Positions 1 to 64,000 of a stretch of 64,000 nt of DNA are shown here, one piece after another. The notes below the pieces were generated by a model that was given only the letters and a program-made list of their open reading frames with translations, had not been told where the DNA came from and did no database searches. How positions within the stretch are numbered: position 1 is the first letter of the stretch; every line of letters starts with the position of its first letter. The position numbers were made by a program, and so were the translations under genes. Source of the stretch: Bryopsis sp. KO-2023. Lineage: Eukaryota; Chlorophyta; Ulvophyceae; Bryopsidales; Bryopsidaceae. The stretch is from contig BSYQ01000008.1 in assembly GCA_030272585.1 (NCBI GenBank), forward strand, positions 3,534,001 through 3,598,000, given 5' to 3'.

Positions 1-197
1 AAGGAACAAAATCAAGAAAATTTAACCTTCATGTTTTCGATTTACAACAGATCGAAACTCGTAATCCGCCCCCCAAAAACGAACAACATAATTCTCCCTC
101 TCTGCCTAGTCTGAAATCGCACATCGCCTACCATCCAAAACATGACCGATCGATATAATAGAGGTTCCTCTCCACCCCCACCCCCCTCTCCTTTTTC

Positions 198-1010
198 TCA
201 GAATTCCATAAACAGCTCCATCGGCCCATCCTTTTTGACATCCAAGTCTTTGGTGGCTTGAACGACAACCGCCCATCGATCCACACCCGTTTCTAGAGAT
301 GCATTCAGACAGGGGACGTACTGCAGCAAATCATCCGGGAAATCGCCAGGCAAAGACACCATCTGAAAGGTGACGTTCGCTTGATCTTTTTCCACGGGTC
401 GGTTTAGCTTATGGCCAAGACTACATTGCAAGAGTGCCTCTTGGAATGCAACTCTGGATGCAAAAGTGCCCATCGTCGCCCCACCTTTGGAATTTTGTGT
501 TGATGGGAGGGGGTGGAGGGGGGTAGGATCGGGAATGTCCAAATTGGGCTCATCTATCCAAGAATGATTTGCAGGGATGCCTTTCTTTTTGGCAACATGC
601 AAAGCTTGCACGAATTCGACCGCCGACTGCCCGTTGGGTCTCCCATCGATTACGTAATCATTACCCTCCTGGGATTCTCTGAGAACGTACGGGTTCGAAG
701 ACCCGACTTGTGGCGGCCAAGAGTCGTCACTGCTGACGTCTTTCGACTTGGAGTGAACCAACCCGGGGAACAGCGTCACGATCCCGCCCTTTAGTACTTC
801 TCCTTCGAATAGAAACGCGCCGTCCCCGGCTTCGGATATCGTCGAGGGGCCGAATCTCAGGAAGTGCCCGACCGTATCCGCGAAGGTTTTCTCGTACTTT
901 TCGGTGGGGTGCACGAAACTGGCACCAGTGACGGTGCGATGGACCGCCTCCAGGAAATCCGAAGCTCTGAGCACCAGGGCCCGATTGTCCATTCGCACGA
1001 GGGACGACAT
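198..1010 (-). CDS. SETD9-like: SETD9-like SET-domain protein
   Basis: A single-exon frame of 270 aa starts at the ATG at 1010. The order of motifs follows the small SETD9 family of SET proteins. There is a stretch around residues 50-85 (FLRFGPSTISEAGDGAFLFE, then a GGIVTLFPG turn) resembling the GTGVFV...G.V..YPG start of SET domains. A middle segment reads NPYVLRE...YVIDGRP. Near residues 197-230, SLGHKLNRP...ANVTFQ is followed by FPDDLLQYVPCLNA, matching the LG..NN...ANV and FP.EL..YLPN blocks. The C-terminus ends GPMELFMEF, in place of the usual GEELF..Y. Members are presumed protein methyltransferases, but the canonical NHS-type cofactor motif is changed to NRP here, so activity is doubtful. 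DNAAF3 ends about 150 bp upstream on the same strand. Confidence 0.7.
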   Translation of the reverse strand: MSSLVRMDNRALVLRASDFLEAVHRTVTGASFVHPTEKYEKTFADTVGHFLRFGPSTISEAGDGAFLFEGEVLKGGIVTLFPGLVHSKSKDVSSDDSWPPQVGSSNPYVLRESQEGNDYVIDGRPNGQSAVEFVQALHVAKKKGIPANHSWIDEPNLDIPDPTPLHPLPSTQNSKGGATMGTFASRVAFQEALLQCSLGHKLNRPVEKDQANVTFQMVSLPGDFPDDLLQYVPCLNASLETGVDRWAVVVQATKDLDVKKDGPMELFMEF

Positions 1011-1162
1011 CGGCGACGATCGATTGACGAAACACGGAAATTGTGCAGTGGGGCTTTTTTTGGGTGGTTGATTTCAACGCTTACGTAAATTAGAACCACA
1101 CATGGAGGTGATTTTAAAAAATTTATTGTAATTATTCCGGGGTTTTATCTTCGTGGGTGTAC

Positions 1163-4100
1163 TCAGGTATCACTTGCCTGATTAGTTGTGGTCGCACCGT
1201 CCTTGTTTTCTTTTCCACACTGGTTTTCTTTTTCCTTTAATGCTGAGGTGGAGGGTGGCTCGGTGGCAGCTGGGTCAACTTCTTTTTGGCCTGATTCTGG
1301 ATGACTGTCTGGTGGTGATTGACCTTGCAAGGGCTCTTCAGGATTTGGGGACTCCGGTGGGGCAATTTCCTCAGTCTTCTCAACTTGAGATGTGCTTTGT
1401 TGGGAATCCAGAGGAGGGGGCTGATGAAAAGTCGCAGAGGGGGACCATTAAGGCAGATCACATGTTGTGAATCTTTCATAATCTTCCATTTTTTTTTTTC
1501 ATTTTTCATTTTTTTTGCTTTGGTGAGTTTTCGTTAGAGTGGTTTACTTTATTGTTGGGATGCACCTCAATTTTTTTTGGCTTTCTCGACTTTTTTTTTC
1601 TTTTCCCTCCCATCCAACGAAGACGAGAGAGAGGAGGAAATAATAACCTAATTGATTGGAATTCGTGCGAGTGTGGCCATCTGTGGATCACCTTTGATTC
1701 GCTGGCGGCTGGAGTTTCTTCTTTCTGTTGTTGGGTGGAGAATCTCCTACCGGTTCGAAGCTCATCTATCATTGCCTTTACCAGACCACAGCTGCATCTC
1801 ACTCATTTGGTTGAAAAAGAAAAGTCGGCCAAAATTCCACCGAAATGAAACACAATCAAGAAACACAAATCTGCCTACCAGTCATTTGTACACTGCTTGA
1901 GTAATTTATTTCTTTTACGTCCTTCTTTCAAAAACTTAAGGGTTTCTTTTTTCCCACCTATTTTTATGTAAAAAGAGTCTTTGGATGTTCAAGGGGCCAT
2001 TATTTGAATTTAAAAAGAACAGATAGCTTCGATTCACCATTAAACCGATTGATCGGAAAATCGTCCGGGCGATAAAGTCAACTGAGCTGAATTTTCTGCA
2101 ACTCACCTCCACATTGAATTCAGCAACATCCACGGCCGTTTTCATGAACTGCCTGTTTGATTTTTTGAAAAAGGACTGATCTTCGCAGACCGCTCCGAAA
2201 CAGTGGTAGGGGGAATTTGCAACGTCCCCCCAATAACCCTTCGCAGACACGGTTTTTCCAACATCTTGCAATGACCTACCCAAAAAAGAAAAATTAATAT
2301 TACATATATTTTTTATGCAGTTGAAGAATTCTGAAATTTGAAAAGATAGATACCCTCAGAAAGATCAGCGGTCAGAGATTTTCCCCAATGATGCAAGGCA
2401 TCACAATCTTCCTTTCCAACGATTAGTATTTTATTATTAATTTGTAAATTTTTATTTAGTTCTATATAATTCATTTATTTTATTTATTTCTTGTTTATAT
2501 TGTTAAAATCTTTTTTTGGGGGAGATGGGGGGAGATGTATTTCACATTGAAAAGAACTCTACAAAAGCAACACTAGCCTCCCCTAGGGTTTTTTTTTTCA
2601 CTTGACACCCCCACCTGTCTTTGCAGAATATGGATTTTCCGATGGTGGTGGTCAGCAGGGACCTGTTTGGCCTTTTGTAAACGCAGTCTCTGAACTCATA
2701 GGCAACTCCAGATGACCTCCATTCCCTGAAATGGTAAAAATGAACGATGGATCCGTCGTTTTTTCCCCCTTCGTTCGCTTGCCCACAGCAACCCCTTCTA
2801 CAAAGCCTCATGTGATAATCCCAATCGATCTATTTACAAAAAAAATTGCATTTTAATAATTTTTTTGTGTAATCTTGTGGAATTCCAAAAAGAAATAAAA
2901 ACTTGAAACAATAATTTGATAACGATTTAATAGAATCATGTGGAAAGGAGTAATTCAGTTGGGTGGTTAAGTGGTGGAGTTTGTACAGTTAAGACTCTAG
3001 GTCGTGGTGTTTGAAGGAACTTTGGTTGGAACAGGGGCCTTACTTTTTACAGCTGTAAAGAATCCCCCCCCAAAAAAAGAAAAATGTACCCCTAAAAAGA
3101 CACATCAAAAGAGGGAAAAAAAATCCTATCACAATATGTGAAAAAAATGTAAGAATGTGAATTCAACAATCATTAAAAAAAAGCGAAAAAAAGAAGAGAA
3201 ACTCACCATGTTTTTCTTGAAATCGAACCTATCCCCGTAAAAGTTTCTGAGGCGACTTTCCCAGCCCTTTTCCAAGCTGTACTTGCCATCGGACCGGTAA
3301 CCTCTGAACACTTCCACCAGAGCGTCCCTCTCTTTGTAGTTCAATTGTGAAAGGTCGAACACTCCATAAAGTTTCTCGATGGCAGAGTCTCTAGGATAGT
3401 TCGACACGAACCTTTCCAGTCTTTTCCCCAGGGCCTCTGCAGTCGCATTCTCATGGTTTCAAAAAAAAGTATGGTCATTGTGAAGGGATGAAAATAAGGT
3501 AAGAAGGGAGGGGGTATGTGCTTAAACTAATTCTCAGGGAAAACTATTTGCTGTATCACTAAAAAATATTTTTACGAATTATTCATGAAGATACTTGATA
3601 ACTTGATGTCTTCCATAATTTTTTGGTCACCAGTTATACAATACTTGTTGAAATGGAACCACAAGTGAAGTTTTTTTTTCCTTCTATTTTTAGTGGTGTG
3701 TGCGTACTTATGATGATGCATGTATGCCGAAGAATGTTTCAGTGAAAAAGCAACATAAGTGAAGCTCCTCTTATCAGTTCAGAAAAAAAGGCATTTTATT
3801 TCCTGTTTTTTTGCATTGGGACTTGTTTTATTATTTTCGAGTTTCTCTGGAAATTCCCTCTGGAAGTTTTTTTTGCATACGGCTCACCGAGGTATGCTTC
3901 CGTTTTCTCCTGGATGAACACATTTCCATGCAATTCCAGAAAGGTTTCCACTCTATCTCTGACGGAAAGGTTTTCATCCAGCAACACCAAAACCAGTAGA
4001 ATATGCCTGGCCAAATTCTCTATGCATTCCTCATACACCACGATTTCGATACCCTCAGAATCCGTCCCCTCGCTCAGATGTCTCGACGTCCGACACAGAG

Positions 4101-4432
4101 TCGTCACCGTATGGCGGCAGTCGTTGGGGCAAACCTGCGTTGTGTCGGGTTTCGTTCAGCGTGATTTCCATTTCAAAGGAAAAACGAAATAAAATCGAAA
4201 CTCAGTTGGTGCAGAGGGCGTGTGTTAGGTCATCAGCAATATGACGTCTTCTGAAAAGAAACGTCAGAAATGAGGGCACCCCCTTGCTCCACACCTGAAG
4301 GGATCGGAAAATCTCGCTCGGTTTGCTGGTGGTCGTGGTTTCTTGTAGAGACTCGGGAATTTCTTCTCGCACGGCGAGAAGGTCCAAAGCTGGGGAAAAT
4401 CCCCACAGCTGATGCACGTTGCCTTCGTCCAT
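1163..4432 (-). CDS. DNAAF3: Dynein axonemal assembly factor 3 (DNAAF3), multi-exon
   Basis: DNAAF3 is a cytoplasmic factor needed to preassemble axonemal dynein arms. The start at 4432 gives a short leader followed by WGFSPALDL, the family's N-terminal signature. Exons I could phase are 4295-4432, 3888-4134 (NDCRHTVTTL, ENLARHILL, ETFLELHGN), 3207-3436 (NYKERDALVEVFR, WESRLRNFYGDRFD), 2615-2829 (IDWDYHMRL, FREWRSSGVAYEFRD) and 2107-2275 (KGYWGDVANSPYHCFG, FMKTAVDVAEFNVE). The C-terminus is low in complexity: about 1692-1795 (acceptor unclear), then 1163-1420, rich in P/S/E and ending at TGA 1163. Two places are unresolved. The segment 4135-4294 should hold the DVILL strand (frame visible near 4232-4248) but has no clean GT donor before 4134. 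The link between 2107 and about 1795 also cannot be phased. Identification is firm; the full exon chain is not. Confidence 0.88.
2939..3170 (+). repeat. SINE-like repeat, copy A
   Basis: The segment 2939-3040 closely matches 21033-21130 (plus) and the reverse complement of 11990-12087 plus 20149-20189. Its far end, AAGAATGTGAATTCAAC near 3150-3166, is shared with the other two copies after a gap of variable length. It holds TGGTTAAGTGG at about 2962, a perfect fit to a Pol III A-box (TRGYNNARNNG). About 60 bp on, GGTTGGAACAGG is a weak B-box. It lies in an intron of DNAAF3. A tRNA-derived SINE is an inference. Confidence 0.6.
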
Positions 4433-5323
4433 CTCTATTGGTTGAAAACTTGGGAGAGTGTGGGTCGTAGTTTTGTCTTGTTTTTTTTTGGGCGATTACC
4501 CACGCCGGGTTAAATGGTCGATCAATAATTTCATTGTCGCTAATTTGGTGTGGAGCAATACAACTCCAAGTGCTGTGATTGTCGGTTTTTTCTTGCTGAG
4601 GAGATATTCTGAAACTGGTGCACCCCATAAGAAATGGATATGAGAAGCCCTTTCTAATGGAAAAAAAAAAGCACCAAGAAAAAGACAGACTGTGGCACAT
4701 CTCAGTGAGAAGTTACACGAATGAGGTACACAAAAATAGAATAAGACACAAAAAATAGAATCAATCGCTCACCAAAAAAAAAAGAGAGATTCCCCCCCCT
4801 CTTAGAAAAAAACAACAATGATCAACGTGGCTCAGCCTTTTTTCTTTGCAAATAATGTCAGCATAGCATATCTGCTGAAGCAATGTTTTTTCAGCCCCTC
4901 CATTTTCAAATTACAACAGAGAGCGTCCAATAAATCCCCATTCGCTACTAAACCTCGACTCTTCTGGCTTGTTAATTTCTTTTTTCGGTCCTCCAAAAGT
5001 AAATTTCCTTTGTTTGTTTTTTTTTGGTTATGAATCGATGCGTGAGAGCTCTCTCCCCAGACCTCGCTAAGTAAGTTTAGTTTTAAAAAACCCCCCAAAA
5101 AAACCACTCCCTCGAAAATCATCTAACAAAAATCAGTGAAAGTTGTTACAACAAAACCCCAACACCACGAAAAATTGAAAAAAGAGAGCCAGGCGTTCTA
5201 AAAATAGAACCGGACCAAACCTCTTTTTTTTTTCTCTCTCTATTTCATCCAACGAAAACTAGAAGGATGATTTTCCCCCAACCCACCCCACCCCCCCGCA
5301 ACCTTTTTTTGAGAAAAGGCCTC

Positions 5324-8300
5324 TCATCCATTGGCTGCTTTTTGAGATTTCAGCAAATCGTGGATTTGCCGGCCCGTGAGAGTTTCTTTTTCGAGGAGCT
5401 CGGTTGCTATGATTTGGAGTTCGTCTTTGTGGGTTTCCAGCAGGGCTCGAACTCTGCCGTAAGCAGCCGTGGTCAAACTTTTCACTTCGTCCTCTATCAC
5501 AGCTCGGGTTTCCGAACTCATGCTCGCACCTTGATCCTCGTAGTTGACCGAAAGAGGCCCCACTCTATCGCTGAAACCATACCTACAAGCAAAAAAACAA
5601 ACCCGCTGAAATGTCAAAAAGCAGCCAATGGATGAGAAGCCTTTCCTCAAAAAAAGGTTGCGGGGGGGGTGGGGTGGGGTGGGGGGAAATCATCCTTCCA
5701 GTTTTCGTTGGATGAAATAGAGAGTGGAAAGCATGAACAGAAAGGGCGGGACGAAAGACGGCAAACTTGAGAAATGGAACAAGAAACAGCTCGGGGGGAG
5801 GGGTAATTCTGACAGCATTTACCTGGTAACCATTGCTCTGGCGAGGCGGGTGGCTTGTTCGAGGTCGTTGGAGGCCCCTGTGGTGACGTTCATTTCTCCG
5901 AATATCATTTCTTCGGCTACCCGGCCCCCCATGCACACATCCAGCCGGGCAAGCAACTCCTTTTTGGAAATACTCGTCTGATCCTCCTCGGGAAGTTGGG
6001 CGACCATACCCAATGCCATGCCTGCATCAAAGCCAATATGACGTTCTTTTTTTCCATTTCCTAGCCACTCCATATTCTGGAGCAGTTGAAAACAAGCAGT
6101 TGCAACCCCCCCCCCCCCCCCCCCCCCAAACCTAAAAGCTGCAAGCCCCTGATTCATTCTTCCATTCAGCAATATCAAAATCGTATACATCCACCCAATC
6201 AACCACCGACGGATCATGGGCGGCCTCCACACCACCCTATAACATTGCCTTTCTGAAAATTTTCAAGTTTACACCACACCGACCTCGAGGAACGATGGTG
6301 GCTTTGTGAACAGGGTCCGCCCCGTTGGTGTGAATTGCCACCAAGGCATGGCCTCCCTCGTGGAAAGCTGTCAGCTTTCTGCTCTTTTCGCTGATGACGG
6401 CCGATTTCCTCTCGGCCCCCATCATGATTCTATCTTTGGCGAACTCCAGGGCAGTCATAGTGACGCTGTTGTTCCCATCGGCCGCCGCTTTCAGAGCGGC
6501 TATGTTGACCAAATTAGCAAGGTCAGCTCCGGAAAATCCAGGGGTGCCCCTTGCAGTTATCTGTCAGATACACCAAAATTTTATTTTAAAAAGAAAAAAA
6601 CAACGTTGGGATTGGTCTGGTTTTCGCCAAAGGTGGCAGACTGTAGAAAACTGGTGCTTTACGAACCAGATTTTTGCATCGAGTAGAAAAAAATGTTTTC
6701 AAAAAACCAAAAATTATCCTGCCAAATGGCATCAAGAAACCACTCAAAGCCTAACGTACCATCAATGCATATATAAAAATACAGATAGATGCAGAACCAG
6801 TATCTTCTCAGTTTACATTTGGGGTAGAGAGCTAGATATGGACATTTTGATGATACAGTGGTTTCGTTCTGAAGTCAGCCAAAAACGCATTTCGGTGAAC
6901 AGGCTGCACTTGGTTTTTTGGCCTTGTAAAACCCTTTCAATTTTTTTTTTTTAAATCCTTCCATTTTTTTTCATTTTTTCAAATTTTTTGTTTTAATATA
7001 TATGCGAATTGGATATATCCTGCACCTTGAGGTCTACATCCTTTGCTCGGGGCACCGTTTTGAAATGGGCTTCCAGAATCTGTCGCCGCCCTTCCACATC
7101 CGGGTTGGGCACCGTCACATGTCTGTCGAATCGCCCAGGTCTGACTAGCGCTCTATCCAGCGATTCCGGGAAATTGGTGGCGGCCAAAACGATCACGCCC
7201 TCGTTCGACTGAACCATATCCAGAGCTATCATCAAAGAAACATCGTATTTCTTTTAAACCAATTTTTTCGAGCAAATTCGTAAATTTGGCAGGGGCCCCT
7301 TGGACTTGTTTGAATGCAGTGGACGGGGTGACATATATATAATATATATATATTTTTTTTACATATAGAGACAAAGAGAGATATTCTTTTTTATTTTTAT
7401 TTTTATTTTTTTTTGGGGGGGTGGGTGGGGAAGAGGAAAGAGGGCGAGGCAGGAGTGTCGATTTTTCCCGCCAAGTGTTTCTTTCTTTGTTGGTTTTTCA
7501 TTCTCAGAAATGTGGGGTAGGAAACTCGCTTTTCTTGATTTTGACCTTGTCATTTTTACCCCTCCCCAGGCACCCACCCACCTTGAACCCATCCAGTTCC
7601 ACCAAGAGCTGATTGAGCGTCATTTTCATGTACATCTGATCCTTGGGATTTCGGCTGCCTCCAATGGCGTCGATTTCATCGATGAACACGATGCAAGGGG
7701 CATGTTTTTTCGCAGCGGTGAATAAATCTCGAACTCGTCGGGCACCCACTCCGACGAACATTTCCTCGAATTCGGAACCCGAACAATAGAAAAAAGGCAC
7801 TTCTGCTTCCCCAGCGATGGCTCTGGCCAGCATGGTTTTACCGGTTCCGGGGGGCCCCACCAATAACACACCCTGAGAAGGAAATATGAAGGTCATTTGT
7901 CTATTGACGGAAACAAAACCCACTTCCGAGTCAGACATAGCCACAAGTGGGGAAATCTTTACTGATTATAAATCATGGGTTTGGATCCATATCGCTCAAT
8001 TGCACAATTATTGTCAATTGTAGGTGGGCTACATGGACATGGGGCTTTCAACCTCGATGTGATATATTTAGAAAAAAAAAGAAAAAAATACCCCAGTGTG
8101 AATATTCTGCCCACACATTTGCTGGCCCTCCCCCAAAAAAAAATCCAATGTCAGTTTTCGAAAACGGATCCCTCAAAGGGGGCTTTTTTAAATTTCAACA
8201 TGGTATTGGGGAAACCTGACCACAAAAAGCATCTAAGAAAATACATTGCATCTGAAAGATGCGCATGAGCTCAGTTCATTATCACTCATTCTCAAACTTT

Positions 8301-11101
8301 CTGAAAAGAAAAAAAAAGAACACCAGCCATCCTCATGGGCAAACGAAACCTGCCAATGACTTTTTGCTTCCCTTTTCTTGGTTTCATTTCCTCTACATGT
8401 ATGAATAGATGCACATCTTGACGCCAAAAATGAAAAATTGAAAAATTGCCTCACCTTGGGTAGTTTGCCCCCCAGCTTCGTGAAGCGATCCGGGTCCCTA
8501 AGGTAGTGCACGATTTCCTCCAATTCACTCTAGGCCAATTAAGTTCAAATCAACAACAGCAAAAAAGGAAGGTGCAACTTTTTTTACTGAAAAAAAAACA
8601 ATGGATGGGGTGAAAGCACACACACACACATTTATGGTCACAACGCTCTTCTTTCTTAGCAATCAAAGACTTGAGTGGAGCCCCTCTCCCCCCCCCCCAA
8701 AAAAAAAAATGTATATGACTTTCCTCAAATTCGTAGTCCCGGATATGGGAAAACCAGCTTAAAACAGCAAACCCAGCGGGAAAAACCACCACCAGCCTAT
8801 ACAACCGACAGAAAAACAGCCCCCCCCCCCCCCAACAAAAAAACAATATACCAAAAAGAACATTCCATACCTTTGCTTCATCCACCCCCTTGACGTCTTC
8901 GAATCGAGTGTTGTTGTTTACTGTGGGTTTTAGGTCAGGGTTGTTCAGCACTCCCCTGGGCATGGCCTTGTCTTCTATGAGGGCTCCGATCCCAGAAATG
9001 ACCAGGAAAGTAAGAAGCAAAGTCCTGATCGTTCTCCACAATTGGGTTCTGAATGTTGGCTCAGCCTGGGCACCACCACCATCACCAAGCAAAGCAAAAT
9101 TAGTTCAAGTTTCATGCTAAATGCACATCCTGACTGAGGAAACCGAGAGGATGTAAGGGAAGCTGCCCCTCCAAATCATCTTGGGATATTTTCTTGCAAA
9201 ATATTGTTCAAAATTTTCCGAGAAGTTTTGATTTTGCCAGGCTTTCTTATTCGAAAGATTCTCGGACCCTAAAAGCCAACTCCTAAATTTTTTTTCCCCC
9301 CCCAGCACAAGTCGATGGTTTATTTTGAAAAAAAAGGATTTTTGCAAATGTCAGGGCTGTTTTCAAATCCAGGGGTGGTGGAAGTACCTGGAGTATGTGG
9401 ATGGGGTTTTTATGGGATCCCATCAAGCCTCCTGCCCCCAGCAGACTGCTGGCCACCCCTGCCTCCCCGTTGACCGTCTCTGAAACGACACCTCTGGATC
9501 CAAAAGATCCAAATTGTGATCCCCTGGCTCTAGCAGCCGCAGCAGCACCTGCTCCGCTCACGTTTCTGGCTCCTTTCGCAGCTTCGGCACCCCTCTAAAA
9601 TTGAAAAAAAAAAGAATCAAGAAATTCAAGAAATTGCTTAATTGGAAGGGAGTGGAGGGATTCTATTCCTTCAAAGAATAATATACAGCTCGGATGAGTT
9701 TTTTCTATTTTTTTTTGTATGAAACCCAAACTTCCCTCATGTCAACAGAGTGCCCCAATTACTTATATAAGAGGATTAAAACTCCCTACCCACCCACCCA
9801 CCCCCAAAATAAAATAAAAAAGGAAATAAAAATAGAAGAAAAAAGACGAGATTTAAGGAAAGTTCCTATGGAAAACGATTCGAGTTTTCATAAAAATAAC
9901 CACCTTTGTTGCTGGCTTTTTGAAGGTTAAAGGGTACCTTCAAAATGCCTAATTCTTTCAAAAATGTACCCAGACAGTCATGCGATCGGTGGTTTCTGTG
10001 AGCAATTCCCTCACCGTGATTGTGGCAAGGAGCTGGGACTTGTCGAGTCTATCCATTTTTACTAAAGCTTTGACGTATTCTGCGACGGAGCCTTCCGAGG
10101 TTGCAATTTTGCCTCCTTCAAAATGATGGACCACATCTTCGACTCGACCCCTCAAGTTCAAATCTTTCAGAAACTCCACCTGCGATTTTTCGAATTTTTC
10201 GTGAGTTTCTTTTGCCCTTTCAGCCTTCCATATTATTTTGTTTGAAAACATATAATGTCTGTTTGCACATATAGATATATGCATATCTTCGTTTTCAGTT
10301 TAAGAAAAGAAAAAAAAACCACATAGAACACTGGATAAAATAGAAATAGGAAAAAATCCATCAAATTGCACCAACTGTACATCAACAAATAAATACATTA
10401 AAAATAATATTATGATAATATTATAATAATTATAATAATTATTTGGCTTCTTTTTCTAATCGACAGTGCCTCCACTGGGTTTTTTCTTTAATTTTTATTT
10501 TGTAAGTAAAAAAATAAATAAAAGCAAATTTCAACCCAAAGAATAACTCATGATTCAAGGCAACACTTTGAAAGCATGGAAGATATCTCCCCCTCCAAAA
10601 AAAAATACTCCTTTTCCTTTTTATTTTTTTCTGGGAGTTTTTAGGAGCTGACAAATAAACACGTGTAGTACAAAAAGAAAAAGAATGGCAATGTTTCTTG
10701 AGGAGCACCTGTTGGTGGGGATTGCTTGGGGGAGACCCAGAGTATTTCCTATACTTCACGGTCGATTGCCACCATCTCGACGCTTCCCTGCCCGAAGTCC
10801 CGGCTGTGTTGTACAACCACTCGCGCGTAACTTGCGCACAAACCTATCATTGCCAGAAATCGCAAAGAGGAAAAAAATAACAAGAAATAATGATAACGGT
10901 AAAGCAATCTTTTTTTTTCTCGTTTCTGAACCCCGAGCGGAGTCAGAAAACAAATAAGTTTGTGAGATGCTCAGTTTCTGGAAAAAGCAAATCCGCTTCA
11001 GGTCGGAGTTTTTTATTTTAAATAAACTTTGTTTTACTGGTTTTTTGTTTTCCTTTTCCTTGTCGCACCTGACGAATGAACTGATGACCTTGCCCGAACA
11101 T
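5324..11101 (-). CDS. YME1: Mitochondrial i-AAA protease, YME1/YME1L family
   Basis: YME1 is an inner-membrane ATP-dependent zinc metalloprotease facing the intermembrane space. Eleven exons join in phase: 11069-11101, 10709-10843, 9970-10179, 9388-9594, 8871-9065, 8455-8529, 7582-7872, 7026-7208, 6284-6560, 5823-6021 and 5324-5582, giving 687 aa. The first two exons are rich in R, S, T and Q, as in a mitochondrial presequence. A membrane segment ([17 protein letters not shown]) lies near residue 208. [11 protein letters not shown] precedes the AAA module, with Walker A GPPGTGKT near 291 and Walker B VFIDEID. Next come [18 protein letters not shown] and the second region of homology [20 protein letters not shown]. 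The zinc site HEGGH is at about 510-514, and [12 protein letters not shown] carries the third ligand. All key residues look intact. The methionine at 11101 is chosen because it opens the phased first exon, [11 protein letters not shown]. Confidence 0.96.
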
Positions 11102-11818
11102 CCAGGAACGATTTCTATGAAAAGAAAACTTTGCCTGTGCGTGCGATCTTTCCGTCGAAGGAGCGCTCCGGTTTTGTTTTTCTTTTCAGGTGGAGGTCAG
11201 TAAATGATGACAAATCGTCTAGCCCGAAAGAGAGTTCAAATTTCCTCCAAGAACCCTGTGTCCTGAGTCAGCCGCTGCAACGTGGAAATATCTATTCATA
11301 ATATCATATCATAATTACAGCTCAATATGTATTGCTCCTATGTATGATTACGTGAAGAGCGATTTCCACAAGCACCAGAAACTAATGAAGAAAACCCAAA
11401 TCCACCCCCACAATTTCGTTACAATTTCGTTTTGTGTTCTATGAATAGTGAGGATTACGTCAACTTCAATGAATTTCTGTTGTGCAAATGCTAGAGTGGC
11501 TCCGAAATTTGTAATTTTGGAAAATGGATTTCATTGTTCTGATTGTGGACACGATCGGGGTTCTATCTTTTGATGGTAAAAAATTGGATGATTGTTCTCC
11601 ATCATCAGCAATTCTTTCACATCTTTTAGTTTGTTTGTGAACTAGATTGATTCTCCTACACAATCTTAATCTTTTAGTTTATAGTGGGGCAAAGCAACAG
11701 CTGCCCCTTCCTGCACATCCGAAACCTTGTGCTGTGTTGGAGTGCGTTTCACTGTTGGTGAACTCAACATGATTCAAAAGAACGTAGTTTTCGGGGGGGG
11801 GGCTGATTTATGTTTTTA
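11102..11818. other. Intergenic upstream of YME1, no gene seen
   Basis: This is the region upstream of the YME1 start. It is AT-rich with scattered short frames and no splice-linked exons. I see no RNA gene and no clear core-promoter element. Confidence 0.5.
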
Positions 11819-12087
11819 TGTTGAATTCACATTCTTACACTGTGTTGTAGACAACACAATGCAACAGGGACAACACAGCGTGAACGTAGTATTACAGAGA
11901 AGCCCTTACTAATTCTTGAGTCCCGGATATATTTACCAACACGGGAGGTACAATCTGTACTGCAACCACCTCACTTCATTCTCGGGTTCACAACAACTGT
12001 AAAATGAACGACCCCTGTTCCAACCAGAGTCCCTTCAAATACCGCAACCTAGAGTGCTAAGTTAGGACTCCTAACTTCACAAACTGC
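11819..12087 (-). repeat. SINE-like repeat, copy C, part 1 (interrupted)
   Basis: This is the reverse complement of the repeat seen at 2939 and 21033. It opens with GTTGAATTCACATTCTTACA near 11820 and ends at the 5' edge of the LTR element. It continues at 20149-20189 on the other side of that element. This copy keeps about 150 bp between the two conserved blocks that copies A and B have largely lost. Confidence 0.6.
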
Positions 12088-12603
12088 TGTAGCGAATCAG
12101 GGTTTCTGCCAGCCCTGCAGTACGTCAGCAGGCTTGCTGACAGTGCTGCAGTACTTTAAGTAGGAGTCTGGTTGCCCTGAGGCAGCGTACAGTCAGTCAG
12201 GGTGTGCTGTCAGTGAAGTAGTACGTGGACTACTGAGCTGTCAGCTAGAATGTTCTAGAAGGTCGCTCAGCACCACAGGAATGGCCGTGGGGCTGAGCTA
12301 GGCTCTGATTGACAGGACTGCAAGATCTGATAGCTTGCAGTACTGATGCAGACTGATGTTACAGCCTATGATCAGTTGGGATCAAGGCTGCTAGGGTATT
12401 CTATAAGTTCTTGGGGTTTGAACGTTCTTGTAACTTAACCTAACCTTGGTTTGGAACTTATCTCGCCCTTGAACCTTGCTAGGTTCAAGTGTCTCTCTCA
12501 TGGCCGTTCAATAGAACAGGCGGTTCAGACTGGCAGACCGACAGGGTCGCAGTCTTGGGTAGACTGAAGCGGAAAAAGCGATCTGCAGGGCAGATTCGTT
12601 ACA
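12088..12603 (+). repeat. 5' LTR
   Basis: This 516-bp direct repeat is paired with 19633-20148. It holds several short CAG/CTG-rich palindromic stretches and the sequence TAACTTAACCTAACC. Confidence 0.92.
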
Positions 12604-12604
12604 G

Positions 12605-12620
12605 TGGTTTCGGAGCAGGC
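12605..12620 (+). other. Primer-binding-like site
   Basis: TGGTTTCGGAGCAGG starts one base after the 5' LTR. It resembles the TGGTATCAGAGC type complementary to initiator-methionine tRNA 3' ends in many LTR elements. The match is partial, so the primer tRNA is an inference. Confidence 0.55.
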
Positions 12621-13740
12621 TTGTGACAAGATCACAAACGAGCCTGGCAAGCTGCAGAGGCAGCACTATGCGTGGTAGACGCGCAGGTAGAAGGCGCAGA
12701 GGCGCAGGACAGCTGACAGACGCACAGCAGAGGTTTGCAAGGCAGACACAAGTGCTGTGAAGGATTGGAGTGGTCTATTGAATTTTTCAATGTGCTCTAT
12801 GGAGAAAAGGCGCAGAATCGGCGTCAGGAGTACAGTTGCTTGCAGTATATGTGTGTGTGAGAACTGCGCAGCAGACATAGCATGCGCAGCATTGTTATGT
12901 GCTGAGCGCAGGACAGTACCTTGTATGGAAGAGCGCAGCACGCACACAGGCGCGCAGCATTGTCAAGCGCAGCACGACTATGTGCAGCGTCGCAGGAAAC
13001 GTTGGGTGGCGCAGCAACTCCAGGATTGCGCCGCAGATGCAGAGCTGTACCGCGGATGTAGAATTGCGCAGCGAATATGGAATTGTACCGCGGGTGCAGG
13101 ATTGCGTCGCAGGCAGAAAGTGCGCAGGTTTTGCTGGAGCGAATGTTGGCACTGCGTAAGTTGATGATGGGACGCGCAGCAGCCGCAGGAAAGCGCTGCA
13201 CATGCGAAATTGCGCAGCGAATGTTGGCACGGCGTAAGTCGATGATGTGACGCGCAGCAGCCACAGGAAAGCGCAGCACATACGAGATTGCACTGCAGAC
13301 GACAGATTTACGTTGCATGCGATGGATTGTAATGTCGATGGGACATATGCACGCAGATGCAGGAATGGCGCAGATGGTGCAAGCATTGCGCAGTGTTTCA
13401 GGGATTGTGCAGCTCTTGATGGAAGTTCGCAGACGATGTTGGGACTGCGTGTCGATGGAAGGAACATCTGATGTAGGGATCGCGCAGCTCTGTGCAAGGT
13501 CGACACAAGGTGCAGGTTCTGGTGACTTGCTCAGAACGTGGCAAGATGTATGCGAGAGTGAGAATTGCGCAGCGCAAATTAAGTTGCTGCGACCAGGAAG
13601 AGTTGCAGTGCACGTGGTGATGTGCATGTCAGAAGCAATGCACGGCATGCATCGCAAGACTGATGCAGACATCGCATAACTGGCTCAGGTTGAGCGCAGG
13701 TTGAGCGCAGGTTGAGCGCAGATGTGAGATGCAAGAGTGT
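12620..13740. repeat. Degenerate GCGCAG-rich repeat tract in the LTR element
   Basis: The motif GCGCAG and close variants recur densely through this stretch. A duplicated block of about 75 bp (GCGAATGTTGGCACTGCGTA type) lies at about 13139-13216 and 13217-13288. Near 13690-13725 the 12-mer GGTTGAGCGCAG occurs three times in a row. Few TA dinucleotides leave long open frames on both strands, but none looks like a protein. Confidence 0.7.
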
Positions 13741-14559
13741 TACACGCTTGCAGTGTTACATTTGATAAGAAGTGATCTGATCATTTCGTGAGTTGATTGA
13801 AGTGACTTTAGAAGTAGTGAGCTGCAGATTGATTTCAGGATCAGGTGATCTATGATCTTCTGATTGCAGCACACATTCTGGAATAGATGTATGATCACTT
13901 TAGAAAGGATTTAAAGAGATGCAGTCAAATTTTCAGGCTGAAGTGAGGGAGATGTTCTGAAAGGCTTTGATTGATCGCAAGTCAGCGGTGGAAATTCTGG
14001 AAAGAGTCTTGGAGACCAGGCAGATTTTTCAGGGAAGATTTGATATTCTTTCAAAAGTCTGGTGTTGATATTTGACAGCTTTATTGGTCAGAAGTTAGGA
14101 TTTTTCTGATCAGGAGTTCCTCCTTGTTTGCTTGGATTGGTGCATTCGTTAGTGGAGATTTATCCTTGGCTCAGTGGGATTGAGCAGTAGTGGTGACTTA
14201 TAATTTCAGAGTGTGGAAGGTTGCAGTGGAAAAATTCTTGGCTTTAGTGGCAGGTCAGAACATGTGTCACATCAGCTTTGATGTGATTGTGCATACATAT
14301 TTTGGATGTTTGTACATCAGGAACACTTGCTACATTTGTGTTGATTGTGGGAACATTTTCAGGTGTTTCAGTGAATGCACAATAGCTTGAGGGAATTTTT
14401 CAGAGTCGTTTCTGAATTTGAAATGAGGAGAACTGAAGGTCAGAACTTATTTTAGAGTTGCTTGCAGAAAGCTAAGGCACGTGTTAGTTCTAATTTATTG
14501 GTCAGTTGAGGTATAGTGTTTGTGTTTCTGTGGAAGGGTTGTCTTGTCTTTTTCTTGAT

Positions 14560-14770
14560 GGACCCTATGGTATATTGCTCTGATTTCTGAATAGACCAGT
14601 GGCAGGTCATTCTCAGAAGAATGTCAATGACATGAAGTTTTCGTTCTATAATAGACTAGTGGCAGATTATTTTCTGTTGTTTGGTGGGACAAATGACAGA
14701 GTATTAGTCTTTTTATAGATCAGTGGCAGATCATTTTCTGTTGTTGGCAGGGCAGATATTAGGTGTGTTG
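14560..14770 (+). repeat. Short diverged tandem-like repeats in the LTR element interior
   Basis: Three similar segments begin TAGACCAGTGGCAGGTCATT (about 14592), TAGACTAGTGGCAGATTATT (about 14652) and TAGATCAGTGGCAGATCATT (about 14717). Two continue with TTTCTGTTG. Their role is unknown. Confidence 0.5.
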
Positions 14771-16089
14771 GCAAGGTATTTTTCTGTGGCAGCCTTGCTT
14801 GGCAGGTCAGGAAAAGATGTAGATTTTTGAAGGGACCAATAGGTCCATGGAACTCTTCTTTATTAGACTGAGTGGTAGCTAGTATTTGAAGAAGGATATG
14901 AACAGCAGTAGCTGACTCTTAGGTGTTGCAGAAATAGAACATCTCATCCTTCTTGGCTATCAGGAAAAATGCAGTCAGAAATATTCCAAATGAGGGCAAT
15001 TGTTTTGTCTAAGGATGACCCTCATTGTGAGCTAAGTAGTAGCCAGTGATTAGAGGACTTCTGAAAAGGAAAAGTTTCCTTAGTTGAATGGAACAGGAGG
15101 CTGAGTTCTGGACTGTCTCTAGAGTATTCAGGATTTTGCGCAGAATTGAAAACACAGATTATCTTTTGAAGAGAAGAAGAAATCTGATGGGGAGGATGCA
15201 GTTATGAGATAACCATATCCTGCCCATTGTTGGACAGAGTGATTCTTGGTTGATGGCAGGGTTTCTTTGATACTAGAGTTTGTTTCAGCAAGATTTCAGT
15301 GGAACAGTTTGAGTTCGGGAATCTTGGTTTTTACAGAAATGGTGATTTCTCTAAAACACTCTTGGTTTCTTATTTTTTATGGTGACTGAGAGATGAGTTT
15401 TTCAGGTTATACCCCATTCTGGAAGTTTGTTCAGTTTATCAGAAATTTCTGGAGAGTAATTGATCACTAGTGGTGCTCTTGAGGCATAGAAAAAGTACAT
15501 CGGTTCATGGGACAAATGACTGAACAAAAGAGGAATTTCTATGGTAGTTTGGTTTGATTTTGTCCTTTCGTTTTTGTTTGGCTGAGAAGTTGCTGATTTC
15601 TGGTGAAGCAATATCAGTAGAGGTTTCTAACCTGTGGTCAGTAGAATGCTACAGTGTGTTTGAGATGTCTATACATTAATAGTCTAAAAAGGAGAAGTGG
15701 CAGACTTTTGTACGGGCTGATTTCTTACTCAGTAGCATTGTGAGAGTGCTGAGGATATAGGTTTTGAGACAGAGGTGGACTCAACATATTTTTTGGCTGA
15801 TTGCATTGCAGTGGATTTAAAAAAAAAAAAAAAAAAAGGATATTGGAAGTATGTGGCAGATTTATATCTTTGCAGCCACATGGTAGTTAGTTGTTTATTG
15901 GGAGTGAAGTGTACATGCCAGGCAGGCCGTGTGCGGCGTGCGGCTGAAATGAGAATACATGCCAGGCAGATTGTGTGAGGCGTGCAATTGATGTTTTGTG
16001 GAAGGAATTGGTCCAAGGGTTGTGAAGTGGAGAAGAGGAAGGCCTGAGGGTGGAGTAGCCACACCTCACAAGGGTAAACAAAACTTGCA

Positions 16090-16570
16090 GTAGATATTTT
16101 CTGCAGATGCAGAGCCATGTGTAGCCACATCTGAGGAGATGGTGCATGAGTGGAGTGCCATGTGAAGCATATACCCATGTAGGACAACTGAGCGGGGAAG
16201 CTAAGATCAGCATCCCTCAAGAAAGTTGCTCAGCCCCAAGTTTTCGCGGGAACGGAAGTCCAGGGAGGACGTAGGAGAGTAAGGAAACCCTGAGGGTGAT
16301 GAGCCAGGGGTTCACACCTGATGGGGAGGCGAAAAAGAAGAAGATGATGGAGAACCTTGCAGATACAGAGCCATGTGTAGCCATATCTGAAGGGGATCCT
16401 GCAGTTTCAGTGTTGAATTTTGCAGGTGGAGAGCCGTGTGTAGCCACATTTGCAGAATGTTTGGTGAAGGATATAGAGACAACGAAGGAGGGCTGTGGGC
16501 TGTGTGAAGCCACAACCACTCTGGTCTCTGAGGCAGGAGGTGATGAGCCAAGTGAAGCCACACCCAGCCT
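16090..16570 (+). repeat. GAGCCATGTGTAGCCAC repeat cluster in the LTR element interior
   Basis: A unit like CAGAGCCATGTGTAGCCACA recurs near 16108, 16365 and 16430, with shorter variants (GTGTGAAGCCACA, AAGTGAAGCCACACC) near 16502 and 16550. The plus-strand frame 16296-16793 (165 codons) runs through it and shows repeated EPCVA/EPSEAT motifs. I recognise no known domain. Confidence 0.5.
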
Positions 16571-19500
16571 GCAGGTGATGTTAGGCAGTGCAGGATTAGG
16601 TGGGGCCCCACCTGAACCTGAGCTGCACAGTATTTCTGAGAGTAAAGGTACTGATGTTGATCTAAGGGCAGACACATCAGGTTTTTCGGTAAGAAAGGAG
16701 CTTGAACAGGGGAAACTAAGTGCAGATTCCCTTAAGAATGTTTGTTCAAGTGTACCCCAGTTTTGGGAGTTTTGGGAGTTGAGAAGAGTCTAGGGAGGGA
16801 CTCTAAGTTGATGCAGACCACATGTTTTGTGGCAGATTGTTTGTTTTTGCAGAATTAGAAGTCAGAAAGTTGGATTTTATTCTCGAACTGCAAACAGTTA
16901 GTTGCAGTTTTGCAGAAAGTCTGACTAGTTTATTGCAAGTCAGTGTACCAACATGACGATACTCAGATTTAGTTGGTATATTTAAAAAAAGAAAAAAAAA
17001 AAAAAACATATGTCGAAAGAATTATGAAGGAGAGTTTGACAAACTCATAAGGCTTCAGAATCTTTTGTCAAAGAGGATCAGAGATAGCATTTTTCAGTGG
17101 CAGAGTTCACTATTGTTGCAGCTGCAAGGGTAGTGACTGAAGTATGGAATGCTGATTCTATTTCTGATTCAGAATATTAGATTCAGTTATCAGATTTTCA
17201 AGGAGACAAAGATTTTACGGAGATTATGGTTTGGATTTTCTGTGGAGATCAGAGGACTCCGTCAGATGAAGAGAAGAAAAGGTTTCGCAGATTTTCAGAC
17301 GACTTTCTTCTATAGTTGATTTTTTGTGGCACTATTATTTGACCTTGATGCATGGATAGCATGATGTCAAAGATCAGGAGCTGAAGGTTACGACATTGCA
17401 TGGTCGGGTTCAGCTTTACATACAGAGAAACACAAGGGATTGTGAACATTTTGCAGGCAGATCTGGAAATGTGTTATGAGCAGTTGGCACATTGCAGGTG
17501 CAGAACCTGTTAGTTGCAGAGGCACTTTGCAGGGCTGCAAAAGTTTCTGTGTTTTCTTTATTCTCTATTTCTTTTCTGGTAATTGAAGCAGAAATAGCCT
17601 TGATCTTTAGTGGCATAGTTGGTGTATATTTGTGTGAACAACATATATCAGAAAGGTTGAAAACTGAACATTTGATTACAATCTGGGGCAGCAGATTATT
17701 CTGACTTTGGTAGAGCAAATTCAGGCCTTCAGTTTTTCAGGCTTGTTTCTTGAAGTAGTTTGTTCAGTTGTTTGGGGTTATTTTGGCTGCTCCGAACAGC
17801 TCAACTTTCTGTAGCTGGTACAGTGATATGGTTTTGCATGATTGCATGGTTGCTTGAGGACAAGCTCCATTTCAGATGGGGAGGGGGCCTCGGTTCAACC
17901 GATGCGTTTTATTTTTGTTTTTCCAACATTGCATTTGTTTCAGTAGGTGTTGCAAAGATACACACATCTTTGTCAAGGTTTCTAAGGAAAGAAAGAGGTT
18001 CTTAGTTGTACTCTTTCAGAGCTGATGGGAATTCATGGATAGTGTTTGCAATATCTTGGAGGTCAGTAAATATGTGTTTTCAGTTCTACTATTCTTGCAG
18101 AGTGGATTAAGGAACTCAGTATAGTTCACTACTTTGGGACGATGCAGAATTAAAACATTTGCAGTCTAGCAAGGGTGTTTCTGGTGGACTGGAATATTCT
18201 GGTACATGGCACATATTTTGCTGTGGATTTAGTTGGTTTGGAATTTACAGAAGTTTGCATGACCATTGATTGAATCAGTTAGATTGGTGCTTACTTGAGG
18301 TTATTGAATTTCAGAGAGTACATTGATATGAATTCTTTCAGCACTCAGTTGTTGGATAAAAAGAAAAAGGGAATAGCACTGAGTGAAGTCTTGTTGGTTG
18401 AAAGAAAGGGTTGATTTCATTAAGGCGAGATAGGCCAAGTGGAATTTCTGGGTTTTCATATATTCTGATCTGTATAGATTCATATATGGGAAAACCGGAG
18501 AAGACATAGAAGAACTCGGGAACAATTAATGCAATCAATCTGTAGGTACTCTGAACATTCATGACTCAGGAGAGAGAAAGCAGCAAGGAGCTTCAACTCT
18601 GAGGAGCTGCTGGAGTGATTGCTGACCTCTTGGTTTTCGAAAGGTTGGAATCTTATCCCTTTGTTTAAAAGGAAAAGGTTGATTGACGGAAGTTCTTTCT
18701 ACCATAAAGAAATTTCCAAGACAGCTTGCATATCGAGAGAGTGATATTTTGCTAAGTTGCAAATTTTGGCAGCACCAGTTTGCAGGGTTGCAGACTGTGG
18801 CAGTAGTTGCGGAGAGAATTTGCAGACTGTGGTAGTGGCAGTTTGCAGGTTTTCAATATGCAAATGTTGGGTTGGAAATTATCGGACAACATGAAGTTTC
18901 AGAAGTTTTGGTAGTTGCAAAATATTTGGTGGCTTTCTTTCATCATTGGCAAATGATTTCTGAATAGCAACATTCAGGTCTTAAAGAAGGCAGAAAGGTG
19001 AATTGCTGAGATCCTAAAAGCTGCAGCAGATTTTTGCTATTTTTCTGTTGGATTCTCTAATAGTCAAGATAAAAAATATATATTTTGAGTTCACAGGTTG
19101 CAAAAAGGAATTGAATTTTGTTAAGTAACACCTTACAATTCCGAAAGAGAAGTTCGTTTGGTTCTCCTATTTGTGCTATTGGAATTTATCTAAGCAGTTT
19201 TCTAGGCAATTCAAAGGTATGCATCAGGATGATGGGAAAGAAGCATATACTTTATTTTGCAATTTTTCAAAAGGATATTTTCAGTTGGTCAGTCCTTCCA
19301 GAAGGTGTTTGGTAGTTGACAAGATGGGATAGCAACTTTTCAAATTAAACTTTGAGGCTTTATATTTGCAAGGGTTGTGACCTTGGGCGAAACACTATTT
19401 CTTAGTTGTGTTTTATATGCCAAGGAAGTGAGAAGCTGCAGAAACATAAGTTCAAGTGTGCAGCAGGGTTCTTTGGTTGTTAGTGTTCTATTAGACCTAC

Positions 19501-19620
19501 AAGGGAGTAGGGTTTTATTTGATGATGAGAGATGGGTTTCAGATCTTTATTGAGCTATGGAGTTTCCCTAAAAGATTGGTTTATTTCAGTCAAAGTGCAG
19601 TAAGGGGCTACTGCAGTTCA

Positions 19621-19632
19621 GATGGGGAGGAA
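19621..19632 (+). other. Polypurine tract
   Basis: GATGGGGAGGAA lies directly against the 3' LTR, where plus-strand synthesis is normally primed in LTR elements. Confidence 0.7.
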
Positions 19633-20148
19633 TGTAGCGAATCAGGGTTTCTGCCAGCCCTGCAGTACGTCAGCAGGCTTGCTGACAGTGCTGCAGTACT
19701 TTAAGTAGGAGTCTGGTTGCCCTGAGGCAGCGTACAGTCAGTCAGGGTGTGCTGTCAGTGAAGTAGTACGTGGACTACTGAGCTGTCAGCTAGAATGTTC
19801 TAGAAGGTCGCTCAGCACCACAGGAATGGCCGTGGGGCTGAGCTAGGCTCTGATTGACAGGACTGCAAGATCTGATAGCTTGCAGTACTGATGCAGACTG
19901 ATGTTACAGCCTATGATCAGTTGGGATCAAGGCTGCTAGGGTATTCTATAAGTTCTTGGGGTTTGAACGTTCTTGTAACTTAACCTAACCTTGGTTTGGA
20001 ACTTATCTCGCCCTTGAACCTTGCTAGGTTCAAGTGTCTCTCTCATGGCCGTTCAATAGAACAGGCGGTTCAGACTGGCAGACCGACAGGGTCGCAGTCT
20101 TGGGTAGACTGAAGCGGAAAAAGCGATCTGCAGGGCAGATTCGTTACA
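19633..20148 (+). repeat. 3' LTR
   Basis: This 516-bp repeat shows no difference from 12088-12603 when read side by side. It is followed at once by the ACTGC target duplication. Confidence 0.92.
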
Positions 20149-20189
20149 ACTGCCAACAACTACCCAACGAAATTACTCCTTTCCACAAT
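20149..20189 (-). repeat. SINE-like repeat, copy C, part 2
   Basis: CCAACAACTACCCAACGAAA and the following TTACTCCTTTCCACAAT are the reverse complement of the start of the repeat at 2939 and 21033. This completes the copy split by the LTR element. Confidence 0.6.
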
Positions 20190-20563
20190 CGTTTGTTTCG
20201 GATTGTTACTCATTGGGGAGTTGGGGTACTTTTGGGCATGTGCAAACAAACACAATTTCATGTGCAAATAAAATGACACACATTGTCTATTTTCATGATT
20301 TGATTTAAATATCATTTGCTGTCCAATGTCAGTGGAAGGTTTTGTTCTCAAACGAGGTGGCCTTTGTTGGGAGTCCCAGCCTGGGACTCGATTGATTTTA
20401 TGTGAGAGATTTGAGTGGGTTTGGTTCATTTGGGTATTGACATTGAAGGACTAATTTCTGATTGGAGTAATTGTCTGGAACATTGGTTGCGATAGTGTAA
20501 CAGTAGTTCAGTGGTGGTAGAGGATTAGTGGGATTAGAGGAAAGATTGTGGGGGTTGATTGAT

Positions 20564-20871
20564 TCGTTTCGATCGGCTTTGGGCCTACCATGGGGTGGTT
20601 TAGTCTAGGAGTGGCTAGATTTACAATTGGGACAATCTGATCTAGGGGTGGTTAGATGAAGTTAACTGATCTTGATGTTTGTATGGGCGAAGGTTAGGGT
20701 AGGTTGACTCAGCAAGACTCTTTGGGTTATTTATTCCGATGAAAGGGTCTTGTGACTATCTTGTCGAAGGTTGTAAAATTGTGCGAGACAAGGTCCGCTC
20801 CCATCCCCAAGGAAACCGTCACAGATAGGGGCGAGTGGCCCCTAAGGCAATATGTAATTATTGTTGTTGTT
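20564..20871 (+). mobile_element. Probable 5'-truncated LINE 3' end with (TTG)n tail
   Basis: About 308 bp ends in GCAATATGTAATTATTGTTG and more TTG units. GTTGATTGAT occurs on both sides (20554-20563 and 20872-20881), as expected of a target-site duplication. No coding part is retained. The TGTAATTA-plus-tail ending resembles the (TTTG)n insertions at 32800-35070. Confidence 0.55.
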
Positions 20872-21032
20872 GTTGATTGATATCAATGCAAGGACATACA
20901 ATTGGGTGTACTCGTCTGCCAAGGCCAATGAATTTGTCTGCTCCATCAGTCACATGATGTTTTTTATGATTAAGTGGGAGGAAGCTTGGGCTCAATTCCT
21001 TTTGACAGCACTAAAAAAAAAAACCAACACTC

Positions 21033-21176
21033 TGTGGAAGGAGTGATTCAGCTGGGTAGTTGCTGTGGAGTTTGTACAGTTAGGACTCTAGGTTGTGGTG
21101 TTTAAAGGGACTTTGGTTGGAACAGGGGTCATTAAAGGATAAGAATAAGAATCAGTGTAAGAATGTGAATTCAACA
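21033..21176 (+). repeat. SINE-like repeat, copy B
   Basis: The segment 21033-21130 is a near match to 2939-3040, followed closely by GTGTAAGAATGTGAATTCAA (from 21155). The A-box region reads GGTAGTTGCTGTGG here and has drifted from the consensus. Confidence 0.6.
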
Positions 21177-22534
21177 GCTGGAGAAACTGAATATGTCTTT
21201 TGTAACATCCCTACAAGGGCAGCATACATGAGTATCTCTCCCCCCCCCACCTCCCCCTCACAAAGTAAAAAACAGAAAAATAAAACCATTGAAAACAGCA
21301 AAAAGAAAGAAAAACGAGCGAATGTTCTTTTTTTTTTCTTTTCGTTTTTCGTTTTTCTTTCTCAAACTAAAGAACTCAAACTAACCAACAGCAACTTTTT
21401 CTTTTTCAGAATCACCAGAGCTAAATATTTCTCCTAAAACCAAACAATTCTTATTCTCCCTCTTTTTTCTTCTTTTTTTTTGTTTCCCTCTCCAGACCCC
21501 TGTCTGTCACTACATACTTCAAAGCAACAACATATTAATTAATTAATTAATATATTATATTATTTTTTTTCCCCGTTTCACCTCTGCATACAGGGGGGAC
21601 CACCACAGAGCAAAAAAAAAAAAGGACTCTTCCTCCCCCTCTCCCTTTAAAAATCTTCTTTTCGAAACCAGGTGAAAAAAAAAAGAATTACATGAACATA
21701 TATATTTCATATATACGTAACATGAATACCTGCTCAAGCCAGTGTTATCTTGATTTTTTTTCCCCTTGGTCCTCAACACACAGGAAAAGAAAAAAAAAGA
21801 GAGTGCATATTTCCTACTATGACTAATTTCTGCCTGGTTCTATTGTCGTTAGCCCCTCCCTTTTTTTCTATATTATAAAAAAAATAAAATTGGAAAAGAC
21901 GTATCCCCAAAGTTTTTTTTCTTCCCCTGTCTGTCCCTCTATGTATGTAACTGTCCTTGTGTCAATATTCTAAAAATATTAATTTATAGATATATATATA
22001 TCTGTATATATAAATCTATAAATAGATCTCTTCCTCCACTTGGTTTCTTGTCTCCCTTTCTTTTTCTTTTTTTTTTCATCTTCTGCCCCACCCCCCCCCA
22101 AAAAAATTTTTCGGAGCTTTTTTTTTCTAAAGAACTGTGTCTCTTTTGCAGGGTGTTTTTTTTTCCAACTCTTTAAAAAATGGGGAATTTTTTTCGACAA
22201 GAAAAGCACAAAAAAAAATTACAGACAAAAAAATTCCTCTCTCCCTCTTGCCCCTCCTCATTTTCTATTGGGACAGCGCTACAAAAACTCAACTGTGGTA
22301 AAATATGGAGAGAGATTGTAAAGAAGCCAATGGCAGTTGGAAATGTTTTTCATTTTCCTTTCCTTTCCTTTTCTTTCTCTTATTTTCTTTTTTTGCTTTC
22401 TTGAATTGTGGGGAAAGAATATTTTCGGGAAGGAGGAATTAACCCTGTGCGGGTCGATGGCCAAAAAGAAAAGATATCGAAAAACAGAAACACGATTTTG
22501 AACTGGACCAAGAAGGGAAGACGGAACCAAAAAA

Positions 22535-22565
<31 letters not shown>

Positions 22566-22669
22566 AAAAGAAAAAAAATTATATATAGAAAAAAAAATCC
22601 ACCACCAAGAGACAGAAATTTGCTATGCAGAAGCCAGGGCGGTGAAAACAGCCAGCTTGCCCCCTTGAG
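21177..22669. other. Intergenic, low complexity, no gene seen
   Basis: The interval is AT-rich with many poly-A, poly-T and C-run/A-run tracts, for example 22091-22106, and a GA microsatellite at about 22543-22565. No exon-like frames are linked by splice sites. It is the 3' flank of the Tudor-like gene. Confidence 0.5.
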
Positions 22670-25600
22670 TTAATTTTGCGGAAGCGCTCGATGGTCGTAT
22701 GGGTTCTGGCAATAGAATGACAAGCCGTGAACATCCTGAAGGATTTGCACCTACACCTTGGCTTGTCCCCTGATATCCAGGGGAAACACACACACCAGAA
22801 TTTGAATTTGTAACTGGAAAATGTGTCGAACAGCAGATCAAATATCAGAGAAACCGATTCCTAATTGTTTTTCGAAATCGGAAGGGGGACAGGTGTGGTG
22901 AGGAGACTCTTCCCCCCCCCCAAAAAAAAACTGAAAGCAGAAATCAAATATTAGTCCATTTCTCGACTGTTATGTGCTGGGTTGGGATTTCCCAAATTCC
23001 ACAAAAAGAAACGATTGATTTCCTCTGGGAGACGTTAAAAGCACAGACGAAAAAAAAAAAATGGGGTCCTTTCCATTTCCTCAGATATTCTTTTCCTACA
23101 CAGCATAAATGCAGGACTGCAGCGAAAGCTGCAGACGCAGAATCCAAACCGAAAAGGAAAAAAAAAAGACTAAGAAGAAAAGTGTGAGCTGTGATCCACA
23201 TCTTGTGGGATTTATGGATTTGTGTATTTTTTTCTCCGTTCTCCTTCAGTAATGTTTTTTTTTTTAATATACTCGTCCCAGCGAATACCTGCTGAGCTTC
23301 GTTTTTCCCATGTTCGATGATTATGCATGCATTCCCACACGTGACATGCACATCTGATATTCTGGTCCCAGCCGGAACACTGCACAATACATGATAACCC
23401 TTGTCCGGATTTTCCACCTACACAATGTTTCGCCGAAGATCAAACAAAAAATATTAGAAGAAGAAAAAGAAAAAAATTCGATAAAATGTCATCTGGAGGG
23501 AGAAACTATAATGTGCCCCCCTCATCCCATAAAAATCAAATAAAATCCTGATAATAAATTAAAGGACTGTCAGTCGATTATGGAACAATTTATTCATTAT
23601 TCATTTTTTTTTCTTTTTTTGGGGGGGAGGATATTGTTGTCAGAGGAAGGGATGTTCAAAAATAAATGATTTGTTTTTTCGTTGTTAGTGGAGGGGACTG
23701 CACCTCCCTTACCTTATGAACTTGAAATTCTAAAGAAGATGCCACCAACTTCCTTGTACCCTCCCCTGCTTTAAAAAAAAATAAAAAATCCAGTCAGACA
23801 TGTGGTGCACTTACCTATCCCCAGATATCTCCCGCCCCCCCCCCCCCCCCTTTTTTGATATGTTTCTTTTTTCATTTCCATTTTTCGAAACCAACTTTAT
23901 AAAACACCACCACTGCAGCAGAAACATAACTAAAAAAACCCAAAAAAATTAAAAATAAAAAGCAAGAGGGAGCACCTGATGTGCTGGGTTGTTTTTGCCC
24001 ATCTTCCCCAGCTTTGCTTTCTTCCCCAGCACCAGCACCACCCCCAGAGGCCATTGATTTTCCAGGGATGGCATTGTTTCCTAAAAGGAAAAAAAGGGAC
24101 AAGAAAAAAAAAAAAAAACGATATTGGACTGTTGCAGTGGACTCTTCAATGACAAGACTATGACTAATCCAAATTTCTAGGGAGGGGTCACGAACAGTAC
24201 CTCAGGTAAGCAGTTTTTTCCGAGTGTGGCAAAAACATCCCAAAAGAATTAAAAAATACTGGAAGAAGAAAAAAGTCAGGCATTTTCGAGTGCAGATTTT
24301 GCGTTTCCTGGGTAGTTGGGTACCAGTATTGTTTTTTCTAACATACGAGGAGGAGGAGATTGGCCTTCTGTTTCTCTATTTAGAAATTTAAGAAAGGGGG
24401 GGAGGGTTGGGGAGAGAGAGGGGGTCAATGTTGAATGTTGAAACTCCATTTGGAGGTTGGGTTTCCTCGACTTTCTGTCCTTGACTTTTGATTGGAACTG
24501 AGCAGCTCATGCACAGAAATGTGTGCTGAGAGTGGGTATTACAAATTGACTAACCTGTTCCAGACTGCCTGGGGGCCGTCCCCGAACCGCCTGATCTATC
24601 CTGACCTGCATTCTTCGCAAACAGACACCCAAAACAACATCAGAAAAAAAAGAAAACAAGTTTTAAACACAAAACTGTCTTTTCTCTTCCCCCCACCCCC
24701 CATAACCTTTCCCCGTGGAGGAAAGATGGGGGAAGAAGTGTAAGACAGAGAAGGTGAGATTGGCCTTTTCAGTAAGGGGGGTCGCTGTTTGCATGTCAGA
24801 CGTGAAGGTGTAGCCTCCAGTACCGAGCTGTTATAACTATTCCACACTTTCAGCACGGAAAAACTTTTGTTATGGGTTGCAGGTTAGATGCGGTTGCGCC
24901 CCAGGTCGCGCGCCAACACGATAAGTTTCCCCGACCCCAGTCTTTGCCTCTCACCGTATTCCTTAGCTTCAAGGAAACGATTCGCGCAACACAGTGGCGT
25001 CAATCACGCGATCGTGGTGCACACGCAGCGCTGGCTTCGCAAACGAGACAAACCTACACGCGCGCTATTGGATGGACCGATACTGAACCCACACACTTCA
25101 GCTTGCATGCGCGCGTGTCTGGTTATCCATACATCACTCCACCCCCCCCCTCCCCAAAACAGATCCTGGGAAACACATCCTCTTTCCCGTACCTGGGGAT
25201 GACAGAACAGAAGGGGGGCGAGGGGTGTCTGTGTGCTGTTCGCCAGTTGTTGCAACTCCTTGGGTTCATGTTCGCTCTGCCTTTCTAAACGAATTCCAGT
25301 TGCGCGTCGCCTTTTCGTAGTACGATCTGCCTTGTTCAGACCAAGCAGGTCATCCTTGTTGGACAAAATAACGTAGGCTTGGCTCTTTCCGATTCCGAAC
25401 AAACACGCGGCTTGCGCCGCGGTCACATTCTCCTCGTCGCAGTAGGCGACTTCTCCCGCAGACACAAGGATTTCCTTTGTCTCCGCGCAGCTAGCATAGG
25501 TCGAGCCCTAGTTTACGCCGTGGCCTGTTTGTTCGTGTTGGCCCCGTTCGCGAGCGTTTTTATTCTTTCAACTGTCGAATTGTAAGGAAAATAGAGATGC

Positions 25601-28600
25601 GCGCGCTGCTGCGAGTGCTTACGCAGTCATACTTTTTACGGTGGACAGTCATGGGCTAAGATTTTGGATTCGGTGACGAATACCGCCCGTCTCCGTCGTT
25701 TGTAGGACTGACGAGAATGCCTAATTTCTCCTTTTCCTCACACAACGCATTGAAGGACATGTGTCAATGTGCCATTACGGTATCTACATTTGGCATCTTT
25801 GAATAATCGTTTTTCTGCACAGAGCCTCGACGAGTGGGACGCACTTACGAACTACGAAAAAGTTGTGTTTTTTCTCCCCCTTCTTCCCGCCCCCCCCCCC
25901 TCTTTTGCAGTTCGTTTTTTTTTCTACTTACATCTTTGGAGGGTTGCCCTGCACCCGCCTTTGGGGTTCCAACGTTCATTCCAGCGGTGGGGGTGCCGCC
26001 TCTCCCAGCGCCGCCCATTCCGCCTCCGCCCGTGGCAAGTGCCAAAAGGCCTTCGGCGGCGTTTTTTGGGGTGGCCATCAACGCTTGACCCGAGTTTCCT
26101 CGCCGCCTCCTCGTCTCCCGGTTGTCCACGTTTGGGGTGATTGCGTTGGATTTTATGTGGAAGTCGTCCGGGTATAAGTAGTCCTAGAAACAGCCCATGA
26201 AACGTTTTAACAAAAACTTAAAAAAAGAACGAAGAGGGGTGCAATTGAAAAACAACAAAAACAGGAAAAAAACACGCATGCAAAGTCGATGGAAAAAAAA
26301 AGGGGCTGAAACAGATACGAAATTTGCCTCGTTTTTCTAAAGAAGGATGTAAAAGGACGGACGAAAAAAAGTGGTCAGGGCAAAAATAACCCATAATATT
26401 TAAAGGTGCAATTGGGCAACTTTTGCAAAAAAAAATAAATTGAAAAGAAAAGAAAAGAAAAGAAAAAATCATCAACGATCATCATCAACAAGAGCAAAGA
26501 AAAAACTGAAGAAAATGGCCACTCACAAACTCGCTCGTCGCCATTCTCCATATCGCCTCTGCCATGTTCAATTGTTCAGATGTTCCATCCAAATACAACA
26601 CAGTATGCAGTCCCTAAATGTCGGAAAAAAAGAAAATAAGAACAAAAAACCACATATAATCCACCAGCAATAAAAATCACAAAAAAATAATAAAAAGAAA
26701 AGAAAAAAAAATCCATCAGAGGGAGGGAATATTCCATTTATTTTTTTTTCCCGAATCAGAAAAAAAAAACCTGCATTCCAAGACATAAACAAACACATAT
26801 TTCACTTTTTCAGCTAACATTTTTCTTATTCATTCCCAGCCCAGCTAAACCGCCAGAAAAAAAAAAAATCCTCCCAACTTTTTCCTCACTCTGCCTACCT
26901 TCTCATCGACACTTGTGACTCCTGCCGGATAATACACGCTGTCTTTCGACGACCACATGTGCACCCTGGTTCCAATCAGTTTGGTGGCATCCATCAATCT
27001 GCCCACTTTACAGCCCCCCGGCCGGTATGGCCGGCGACCCTTGGCAGGAATGCTTCCTTTCATTTTGTCCCCTGCTGCCTGTTCAGTTTATGACCACCCT
27101 CAAAAAAACAATTTTTAAGAAAATAACAGAACAATCAAGGTTTTTTTTTGTTGCTTTTTTTTGGTTGGGGGGGAGGGAGGGAGAGCGGAGGGTGCATATT
27201 TAAATTGCAGGGAAAAAAAACAAAAACAGAACAGAACTGAAATGAACTGAATATGTAAAGTTCAGTAATAAAATCCTGTCACCCCTCCCCCCCCTTTTTT
27301 CTTTTTGCCTTTCCAAATCTACTTCCCCCCCGGAACACATTCCAATTTTCCCCCCCTCTCCCCCTTAGAAAAAATCAAAAAACATTTGTGCATCAATTTA
27401 GATGTTCTCATAAAGCATGGATCTGCAATCTCCACATCAAATAAATAAATATTAAATGGTAAAAAAACAAATAATGCAATGCAGAACTTTTTTTTTTCTC
27501 CCGCTGTTCACACCTCTAATTTCGATGTTGCACGCAATGGTCGCTTTCGCTTCGCCCTGGCTTCCTCCTCAAAGTCCATCTGAATATCACACACACGGCA
27601 AAATTTATTTATTCGTTTATTTTTAATTCAATTTTTTTTTTATATTTTTTTTTCAAGTCATTCGATTTTCAAATATTCATTTGCAGTTTTCCCCATGTGC
27701 AGTGGAAAAATACATGCTCGTACGTAGAGCAAAATAATATGGCCTATCTGTTCAGCGAAGGGCATACGCTTGCATATTGTGCTAAGACGACAATGATATA
27801 CAGAAAAGCCCATTTTCTCAACCCTGCAATTTTCTCCTCAATATCTCCACCTACGAAAAGAAGTATTGCATTTGTACTCCCCCTTCCAAAAAAAAAAGAG
27901 AAAAAAGAAAAAAAGATTCGATCCAAAAAACTGATTTCCTCCCCCCAAAAAAAACAAAGAAAGTATCTTCTATATCTGTCTTAACATTTTAAGATGGAGT
28001 TGCAAACAGAAGAAAAAGAAAAAAAGAAGAAAAAAAAGATCTTAAGTTAAGTTTCGAAGTTACCTGATCCTTCACAGCATTATTACTGTTATTTTCTTGC
28101 TGAGCGTTCATCGGGGTGGGCGTGGAAGACGTCAAACTCCAATTGCACTCAGACAATTTCAACTGCTCGGTTTTTCCATTCGCAGTTATGGTGTGAAGAC
28201 CCTGTTGCCGATTTTATATGAATGTTTGGATGTCATACAAAAAAAAACTACGGGTCCAACATAATATAATGGGATATTTTGTTTGTATTTACTTCCAAAG
28301 AATCACGATCTCAGGTTTTAATAATTCCATCCTTGATTTTGTTTCGTTTTGGTTCTTTTCCTATGGACTGATACTTTCTTTGAAACAGTCGGCGCAAAGG
28401 GGAAAAAAACATCCACTTGTCGAAAATCTGTACAATGCATATTTGTTTCATAAACCAACATTAGATAACTTCTTTTAAAGGAACAAACAAAAATTCCTAT
28501 CACATTAATTTAAAATAAATAAAAACGGCTGCTTATTATCGAAATTCAGAAAAATTATGATGAGAATTCATACAGGAAAATACTGAAAATTGAAATTTGA

Positions 28601-31600
28601 GGTGTTAGAGGAAGGTAAGAAAAAAAACGGCCAAGACCCTTTTCTTTGTTGCTCTGGGGATATCTTCTTCAACATCAGATTTGATCCAACATTTGATTTT
28701 GAAATTCAGATGGTTTTTTTCGAGTGGTTCGATCATCGTGACAAATTTATCTATATATTTTTTTTCATGTATATCCTACATATATTATGGATCCAGATAT
28801 ATATATATTATCAAGCATCTTAATACTTTCTATAATATGCAACTTTTTCTTTTGTGTTTAAATGCGTTGAAGATTATTTAAGAAATACCACTTTTGTAAT
28901 GTATTATAATCTGATTAACTATTATCATAATTAGTCACCTCGCTGTGGTGATAGGCCTTCGTTTCATTGTTTTTCGTTGTTTTTTTTTTTTTTTTTCACC
29001 AGGGGCAAATTTTTTTGATCAAATTCATTTTCCTATTTGAATTTCACAACCAAAAAAAAAATTCCCACCTTTACGCCATCGTAAGATGTCACCATCACCA
29101 TTCTGATCCCGGTGCCAGTTTGCAGCGACAGCTTTTCACCAGTCAGTTTTTCCGGCATTTTTCTGTAAAATTTTTCCAAAAGAGTGAAATTAACTATTAA
29201 AAAAAAAAAAAAAAGGAAAAGCAGATCGAATTCATTGAGTGAGCTGCTCGTCAAGAAACAAGAAAAACAAAAAGAAAAGAAAAAGAAAAAAAAATGTTCC
29301 GAAGTGCACTGGAGCGTAAGCGTGAGACAAAGTGTGGTAAAATGTAATGCGAAAAAAATGAATAAAATAAAATAAAAAAAAAAAAACATGAAGATTTTTC
29401 ATGGAGAAAAACGTAGGCCATGGAATTAAGAAAAGAAATAAAACTGACTCATGGTTCATTCTGAAAAATAATAATTACAAAAAATAAAAATATTTATATA
29501 CTTTAAAGCCAAAATAGCACCTGTACAAATTTTGTCATTTTTAAAAGAATGAAAGCAAAAGAGGAGAGAATATATATATAAACGACATAAATAAATAAGA
29601 AAATAAATTCGAAAAACAAAATCAGTTGTCAGTGAGAATGACTCACGAAAGCATATCAGATCCTTTAGGACACCCTCCTTTTGCCAAAGCGGGTGTTGCC
29701 ACCGTGGGTAAAGCTGCCTTCAAAATATTTGAAAAAAGAAAACAATAAATAAGTATTATCAAAAAATGCTTCGATCTCCTCCACTTTTTTTTCTTTTTTT
29801 GAACGAAACTACACTCTCAAAGATCCCCTTTATAAAAAAAAAGTCTGTCAATGCCGTTTCGCTTGAAAACACATACACAAAAAACATGAACTATATCAAA
29901 AATTAAAAGAAAAATGTTTGTTTCTTACTTGTACTTTCCTTTTATTTTTATTTTTAAAGCTATTGTGATATCAATATTCGATACAGTTATTTAATTTAGC
30001 TGCTCAATAAAAAAGGAAAATTTCTAATAAGAAAATCTTGAGGCAAAAGTGATCTTTTGACACATCAAAACATATCGGATTTGATTTAAAAAAAAGAAAA
30101 AAGAACAAAAGGGAAAGTATAATGTATATTCAACATTGAATATTCTTTGAACTTTTTTATTTCTTTTTTAATATGTCTGGCTGCTGTCAACACATACCTG
30201 GGGGGGTGCAACAGTGTGTTGAACTGGAGTAGGGGGTGGGGGCTGAGGGGTTATGGGTGGAGGCATCTTGGGACCGCTCTAAAATTGAAACCAAGGGAAA
30301 ACTAATTAACAATGAGTTAAAAAAGGCAAGAAAAAGAAGAAAGAAAAAAGGGGAAAAAAAGCATACCCCCAACACATTATCAATACAAGTTTCATTATTA
30401 TTATTATTAATATATAGAACTGTCGGAAGTAAAAACAAAAAATTGAGATATGCTGTTTTTGTTTTTTTCAATGTTCAGATAACATTTTGTCAGCTCCGTT
30501 TTTCTTCTCTCCTGTAGTGGAAATATTGACGGGAATAACTAATTGACTGAAGCGGGGTTCTGATCAATCTGAACAGTTTGGGGGGGAGAAATTAGCAGAG
30601 ATCCATGATGTTCAGCAGAAATAAGAAAAACTTTGAAGAAAATAAACAGAATTGAAAGAATCAAAAGAAAGGAAAGATTTCATCAAGATTTTGAGAAATT
30701 CTTTGACAGGCTGGACACCATAATTAGTTTGGAAAAGGGAAATTTCCAGTGTAATTAGAACATTTTGAATAATAATTGAACAATCGACATCTTTCAAACA
30801 AAAAATATTACTAATGCATATGGAGATCTGTGAAGTGACCTTGAAATGATTAATCGTTAGTAAGTCCGACTTTCAAACTCAACCGTACGGCAAAACGAAA
30901 CCTTCCGCTGGACATCGAATTCTGAATTCGCCATTCAGCAGCCAAAGTCGTTATTTTCGCGCTGCGCGAAAAGTTGTTGGTCGCGCGCGCGAAATTCAAA
31001 ATAAGAAAATAAAAACGACGCCACAATTCGTTTTACAGAATGGAAAAGAAAAGCATCATACTGTTTCGCCTCCGTCCCACCCACCCACCCGAATAAAAAA
31101 TAAAATCATATGACGCATTTCGCCTGGAACAATTACTCAGTTTCTTTCTTTCTTCTCCCTTTCCACAACGTGTTTTCGAAACAGCGAGACGATTTGGTGT
31201 CGACTTTGTAATATATATATATATATAATATTTTTTTCTTTCATTATTTTTCTTTTCCTTTCTTCACGTTTCTAGGGGACGCAACGGCTTCAGCAAAAAC
31301 CAAAAAGAAAAAGCCAAAAAAAACAGACGCCAATGACACGCCGAAAGGCGTCGCGAATAAGAACGGAAAAGATTTCGGATGGTTTTTCTATTTCCCACCA
31401 AAACGACGAGACAAAAAAAAGTGTCGGTTTAATACATACCCACGACACTCGCTCCAAAACGTTCGAACTAAAGGTCGAAATCCGCTCGATCGGCGAGAAA
31501 ACCGTTTTAGGACAGTATGCAAACCTACGTTCGTCAACGAAAACGGGGGCGAGACTAAAAAGAATGGGGAGGGCTGCTGCGCTGAAATCGTCGAAAAGCC

Positions 31601-31895
31601 AACATGCCCTTTGACTTTTCGCCAGGCCTACGAGGTCCCAGCGCCCTCGGAATCCAAAAAACCCAACGTCCCTCCGATCGAATACGAAACGCACGATAGA
31701 ACGGGGGAAACGCAACCGAAGGAATATACAATCTCGGCGATTCAGAATTAGACCCACCGAAAGAAAATCCAAACTCACCGGGGACTTTGGAACTTTTTCC
31801 ACGCCTTTGGACTCGATCACTCCTGCTGGGCTGGCGACGGGTGGGGGCGAGGGGACGACCCCAGCCGCCGATGGACTGACGGGTGCCGTCGACAT
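22670..31895 (-). CDS. Protein with two Tudor-like modules, function unknown
   Basis: I do not recognise a named orthologue. Fifteen exons join in phase to 542 aa: 31779-31895, 30198-30278, 29647-29717, 29069-29162, 28064-28201, 27514-27579, 26899-27078, 26527-26613, 25932-26183, 24707-24827, 24555-24605, 23976-24080, 23713-23768, 23289-23417 and 22670-22750. The first ~70 residues are P/S/A-rich and disordered. Module 1 (about residues 90-155) has TGTGIRMVMVTSYDGVK then GLHTITANGKTEQLKLSE. Module 2 (about 205-278) has LIGTRVHMWSSKDSVYYPAG, then VTSVDEK, then GLHTVLYLDGTSEQLNMAEA. This is the G.RV.VW..D..YY..V...D..G.H.V.Y.DGT.E.L pattern of Tudor-type folds that bind methylated chromatin ligands. 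A G/S/E-rich linker precedes a globular C-terminus (KLVASSLEFQVHK ... VQILQDVHGLSFYC). The exons 24707-24827 and 24555-24605 are the least certain. Confidence 0.75.
24880..25580 (-). other. CpG-rich intronic island with helix-turn-helix ORF, possible pogo/Tigger-type remnant
   Basis: Within a 1.1-kb intron of the Tudor-like gene the composition shifts to GC/CpG-rich. A minus-strand frame open from about 25515 to 25004 contains NVTAAQAACLFGIGKSQAYV followed by ILSNKDDLLGLNK and a basic TTKRRR. This looks like a helix-turn-helix of the CENP-B/pogo or Psq type found at the N-terminus of Tigger transposases. No ATG opens the frame. I found no DDE catalytic region and no terminal inverted repeats. 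It may instead be an unrecognised alternative exon. Confidence 0.4.
31276..31751 (+). other. Plus-strand open frame antisense to Tudor-like intron 1
   Basis: After a plausible acceptor (CACGTTTCTAG) a frame of 157 codons runs to TAG at 31749. It begins lysine-rich (ASAKTKKKKPKKTDAND) and ends CPLTFRQAYEVPAPSESKK then PPIEYETHDRTGE. The composition looks protein-like. It has no ATG, no upstream exon I could link, and the region is stop-poor in several frames on both strands. It is a weak candidate terminal exon. Confidence 0.25.
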
Positions 31896-32248
31896 TTCGC
31901 TCGGTATTTGTATTAGTTTTTTCTGGACGGTTTCTTCTTTTTTGCCTTTTCCCTTTCAAATCCTTATTTCCCCAACCCACGCCACGAAAAAAAAAAAGAA
32001 ACTTTTTAACAAACGAGCGGTTGAGACGTTTGAAACGAAACGACCGAGGGTTTCGACCCCTCTGTTTTTTTTCGTTTAAACAGAAAAGAAAGGGGGACTT
32101 CGAACAAAAAGTCGCTCCGGGGAAAGAAAGATCCAGCCGAAGGTTGGAGGAACTCGAATAAGCCAGTGAGGTCGGGGGCTGGTTTACCTTTTGAAACGGA
32201 AACTCCACACCGGCGCGTCGTTGGAACTGGGTTCGATTGACGAAAACA

Positions 32249-32503
32249 AAAGGAATGAAAATTGGTGGTGAGAAGGGTGGGGTCATAAAACGAAGTGGAC
32301 CGATCGAATCGTACGAAAATCGAATGCCAATGGATGATTTGAAGCAATTTGAGCTCAAAGCGACCGTCCACGACCCAGGTTACGTAACTTTTTGTAGTGG
32401 GGAAGGGCTCGGAAACCACAATCGAGACGATTGCGAACAAAGCCTTCGAGGAAATCAACGTTCTAATGCGGGCAAAGTAAAGAATGAATTTTTTTTTTCG
32501 TAA
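32249..32503 (+). other. Plus-strand ORF divergent from the Tudor-like gene, unrecognised
   Basis: An 84-codon ATG-initiated frame begins MKIGGEKGGVIKRSGPIESY and contains DDLKQFELKATVHDPGYVTF. It lies about 350 bp upstream of the opposite-strand Tudor-like gene. A possible donor (CCAG/GTTACG) falls inside it. No family is recognised and no downstream exon was linked. Confidence 0.2.
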
Positions 32504-32756
32504 ACCCTGCTTTTGGATTTGAGCGCAAATTGCGATCGAATTATGACGCACTTTCAAAAGGGGGTCGTTTGCACTCTTGTCCAAAATGCCCGCATGCACA
32601 GGCTGCCAGTTCTTTTTTTAAATTCTACTTCGCAACCAATAAATACAAGACAGCAAAAGGAGGCTACCCCCCCCCCGGATGCCAAAACGGCACAAAGAGA
32701 AATAAAATATTTAAATACATAAATGTATGTATGTAAATGTCTGTATGCATGTAACT

Positions 32757-32791
32757 GCTTCACAAACAAACAAACTAACTAATTACATATT
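32757..32791 (-). mobile_element. Micro-retroposon tail, minus orientation
   Basis: Read on the minus strand this is ATATGTAATTAGTTAGTTTG followed by TTTG units. It is the same kind of 3' end as the insertions at 32835, 34376 and 35035. Confidence 0.4.
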
Positions 32792-32834
32792 ATCAGCTCC
32801 ACAGCTTCTTGGCCCTATTTGTCCAAATGAAAAT

Positions 32835-32892
32835 AATATTTGTAATAGAAGAACGGCAATTCTCCCCCACAATGTAATTTATGTTTGTTTGT
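32835..32892 (+). mobile_element. Micro-retroposon ending in (TTTG)n, imperfect flanking repeat
   Basis: The segment ends CCCACAATGTAATTTATG plus TTTG units. TTTGTCCAAATGAAAAT before it and TTTGCCCAAACGAAAAT after it differ at two positions and could be an aged target-site duplication. Confidence 0.4.
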
Positions 32893-33185
32893 TTTGCCCA
32901 AACGAAAATCTAACTAACGTCGATTTCAATCCAAACAAACAAACACTCTGCTCCTGAAATGCAACCAATAGCCATCCATTGAATTTTATTTACTGGAGGC
33001 CGTCTTTTTGCTTTGTCGTCCGACTGATTCTTGAATCGAAATCTGGAGAATATAGATTCTTGAAAACGACTGGACTTCAAACAACAGAAATGATGAACTT
33101 TCGAAGACACAAAGTCAGAACCCCTCCCATGCAATGTTTTTCAAACGCAAAAATACATTCCAGGGGCAAGAAACTAAAGCAGTAA

Positions 33186-34361
33186 TATACAAATCGACAA
33201 TAAATAAAGCTTTGGTGATCATGACAACAGGGCACTTACTAAGTGAGTGTCCAGCTGTATTTGTACCCCCCCCCAAAAAAAATAAAAAATAAAAAATAAA
33301 AAATCTTTCATTGATTTGGTTTTCATTTTTTTCATTTCTTTATTTTTTTTAAACAGTAAGCAAGCATTCCAGAATGCCCCTGTTTTGCTTTGAAGTTAGA
33401 TTGAAAAAGTCTGTATTTTAATTGAAGCGGGAAATAATCATTCGAATGGTAAATTTACCATAGAAATTTACTTTATAGCAGGGATCACCTTTTTCTTGAG
33501 CTAGTTTTTCACCTCACCATCTTTTTCCCCATCCTTTCAACTTAATTGAAAAAATCCAAATTTCTGTTGTCTTTGAATTCGTGGCACCAGTACCAAAATA
33601 TTTTTTCTGGCGTTTCAAAAACATCGATGTTGGCCAGGCAACATGTAATCATTGATTGATTGATTGATCCCTGGCCAAACAGAAAAACGGGTGTCGAAAG
33701 GCTGGAAAAAAAAGGATCATCACATTTTTACTTTTTTTTCATATTAAAAGAAAAAAGCAATCAAAAATACTTATTGGACTGAACTCACAGAATCCAGGTA
33801 GCAACAGTTATCATCCATTTGGAAGCAATTCTAATTGATTGATCGATCCTTCAGCCGTTCACAAACCCAGCTTAAGCTGGAACTTTTGCCTCAAGCTGCA
33901 AGCTTCAAGCATACGGTCATATACTTTGAACGTGTTCAAAGTCTATTAGCTTATAGGTTCTAACCTGAACGCAGAATTCTGCGCGTTAAGGCAGAAGTGG
34001 CAAGGGCCTGGCTGCTTCCAAAAACAAGATTTGGTTCTGGACAAATAATAATAAAAAAAAACTTTCAGTCTTTTCCAGTTCGAAAACATTTTTTGGAGCA
34101 TGCATTCCTTCGCCTTCAATCGGTGATTCTGTTGATTTTCTTAAATATTGGTGGGACTGAGAATGATCATTTTTCAACTGACTCAGCAAACAAGCAAATA
34201 AAAATTTGGTGTTGATGATCATATTGGTTGGCTTAGTGTGGCGTTTTGCATGCTTGACAGAAACTGGGGAAGCATACAACGTTGTATTAGTATTAGTTGA
34301 CTAATACTTTTGATACATATATATGTATAGAGAGAGAGAGAGAGAGAGATTTTGGAGAGTT
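33186..34361. other. Intergenic, no gene seen
   Basis: The interval holds simple-sequence tracts: a C-run/A-run near 33267, GATT repeats at about 33650 and GA repeats at 34330-34348. It also has scattered short palindromic AAGCTT-type words near 33870-33915. No exon-like frame is supported. Confidence 0.45.
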
Positions 34362-34375
34362 TTTATAGTAAAAAC

Positions 34376-34426
34376 TCTCCTACACAATGTAAATGATGTT
34401 TGTTTGTTTGTTTGTTTGTTTGTTTG
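34376..34426 (+). mobile_element. 51-bp micro-retroposon with perfect 14-bp target duplication
   Basis: The insert reads TCTCCTACACAATGTAAATG, then ATG and about eight TTTG units. TTTATAGTAAAAAC stands on both sides, at 34362-34375 and 34427-34440. A short unique head, simple tail and long target duplication are the marks of an extremely 5'-truncated non-LTR insertion. Confidence 0.7.
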
Positions 34427-35034
34427 TTTATAGTAAAAACGAGCAGCGCCAAGTGGTTGTAATCTTGTAAATTGACAAATTGGTCAACTCAAAAAACAAA
34501 CGAAACGAATGTTGGAACTTCGTGCAACAACTGATAAATCGGCCGTTTTTTTACTAGTGATGGTGAGAAAATATAGCAAGAAAGTGGAGGACTTTTTTTG
34601 GGGGGGTGAACGTTGAGCATCGTCGAGAAATATTTGAAGCAACTTTGCAAAATTAAAGTTTTGCAACTTTGAAAATCGTTTTTCTAAACAATTCAAACTT
34701 TCAGAAATACTGTTGTTCCACTTCTTGATGTTGAAAGCATTTCTGATTTTTGTTGGAAGCTTCAAGCTTTTCGTATTAATGCTATTTTAAAAATAGATAC
34801 ATCTTCTGTGAAGAAAAAGCACTAAAAAAAAATAAAACCATCAATACTGCACCGGCAGAAGCATGGAACTTATTATGGAACTTTGAGCATCGCCTCAACG
34901 CATGTTTTGCGTTTTTGAAAACGCAAAATGTCTTACATTCCTTTGATCGTGGTGGGTGTGCGAGAAATTCTCGGCGAGAATGGCATTAATGCCAATATTG
35001 GCGTGTACCAATAGATTGGTGGCAGTCCCCAAAA

Positions 35035-35066
35035 TGTAATTTGATGTTTGTTTGTTTGTTTTGTTT
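35035..35066 (+). mobile_element. 32-bp micro-retroposon with perfect 13-bp target duplication
   Basis: TGTAATTTGATG followed by TTTG units is flanked by GCAGTCCCCAAAA at 35022-35034 and 35067-35079. The same AATGTAA...ATG(TTTG)n ending is seen at 34376 and 32835. Confidence 0.7.
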
Positions 35067-35079
35067 GCAGTCCCCAAAA

Positions 35080-35270
35080 CAAGTCTGCTGTGTAAATTCA
35101 GTACATCGAATACACTCGAATCACAAACGACCATATGGTGCCTAGTCGAGTCGAAGCCGCCAGCAGAGTGGTACAGAGTGAAACAGGATTGGTTCGAAAG
35201 AAGCGACCCTAGAGGAAATTTCGTGTGGGTTAAAATAGGAGTAGGAAACAAAGTTACAAAAAAAAGATAG
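35080..35270 (+). other. Unrecognised plus-strand open frame next to a micro-retroposon
   Basis: The frame reads ESQTTIWCLVESKPPAEWYR and VKQDWFERSDPRGNFVWVKI before TAG at 35268. It looks protein-like, with many W, K and E residues. A 32-bp retroposon and its target duplication end exactly where this stretch begins. I recognise no family. Confidence 0.25.
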
Positions 35271-35703
35271 ACGCACGATCGCTATGATAGTGGACGATGG
35301 TTAAACCAAACGCACCAGGTCGAAAAAACACGATTGAAATGCGTTTAGCCGCAGGCTCCCAGCTGTCACGAGACAGCGCCAGTACAGGCTTTTCGCTGAG
35401 GCCGCCATACAGGACCTTGATGCATCTTCCGAGAAGTTCTTGAAAGGAGGTCGGAGTTTGAAGTCTCACGATGACCGCGGCAGGCAAAAAAACGCACAAG
35501 ATGTCAAATCGAACGAGGCGTTTTCGAGCAGCTTTCTTGGCGTCGCCAAACGATGGAAATCCCATCAGGGGCCCCATCACTTCCCATCTTCCTCTTCCTT
35601 CGACACGAGGATGGCGAGCATCCATTCCCAGCCAAGTTTCTCTCCAACAGATATTTCGATCGCGCACCAGGGGACGCTCTGAGGAATGCGGATTGCTAGA
35701 CAT
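35254..35703 (-). other. 149-codon minus-strand ORF, unrecognised
   Basis: The ATG at 35703 opens a frame to TAA at 35254. It has a basic middle (GDAKKAARKRLVRFD) and a short hydrophobic stretch (ILCVFLPAAVIVRL) near residues 70-85. It lies in a CpG-rich island and overlaps the proposed first exon of the plus-strand glycosyltransferase gene by 18 bp, so it may be a compositional artefact. Confidence 0.25.
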
Positions 35704-38700
35704 AATTTCACGCTTTCGTCGATCTTCCGCCGCCACACACGGACGATTGTTTTCGTGGGCCTGTTTCTTCAGGTGAAGTTCATTTTATTTCGTCAGACAT
35801 CGCGCACTCGCTTTGTCGTTTCCAGTTTCGAAAGAGGTGTTAAGGAAACAGGCTGTTATTACCACGATGTCTTCTTCTGCATTCTGTTGGATATCTGTTC
35901 ATCCTTTTTTGCCTTCGTTTTCAAGCCGCCATTCTCAGCCAAGATGGATTATTGTTTTCGAGTTTTTGAGGGTTTCTCATCGATCGAGTGACATTCGATC
36001 GCGCGTTTGACTCCTCTCGAACTCGGAATGCTTTTTTCAGATCCCCAATCGTTTAAATTCATTCGATGGACTTGATTCCGTCCATTTCTAGGTCATAATT
36101 TGATTTTTGATTTTTTTTTTCTTCTTTAATAAAATCCAAATTCTGGGAAAGAACCTTGCCACTCTTCCATGAATTTTTCCAGCTTCTGAATTCCACTTCG
36201 AGTTTGCACTCGGAAGCGAATTTTCGACCTTAAAATTTGAACAAACTTTGACCTTCCAAAATGAAAAGCATGGATGCTTACTTTTTTTTTGGGGGGGGGG
36301 GAGGGAGGAGGGTTGATGACCCTTTCAGCCTCATCAAAAATCAACAACCTCTTGAAAAATAGATCAACATTCAAACCGTTAAAAATACAAAATTAAACAG
36401 TTGTGATCCAGGATTGGGAAACCAGCCAAAAATTAAGTTGGCAAATCGCCTGATGTTTTGTATTTATTTTTTCGGGGTCAGATTTTACTGGTGGTCAGGA
36501 TCCTGAGGGCACATCGACGAGACGAAAGGGCACCCCAAGAAGACTACAGTCCGAACAGTAACTTTCAGGTATTGCTGAATAGCATTGAGAGTTGCATTTA
36601 AAAAAATGCGAAAATGATTCTGAAATATGTTGGCAGAATTTGTTTGAGCTGGAAAAAAAAAAAAGATTCTATTGTGAATCAATATTACGAGGTTTAAAGT
36701 TTTTTCTGCGAAAAAGAGTTCAAAAGGGGACATTTTTTCAACTTTTTTTTTTTTTAGGATGGAGGTACATACTTTGGTTTCAGTTTTCAGTTTCAAATCA
36801 ATCCCCTCCCTCCCCAAAAAAGAAATAATAAATAAAATAAGAATAAAATAAGAATTCATCACATTAAATTAAAAGCTGGCCCATTATTCCACATGTTAAA
36901 AAAGTTTTTTCAGTGGATTTGTTTTCTGTCGCTAAAAAAAGCCTGGATGTATGGATGTCAGACTAGCGACCTTGGCGACCCACCACCACCGCCACCACCC
37001 CCAAAAAAATTCTCGAGGGTTCCGAATCCTTATCAGAAGAGGGAGGGCAATCGAAACTGCGATTGCGAATGTATGAATGAATGGATCGATGGCGAGGTCG
37101 ACAGCATCCTGAAATCTGGTCAATTTTCTGAAAGCTTGCCTCAGGGTGTCGAATGGTACGAGTCCACGGAAGACACTGGGGTGCTATCCGAGGAAACGGC
37201 AGGGATCCGGCTCAGAAACGCAAGGTGGTGCTTATGCTAACTGGACGTTTGCCCGATTTGTGTTTTTTTGAGCATGCATCTGTGCATTTTCCTCCATTCG
37301 TTTCCAAAATCATTTGAAAGATTCATGATTTTTTTTATTTTTTTATTAATTCAATGGAAGAGAAAAAAAAGGGTAGTTTTGAAAGGAATAGATCCTCCTT
37401 CAATTTTGTTTTTCGTTGGGTTTCTTTTGGGTGAGTTTTCCTCTTCATTCGTTTTTAGATTTTGCTCAGGAATTCTTGCATGAAAACATGCCACCATACA
37501 CATACGTACATATTCAATTATTTACTTATTCTTTTTTTAATTCCCAATCATTGTTATGGATCCAGGCTGGTCGATGAAGACGTAAAGCGGGATTCTTCTA
37601 TTCCTGGGGTGGAGGATGTGTATGCCCAATTGAAATATTACCTCATCGAAATCGTAAGGGATATGACAACCAACATGACTTACGTGAAGCAGGCCCAACA
37701 CAAGCCAACGTCAAAAGAATTGGGCATCGAACCTTGGGACGATATGGAGGATATGAAATCCATTCCGTTCAGAATAAAGCTCATCAACGAGTTGGCAAGC
37801 AGGGTACGTGGAAGATTTTCTCGATGATTTTTTTCGATTAAAAAATAAAAATAAAAGAAAAATCGATGAATCGACCGATGGATTTGTCGATTGATTATCG
37901 ATTGACGATCGAGTTGCCCTATTGCAGTTGGACTGGAAAAGGGGAAAAAAAATCAAGACATCCCTTGAAGCTATGGAAATTGTTTTTTTTTTAAATCACA
38001 TAATTGAATACAGGGGAATACGCATTCATTTTCAAACGATTGCATGTATGTGTGTTATTTCTGATGATTGCTGTGAGCGATCCAATCCCCCATGCATCGA
38101 TAAGTTTTTTTTCAGTATTTTTTTTTTCTAATTCAGTGTGAATCTCTCACAAAGCAAAACGAAAAATGTACAAATGTTTGTTTTATTTATTATTATTATT
38201 ATTACTATTTTCTTGAGGAAAAATCAAGGGGAAAAAATCGTTTTTCGCTGATTTCTTTTTTTGCTGCAGTGGGGTGTTCATTTGTTTCTTGTCATGTTTT
38301 ATTTATTTGCTGCTGTGGTTCCTTTCAGAACAGAAAAAATGTCGAATCGAAGGTGTGCATTTACACCACCTCGGCAGCAGGTTTCATGGGCGTAAGAAAA
38401 GAACTTCTGCCTTGGATTCAGTATCACACAGAAATGGGCATTTCGCATTTCTATGTAAGTTAAAAATGAATGAATAAAAATAAAATAAAATATTATCAAT
38501 GTTCATTGCTGGCATGTGAATAGTTGCAAGCCCATCCATCACCTGTTTTTCTTTTTTTTTAAAGAAAGAAAAACACATAAATATTGACAGCACATAATTG
38601 AAGATTTTTAATTGAAGTTTAGTTTAGGATGATAACAATATGAATATGATTTTGGCTTTTTTCGAAGGCATTTGAGAGCCCCCCCAAAAAAACAAAATAA

Positions 38701-41313
38701 ATAAATAATAAATAAACAAGACAAGATGAGATCAAAAAACCCGCTTCCCAATTCATGAAATTGAATTAAAAAAAAAAAGAGTGAAAAAAAAGGGGTGCTG
38801 TGACCTACCAGGTTTTGTACGATGGGAGCGATGCAAAGGCAGTCGAAGTTTTGAACGGAATCGACCATTTGACTTTGATTCACATACACTCCCCTTTTGC
38901 AACCCCCACGGATAATGCCAAATTCAGAGTTTGGACCAAATTACATAAGCAGTGGGGAGGAAAACCTGGAAATTTTGAATTGATGGTCAAACAGGGTATG
39001 AGGTCCCTCAAAATATATTATTAACACGTGAACAGCTTTGTGTGCTCTTGTGGGTTTTTTTTGTTTTTTTTTTCAATTAATTTTTTACAACGTTTCTTTT
39101 TAAGTTGAATTCTTTGCAATTTATTGTCCCCTCCACATGAGACATGACACATGAGTGAAAAAAGAAAAGTCAAAAACTTCACCACTGAAATCAAATGCAC
39201 GAAAGAAAAAAAAAATGTATGAAGCATTTTCTTTTTCCCAAAAAATTACCTAATCGCACAAGTTTGAAACTCTGTTGCAACCCCCAGTCCATCCTCTCTT
39301 TCAAAAATACCCCCATTTTTTCCCCTTCTTTTTCTGTTTTTTTTTTTCCTTCCACTTTTAAAGATCATCTGGCCCTCATATGGCGATTTTTTTTTTTTGG
39401 GGGGGGGGGAAGGCAATCGGGCCCTTTGCATACAAAATAACACCAACTGACATTTCATTTTTTTTAATTTAAAAATCAATGAAATCAATTCCAGGATACG
39501 GAACCCGAGAGGCTTTGAACATATCTTCTGTGGATGGAATGGAGTGGTTGATGCACATGGACCCCGACGAATTTTTCTACCCGGACAACCCCTCTTTCAG
39601 TTTGATCACCGAATTCGCAAAGCAGCCCTCGTATGTGAGCAGCGTGCGATTCATGAATTTCGAGGGGCAACCTGAAGTGGGGGACATCAAAAATCGATTC
39701 GAACAAGTGACGCTCTTCAGGTGTGATTTTGTTTATCTTTTCTTCAAATCCAGAAATAAACAATTTTTTTGTTACTAATTCTCCTGTTGTTTTTTTTCCG
39801 CCAGGGCCCACAAACATTTCATAACTCCAGAAGCTTATGCTTTGAGAAACAAGTGCAAGCTGGGCGATAACAAATCTTTTCTGGTGCTGTATGCCAATGG
39901 AAAGAGCGCGGTGAGAGTGGATGCCGAAGGAGCCAGACAATTGGGCCCACACTATTTCAAAGGCAATGATTCAGAAAGGTAGGCCTTTTCCAGGAGGAAA
40001 AAAACCTGCATGTCTAATCCGAGAGAAAATTATTCTTTTTTGTTTTGAATGGATTTCCAACTGCGCGTACTATTGTTGTGTCAGAAAAAAAAAAGGTGGA
40101 TTCCAATTTTCAAGGGAGAACTTTCATGGCCTTGCTCCAAGAAAGAAAAAAAAGAAACTCTTTATTTTACAAATAATAAAAGAAACCCATAAAAATTGAT
40201 GGCTGCTTCTCTTTTTTACCTGTTAAAAATTGAAGGGGCAAACTGTCGATCTCGCCCACCATGGGAATTTGAAACATCATATTAAAAATTACAGAAGAGG
40301 AAATACCAAACAGGAAGATTGGATGTAGTTTTTTGATGCAAAGCTTGAAAAGAATTGAAAAATCGAAAGAAGTTTCGGAATGGGGAGAAAATTTTGAGAA
40401 AACAATTGTTGAAAAAATTGGAAGGAAAAACCCAAACTTTTGTATTATTGTGTTTTTAAAAGAAAATCAGAAAAAAACACTGACTACAACTTTTTTTTCT
40501 TCCTCATCCCCTCCAAAAACCACCAGGTGGAAAACTCCAGAAAACCCCATGGGCGAATGGAGGGACAAGGTTTCCAACACCTCGTATCTGTTGCATTACG
40601 CTTATTCTCAATTATCGGATGTGGAGCAAAAGGCACATCGGTCCTGCCCCCCCGAATACGTGGAAGCCGCCATCAAGGGAAACAAGGCAAAAGTGCAGTC
40701 TTGTTTCGTGATCGATTTCGACAGGGATGCATTCCTGGCAGCCTCCGTGGGCGAGCACGAGGATTTCTTCTTTTCGAGAATGGTGTTGAGCGAGGGGGCC
40801 AGAATCAAATGCAGAAATGCAAGAACCAAGGTATGTTTTTTTTCTTTCGTTTTCGAAAGGGGGGTGGGGAAAGGAGTGAAATTTTTTGATCTTTTCTCAG
40901 ACCGGGGGGGGGGGGGGGTTGTTTCACTCTTGAAGGAAATGTGTTGTTGCATGGTTGCTTTTCAGAAGGGGGTTGTTTCACTCCTAAAGAAAATGCATTT
41001 CATGCTTGCTTTTCAGAGGGGCGGTTGTTTCACTCCTGAAAAGAATGCATTTCATGCTTCTTTTTTTTTGTATCAGGGTTGGTGTCTGGTGAAGAACGTG
41101 GAGTATTTCAAAGCGCTGTTGCTGAAAACTGGACTCATTCGTAGAGTCAGGGAGCCACAGCAGATACTGCGCTCCCACGAAAGCATCATCCGCCTCATGA
41201 TGAAAACCGACAGCAAGCAGTCCGAAGAAAACTCCATAAGCAAAAGTGTTTCTCCGGATTCTGCCATCGAAACCTATGATCCACTGTTGCTAGGCATCGA
41301 CTCCCAAAAATGA
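35686..41313 (+). CDS. Membrane-anchored glycosyltransferase-like protein (GT92/DUF23-type)
   Basis: Phased exons are 36499-36568, 36962-37224, 37566-37803, 38329-38454, 38812-38995, 39495-39720, 39805-39978, 40527-40830 and 41077-41313, about 607 codons. The catalytic part reads WIQYHTEMGISHFYVLYDGS, where a family-typical acceptor-side block adjoins the next exon, then GMEWLMHMDPDEFFYPDN with a DxD-type metal/nucleotide-sugar motif. PHYFKGNDSERW and a Cys-containing C-terminus follow. This matches fold-GT-A enzymes of the GT92/Glyco_tranf_2_4 kind, expected in the Golgi lumen. The proposed first exon, 35686-35772, gives MRIARHNF...RRHTRTIVFVGLFLQ, a type II signal-anchor start. It ends in phase 0 while 36499 needs two carried bases, so at least one exon between them is unplaced. 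A proline tract occurs near 36985. Confidence 0.82.
40909..41060 (+). repeat. Three tandem ~50-bp units inside the last intron
   Basis: GGTTGTTTCACTC starts at about 40917, 40971 and 41024. The units share AAATG..TT..ATG and, twice, TTGCTTTTCAG. They lie in the intron 40831-41076 of the glycosyltransferase gene and supply extra acceptor-like sites. Confidence 0.75.
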
Positions 41314-42867
41314 GTTATTTTTTTTTTCTTTTTCTTCCAGAAAAAAAAAAAAAAAAAAGAAAGAAAGAGAGAGAAACAAAGGGGGGAGGGGGCAAAAGGG
41401 AAATGGTTCAGGGCTGGGGGGGGAGGAGATATTGAATTTGTTGTGTCGTTGGGAAATTTTTGCATGGGTTTGCTTCAGGAGGAGGATTGCAGGTTGTGTG
41501 TGTGTTGATGGGTATCCACTAAAAGCTATTGATATACAGTTTATCAGAGTAGAAAATCAGGGTGGAAAGCTGCTGAAAAGCTGAGGTGATTTTCTACGTT
41601 ATGGTCAACCATGAGGGGGGGGGGTTCAAAAACAAAAAAGTGGAAAATGAGACAGGGGGTGGTGCTGGAAGTTGACCTGGACCTTATCCCCGAAATACTT
41701 GGATGTGTTGAAGCATAAACGTTCAAGAATCTAGATACACACAGTAAATTTTCGGGGCAAGTACTGACGGCAGCAATATTTATTTCAGAGAGAAGAAATT
41801 CAAGTTGATACCTAAATTGTAGGGAAAAAAAAACAGAAAGGGAAAGAGGAGAAAGAAAACGGGGCAGTTCTGATCGAGTTGCATATTATTTCTCTGTTGT
41901 TGAGGCATATTTCATTATTGCAGGGGTGGGTGGGTGGGGGAACTGGGCATGCCGATACATGGATATATTTTATTTATTTATATATTTAGTTGTGGAATGT
42001 TCCCCCGAAATATCTTGGAAAGGATGGATGGATTGTGGTACATGGGGATGTAGATAAAATAAAACGTTGTGAGGTAGGCTTTACAGAAGGTGGCAAGCAC
42101 ACTGCAAAATCGCATGCTCTTCACATCTGGACACTCAAAATCCATTTTCCCCATTGAACTGAGGATACCGAGTAACCAACACAGAAAACCCAACGATGTG
42201 CCACAGCAAAAGTATTAATTTACGTTAGGCTTGGGGGAGGGGGGCAATCTGGAGTGAGCTGATTTTTATTCCATTTTCCTCTGAATTTTTTGCGAGGCTG
42301 ATAATAAGAAACTGGTACAGTTCCGTATAATCCTGCCATTATCCTGTCAAGGTGGTTGATCAGACAAATAGACGAATCTGTGAGAGCTTGACCAGCTAAA
42401 CACACTCAGCTCAGTTAACTTTTTTTCATTTTTTTTATCTTTAAAAGTTATCGTGCCAGTGTTTCAGATGGATATTCGATCCGTCGAAACGTATACTGCT
42501 TGTGCTATAACAGTCGTATTCTGGTTTCTGTCGAATATGATGTCGGCTTGGCATGTCCTAAATTTCCCCCAAACTCAGGTGGAACAGCATATTGAACACC
42601 CCCAAAATTTGGCTTGGTCCCTTTCGACCAACATTAAACTAACACTTTAATATATAAGTCTTTTTCAGATCACACTCCTTCGAACAGAGTGTTTAGTCAG
42701 CATTTTTTGTTTGTTTTTTTTTACTGGAAGAATCCATCCTTGCAGAGCCACCACTTGGTAAATTTGGTTACCGGTGAACGGATGGCTTGAATTCTTTTTT
42801 GAAACTAGAATTAAAATACATTTGTTCCCACATATTTTCTTGATCGAACACAAACATAAAATCCTGT
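41314..42867. other. Convergent intergenic region, no clear gene
   Basis: This lies between the glycosyltransferase stop and the SEC6 stop. It holds poly-A and G-run tracts and a TG repeat near 41495. A plus-strand 60-odd codon frame at 42468-42650 has a hydrophobic stretch (ACAITVVFWFLSNMM) but no family match. Minus-strand frames at 41978-42193 and 42220-42405 are equally anonymous. Confidence 0.4.
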
Positions 42868-45800
42868 CTAGCTTTCCCACATTTCTCGCCATCTTTGCCA
42901 TATGGAGGATGTTGGGGTTTGCGGGTGTTTGGCTTGGGCGTGGTTTTCGGCAGCCACCGTTTTTTGCCGCTGGACGTACATATCCTTACACTGTTCCACA
43001 ACTTCGGCGGCATCCTGAGCAATATATATATTGATTTGTAAAAAAAAAGGCAATATGAAAAAAAACCAAAACAATCCTGGCATTTGTATTAAAAAAATCC
43101 TTAAAAAAAAAAAAAAAATCCTGCAAACTAATGATGCTTTTAATTTTCCAAAATACCAAAAACGAAGCCAATCAATTTTTGTTTTTGACATACAACTTCA
43201 ATTTGACAAATCAGAAAAGGTGTGCCGGAAAAAAAGAAAGACCAATAAAATATTAACACAAAAAGATGTGCCAAGAAAGCAAAAAACAAAAAACACTACA
43301 AGGTCGTTCCAAATATGTGCTGATTTTTTTCTTTCGATAAAATCAAGGCAACGACAGACAGAAAAACAACAAAGGGGGAAAAAACGCAAACAAGAAAAGA
43401 AAAAAAGAGAGAAAAAATTTTTAAACATGATTTAAAAAAGAAGATTTTCCTTCTTACCTGCTTAGTCATGTCTTGTCGAGCGTTGCATATCCTTTCCACG
43501 ATTATGGGTTGGGTGTTGACATCGGAATCGAGAATCGCAAGGTAAGATAACAAGAAAGCTTCGGTGTCGCTGGAACATGCCAGCGTTCGAAGATTCGTCA
43601 GCTTCTGGATGATGGCCTCCACCTTGTCTGCTTTCATGTACTTTTTGTAAAATTCAGTCAACTGCACAAAAATACAAAAAAAAAATCATGCACACGAAAA
43701 CAATCTGATGTTACGAAGCCAACCTGAAAAAGGAGGAGGAAAAATAGCTCTTGCAACTTTTTCATCCTTAAACAGCAGGTTACGACGCAATTCCTCAGAT
43801 GCCAAAAAAAAAAAAAGAAGCCAAAACCGAAAGCATTATTCAAATTGATGCTGTAAAAACAAAACAAAAACTTGTAAAAAATTCTGGCAATGAGTGTCCG
43901 ATTAATCGAGGATTCACCTCACGCAAACACCAAAAAAGGTGTGTAATTCCACACTGATTAATTCAACGCAATCACCTCCTCTTCGTCGGCTTTCATTCGC
44001 TCCAAAACCACCTCCGTAATGGGCGGAATTTTCGACATCAAGGCAGACGTGAAGGCAGACATCGACATGTCCAGCGTGGATTCCACCACCCTCCGAAAAA
44101 TGCTCGGTTCCAGAAACTCTTTCAGATCTGCGAAATAGTCCAGGATGGTGGCGATGAAGGTTGCCGTCACTCGGCCTTCCACCCATTCCACCCCTTGATA
44201 CAGTTTTTTCAAAAGGTCCACCATCCCCGGGTCTGAAAACATGCCTTCCGTGACTTTCTTCATCGCAAGTTTCCCCACATCCAGAAAGCCCCGACAAACC
44301 TGGCGATTCGTTGGTGTCAGTACTTATTAGAGGGGAGGTAAAAAACATCTAAATTTGTTGGAAAAAGAACGATGGAATTCAAGGCCTATATCACTCGGAT
44401 ATGGGCTCGGGGTATACCATATAAAAGGAAGGGGAAAAAACTATTGACTTTATTTATATATATTTTTACAGCGAAATGAAGAAGAAACAGATGTTTGGCT
44501 TTTCATTTCATCCATTGAATAAGGAATATGGCTTTTAACTGTCGGCCTCAATTCTTCCTGCCCTGTTTTTTGTTTCTTTTTCTACCTTTGGGAAGAAACA
44601 CACACATGAACCATACTATTCCCCCAAAAAAAAATAAAAAATAAAAAACTTCAAAAAATAAAAATAAATAAAACGAAACGAAACGAAAATCGAAGAATAA
44701 ACAAAGAAAACTAAAAAAAAAAGAAAAAGAAAAGAAAAGCACAGTTATGGAAAGCACCTTACCATACCTCCTCCACTTCCAGCGTGTTTTTGTATTCTTC
44801 GTCGATGGCCTCTTCAACATGCTCCACAAAATCAATCGACATGTCGTAGCATTTCACGTTGTTGTTTGCAAAAGCACAGAGCATACCGAACGATATTTCT
44901 CGTTGAAGGACGGCCACCTTGTAAAATCGCAGAAAAAAAAATAATAATAATAATAAAAATATGACATTTAGCCACCATTCACAAGATCATTGGTTAGTCA
45001 TCTTCCTTGAAAGGTTTCTGATAATATGAATACATAAATAGTAAAAAATATACATCCCCATGAGATTTTGCTGAGTTTAAAAAATGAAAAAATATTAAGA
45101 ATAAGACACCCGTGAAAAAATTCCACTTCAAAACACTTTCATTCGCAGTCCCATCGATCCATGCCAAAAAAAAAAGCCAAACACACGCCACCCTCATTTT
45201 TCCTATCCTTTCTCCCTCCAATTCTCGAATTCGGACATATACCTGGGCATTGATGAACTCCTTCATCATGGCCAGCGCCAGCTTGGCAGATTCGTACATC
45301 ATCTCCCCCTGAGTCACATCCTCCACGGTGGCCAGCGAATCGTTCAGCATTCGAAAAAAATCGACCACCCCCGGGGACCACAGCATCCCATCCTCATTCA
45401 CTTCAGGCTCCCCTGCGATGTCCGATTCGATGATGTTCAAATACATCGTCGTGGAGCTTTCCCGAATTCGATCCACGTACTTCTCGATCAGCAACCCCAT
45501 GCCGGACCTCTCCATGTGAACGGCCCCGCTGGAAGAAGACGTCAAAACCGGATATTTCGGCATCCGTAACTCTTCCTCCTCCAACCCCAGTCCCCTCAAG
45601 GTTTCTTGGTAAGCCTCCACCCAGCGAATCACCCCCAGGATGTCCCGGTTGGCAATTCTGCTCGCCCGCAGCCCCAACGAATCCACCACGCTGGCGAAAT
45701 TGAGGTGATATCTCGACCACAACGTCCGAAACACATCGTAGTCCGGCGGAAAGCAAGGTGCCACGTAATCGTACGTCCCCGCCAATTCTTCCGACAGTTT

Positions 45801-47209
45801 TGTCGCTTGATCGAGGATTTCCGGGACGATGGACTCCAGAACTGGAGGATTTTGAACATCAGCTTCTTCACCGTCGCTGGCTGATGCCGGAGGGTCCAGC
45901 TCCTTGCATTTGACGACGATGGTGCTGAATTTGGATCGGATGGAATCCTCCATGCATTTTAATGCTTGGCGTTTCCAGGCTTTCGGCTCCTTCAGCTCTT
46001 TATCCACCATTTCTTGGGTTTCCACCACCCGCACGCACCCCACCAGCAATCCAGGATTCGACAAACCTAGGACATCATAGTTGTGGAAATTCGACCATAA
46101 TCTCTCCTCCAGTTTCTTGTATGTGTCCTTCACCTGTGCGCATTGCTCATTCTTTCAGGGGTTTTTTGTTTTTTTTTTTTAATTCGCTTATTCCAGGGGG
46201 GGGGGGGTCAACATTGGAGGACATCGCCTCCATCCAAAAAATCACTTGAGAAGAAAAAAACAAAAAACAGAAAGAAAAAACAGCTACGGACAGATCAGAG
46301 CCCTCCCCCCACCTTGTCGAAATATTCGTTAAGATTCTGCATTTCATCCCTCCTTCGATGATTGTCAGTCATCGCATCTTGCACCAGTTTGCTGGTGCCT
46401 TCCAGCGCCGTCAATGCACTGTAGGCATCCACCAACTTGGCATCGTCCTCCAGCATCTCCTCGGCCAGCTCCGCATCGTCGGGCAGTTTTATGATGTTAT
46501 CGATTTCTTCCAGAGTCTTGGTGACGTTGTGGTGAGTGACGCTCAGCATTTGAATCTTTTCGTGGTTTTCGATCAGCGAAGTGCATTCGTTGCACAGCCT
46601 GCACAAATGCATGCAATCAATCGATCCACATGAGCATCATAGGTAGATTCTCTTGATCCATGATCATTGATCCAATGATCCGCACACTGCAAAATCGATG
46701 ATGATGATGATAGAAATCAGCAAAGATGCATAGCTTGGTCTTTGATAATGGAAATATCAAATTTTGCCTTGTTTAATTTTTTAAATGCATTATTATTTTT
46801 TTCTAAATTCGATTTAGAAGGAAAAACAGGAAATTGGACAGTGTCGTCACGAACCCTTCCCTCCCCCCCCCCCGCGTCGACTTACAAAAAACGTCTCTTT
46901 CATACAACGCCTTTCCGCTCGTGATCACACCTACCTGTCGATCTGCTCAAACCCCGCGCGCAATTTCAGCACCGTTTTCTGCGAGCGGTCCAACAATTCC
47001 ATTCCCGACCGCGTGGCCTCCACGTGAGACTGCACGAGGGCTGTCAGTTGCGTCTTGTTGGCGGCCCGCTTCGCGTCGTTTTCAGCTCGCAATCCAGGGA
47101 GCCTGGCCAGATCTTCTGGCGCTTGCAAGAGCCGGCACACCTCCTCTATGCCGGCCTCCCTGGCCTCGAAAAGCAACTGGGACGCACCGCTGTCGCTTTG
47201 CGACGTCAT
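42868..47209 (-). CDS. SEC6: Exocyst complex component SEC6 (EXOC3)
   Basis: SEC6 is a core subunit of the exocyst, which tethers secretory vesicles to the plasma membrane. Seven exons join in phase to 758 aa, the usual family length: 46935-47209, 46313-46598, 45243-46133, 44768-44917, 43976-44299, 43458-43661 and 42868-43014. The N-terminus is a long helical region (EEVCRLLQAPEDLARLPGL). HEKIQMLSVTHHNVTKTLEE then matches the early SEC6 coiled coil. The large third exon carries LSNPGLLVGCVRVVETQE and the domain with FPPDYDVFRTLWSRYH. The C-terminal exons hold QGVEWVEGRV, FYKKYMKADKVEAIIQKL and a short basic end. Start 47209 is the first ATG of the open exon. A divergent ORF begins 111 bp away at 47321. 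Confidence 0.92.
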
Positions 47210-47320
47210 GATGGTCAGGGATTTACGCAGTCCTTTGCTTGGCAAAAGAAAGAGGAAGAGTGTTGGTCGAACGTCTTCTGAAGCTTTTCCCGATTTTCGA
47301 AACGTCAATCATTACGTAAG

Positions 47321-48284
47321 ATGGCTGACGACCGACTGCTGGAGCCTCCAACCGTTTCGGAGGTATGTGTACCTGCGGTAAGAACAGCAAGGACACCAAC
47401 ACAAGATTCGGTGCGGAAGTTCACTGGATCGCTCAAACGCGAGGTGGTCGCTAGGACAGTTGGCCGTGACGTCGGCACGAAACGGTACAGCCGACTCGGC
47501 TTTGGAGCATAAATACCGGCTTCCCCCGCAGCACATCAAGTATTTCAAAGCGTCGACCTTCTCCGCACTAGTGGCCCTCCCAACTGGGAGGGCCAGGCGC
47601 TGGCCTCGAGTTGCGGTGCACGTTCGGTGCGAGGCAAGGGTGCTATTCCCTTGCACCCGTAGTGCCAAGCGGAAACCAACGACTTCGGGATGGGCTGTCG
47701 GGCTCGTTTTGCTCGGACTAGGGCACGAGGCCTCTGAGACCTGGTCCGCTCGGACCAGAGTCTGGAAAGACGCTCGCGCACTGATGACGCGGTGGGTTAG
47801 AAGTGTTCCGACTGCTACTTGTTCCTTGCACGATACTTACGAAGGTTGTCGCCTTCTATTTTGCCCAGCTCTCATCACTAACCCGTGAACTTTTGCACGC
47901 TTTTTCTGTTGCAGATGAACCAAGTGCGGCCTTTGGGTCTGCGCACGTGCGCAAGCTAGGGCGCGAGCAGTCGTTACTCGGCTGCCAAGCGGAGAGCCGC
48001 CTGGGGCACAAGGGTGTCAACAAAACCCTGGGATTCGCGATTTAAGGAATGCCGCTGGATGTAAGTAATTCTTCGAAGACAGTCTGTTGACGAAACTCCA
48101 GGAGGCGATGCATGATCAGTATCGAGCCAACATGCTTTCTGTTCGCAACAGGGGAGTAAGAAGTGAATTGGCGGAGCTTTCCGAATTCACAACACGATAC
48201 GGCGCGCCGCAGTGGGCCCCAAGCGAGAAATACACCAAAGAGAAGCACCTTTCCATTGAACCGCGCCGCCACTTTTCTTTATGA
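47321..48284 (+). other. Possible divergent gene next to SEC6, unresolved
   Basis: An ATG at 47321 opens MADDRLLEPPTVSE followed by a good donor (GAG/GTATGT). A later open frame to TGA at 48282 reads LTKLQEAMHDQYRANMLSVR and SELAELSEFTTRYGAPQW and looks protein-like. I could not connect the two in phase, and the CpG-rich interval is open in other frames on both strands. A 10-bp-stem inverted repeat (GGCCCTCCCA, AC loop) lies at 47573-47594. Confidence 0.25.
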
Positions 48285-48294
48285 CCCCCCAAAG

Positions 48295-48326
48295 GTCTCG
48301 CTGGGAGACTACATACCGTCTCCCAG
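48295..48326. repeat. Alternating GTCTC/GAGAC hairpin
   Basis: CTGGGAGAC (48301-48309) and GTCTCCCAG (48318-48326) form a 9-bp stem over an 8-base loop. An upstream GGTCTC can pair instead with the first GAGAC, so two mutually exclusive hairpins are possible. It sits about 15 bp after the stop of the unresolved plus-strand frame. Confidence 0.6.
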
Positions 48327-48679
48327 TGATGTCCGTTTTATTACAAATGGGGGAAGATCAACGAGAACCGCTTCTGTGTCCTCTCTGGTGTCAACAAGAG
48401 AGAACGCCAGAAATAGCGCGGTCCTCTACATCCCAAATAGTCCAACCTGCAATGTTTAATGTTAATGTTTAATGTTTTAAATGTTTTTTTTTAATTGTTT
48501 TATTACAACCCCGATATAGATCAACTTAGACATATCGTGTTTCCTCTTTAAATGAAGTTCGGTAGGCAGTCTCAAAACTGCACTGTACAAAATCCCCCCT
48601 TTTGCCAAATGCTACTAGATTGAAAAAAAGCTCGAGGCTGTCTGTTTTTGTACTTTTGTGTGTGTGTTGTAGAATTGTG

Positions 48680-48702
48680 GAGGGGGTTAACTTAACCCCC
48701 TC
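48680..48702. repeat. Perfect 23-bp palindrome
   Basis: GAGGGGGTTAA, a central C, and TTAACCCCCTC form an 11-bp perfect inverted repeat with a single-base centre. Confidence 0.8.
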
Positions 48703-48952
48703 TTGAAGAGGTGTCTGATTAGAGAAAGCTTTGTAAAAACTATAGATTAATGTCATGAGATAGCCGCACAGCTTTGGATATTTACAAGAGACATTAAAAG
48801 AAAACACACATTGAAGTCCAAGAACAACAGGATCTGTTACTTTTTCCTCGTCTACTTTTTAAAACATCCATGTGGAAAAAACAAGGCAGAAAGTTCATTA
48901 ACACAGATTTAGAGATTTTCCAAGTCTTTACAAAAATATTCAAAGAAAAAAA

Positions 48953-49008
48953 GGCCACACAAAAAGCCACACAAACAGGCGCACAAAAAGCCACACACAA
49001 AAAGCCAA
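48953..49008. repeat. AAAAAGCCACACA minisatellite
   Basis: Four or five imperfect units of AAAAAGCCACACAAAC run in tandem, with the G/C positions partly varied (AGGCGCAC). They end next to the palindrome at 49011. Confidence 0.6.
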
Positions 49009-49010
49009 AC

Positions 49011-49038
49011 AAATGGCAGCATATTTATGCTGCCATTT
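49011..49038. repeat. Perfect 13-bp-stem inverted repeat
   Basis: AAATGGCAGCATA and TATGCTGCCATTT are separated by TT. It directly follows the minisatellite. Confidence 0.8.
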
Positions 49039-49310
49039 ATAAATAGCTAGCCAGTCCCACCACCACTACTACTCACTTCCTGATTCACAGTGCTTGCCAC
49101 CACAAAACGCACTCAAGTCCACCTCCATTGAAAACACACCCATCCAATTTCGATTGATCTCAAAGGAAAACAAAAGCACCCCAGATTTCCCCCCTAATTC
49201 CCACATATCTCCACACCACACAGAAATTGTAAATGATTAACCCTCAGTCTCCCTAACACACTTCTTTATGTTGTATAAGTGAATCATGTTTCTATAGTCA
49301 AATACCACAC

Positions 49311-49490
49311 CACCACACTTGATTTTTGTTGATTTTTACCCCCCACCCTCTTTTTCCCTCCCCTCGCCCACGCGACATCCAACTGATTCCACCACACTTG
49401 ACATTTTTGTTCATTTTTACCCCCCGCCCTCTTTTTCCCTCCCCTTGCCTCTTTTTCCCTTCCCTTGCCCACGCAACATCCAACTGATTC
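49311..49490. repeat. Tandem duplication downstream of CEP44
   Basis: Two copies of a block run from ACCACACTTGA through TTTTTACCCCCC, CCTCTTTTTCCCTCCCCT and CATCCAACTGATTCC, at 49311-49390 and 49391-49490. The second copy has an inner repeat of CTCTTTTTCCCT. It begins about 50 bp past the CEP44 stop. Confidence 0.75.
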
Positions 49491-49543
49491 CACCACCTCT
49501 CTGAAATAAAACACTTGCCTAACAGCAATTACGATACTCCATC

Positions 49544-52500
49544 TCATTCGGCACCCAATCGGTGTTTCCGCAAGAATTGTTGGGCCTCCTGATTTCTCTT
49601 GGACAAAAGCGCGATCAGCTCCGCAGTATCTGGTATGGCTGAAACAGGTTCTCCTTCGCCGGCGTCCCCACTCGCTTCACAGTTACCCCACTCATGATTG
49701 CTCTTCGACGCCGTTCCGACACTCCATTCACTGATTCTTGGCCTACCTATGCCCACGGACTTCGACAATTTATCGCGCGCGAATGAGCTCTGCAACTTGT
49801 CCAAAACGGATACCGTTTTCCTCGACTCCACCGGAGAAGCCTGGTCGTCAATTCCGACCTCCCTTGATTCTTCCTTCACATTCGAGATTCCAGCGCAGGT
49901 TGCAGAATTCATGGACTGCGCAACGCCGCCATCGCGTTGACGACTTTCGCCATCCAATTCCCGAAGGACGTCACCTCCAGACGTCTCTGGGTTGGTGACT
50001 TTTGATGGTGCAGTTTGGCCTGGCTTCGAGTTTTTCGTAGTCGCTGGGGTGTTAGATTTTTGTTTCGTTGATGGATTGCCCTGTGGATGCTCTTGCTTGG
50101 CGTTCTGGTTTCCTTGTGATTTCACTCTTGCTTCCAGAAACTTGATTCGACCCTCCATTATGGTTACAGATGCGTTGAAGGTGTCTCGCATGTGGGACGC
50201 TTCAGCTCTGCAAGCAAAAATCAATCATTTAACCTCGATCATAAGAAAAACGAGACACAAACTCCAGAACCATCCAAAGTCTTGGCATTAGAAGCAATAT
50301 CTGTTGATTTTTGGAACGAAAAATAGATGTTATGAGTCCATCATCCACAAAACACCCACCCACCTCGACTCCACCAGTTCCTTTTTGGTATCCGACAGCT
50401 CAGACTCCACTTTAGACAACCTAGCCGCCATCTCCTTCACGATCTCCATAACCTTGTTGTTTTCCTCTGAGCCCGACCAATTCTTGTTGAAGTGATTTTC
50501 GCCACAAGCACTGGGGAATGGAGCCTCCATCGATGCAACAGGAGGGGGGAAATTCTCAGCAGATACGTTCACTTGAGTTGGGACCCCCACAGGATTCCTG
50601 AGTGGAAACCTCTGCGATTCGCACACAGCTCTGATTTGCGACCAATCCCTTGCCACAGGCACCTCCTCCTCGTCGTCCTCTTGATCCATTGTTTGATTGA
50701 CATTGCAATTCGCTTCCATGACTGACTGACCATGAATTCCCGCTTCATTTTCAAACCTCTCGAACCCCTCCATTTGCTCAACAAGAGCAGGTCGCTGAGT
50801 AGGAGCATCAACACCCAGATGCCTTTGTCCTTCCCTGACCCAGCTGGAGTTATACAGCAAGGAATCGGCAGGGTTGAAAGCCACCCCAGAGAATGCAACC
50901 TCGTTGCTCCACCGTGCATTTGGCATCGATGGGATGTCAGTCGCAACCACATGCTCCATGAGGTGATCCATGTGATTCATGTGGGTGTTTGTTTGCAAAG
51001 CAGCTGGCATCGGGGCGTCAAACATCATGGGGCCGGCCTTATTTCCTACATTGGCTGCATGGATTGCTCTGGACTCCTCTTCGCGTGGATGCTCCGGAGC
51101 CAGCAGCATCGATTCTTCCATTTCAGGGTTGGACCGCCACGGGGATTCGTTTCCACAGCTGTCGGTCGAACTGATCACCGGGTCCTGGTTGGAAGACACT
51201 CTGGAATCGGAGTTAGGAATCTGGCTGTTCGACATGTGGATGTCGAATGCCTGCTGCTGCTGCTGTGTCGCCTTGTGCTGTGCATGGAGGTCTGCCCGTT
51301 TCTTGGCTTGCTTTTGCTGAATGATTTGAAGGACTTTCGACGGCGAACTGAAATCGCAGGAATCCTGTTTTCCTTGGGGATGGGTGTTTTGGGACCCCCT
51401 GGTGACATTCTGCAACAAGAAACCGGAAGGCAAAAAGGCAGTCAGTCAACACCTCAGATAAGCACCATCCCACATCCAACCACCGCTTCTGGGTGCTAGT
51501 CACCAGCAGCTAGTCAACCGGCACATGCGCAGCGTGAATATCACCCCAAACCGGGCCTTGCTCAATAAATAAATATATATATAAATCAATCAATCAATCT
51601 ATATCTATCTATTTATTTATATGTAAACTTGAGCTCACCCTCTTCTTTGGCTTTGTGGAATTTGCCTTGTGGGATCGACACAGCTGGTCGTGTTTGGCTT
51701 TGCAAGCTTGCACCACATCATGGAGCAACAGGACCTTTCGCTCAGCATAACCCTTTTTTTTCAATATCACAACACACATTCCTTCAGATCCATCTGAGGT
51801 TTACACATTTTTCCAAAGCCAATCCGCAACACAGTTAAAAAAAAAAACTGAAGTGGCTGGCAGCACCCCATAGAGATAACCTCTAAGAAAAAAGAACAAG
51901 GCAAAATCGCTGAAATTGAAATTGGTGAAATTGCATTTTGGCATGGAAATGATGTGTGTGGTGCTTACCTGGTCAAGGAACTGGGATGGTGTCAGGACTG
52001 GCTTCAATTTCAGAACATCCCGGAAGACTTTGAAGGAGCACTCCACGAATCGCTGATCAGTTTTTCCTTGCAGCTGAACACACCAGGCACAAAAAAATGG
52101 AAAAACAAACAAACATACAACTAACTCCTCAGTCGACAATCATCCACTGCAATTATTTCATTTGTTAAATCAGCGAACAATAATTGAACTCAAAAGCAAG
52201 GGGAAGTTTTTTTCAACACCACCCAGGAAGAAAAACGAAAGAAAAACGGGAAGCTTCTGAAATAAAAAAAGGAGCAAGGTGATGAAACGGAATGCTTACC
52301 ACGTATCCCTTTGACGAGATATCCATCGCAACATAGCGGGAAAATTTGAGAAGGACGTGGTGGAGTATCGGAAGGAAATGAACCGGGTCGCCCATTCGCA
52401 ACCTATGCAATCGAGAAACAGACGTCAAAGGAGGACAAAACAAAGCAAACTCCGAGTTTTCGTCGTCAAGAGATCAGACGGACCGGGCCGGATCGCAAGA

Positions 52501-52893
52501 CAGCACCTTGATCTCGATAACACCTGTGCAACACTTATGGAAAACACAGCAAAGACAAACGACGAACGACTGTTGCTGCTTGATCCTAGGCCTTTGAAGG
52601 GAGCACCCCAAAACGCTGGTTGATCTCGACGTCTCTGCGTTGGTTTTGATCGAACACAGCACCACCAGACAACCCAGAAACTCCGACGACCAGGGACGTC
52701 GCCCGCAGCGAAACCAAAGAAACAAAGCACCTCTAGAAACAGGGCGACGCCAGCCATGAGCGCGACCAACTCCTTCGAAGCTTCATCGAGGATGAATAAC
52801 TTACCCAACTTCGTTCACTTCTCCTTGGAATCGGACTTGCCGCAGTTCGCGGTGAAGCCGCTCGACATTTCCACAGATATCCCCCGTCGCCAT
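49544..52893 (-). CDS. CEP44: Centrosomal protein CEP44, long form
   Basis: CEP44 is a centriole and spindle-pole protein that supports centriole integrity and conversion. Six exons join in phase to 706 aa: 52805-52893, 52300-52402, 51969-52073, 51639-51752, 50364-51409 and 49544-50207. The N-terminal CEP44 domain (residues 1-140) is clear: MATGDICGNVERLHRELRQV, then VGLRMGDPVHFLPILHHVLL, GKTDQRFVECSFKVFRDVLK, LTPSQFLDQGYAERKVLLLH and DVVQACKAKHDQL. The rest, about 560 residues, is mostly disordered with a poly-Q run (about residue 181) and a Q/K-rich helix. There is a short coiled coil around EIVKEMAARLSKVESELSDT and a terminal helix, TAELIALLSKRNQEAQQFLR. Human CEP44 is about 390 residues, so the middle is greatly expanded. 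The acceptor of the fourth exon lacks a pyrimidine tract. Confidence 0.9.
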
Positions 52894-55438
52894 CGCAAGA
52901 CAGAGAGTTAGAAAAAGATTTCCTCAGGTTCCACCTTCTGTTGATTCAAGATCCTTGTATGAACTCGTCCTCCACAGACGGAAAACTGGGTCGCTCGTCC
53001 TGAATTGCGAACAAGCTCGGGTCGTCAACGAATGGACGGCTGAATCGAATCGCCAGAAACTCAAGGAATTGACAGGGACGGACATAGCGCTCATTCTCGC
53101 AAAATGAGGGGAAGCTGCTTAACGCCCGTCAGAAAATCGTCGAGAATTTTGTTTTTCGAGCTTCTGGATAAAATATGTCGGTGTGGGTGTGGCCCTTTTT
53201 GGAAGGAGAGTTCATTTTCTTTTGGCTTTAACTGCCACCGTGGGAGCGAGCAATTTCCTCCAACGAGAAATTCACTTAAAATCTCGCCCCATGAATACAT
53301 TGCAAAGTTGCCTTGTAAAAGATTTCTTTCTATTTGTTTTCCCAAGAGAAAAAAAAAGAAATCTCCGAAAGATCTTTTATCATAATTTGCATATCCCTCG
53401 GATCCAATTTCCCTTTTTCCAAAGCTCTCTTTTCCTCTGTTTTCATTTCAAGGCATGGGTACAATTGAAAAACACGGGGGGCTTCGCTTTTTTTTTCTTC
53501 TTCTGGGAACACAACTGTTTGAACCCTCGACATCTAGAAAAAATTCTATCTAGTACTGCAATGCCTCACCCCCATAGAGCAAAGAAAAACTGAATCTTAC
53601 CAATTGCAAACAATGTCTTCCTATTTTTCCTTTTCTTTCTGATTTGACATATATGTATATATAAGTATTTCTTTTTTCTTTTTGGTTGGATTTCAAATTT
53701 CCTCCAAATTTGTTTCTTGACCTCCCACCCTGGTATCGTAAAAATATTCCCAAAAAAAACACAGAATTTTTGTTTTTTTTCTTTTTTTCTTCTCTCATTC
53801 CCCCCCTACCCTCCCTTAGCTTCACAAATCCATCCCCACAAAAGAGCACCCAAGAAAAAAAAGACAAATTTTTTTCAACCATTTTTTCTCCGTTTCTGTA
53901 GAGAATTTGCAGAAGCCAGTAAAAAGAATAATTGAAAGAAAGAAAAAACAGAGCTGGGAACTCCCCTTTATCGTTCGGTTAAAAGGTTTTGACTTTACTG
54001 GAGGGGAAAAAAATCGGCCCTGTCTGCAGCATTTCACCTAATCCCAGGAGGAGCAAAGAAGAAATTAACAGATTAAAAGAAACCATGAAAAAAGGAACTC
54101 CCCCCCCCCCTTTTCCCTCCTTTCTCTTTTCTTCCCCCCCCCCCCTCCCCATTTGATCGACTTTTCCTCCCGCCTTTTTCTTTCTTTTGGAAATTCGCAT
54201 ATACAGACATTACCTAAGGATGGTCCTTAGTTGCCTCTTGTCTCTGATGTGTCAAGTTCTTTTTTTTGTTTCTTTGAACACCCCCCCAATCCCCCCCCCC
54301 AAAAAAAAAAAAAAATGCATTTTTTTTCTTTGCTTTGCTTTGTCGTCTTCGCAACATCAAGCTGAAAAAGAAAGGCCACAGACGATTTTCTGGATTCGCT
54401 TTTCCCCCAAGAATTGGGAAAAAAAACCCTCTTTGAATTAAAGAGCAACAAACCCAACAAAACAACGCCACAAGACGACTCAACATCCACAGCATTTTTT
54501 TCTTTCTTTCTTTCCTTGTTTTTTTTTGGCCTTACCCAGTTGGTTTTTTCATTTCCACCCCCCTACCAAAACGAATACATTGCCACAACCTTTTCTCCCC
54601 CCCTGAAATCCCTGAACCCCCCCCCCCCCTTTTTTTTTCTTTTTCTTTTTCCACCTCCAATATTTCGAACAGAAAGCACAGCTGCAAAAACAAACTGGGC
54701 ATAATAAAGGAGAAGAAAACGTACAAAAATCCACACACACACACAAACACAAACAAGACACACTCAAAGACAACATTCATTCCTTTTTTCTTTGTCTTCT
54801 TCTTTTTTCATCCCCCAATTCTCCCACCCCTTTTCCCCCCTTACGACGGTACCCCACACAATCCCCAAGTGTCAAAATGAAAAAAAAAACAACATATATA
54901 ACATTTTTTTTTTGAAACCCTGAATCCCTCTCCCCTTTTTCCCTCCTTTTTTTTTTCCCCTTTTTTTCCCCCCTGAATCCCCATTTTCTTGATTTTTCAA
55001 CGCTCAACCGAAACACATATCAGAACAAACCAGAGACACACACAAACACACATAAACCAAAACCGCTTTCATTACAGCATTGCTTTTGCTCTCTTTTCTC
55101 CTCTCCTCTCCCTTCCCTTCCCCCCTGCCCTCAAAAAAAAAAAAAGAAAAAAAAAGGGAACCAGGGACATAACAAGACAAATCAACACGCAGACGCTCAG
55201 AGGCATTTTTTTTTTCTCCATTTTTTTTTTTTTCATTTCCGGGAAAACCAAAAATGTTTTTTTTTTTTTTCAAACCAAGAACGAGACAGAGAGAGAGAGA
55301 GAGAGGGAGGAGAGACACGAATTTCCGGGGAAGGAACGGGGGAGGGGGAAGAAAAAATCCAAAAAAAAAAGAGAGAGAAAGAGAGAGAGAGAGAAATAGG
55401 CAGCACATCAGAATCCAAAACCACAAAAAAAAAGATCT
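52894..55438. other. Intergenic between CEP44 and STRAP
   Basis: The first 200 bp are CpG-rich. A plus-strand frame here, ending at TGA near 53105, reads RSLYELVLHRRKTGSLVLNC and AESNRQKLKELTGTDIALIL but has no ATG or linked exon. From 53600 on the DNA is dominated by T-, C- and A-runs, with CA and GA microsatellites near 54735, 55030 and 55285. No gene is supported. Confidence 0.45.
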
Positions 55439-57920
55439 TCAGGCAGCAATAGCTTCCACAGATTGCGCCGTGATACCCTCTTTGGGGTCCTCCTTGCTGA
55501 CATTTCCGTTCCCATCGCTCACCATTTCCCCCAGCCAGGTATCCCACAGCCTGATCGTCCCATCCTCCGACCCGGAAGCGTAAGTCCTCCCGCTGGGGGC
55601 AAACTGGACGGTGTGGACTGGGCCGTGGTGCTTCCTGTTGTTCTCCAATTCTTCGCCCGAGTTGAAATCGTAGAGCCTCACGCTCATGTCCTCTCCCCCC
55701 ACCACGAATTTGCCAAAGTGGAGGTTCAAACTGGCGGCCCCGATGTTCACCTCCATCTCGAATTCCTTGATCTGCTCGAGGGTCGCAGAGTTCCAGAATC
55801 GGACGAAGTTGCCGTCCGTGGTGGTAAACAGCGACCCATCGGCTGCCACCTGTGTGTGTATGTGTGTGTGTGTCAAAAGTAGACGTTCAAGAATGCGCAG
55901 TTTAGGAACCCTCACTAAGATGGAAATGTCCGGTTGCCCGCCAAGTTGGGTTTGGGCGGAGAGCAATGCCGTTTCATTGAAACTGCACGCAATTTCAATA
56001 TATATTTAAATATTCAATGATATAAATTCTTGAGGTGCGGATTTTTTGTCAGACTGTACCTCGATCGAAGTGACTTGGTTGGGAGTCTCCAACGTCTTGA
56101 CCACTTTTTTTGTTCTTGCATCAAAAACGCTGCAAAATATGGAAAAAAAAGATGAGGTAGGCAAATTGATCAAAAAAAATTTGGGCAACCATCCAGAAGG
56201 ATTTAAAAAAGACAGATGCAGCCAGTCCTAACGAAACGAGTGAAGTGAAACCATTGATTACGGACCGTCATTGCGATTCTACTTTTGGAAAAACGTCAGG
56301 TAGGCCGATTTCTTTCCTCCTTTTGCACCTTTCTTTGACCCAACGAGATGTTTATTTGTCGTGTGTGAGAGCTTTTCTTTTTCTTTTTTTTTTGGAATAC
56401 CTGATGCCCTTTTCCGTGGCATAAGAAGCAAGAATAGATTTGTCATCCTGACAGAACGCCAAGTGTTGGACGTTATCGATGGTTGGGTCGAATTCTTCGC
56501 TCTCCTCGGGCCTCCCCAAATCAAACAGGCGGATAATTTTTTCAGCACCTGATCAAACCAATCCGATCAATTTGGCACAAGCTTCTTATTGAGAACACCA
56601 TTTTTTGCACTGAAATTTGTTTGCTTTCCAATGGATCGTCCCCCACAAAACTGCGACAATTGCACTAATTAATGAAAAAAAAGGGGGGGGAAACGATCAA
56701 GAGGTTTCTGGCACATCCTTGCGAGAAGATTTCTGCTACCAAAAAAAATTCTAGATTTCTAGGTTTTTGCATGTTTGAATTAGCACCCCTGACATGCATC
56801 CCCGTCTTTTCGATTTCCTCATATCGTTTCTTACCGCCGGTGGCAAGGAGATCGCGTTTCCTAGCAAATTGCACGCTTCGGACGATGTGCTTGTGTTGAA
56901 ACTGAGCCTTTTCGTCCCCAGACACAGCATCCCACACTCGAGCGGTGAAATCGGCCGAACCGGTTGCAGCAAGCAATGCTGGGGTGTTCAAGACAGCAGA
57001 CCAGACAGCCCCCTGCATGAAAAAAAACAAAAGCAAGAAACTGGATCCGAGTCTGGGCCAAAAAAAGAAAAAATATATACGACGTTGCTACGCACAATTG
57101 AAAGGAATTTGCGCCGTGAAATCTCCATAGCAAATTTCGTGGATTGTGAAAAACATTGTTGGGTATTTCCAAAAGGGTGTTAAAAAAATAAAAGGTGTGA
57201 CGGGGGTGCTGATTCTGGCGCCAAATGAACAGCCTCGAGCAACCTACTACAATCGTCATTCTCCCCTGGCCCCTTTAGTTTTTCTTCTACTTTGTTCAGT
57301 AAATTCTTTTGTTTTTTGTTTGTGTTTTATTTCTCTCTAAAAGAACAGCTGCGAAAAAAAAAAAAAAAAAAAAGGTTTTGCCGACCTTGTGCCCCTCGAA
57401 AGTTCCAATCCAATCCCCAGAATCACCGTTGCGCAACATCGGACAGCCATCCTTGCTCGCGCTCACGAGAAACAAACCGTCCGGTGTTTCTGTACTGCAC
57501 AAGGTCGCCCACAAAAACTGTGTCAGAACGAACCGCTGATTTTATCCGTTCACGCAAAACGAACAGAAACCAAAAAATCGGAAGAATAAAAAAAAGAATA
57601 AAAAAATTGGCATCCCCTCCCCCTCCTTTTTCTCAAAAAGAAATGTCGCGAAAGAAAGAGTTTGCCCCTCTTAGTGGAACAGTTTCCCGGGGGTGCGTTT
57701 GAGCGAAGGTGGTCCCGCTCTTTTTTTTCAATGGAACTCCACCTCAGGAGGTTTTTTTTTCCAAAAAAGCAGCCCATGTATCTAGCTGTATGTAATCTCC
57801 ATCACGCTTCGCGTTTCATCTCAAAAAACCACTCGCACGTCCACACCTGAAGTTGACCTCCACGATCGGCCTGGAATGTCCGGGGCAAACCACGGGATTC
57901 TGAACGCGTTTGGAAGCCAT
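55439..57920 (-). CDS. STRAP: Serine-threonine kinase receptor-associated protein (STRAP/unrip), WD40
   Basis: STRAP is a WD40 propeller protein associated with the SMN complex and with TGF-beta signalling in animals. Six exons join in phase to 329 aa: 57847-57920, 57386-57494, 56835-57012, 56401-56548, 56060-56129 and 55439-55849. Signature stretches are [72 protein letters not shown] and [20 protein letters not shown]. Later come [19 protein letters not shown] and [20 protein letters not shown]. Length and blade order follow the family of about 350 aa. One blade is short: about 20 residues are fewer than expected between exons 4 and 6. The start at 57920 is the only ATG in the first open exon. 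Confidence 0.95.
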
Positions 57921-59062
57921 CTTCTCCTCTCTCTCTTATCGACCTTTTCTGTCCGTGTGTTTCGTTCAATGTTTTTTTTTTTCCTACTGCTTTGTGCCTT
58001 CTCTCTCTCTCTTTCTCTTTTCGTACCGTTCTCTTCTTCGTGTTTCTGTTTCTTTTCCAATCTTGTTTCCTTTTTTCCCCCAAATCTCTGCTCCTTTTTC
58101 CTTTCTTCCTTTTTTTTCTTCTTTTCTTTTCTTACTCGCTGTCTCTGTCTATATATCTCCCTTGATTGTCAAACAAAAGCAAAAAAAAAAAAATGTTGCG
58201 CGCGCGCGTCGGTGTCCTGGTCAGGCGGTAGGAAAGAAAAACAGTGGGGAGGGACACAGGGTGAAGTAGAGTGCCGGAGCAACCGTCGTTATTGAGAGAA
58301 CTGGGGATGGCACGTCTTGAAGAGAAAGTGGATTGTGTGGGTGTGCTTCGTCATCGAAAGAAGCAGCTGACGATTCGTTCCACGCCATCTGGCCCCCCAT
58401 GTTCATAACCTCAGTAATATTTTTCGAAAAAAGTGAGAACCGACTGTTTTCTTGGTGGTGGTGGGGTTTCGAAATTCGTTTGTGATAGTTGTTGGAGGGA
58501 GGGAAAAAATCGATGCTGTGGTGTGCTGCCATATTTTTTTCTCTTTCGGAATCTTGTTTGGAAAACTCTCTTTGTGTGGGGATTTTTCTCCATGGGGGTT
58601 TGTTAATGAGCTACCTGGGGTGGAGATTGAGGGAAATCTCTATTCCCAGGAAGCTTCCTCCCCTCTATCTCTATTCTGACAATATTGCTCCATGGTCCAG
58701 CAAGCTGACTACTGGATTTTGAGTTCCCTTATCCACAACGGAAACCCTCCGCTTGCTCTCTCAGAAAACAACAAAGGATGAATCTCCACCCCACTCTTTG
58801 TATAAATCAGGGGAACTTCTATTTGCCTCTACGCAAATGCTTGGTATCACCACTCCACAATTCGATGCCCAGTTGCTGACGCTTGGCCCAACATATTCCT
58901 TGTTACACACCACCTGTCCACATCAATCCTCCACCATTACAAAACCAATGCAAAAGCAACGCAAACACCCCCCAAAGTCTCCGTTTCCTTTTTTTTCCAT
59001 CGAAAACGATAAAGAAGAAGAAAAAAACCCGGCTTTTTTTTCTCTCTATCTAATTCAATTTC
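57921..59062. other. Intergenic between STRAP and eS19
   Basis: The half next to the STRAP start (57950-58200) is extremely T/C-rich on the plus strand (A/G-rich on the transcribed minus strand). A short GCGCGCGCG run lies near 58200. No exon is supported in the rest. Confidence 0.5.
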
Positions 59063-61160
59063 TTAAAGCTCGGATTTTGGGACATCGATGCCGCCAGCCA
59101 CCAAATCCATATCTCTGCGGCCCTTGTTGGTCAACCTTCGTCCCCCCTTGACAGCTTCACTCTTTTCCACGTAGCCCAGCTTTTCCAACTGTTGGAGAAT
59201 GTTTCTGATCAAACCGGAAGAAGCGATGGCGGCATGTCCAGGCCTCACCGACCTCCTATCCTTTCCTCCGTACAATTTTCTGAACATTCCGACACCGATG
59301 TTCTGCTTCACGTAAAGCTTTCGGCAGATGGAGGCTGTGGGGGACGGGAAAAAAAAGTTGAAAAAACAAAAAATGCAAAAATGTAAGGTAATTAATTAGT
59401 TCAGGAGAAACTTTTTTTTTTAAGAGCACCAGAGTGTAATGAGATGAAATTCACCTTCAAAGGATGATTGACCCTTTTTCAATTAAAGAAAAAGAAGCAG
59501 CAACCAGTGGGGTCGCCTCAGGAAATTAAAAGGGAAAAAAAAAAAAAAGCTCATTTGAAAAAATTCAATCTGAACTGAGATGAGACACATCCTTTCAATT
59601 TGCTTCAGTGGTAAAAATTCTCCCAGTCCATGTGCTTTTTTCCTTTTTTTTTCCCTAAATTTATGTCCCATTTGCTACACCTCTTATCTAAATATCTCCA
59701 GGAAACATGACTGTTTTTTTTCGTACAGTTAAAGATTTTTCTAGTGCATGGAAAAGATGTCACAATGTTAAAGTTAAAAGAAACTTTCTCTTGGATCTAA
59801 TTATTTTGTTGGAAGTATACAGTGGCAGAAGCAAAAAAAAAAAAACTGGAAATTTATCAACATTCTTATGCTGGCGCAATCAATGGATTCCAACAATTGA
59901 TTTCGATAGCTATTTACTACTTGCTGCCAGCCCGGCAGCCGCCCAAGCATCAATGATAAACCAATGCGCAGTGTGGGTTGGTGCAAAATGGAAGGGGAAA
60001 AAAAACATAAAACGAAAACTTCCACGAAGATCTGGCACATTATCTTTCAAATATTCTTTTCTTTTCTTTCCTTTCGTTTTCATTTTCATTTTTTATTTTT
60101 TTTTTGGGGGGGGGGGACGGGGGAAAGCGAACATCTCGTTATCCTTCCAATACTTCTGACAAAATAAAACCTATCTTTGCCACAGAGAGAATTCGCCTGC
60201 CGCTGTTACCAACAGTAGAGCATATTCATTTTCGTTTCCTGTGGAAAAATATACCCAAAAAATAAACAAAAAAATAAAACTAAATAATGAGAGGCTGCGT
60301 ACCTGCTCGGATGAAGTACCAATCCTCACTCTCTGGTGCCAACTGTTTAAAATATCCGGTTTTCACCACATCCACCCACTCAGGCAGGTCAACCTGAAAA
60401 CAAACAAAGCACACGAAAATGTGAATATTGATTTTCTTTTTTCTTTTGTGTGTGTGGGGGGTATCTGCTCTGAGACATGTTTCGTGAGCATGCATACTAG
60501 AACTATTTCGGGCAGCAACGCTGGTGTGGGATGCAAAAAAGTGTATAAGGGCCATGTTTCTTTGAAAAGAGTGGAGGCCTACCACAGAAAAAGTCTAAAT
60601 TGGCACCATGGTGTTTCAGGGAAAAAAAAAAAAAAAACACATAAAAAGAAAAAAGAAAAAGGAAGACAAGTAATAACAAAACACTCTGTTGATTGGGATG
60701 ATAAGCAAGAAAAGGACATTAGCTGTGAGAAATATGTTCGAGTATGTTGGAATAGGGGATGAAGTCTTTAAAGGAAAACCCCTTGAGCATCCTTTGGATG
60801 TTCAACAAAGAATGCAGAAAACCCCGCGAATGGAACGATTCGAAACGAAGCCCGGTTCATATCGCAAGGGCAAAAACAGAGAGCGACAGCGAAGACAAGT
60901 AAAGCAGGGATGTATCGACAAAGCACTCGATCCTCTGAAACACCCTCCAGGAAAAGATTATCAAGTATTATAGAAACAAAAAATACATATCATCAAAGAA
61001 GCCGACATCCCCACACAAACCCAGAAAATTCCACACAAACCCACTACAAAACGATAAAACAAAAGACGCAAGAAGAAAATGTAACCTTATCGGATTCCTT
61101 GAGGTGCTCGGCGTACGCCGCGATGAACATATCGATGGGGACATCCTTCACACACGCCAT
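59063..61160 (-). CDS. RPS19: 40S ribosomal protein S19 (eS19)
   Basis: eS19 is a small-subunit protein needed for 18S rRNA maturation. Three exons join in phase to 145 aa, the family's standard length: 61086-61160, 60303-60393 and 59063-59334. The sequence runs MACVKDVPIDMFIAAYAEHL, then VDLPEWVDVVKTGYFKQLAP, SEDWYFIRAASICRKLYV, IGVGMFRKLYGGKDRRSVRP and SGLIRNILQQLEKLGYVEK. The end is GGRRLTNKGRRDMDLVAGGI, and all the hallmark blocks are intact. Confidence 0.97.
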
Positions 61161-61447
61161 TTTTTCCGCCGCCCGCTTTTCGTAGTGACCGAAAGCTCTG
61201 CTCCTTCAACTCCCCGAGGCCCTAGCGCTGACAAAATCCGCCGCCAGTTTCTCGCAACAAAAAGGGATGGAGTCGTCCGAGTAGGATCGTTACGTATCAC
61301 ACGCTCGCGCGAAAAAAAAATGATGAAAAATTGACAAATAAAAAAAAAAGAGAGAGAGAGGCAGATCCATAAAAGTACGACAAAACAAACAAATTTACCC
61401 AAACTTGAATTTGAAAAAGTTGAAGAGGTCTGACAATTATAATTCAC

Positions 61448-61693
61448 CTGTTTTCTGTTTTCCAAAAACTCTGATGCTTGATTTTTGGTTGGGGAGCTCT
61501 TTCAGCAAAAGCAAGTTGTTTTTTTTTGTTGAGAAAAAGGAAGACTAAAAAAACACACCCAAAAATAGATGTATTCAGTACAGCATTTTTTTTTTACTTC
61601 ACAAATAACACGTACCACCTTCTGTACAGCCCTTTGTGCAACAAGCCGAAACGAAAACGCCGTCCTTCCTCTGGACTGTATATTGAACGGCAT
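61448..61693 (-). other. Possible small gene divergent from SEC63
   Basis: The ATG at 61693 opens MPFNIQSRGRTAFSFRLVAQ RAVQK with a donor at 61619. A second in-phase exon, 61448-61498, reads SSPTKNQASEFLENRKQ. The R/S/F-rich start resembles a mitochondrial presequence. No terminal exon was found before the eS19 start at 61160, and no family is recognised. Confidence 0.3.
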
Positions 61694-61857
61694 CCTCGGG
61701 GCCGGGATCACGGAGCTCGAGAGAAGCTTCAGCAACGAAACAGGTCAAACCTATTTACCAGCGAACGTCCCCAGCCCTTCCTCTGGCTGCCCTCCTCTTA
61801 ACGCTTTCGGAGAAGGCATTCTGCACCCATTGCCTGTGGATTTTTCTGTGAGCTGCG

Positions 61858-64000
61858 ATGTCCGACGAGGTCGATGGCTCGTCGCTGTTCGGCGTCTTTT
61901 TGCTGAGCATCCTGTCGTTGGTCCTGATACCTTGGACGATTTACAAATGTTGCAACTCCGAGACATCCTCGAAACCTTTCGAGCTGGTGAGATGATTCAG
62001 ACCCACGTGATCGATATTCTTCTCGCATAACCTTCTGAAACAAAATAAAACTTTTCTTTTCTGCCTACGTTCGGTTTGTTGGCGTTTCGCTACTAAACAA
62101 AATTCCTTTTTTCTTAAATATTAAATAAGTGTTAAATATGATAAAAGGAAGCCTGTTTATTGATCAGGCAGTTTTTAAAAACAAAAACACAACCCACTGT
62201 AGCATTGTGATTTTTGAAATTTATTGTCAAAGAAACGGGCATTCGAAACAAAAATGTCCCATTGATACTCTTGAATATATTTTCGATAGTTTCCAAATAT
62301 ATGACCTTTTTTTGAAGAATTGTTTTTTGAAAAGCATTTCAATCGTTGCATCAGGCCGAGCGGAAGAAGACTCGATGGATGCGAAAATTTCGCGAGTTTT
62401 GGACTTGTGGTAAGATTTGTAAAAAAATCACTCCATGTTTTTTTTTCTTAAATCAATATATGCCAAGGATTAAAAAAATAGGAAAATCAAACGGTTTGCT
62501 CTTGCCAATGAAAGAAAATTCTTTCCGATAAAAAAAAACCAAAAAACATGCAGGCAAAAGTACAACACACCATGCTGAAATACTCGCAATACACTTTATA
62601 TTCACGTTTTTTTTAATTCACTTTTTTCTGGCTTTTTTTTCTGTTTTGACAGGCAATATTACTCTGCTGTTGCTGTGGGTGGTTGCAATTTTGCTGCTAG
62701 CATACGTCCAGCAAACCCAAAAGGAGGCCGAAATTTTTGACCCCTTTGAGATTCTTGGAATCGAACAAAATGCCGAAGATCCCGATATCAAAAGAGCATA
62801 CAAGAAACTCGCTCTGCAATATCATCCTGACAAGGTTTGTCTTTGTTTTCTTCATATATATAATTTATTTATATTTATATAAATTTTCAAATAAAAGGAA
62901 TGAAGGGTTGAGGTGTTGATGAAAGTACCTTTTGCCTTGGAGAAAAGGAAAAAAACCCCACTAATTTCCTGGATTCCATATTTGGATTTTTATGCCTTTT
63001 CCTTTTTTTTTTAAAGCTTTCATGAATTAGTGTTGGAACACTGACAAAAAAACCCTGCTCTTTTCTGGTGAGGGAAAGAAATTCAAATGCACGTACGCAC
63101 AAACTTTATTGCCGTTTTGAGGCTATTTTTAGTAACTAATTAATGAATTAAAAGTTAAAAGAAATATCTTCCTTTTTGGCTCTCTGTTTGTAGAACCCTG
63201 ACCCCAAAGCAGCGGAGTACTTTGCAGAAAAAATCACCAAAGCCCATGCGGCGCTCACCGATCCAATCAGCAAAGAAAACTGGATCAAGCATGGACATCC
63301 AGACGGACCCCAGGTAATCGACATTTTTTTGCCCTTTTTTTTTTCATTGGCAAGGCGATTCCAAACCGATCAAGCACAGCCCTTCCAGTAGATGATGCAC
63401 TATTGACGGAGTCTGGCTGAAAATTTTTCAGAGCTTCGTGTCGAATATCTCTGCTTATTCACTTTTTGATGTTGGCTTACTCATCCACCATTCCGTTTTT
63501 TTTAATCTTTTTTTTTGGCTTCGTTTTGATGCGCCCCACTTTATCATTTCCACTTTTTTTTTAAATCTGTTCAACTGTCGCCACATCCCATCCACAGGGT
63601 AGCGCTGTGGGCATCGCCATTCCAAAATGGCTGCTGGAAGAACTCAAAGACAAAAAACGCGCGCCGATGGCATTGCTGTTGATGGTTGCCAGCTTCATCC
63701 TCCTGCCTTTGGCAATAATGGGGTGCTTCCTTTTCCGCTCGAACAAATTCACGGGCCCAAACAACATAATGCACGAAACGCTGGAGTATTATGCCTATTC
63801 AAAGTACAACGTCAAGGAATCTCAGGTTAGAACTCCGATGCCAATCTAAATTAGTCATTCGTTAAGTATGATTTGTAATAACCTCACTGCTTGTTTCATT
63901 GAGTCTAGTGCTCGTCAGGTGTTTTTTTCACCACCCCCTTTGTTGTGGATGGTTTCATTTTTTTTTTAATTTAATAGGTGGAGTGTTGCTGTTCAATTCT
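61858..64000 (+). CDS. SEC63: SEC63, J-domain translocon subunit (5' part, runs off the window)
   Basis: SEC63 is an ER membrane protein whose lumenal J domain recruits BiP to the SEC61 channel. Exons in phase are 61858-61986, 62355-62409, 62653-62834, 63194-63313, 63598-63825 and probably 63978 onward (VECCCSI). Residues 12-29 ([18 protein letters not shown]) are the first membrane span. [13 protein letters not shown] follows, then a second span, [15 protein letters not shown]. The J domain comprises [34 protein letters not shown] with the HPD motif, and [29 protein letters not shown] precedes a third span, [20 protein letters not shown]. The start is the only ATG in the opening exon. The Brl/Sec63 domain lies beyond the window. 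Confidence 0.95.

Follow-up and report, generated by a model that had tools for sequence, protein, structure and literature searches.

A young, apparently non-autonomous LTR retrotransposon with a mosaic LTR in Bryopsis sp. KO-2023

Introduction

The LARD is reportedly a type of element named for barley, by Kalendar et al. in 2004, and barley LARDs are said to have long LTRs and, according to the same line of work, a conserved RNA structure in the interior. The element described here resembles them in its two LTRs, primer-binding site, polypurine tract, long domain-free interior and many copies, but its LTR is only 0.5 kb long and apparently recombinant, it contains a dead 0.5-kb pol fragment and its host is no grass. 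In soybean, a non-coding family reportedly (2010) carries the LTR sequence of its autonomous relative. The same association is found here, where U3 and the 3' end are swapped, the break falls where the U3/R border is expected and the families are linked by a hairpin that covaries. In Arabidopsis, the LTR recombination of Onsen recombinants is consistent with a first template switch in R (Sanchez et al. 2017, PMC5668417). LTR recombination fitting a switch in R is common to both systems; in Onsen it took place within one family, whereas the families that recombined here are one without and one with coding capacity.

According to PMC6022998, a LARD is recognized by the lack of any coding domain and a length of at least 2000 bases. 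The element analysed here lies in a stretch of 64,000 nucleotides of contig BSYQ01000008.1 of Bryopsis sp. KO-2023 (the window); it is ~8 kb long and ten of its ORFs gave no Pfam match above cut-off. Two LTRs, a target-site duplication, a primer-binding site, a purine tract and a conserved interior present in multiple copies are further LARD traits and, as in LTR-swapped partners, LTR sequence is common with an autonomous family and the interior mostly is not. The gag and pol with chromodomain integrase of an autonomous Ty3 chromovirus were absent from the element by tblastn and Pfam. We class the element among the LARDs with swapped LTRs, which are known from plants. Very probably, it is a recently inserted non-autonomous LARD whose family (A) is a recombinant of a family C with a family B and would be driven in trans by B or by D, the sister of B. 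Within a single genome, it would document with unusual clarity how a non-coding retrotransposon acquired its promoter from an autonomous one: the product is young, as are the two parental families, and the switch in the LTR is located where reverse transcription would place it.

Structure and recent insertion of the element

A single LTR element, whose TG..CA termini are TGTAGCGAATC and GATTCGTTACA, occupies positions 12088-20148 (+ strand) of the window between two copies of the target-site duplication ACTGC (12083-12087 and 20149-20153, +). Its LTRs of 516 bp (12088-12603 and 19633-20148, +) showed 0/516 differences by pairwise alignment, in agreement with the earlier note, in which no difference had been seen by eye and a recent movement had been proposed. 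A TATA-like box, TATAAG, was read at 12402-12407 (+) with the same letters in the aligned LTRs of families B and C. The 5' LTR is followed by the 12-nt primer-binding site TGGTTTCGGAGC (12605-12616, +), complementary to the 3' end of a host tRNA with CCA added; this tRNA is assigned to Met(CAT) by ARAGORN and we take it to resemble the plant initiator. The polypurine tract GGGGAGGAA (19624-19632, +) is the same in B and C. The ends, duplication, primer site and purine tract of the earlier description are all present, the primer site matching tRNA-Met(CAT) over 12 nt. Within the window, no tRNA gene was found and an Rfam search gave no match at gathering score.

The interior had also been described as built of CAG/GCGCAG-type words. 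This bias is real but limited to the first 1.2 kb: the leader (12604-13800, +), which contains short degenerate tandem repeats, displays 24 GCGCAG words against a mean of 3.4 and a maximum of 8 in 200 shuffles, and a single one was counted in 13801-19632.

At least 11 family-A insertions with 5' LTR and leader were found among the best 40 of 247 candidates. The LTR pairs of 11 copies differed at 0 positions in seven copies, 1 in two (one of them over 407 bp only) and 2 in two, and perfect 5-bp duplications flanked 10/10 insertions whose two outer ends were intact, the window copy among them. The family-A insertions found are all recent. Six intact sisters are 93.6-95.6% identical to the window copy and have the same non-coding interior. 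The stretch 14380-15170 (+) is specific to the window copy (77-83% to the six intact sisters, 78-79% to C); a donor sequence was looked for and none was found. A run of 535 bp is identical to two other copies (L012 and L013), in pairs that are ~3% different elsewhere. One family-A copy, on C1, has its two halves in opposite orientation.

Coding content of the interior

The earlier note had reported no recognisable gag or pol. This stood for the Pfam analysis, performed on 10 ORFs out of the 20 that measured at least 80 residues from stop to stop: no match was above cut-off and three were weak (E 0.08 to 0.58). It did not stand entirely for the comparison by tblastn with gag, pol and the third ORF of two autonomous relatives, which highlighted one clear remnant, a non-functional family-B-like fragment of the start of the pol ORF at 16325-16842 (+). 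It matches residues 77-232 of the family-B pol ORF with 80% amino-acid identity, and its DNA is 87-91% identical to at least 29 B-like places among the best 40 of 204 candidates. The fragment carries no Pfam domain and its differences are distributed as 14/15/19 over the codon positions. Neither clear retroelement domains in profile search nor many LTR mismatches, which would have made the copy old, were observed.

Could the element be an old autonomous copy in which the genes were eroded and the LTRs kept? The 0.5-kb pol remnant is compatible with such a decay, as are the remains of D-like pol and 3' region in the middle of C. The identical LTR pair rules it out for the window copy, the non-coding interior is common to this copy and its six intact sisters, and R-U5 and leader are common to at least 29 C places. 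We consider decay very improbable for this element; it may describe how the C lineage arose long ago. An unknown protein encoded by the interior, for instance by the 286-residue antisense ORF 12827-13684, is also very unlikely. Antisense ORFs of more than 280 residues do recur in several copies; however, this one is interrupted by frame-breaking indels in 4/6 other intact copies, its substitutions fall as 74/53/55 over codon positions and the interior ORFs gave no Pfam match above cut-off. Coding constraint, assayed on the interior by codon-position differences and frame-breaking indels, was rejected.

Relatives with and without open frames

The earlier note had read the element as a large non-autonomous derivative, driven by an unseen partner in trans. 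This reading fits the present findings, with mobilisation of A by B or D in trans suggested by sequence comparison, except that the partner is in fact visible. The proposed genome search for pol-carrying relatives yielded family B. This Ty3 chromovirus, whose gag and pol frames are open, has its U3, primer site, 3' end and purine tract in common with the window element. The B leader is present at 33 places (all 40 candidates scored), and both frames are open in 2/4 B copies read (L022 and L023). In these two copies, without stops, the gag ORF encodes Retrotrans_gag and a zinc knuckle and the pol ORF protease-RT-RNaseH-integrase-chromodomain. Family D is the pol sister of B and lacks the U3 of B; gag, protease, RT, RNase H, integrase and chromodomain are found in both. 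Unlike these chromoviruses, the window element lacks any complete protein domain.

Family C is larger than A and apparently non-coding, the latter judged from its middle piece and from its resemblance to A. The C sequence used is that of one element in three pieces (L053-L055) and the other statements on C come from search tables; at least 29 places carry R-U5 and leader of family-C type. The C U3 is only ~69% like that of B. The partner of C may be B, D or an unseen family. The leaders of B and of A/C differ except for ~45 bp at the LTR end, the primer site and the hairpin.

Mosaic origin of family A

The U3 part of the window LTR (12088-12434, +) matches B copy L023 at 333/347 positions (96%) and the R-U5 part (12435-12603, +) matches C at 146/158 (92%). 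At the diagnostic sites of LTR positions 1-347, 118 were B-like and 3 C-like; after position 347, 4 were B-like and 47 C-like. The switch is situated ~30 bp 3' of the TATA-like box, where the U3/R border is expected and where R should start, and the 3' LTR displays the same U3(B)/R-U5(C) mosaic. The last ~270 bp of the interior (19359-19632, +) are also of family-B type: measured against L022, the junction from C to B is sharp (19358/19360). This block is ~92% identical to L022, the nearest B copy, with 20 differences, against 42 from L023 and from L027; it is near L022 only. The backbone that lies beyond these exchanged ends resembles C, with identities mostly of 78-94%. The match is poor in 15600-16079 (pieces at 70-74%) and ~16270-17330 (patches at 71-81%), so that C is only a possible parent there. 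These comparisons indicate that A is a recombinant, with U3 and the last ~270 bp from B and R-U5, the leader and the greater part of the backbone from C.

The reverse donation, in which B would have acquired U3 and 3' end from A, is in agreement with the absence of the B U3 from its pol sister D. But in a U3 tree rooted by C, for which support values were not computed, 11 A sequences nest within 7 B sequences, C sides with B at 3/3 fixed A/B differences in U3, and the 3' blocks of A are nearer to L022 (20-24 differences) than L022 is to L023 (38). The reverse direction is accordingly quite improbable.

For a transfer from B to A, the template could have been an RNA whose head was C and whose tail was B, or else C and B RNAs packaged together, with a strand transfer in R. 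During reverse transcription, U3 would be taken from the 3' end of the RNA and R-U5 from its 5' end, which would give both LTRs the structure U3(B)-R-U5(C). Family A would then have spread under a B-type promoter, with priming by host tRNA-Met, Gag, reverse transcriptase and integrase supplied in trans by B or its sister D, and RNA recognition probably via the common hairpin beside the primer site.

The same final sequence would result from a chromosomal crossover between C and B in the 3' interior and one ordinary round of reverse transcription, this later round giving both LTRs U3(B) and R-U5(C). Such DNA exchange is hinted at by three C-type LTRs equally spaced with two interiors (search-table places C5:4146838/4156389/4165940) and by the inverted halves of the C1 copy. 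The patchy sharing among A copies (for example, the 535-bp run with L012/L013) suits repeated template switching better, without being proof, and we regard the chromosomal origin as possible but rather unlikely.

A covarying hairpin beside the primer site

Immediately downstream of its primer-binding site, the window element carries the hairpin TTGTGA-CAAGA-TCACAA (12621-12637, +). A 6-bp hairpin with an invariant CAAGA loop occupies this place in A/C, B, a B relative and D. Pairing was complete in 24/24 cells, with double changes in 6/6 pairs, for four distinct stems only and for a hairpin picked after the sequences were viewed. Of two B-related stretches, L057 was used in this test and L058, which has no primer site, was left out. 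Slid versions of the hairpin had 17-46% of cells paired, and two of the five hairpin measures were matched by many shuffles (39 and 207 of 500). Eight further distinct places that carry this 12-nt primer-site sequence showed 0-3 of 6 positions paired and no CAAGA.

The hairpin is a candidate packaging or dimerisation signal. More tentatively, and with somewhat less than even confidence, it could act in recognition or dimerisation as the signal through which the protein-less A and C are carried by B and D, co-packaging continuing to generate chimeras like A. If so, a common hairpin would lead to coding and non-coding RNAs being packaged together, and a parasite could switch its promoter yet keep access to the machinery. 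The hairpin makes recognition by the Gag of the partner testable on a candidate of 17 nt.

Beyond the hairpin, consensus folding of R-U5 and leader (9 sequences) revealed 1 double change in 90 predicted pairs. A fold scan (200-nt windows, 30 shuffles each) of the B leader detected no notable stability. In the window element, R-U5 and leader were modest (z -2.4 and -2.6), and scattered z values were obtained elsewhere, down to -4.8 in sense and -5.8 in antisense orientation.

Structure, age and coding content of the element

The genome searched comprised 91 Mb in 28 contigs, the window being bases 3534001-3598000 of contig 8. The LTR retrotransposon described in the earlier note was recovered over the same span, 12088-20148, with LTRs of 516 bp each, TG..CA termini and the 5-bp target duplication ACTGC. 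Its LTRs, judged by eye to be without difference and hence to point to a recent move, were identical at all 516 positions in a pairwise alignment, and the rule of three (0 differences in 516 sites) places the 95% upper limit of their divergence at ~0.6%. The supposed primer-binding site was located at 12605-12616, where 12 of 12 bases are reverse-complementary to the 3' end, CCA included, of a host tRNA Met(CAT), so identified by ARAGORN; the body of this tRNA is like that of plant initiator tRNA. The purine tract was also in place, GGGGAGGAA adjoining the 3' LTR.

The interior had been said to contain no recognisable gag or pol. At the level of domains this held, Pfam giving nothing above the cut-off for 10 ORFs (of the 20 of at least 80 residues listed around the element), and the element is a LARD (large retrotransposon derivative) by the rule of no domain and at least 2000 bases quoted in PMC6022998. 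The claim failed for one pol fragment: tblastn with the gag, pol and third ORF of two autonomous relatives as queries revealed one clear stretch, within 16325-16842, corresponding to residues 77-232 of the pol ORF of family B, an autonomous Ty3 chromovirus, at 80% identity. On the DNA level, this remnant is 87-91% identical to at least 29 B-like places (40 of 204 candidates scored) and is closer to the B copy L022 (90%) than to L023 (88%). Its differences from B are spread about evenly over the codon positions (14, 15 and 19 over 468 sites), indicating that it is no longer kept as a protein. Indel lengths in the interior are mostly non-multiples of three; in six other copies of the same family (family A), multiples of three account for 5/40, 8/39, 4/37, 3/32, 5/31 and 7/48 of the indels relative to the window copy. 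A long antisense ORF at 12827-13684 is unlikely to be a gene, being interrupted by frame-shifting indels in four of the six other intact A copies. Elsewhere in the window, the ORF at 44997-46154 (minus strand) matches the exocyst component Sec6 and is an ordinary host gene.

Mosaic origin of family A

Family C, which is larger than A as a family, matches the A element in R-U5 and over most of the interior; at least 29 further places match both R-U5 and leader with 87-90% identity (40 of 157 candidates scored). Identity of the A interior to C is 81-93% at 12604-14500 (a few pieces at 75%), 78-79% at 14500-15600, 90-94% at 17600-18587 and 78-82% at 18580-19358; the match is poor at 15600-16079 (pieces at 70-74%) and at about 16270-17330 (patches at 71-81%). 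In an alignment of the A, B and C LTRs, positions 1-347 of the A LTR hold 118 B-like versus 3 C-like diagnostic sites and the following positions 4 B-like versus 47 C-like ones. Over five LTR segments, the A LTR goes down from 95-97% to 48-66% identity with B and up from 48-79% to 92-94% with C. The break is at 12434, ~30 bp downstream of TATAAG (12402-12407), and transcription, hence R, should begin there. A second sharp junction, from C to B, was found at 19358/19360 against L022, from which point the interior resembles B as far as the purine tract; against L023 this likeness starts ~50 bp later. This pattern indicates that the window element is a C x B recombinant.

Reverse transcriptase takes U3 from the 3' end of its RNA template and R-U5 from the 5' end. 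Reverse transcription of an RNA, or a co-packaged RNA pair, with a C head and a B tail would yield two identical LTRs of the type U3(B)-R-U5(C), and this pattern was observed in the 5' LTR of 11/11 A copies. For Onsen LTRs, Sanchez et al. (2017, PMC5668417) report that most recombination products are as expected if the first template switch takes place in R. The mosaic would also arise if two chromosomal copies crossed over and a single round of reverse transcription came next; its final appearance would then be the same as by the RNA-level route.

One C element, of which both ends and a middle piece were read (L053-L055), has mutually identical 640-bp LTRs and GGCAG target duplications. Bases 1-342 of its LTR recur without change at 19 of 40 full-length places, a count that includes the query's own pair, and family C is thus also young. 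The middle piece of the element contains ORFs of at most 117 residues, retains scraps of pol resembling that of family D (a second chromovirus) by tblastn, and includes ~453 bp 83% like the 3' region of D. Three C-type LTRs at contig C5:4146838, 4156389 and 4165940, spaced by 9551 bp with two interiors between them, form a tandem LTR-interior-LTR-interior-LTR.

Copies of family A and direction of transfer

At least 11 places, the window included, match the full 613 bases of LTR and leader (40 of 247 candidates scored). Of the 11 LTR pairs, seven show 0 differences, two show 1 (over 407 bp only in one case, where the 3' LTR is cut) and two show 2, and perfect 5-bp target duplications flank all 10 copies whose outer ends are both intact. 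Compared with one another, the copies show 2-18 differences per 516 in the 5' LTR, and the comparison of interiors proposed in the earlier note gave 93.6-95.6% identity to the window copy for six intact ones. Near-identical pairs combined with divergence between copies show that several A lineages moved recently rather than a single one.

At ~14380-15170 the window copy is only 77-83% identical to the six sisters, which there agree among themselves within ~1-2%; no donor of this stretch was found. A run of 535 bp from 12778 is identical to L012 and L013, which are ~3% different elsewhere. Three of the 11 copies are split, with halves 14-28 kb apart and other elements in between, and L021 has a large internal deletion. 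The split copy L019/L020 (contig C1:319250-334700) has its 5' half on the minus strand, its 3' half on the plus strand and family-D sequence between them; its target duplication TCAAC still pairs, as do its LTRs with 2 differences, and it looks internally inverted. At L056 (contig C9:67100-67500), the 3' interior (C9:65283-67157) shares 99-100% identity with the window copy and the 3' LTR stops after ~89 bp, followed by CTGCACAG-type repeats.

When U3 sequences are placed in a tree with C as root (without support values), the 11 A sequences are nested in 7 B sequences, and C sides with B at 3/3 fixed A/B differences. For the 3' block, 20-24 differences separate A copies from L022 and 38-45 separate them from L023 and L027, L022 and L023 themselves differing at 38. 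Since A is nearer to L022 than L022 is to L023, its block most likely derives from an L022-like B copy.

Autonomous relatives

The search with the LTR for pol-carrying relatives, also proposed earlier, revealed that places matching LTR positions 1-347 only are a separate family, B, with open pol. Three of its copies with both LTRs, L022, L023 and L027, have 473-bp LTRs with 0, 0 and 1 differences, respectively, share the window element's primer site and have a pol frame open across 1395-1396 residues. The gag frame is open across 406 residues in L022 and L023, with no such frame in L027; in the fourth copy, L024, gag is present and pol is broken. The ORFs of L022 and L023 hold gag, then protease, RT, RNase H, integrase and chromodomain in order. 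The B leader is complete at 33 places at 97-100% (all 40 candidates scored). Family D (L025) has open gag and pol frames, its pol showing 84% protein identity to that of B across 1209 residues. A third ORF follows pol, of 284 residues in B (L023:6555-7406; L022:1170-2021, minus strand) and 338 in D (L025:1768-2781, minus strand), neither with a Pfam match. An antisense ORF (L023:1835-3010, minus strand) of 392-393 residues lies over the gag-pol junction, with similar length in L023, L024 and L027.

The earlier note, whose observation is confirmed, had interpreted the element as driven in trans by an unseen partner. The sequences support this interpretation of the element, now recognised as a C x B recombinant; the partner is no longer unseen, the chromovirus B/D group being the likely one that would mobilise it in trans. 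Elements of this kind are already known as LARDs and from soybean, where Du et al. in 2010 reportedly described LTR sequence swapped between autonomous and non-autonomous partners; this particular recombinant and the CAAGA hairpin described below were not found in searches of open-licence papers.

A hairpin beside the primer site

Directly 3' of the primer site, A and C carry the hairpin TTGTGA-CAAGA-TCACAA; its counterparts at this spacing are GCGCAG-CAAGA-CTGTGC in B, TTGTGG-CAAGA-TCACAA in D and GCATAG-CAAGA-CTGTGC in L057, a relative of B. The four distinct stems pair in 24/24 cells and 6/6 pairs are changed on both sides. The observed pairing, doubly-changed-cell count and covariation score were reached by 0/500 shuffles, the doubly changed pair count by 39/500 and the number of pair types by 207/500. 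Slid versions were 17-46% paired, and 8 other distinct places with the same 12-nt primer-site sequence (candidate primer sites among the loci at hand) are without CAAGA and 0-3/6 paired. Across the window, 0.5% of positions have arms that pair 6/6 at this spacing, and CAAGA with 6/6 pairing occurs at 12605 and at one more position, 696, about the chance expectation. Stem covariation and the other primer-like places without the hairpin point to its conservation as a structure in coding and non-coding families, and its location and sharing suggest a role in packaging or dimerisation.

The host tRNA-Met gene is present in 23 copies near contig ends, 12 on C5 (6912072-7047807), 8 on C9 (5578813-5671152) and 3 on C10 (5077324-5128482). 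They are mostly spaced by 10.8-11.5 kb on C5 and C9 and by 25.5 kb on C10, as though the gene lay within a long tandem unit, possibly that of ribosomal DNA.
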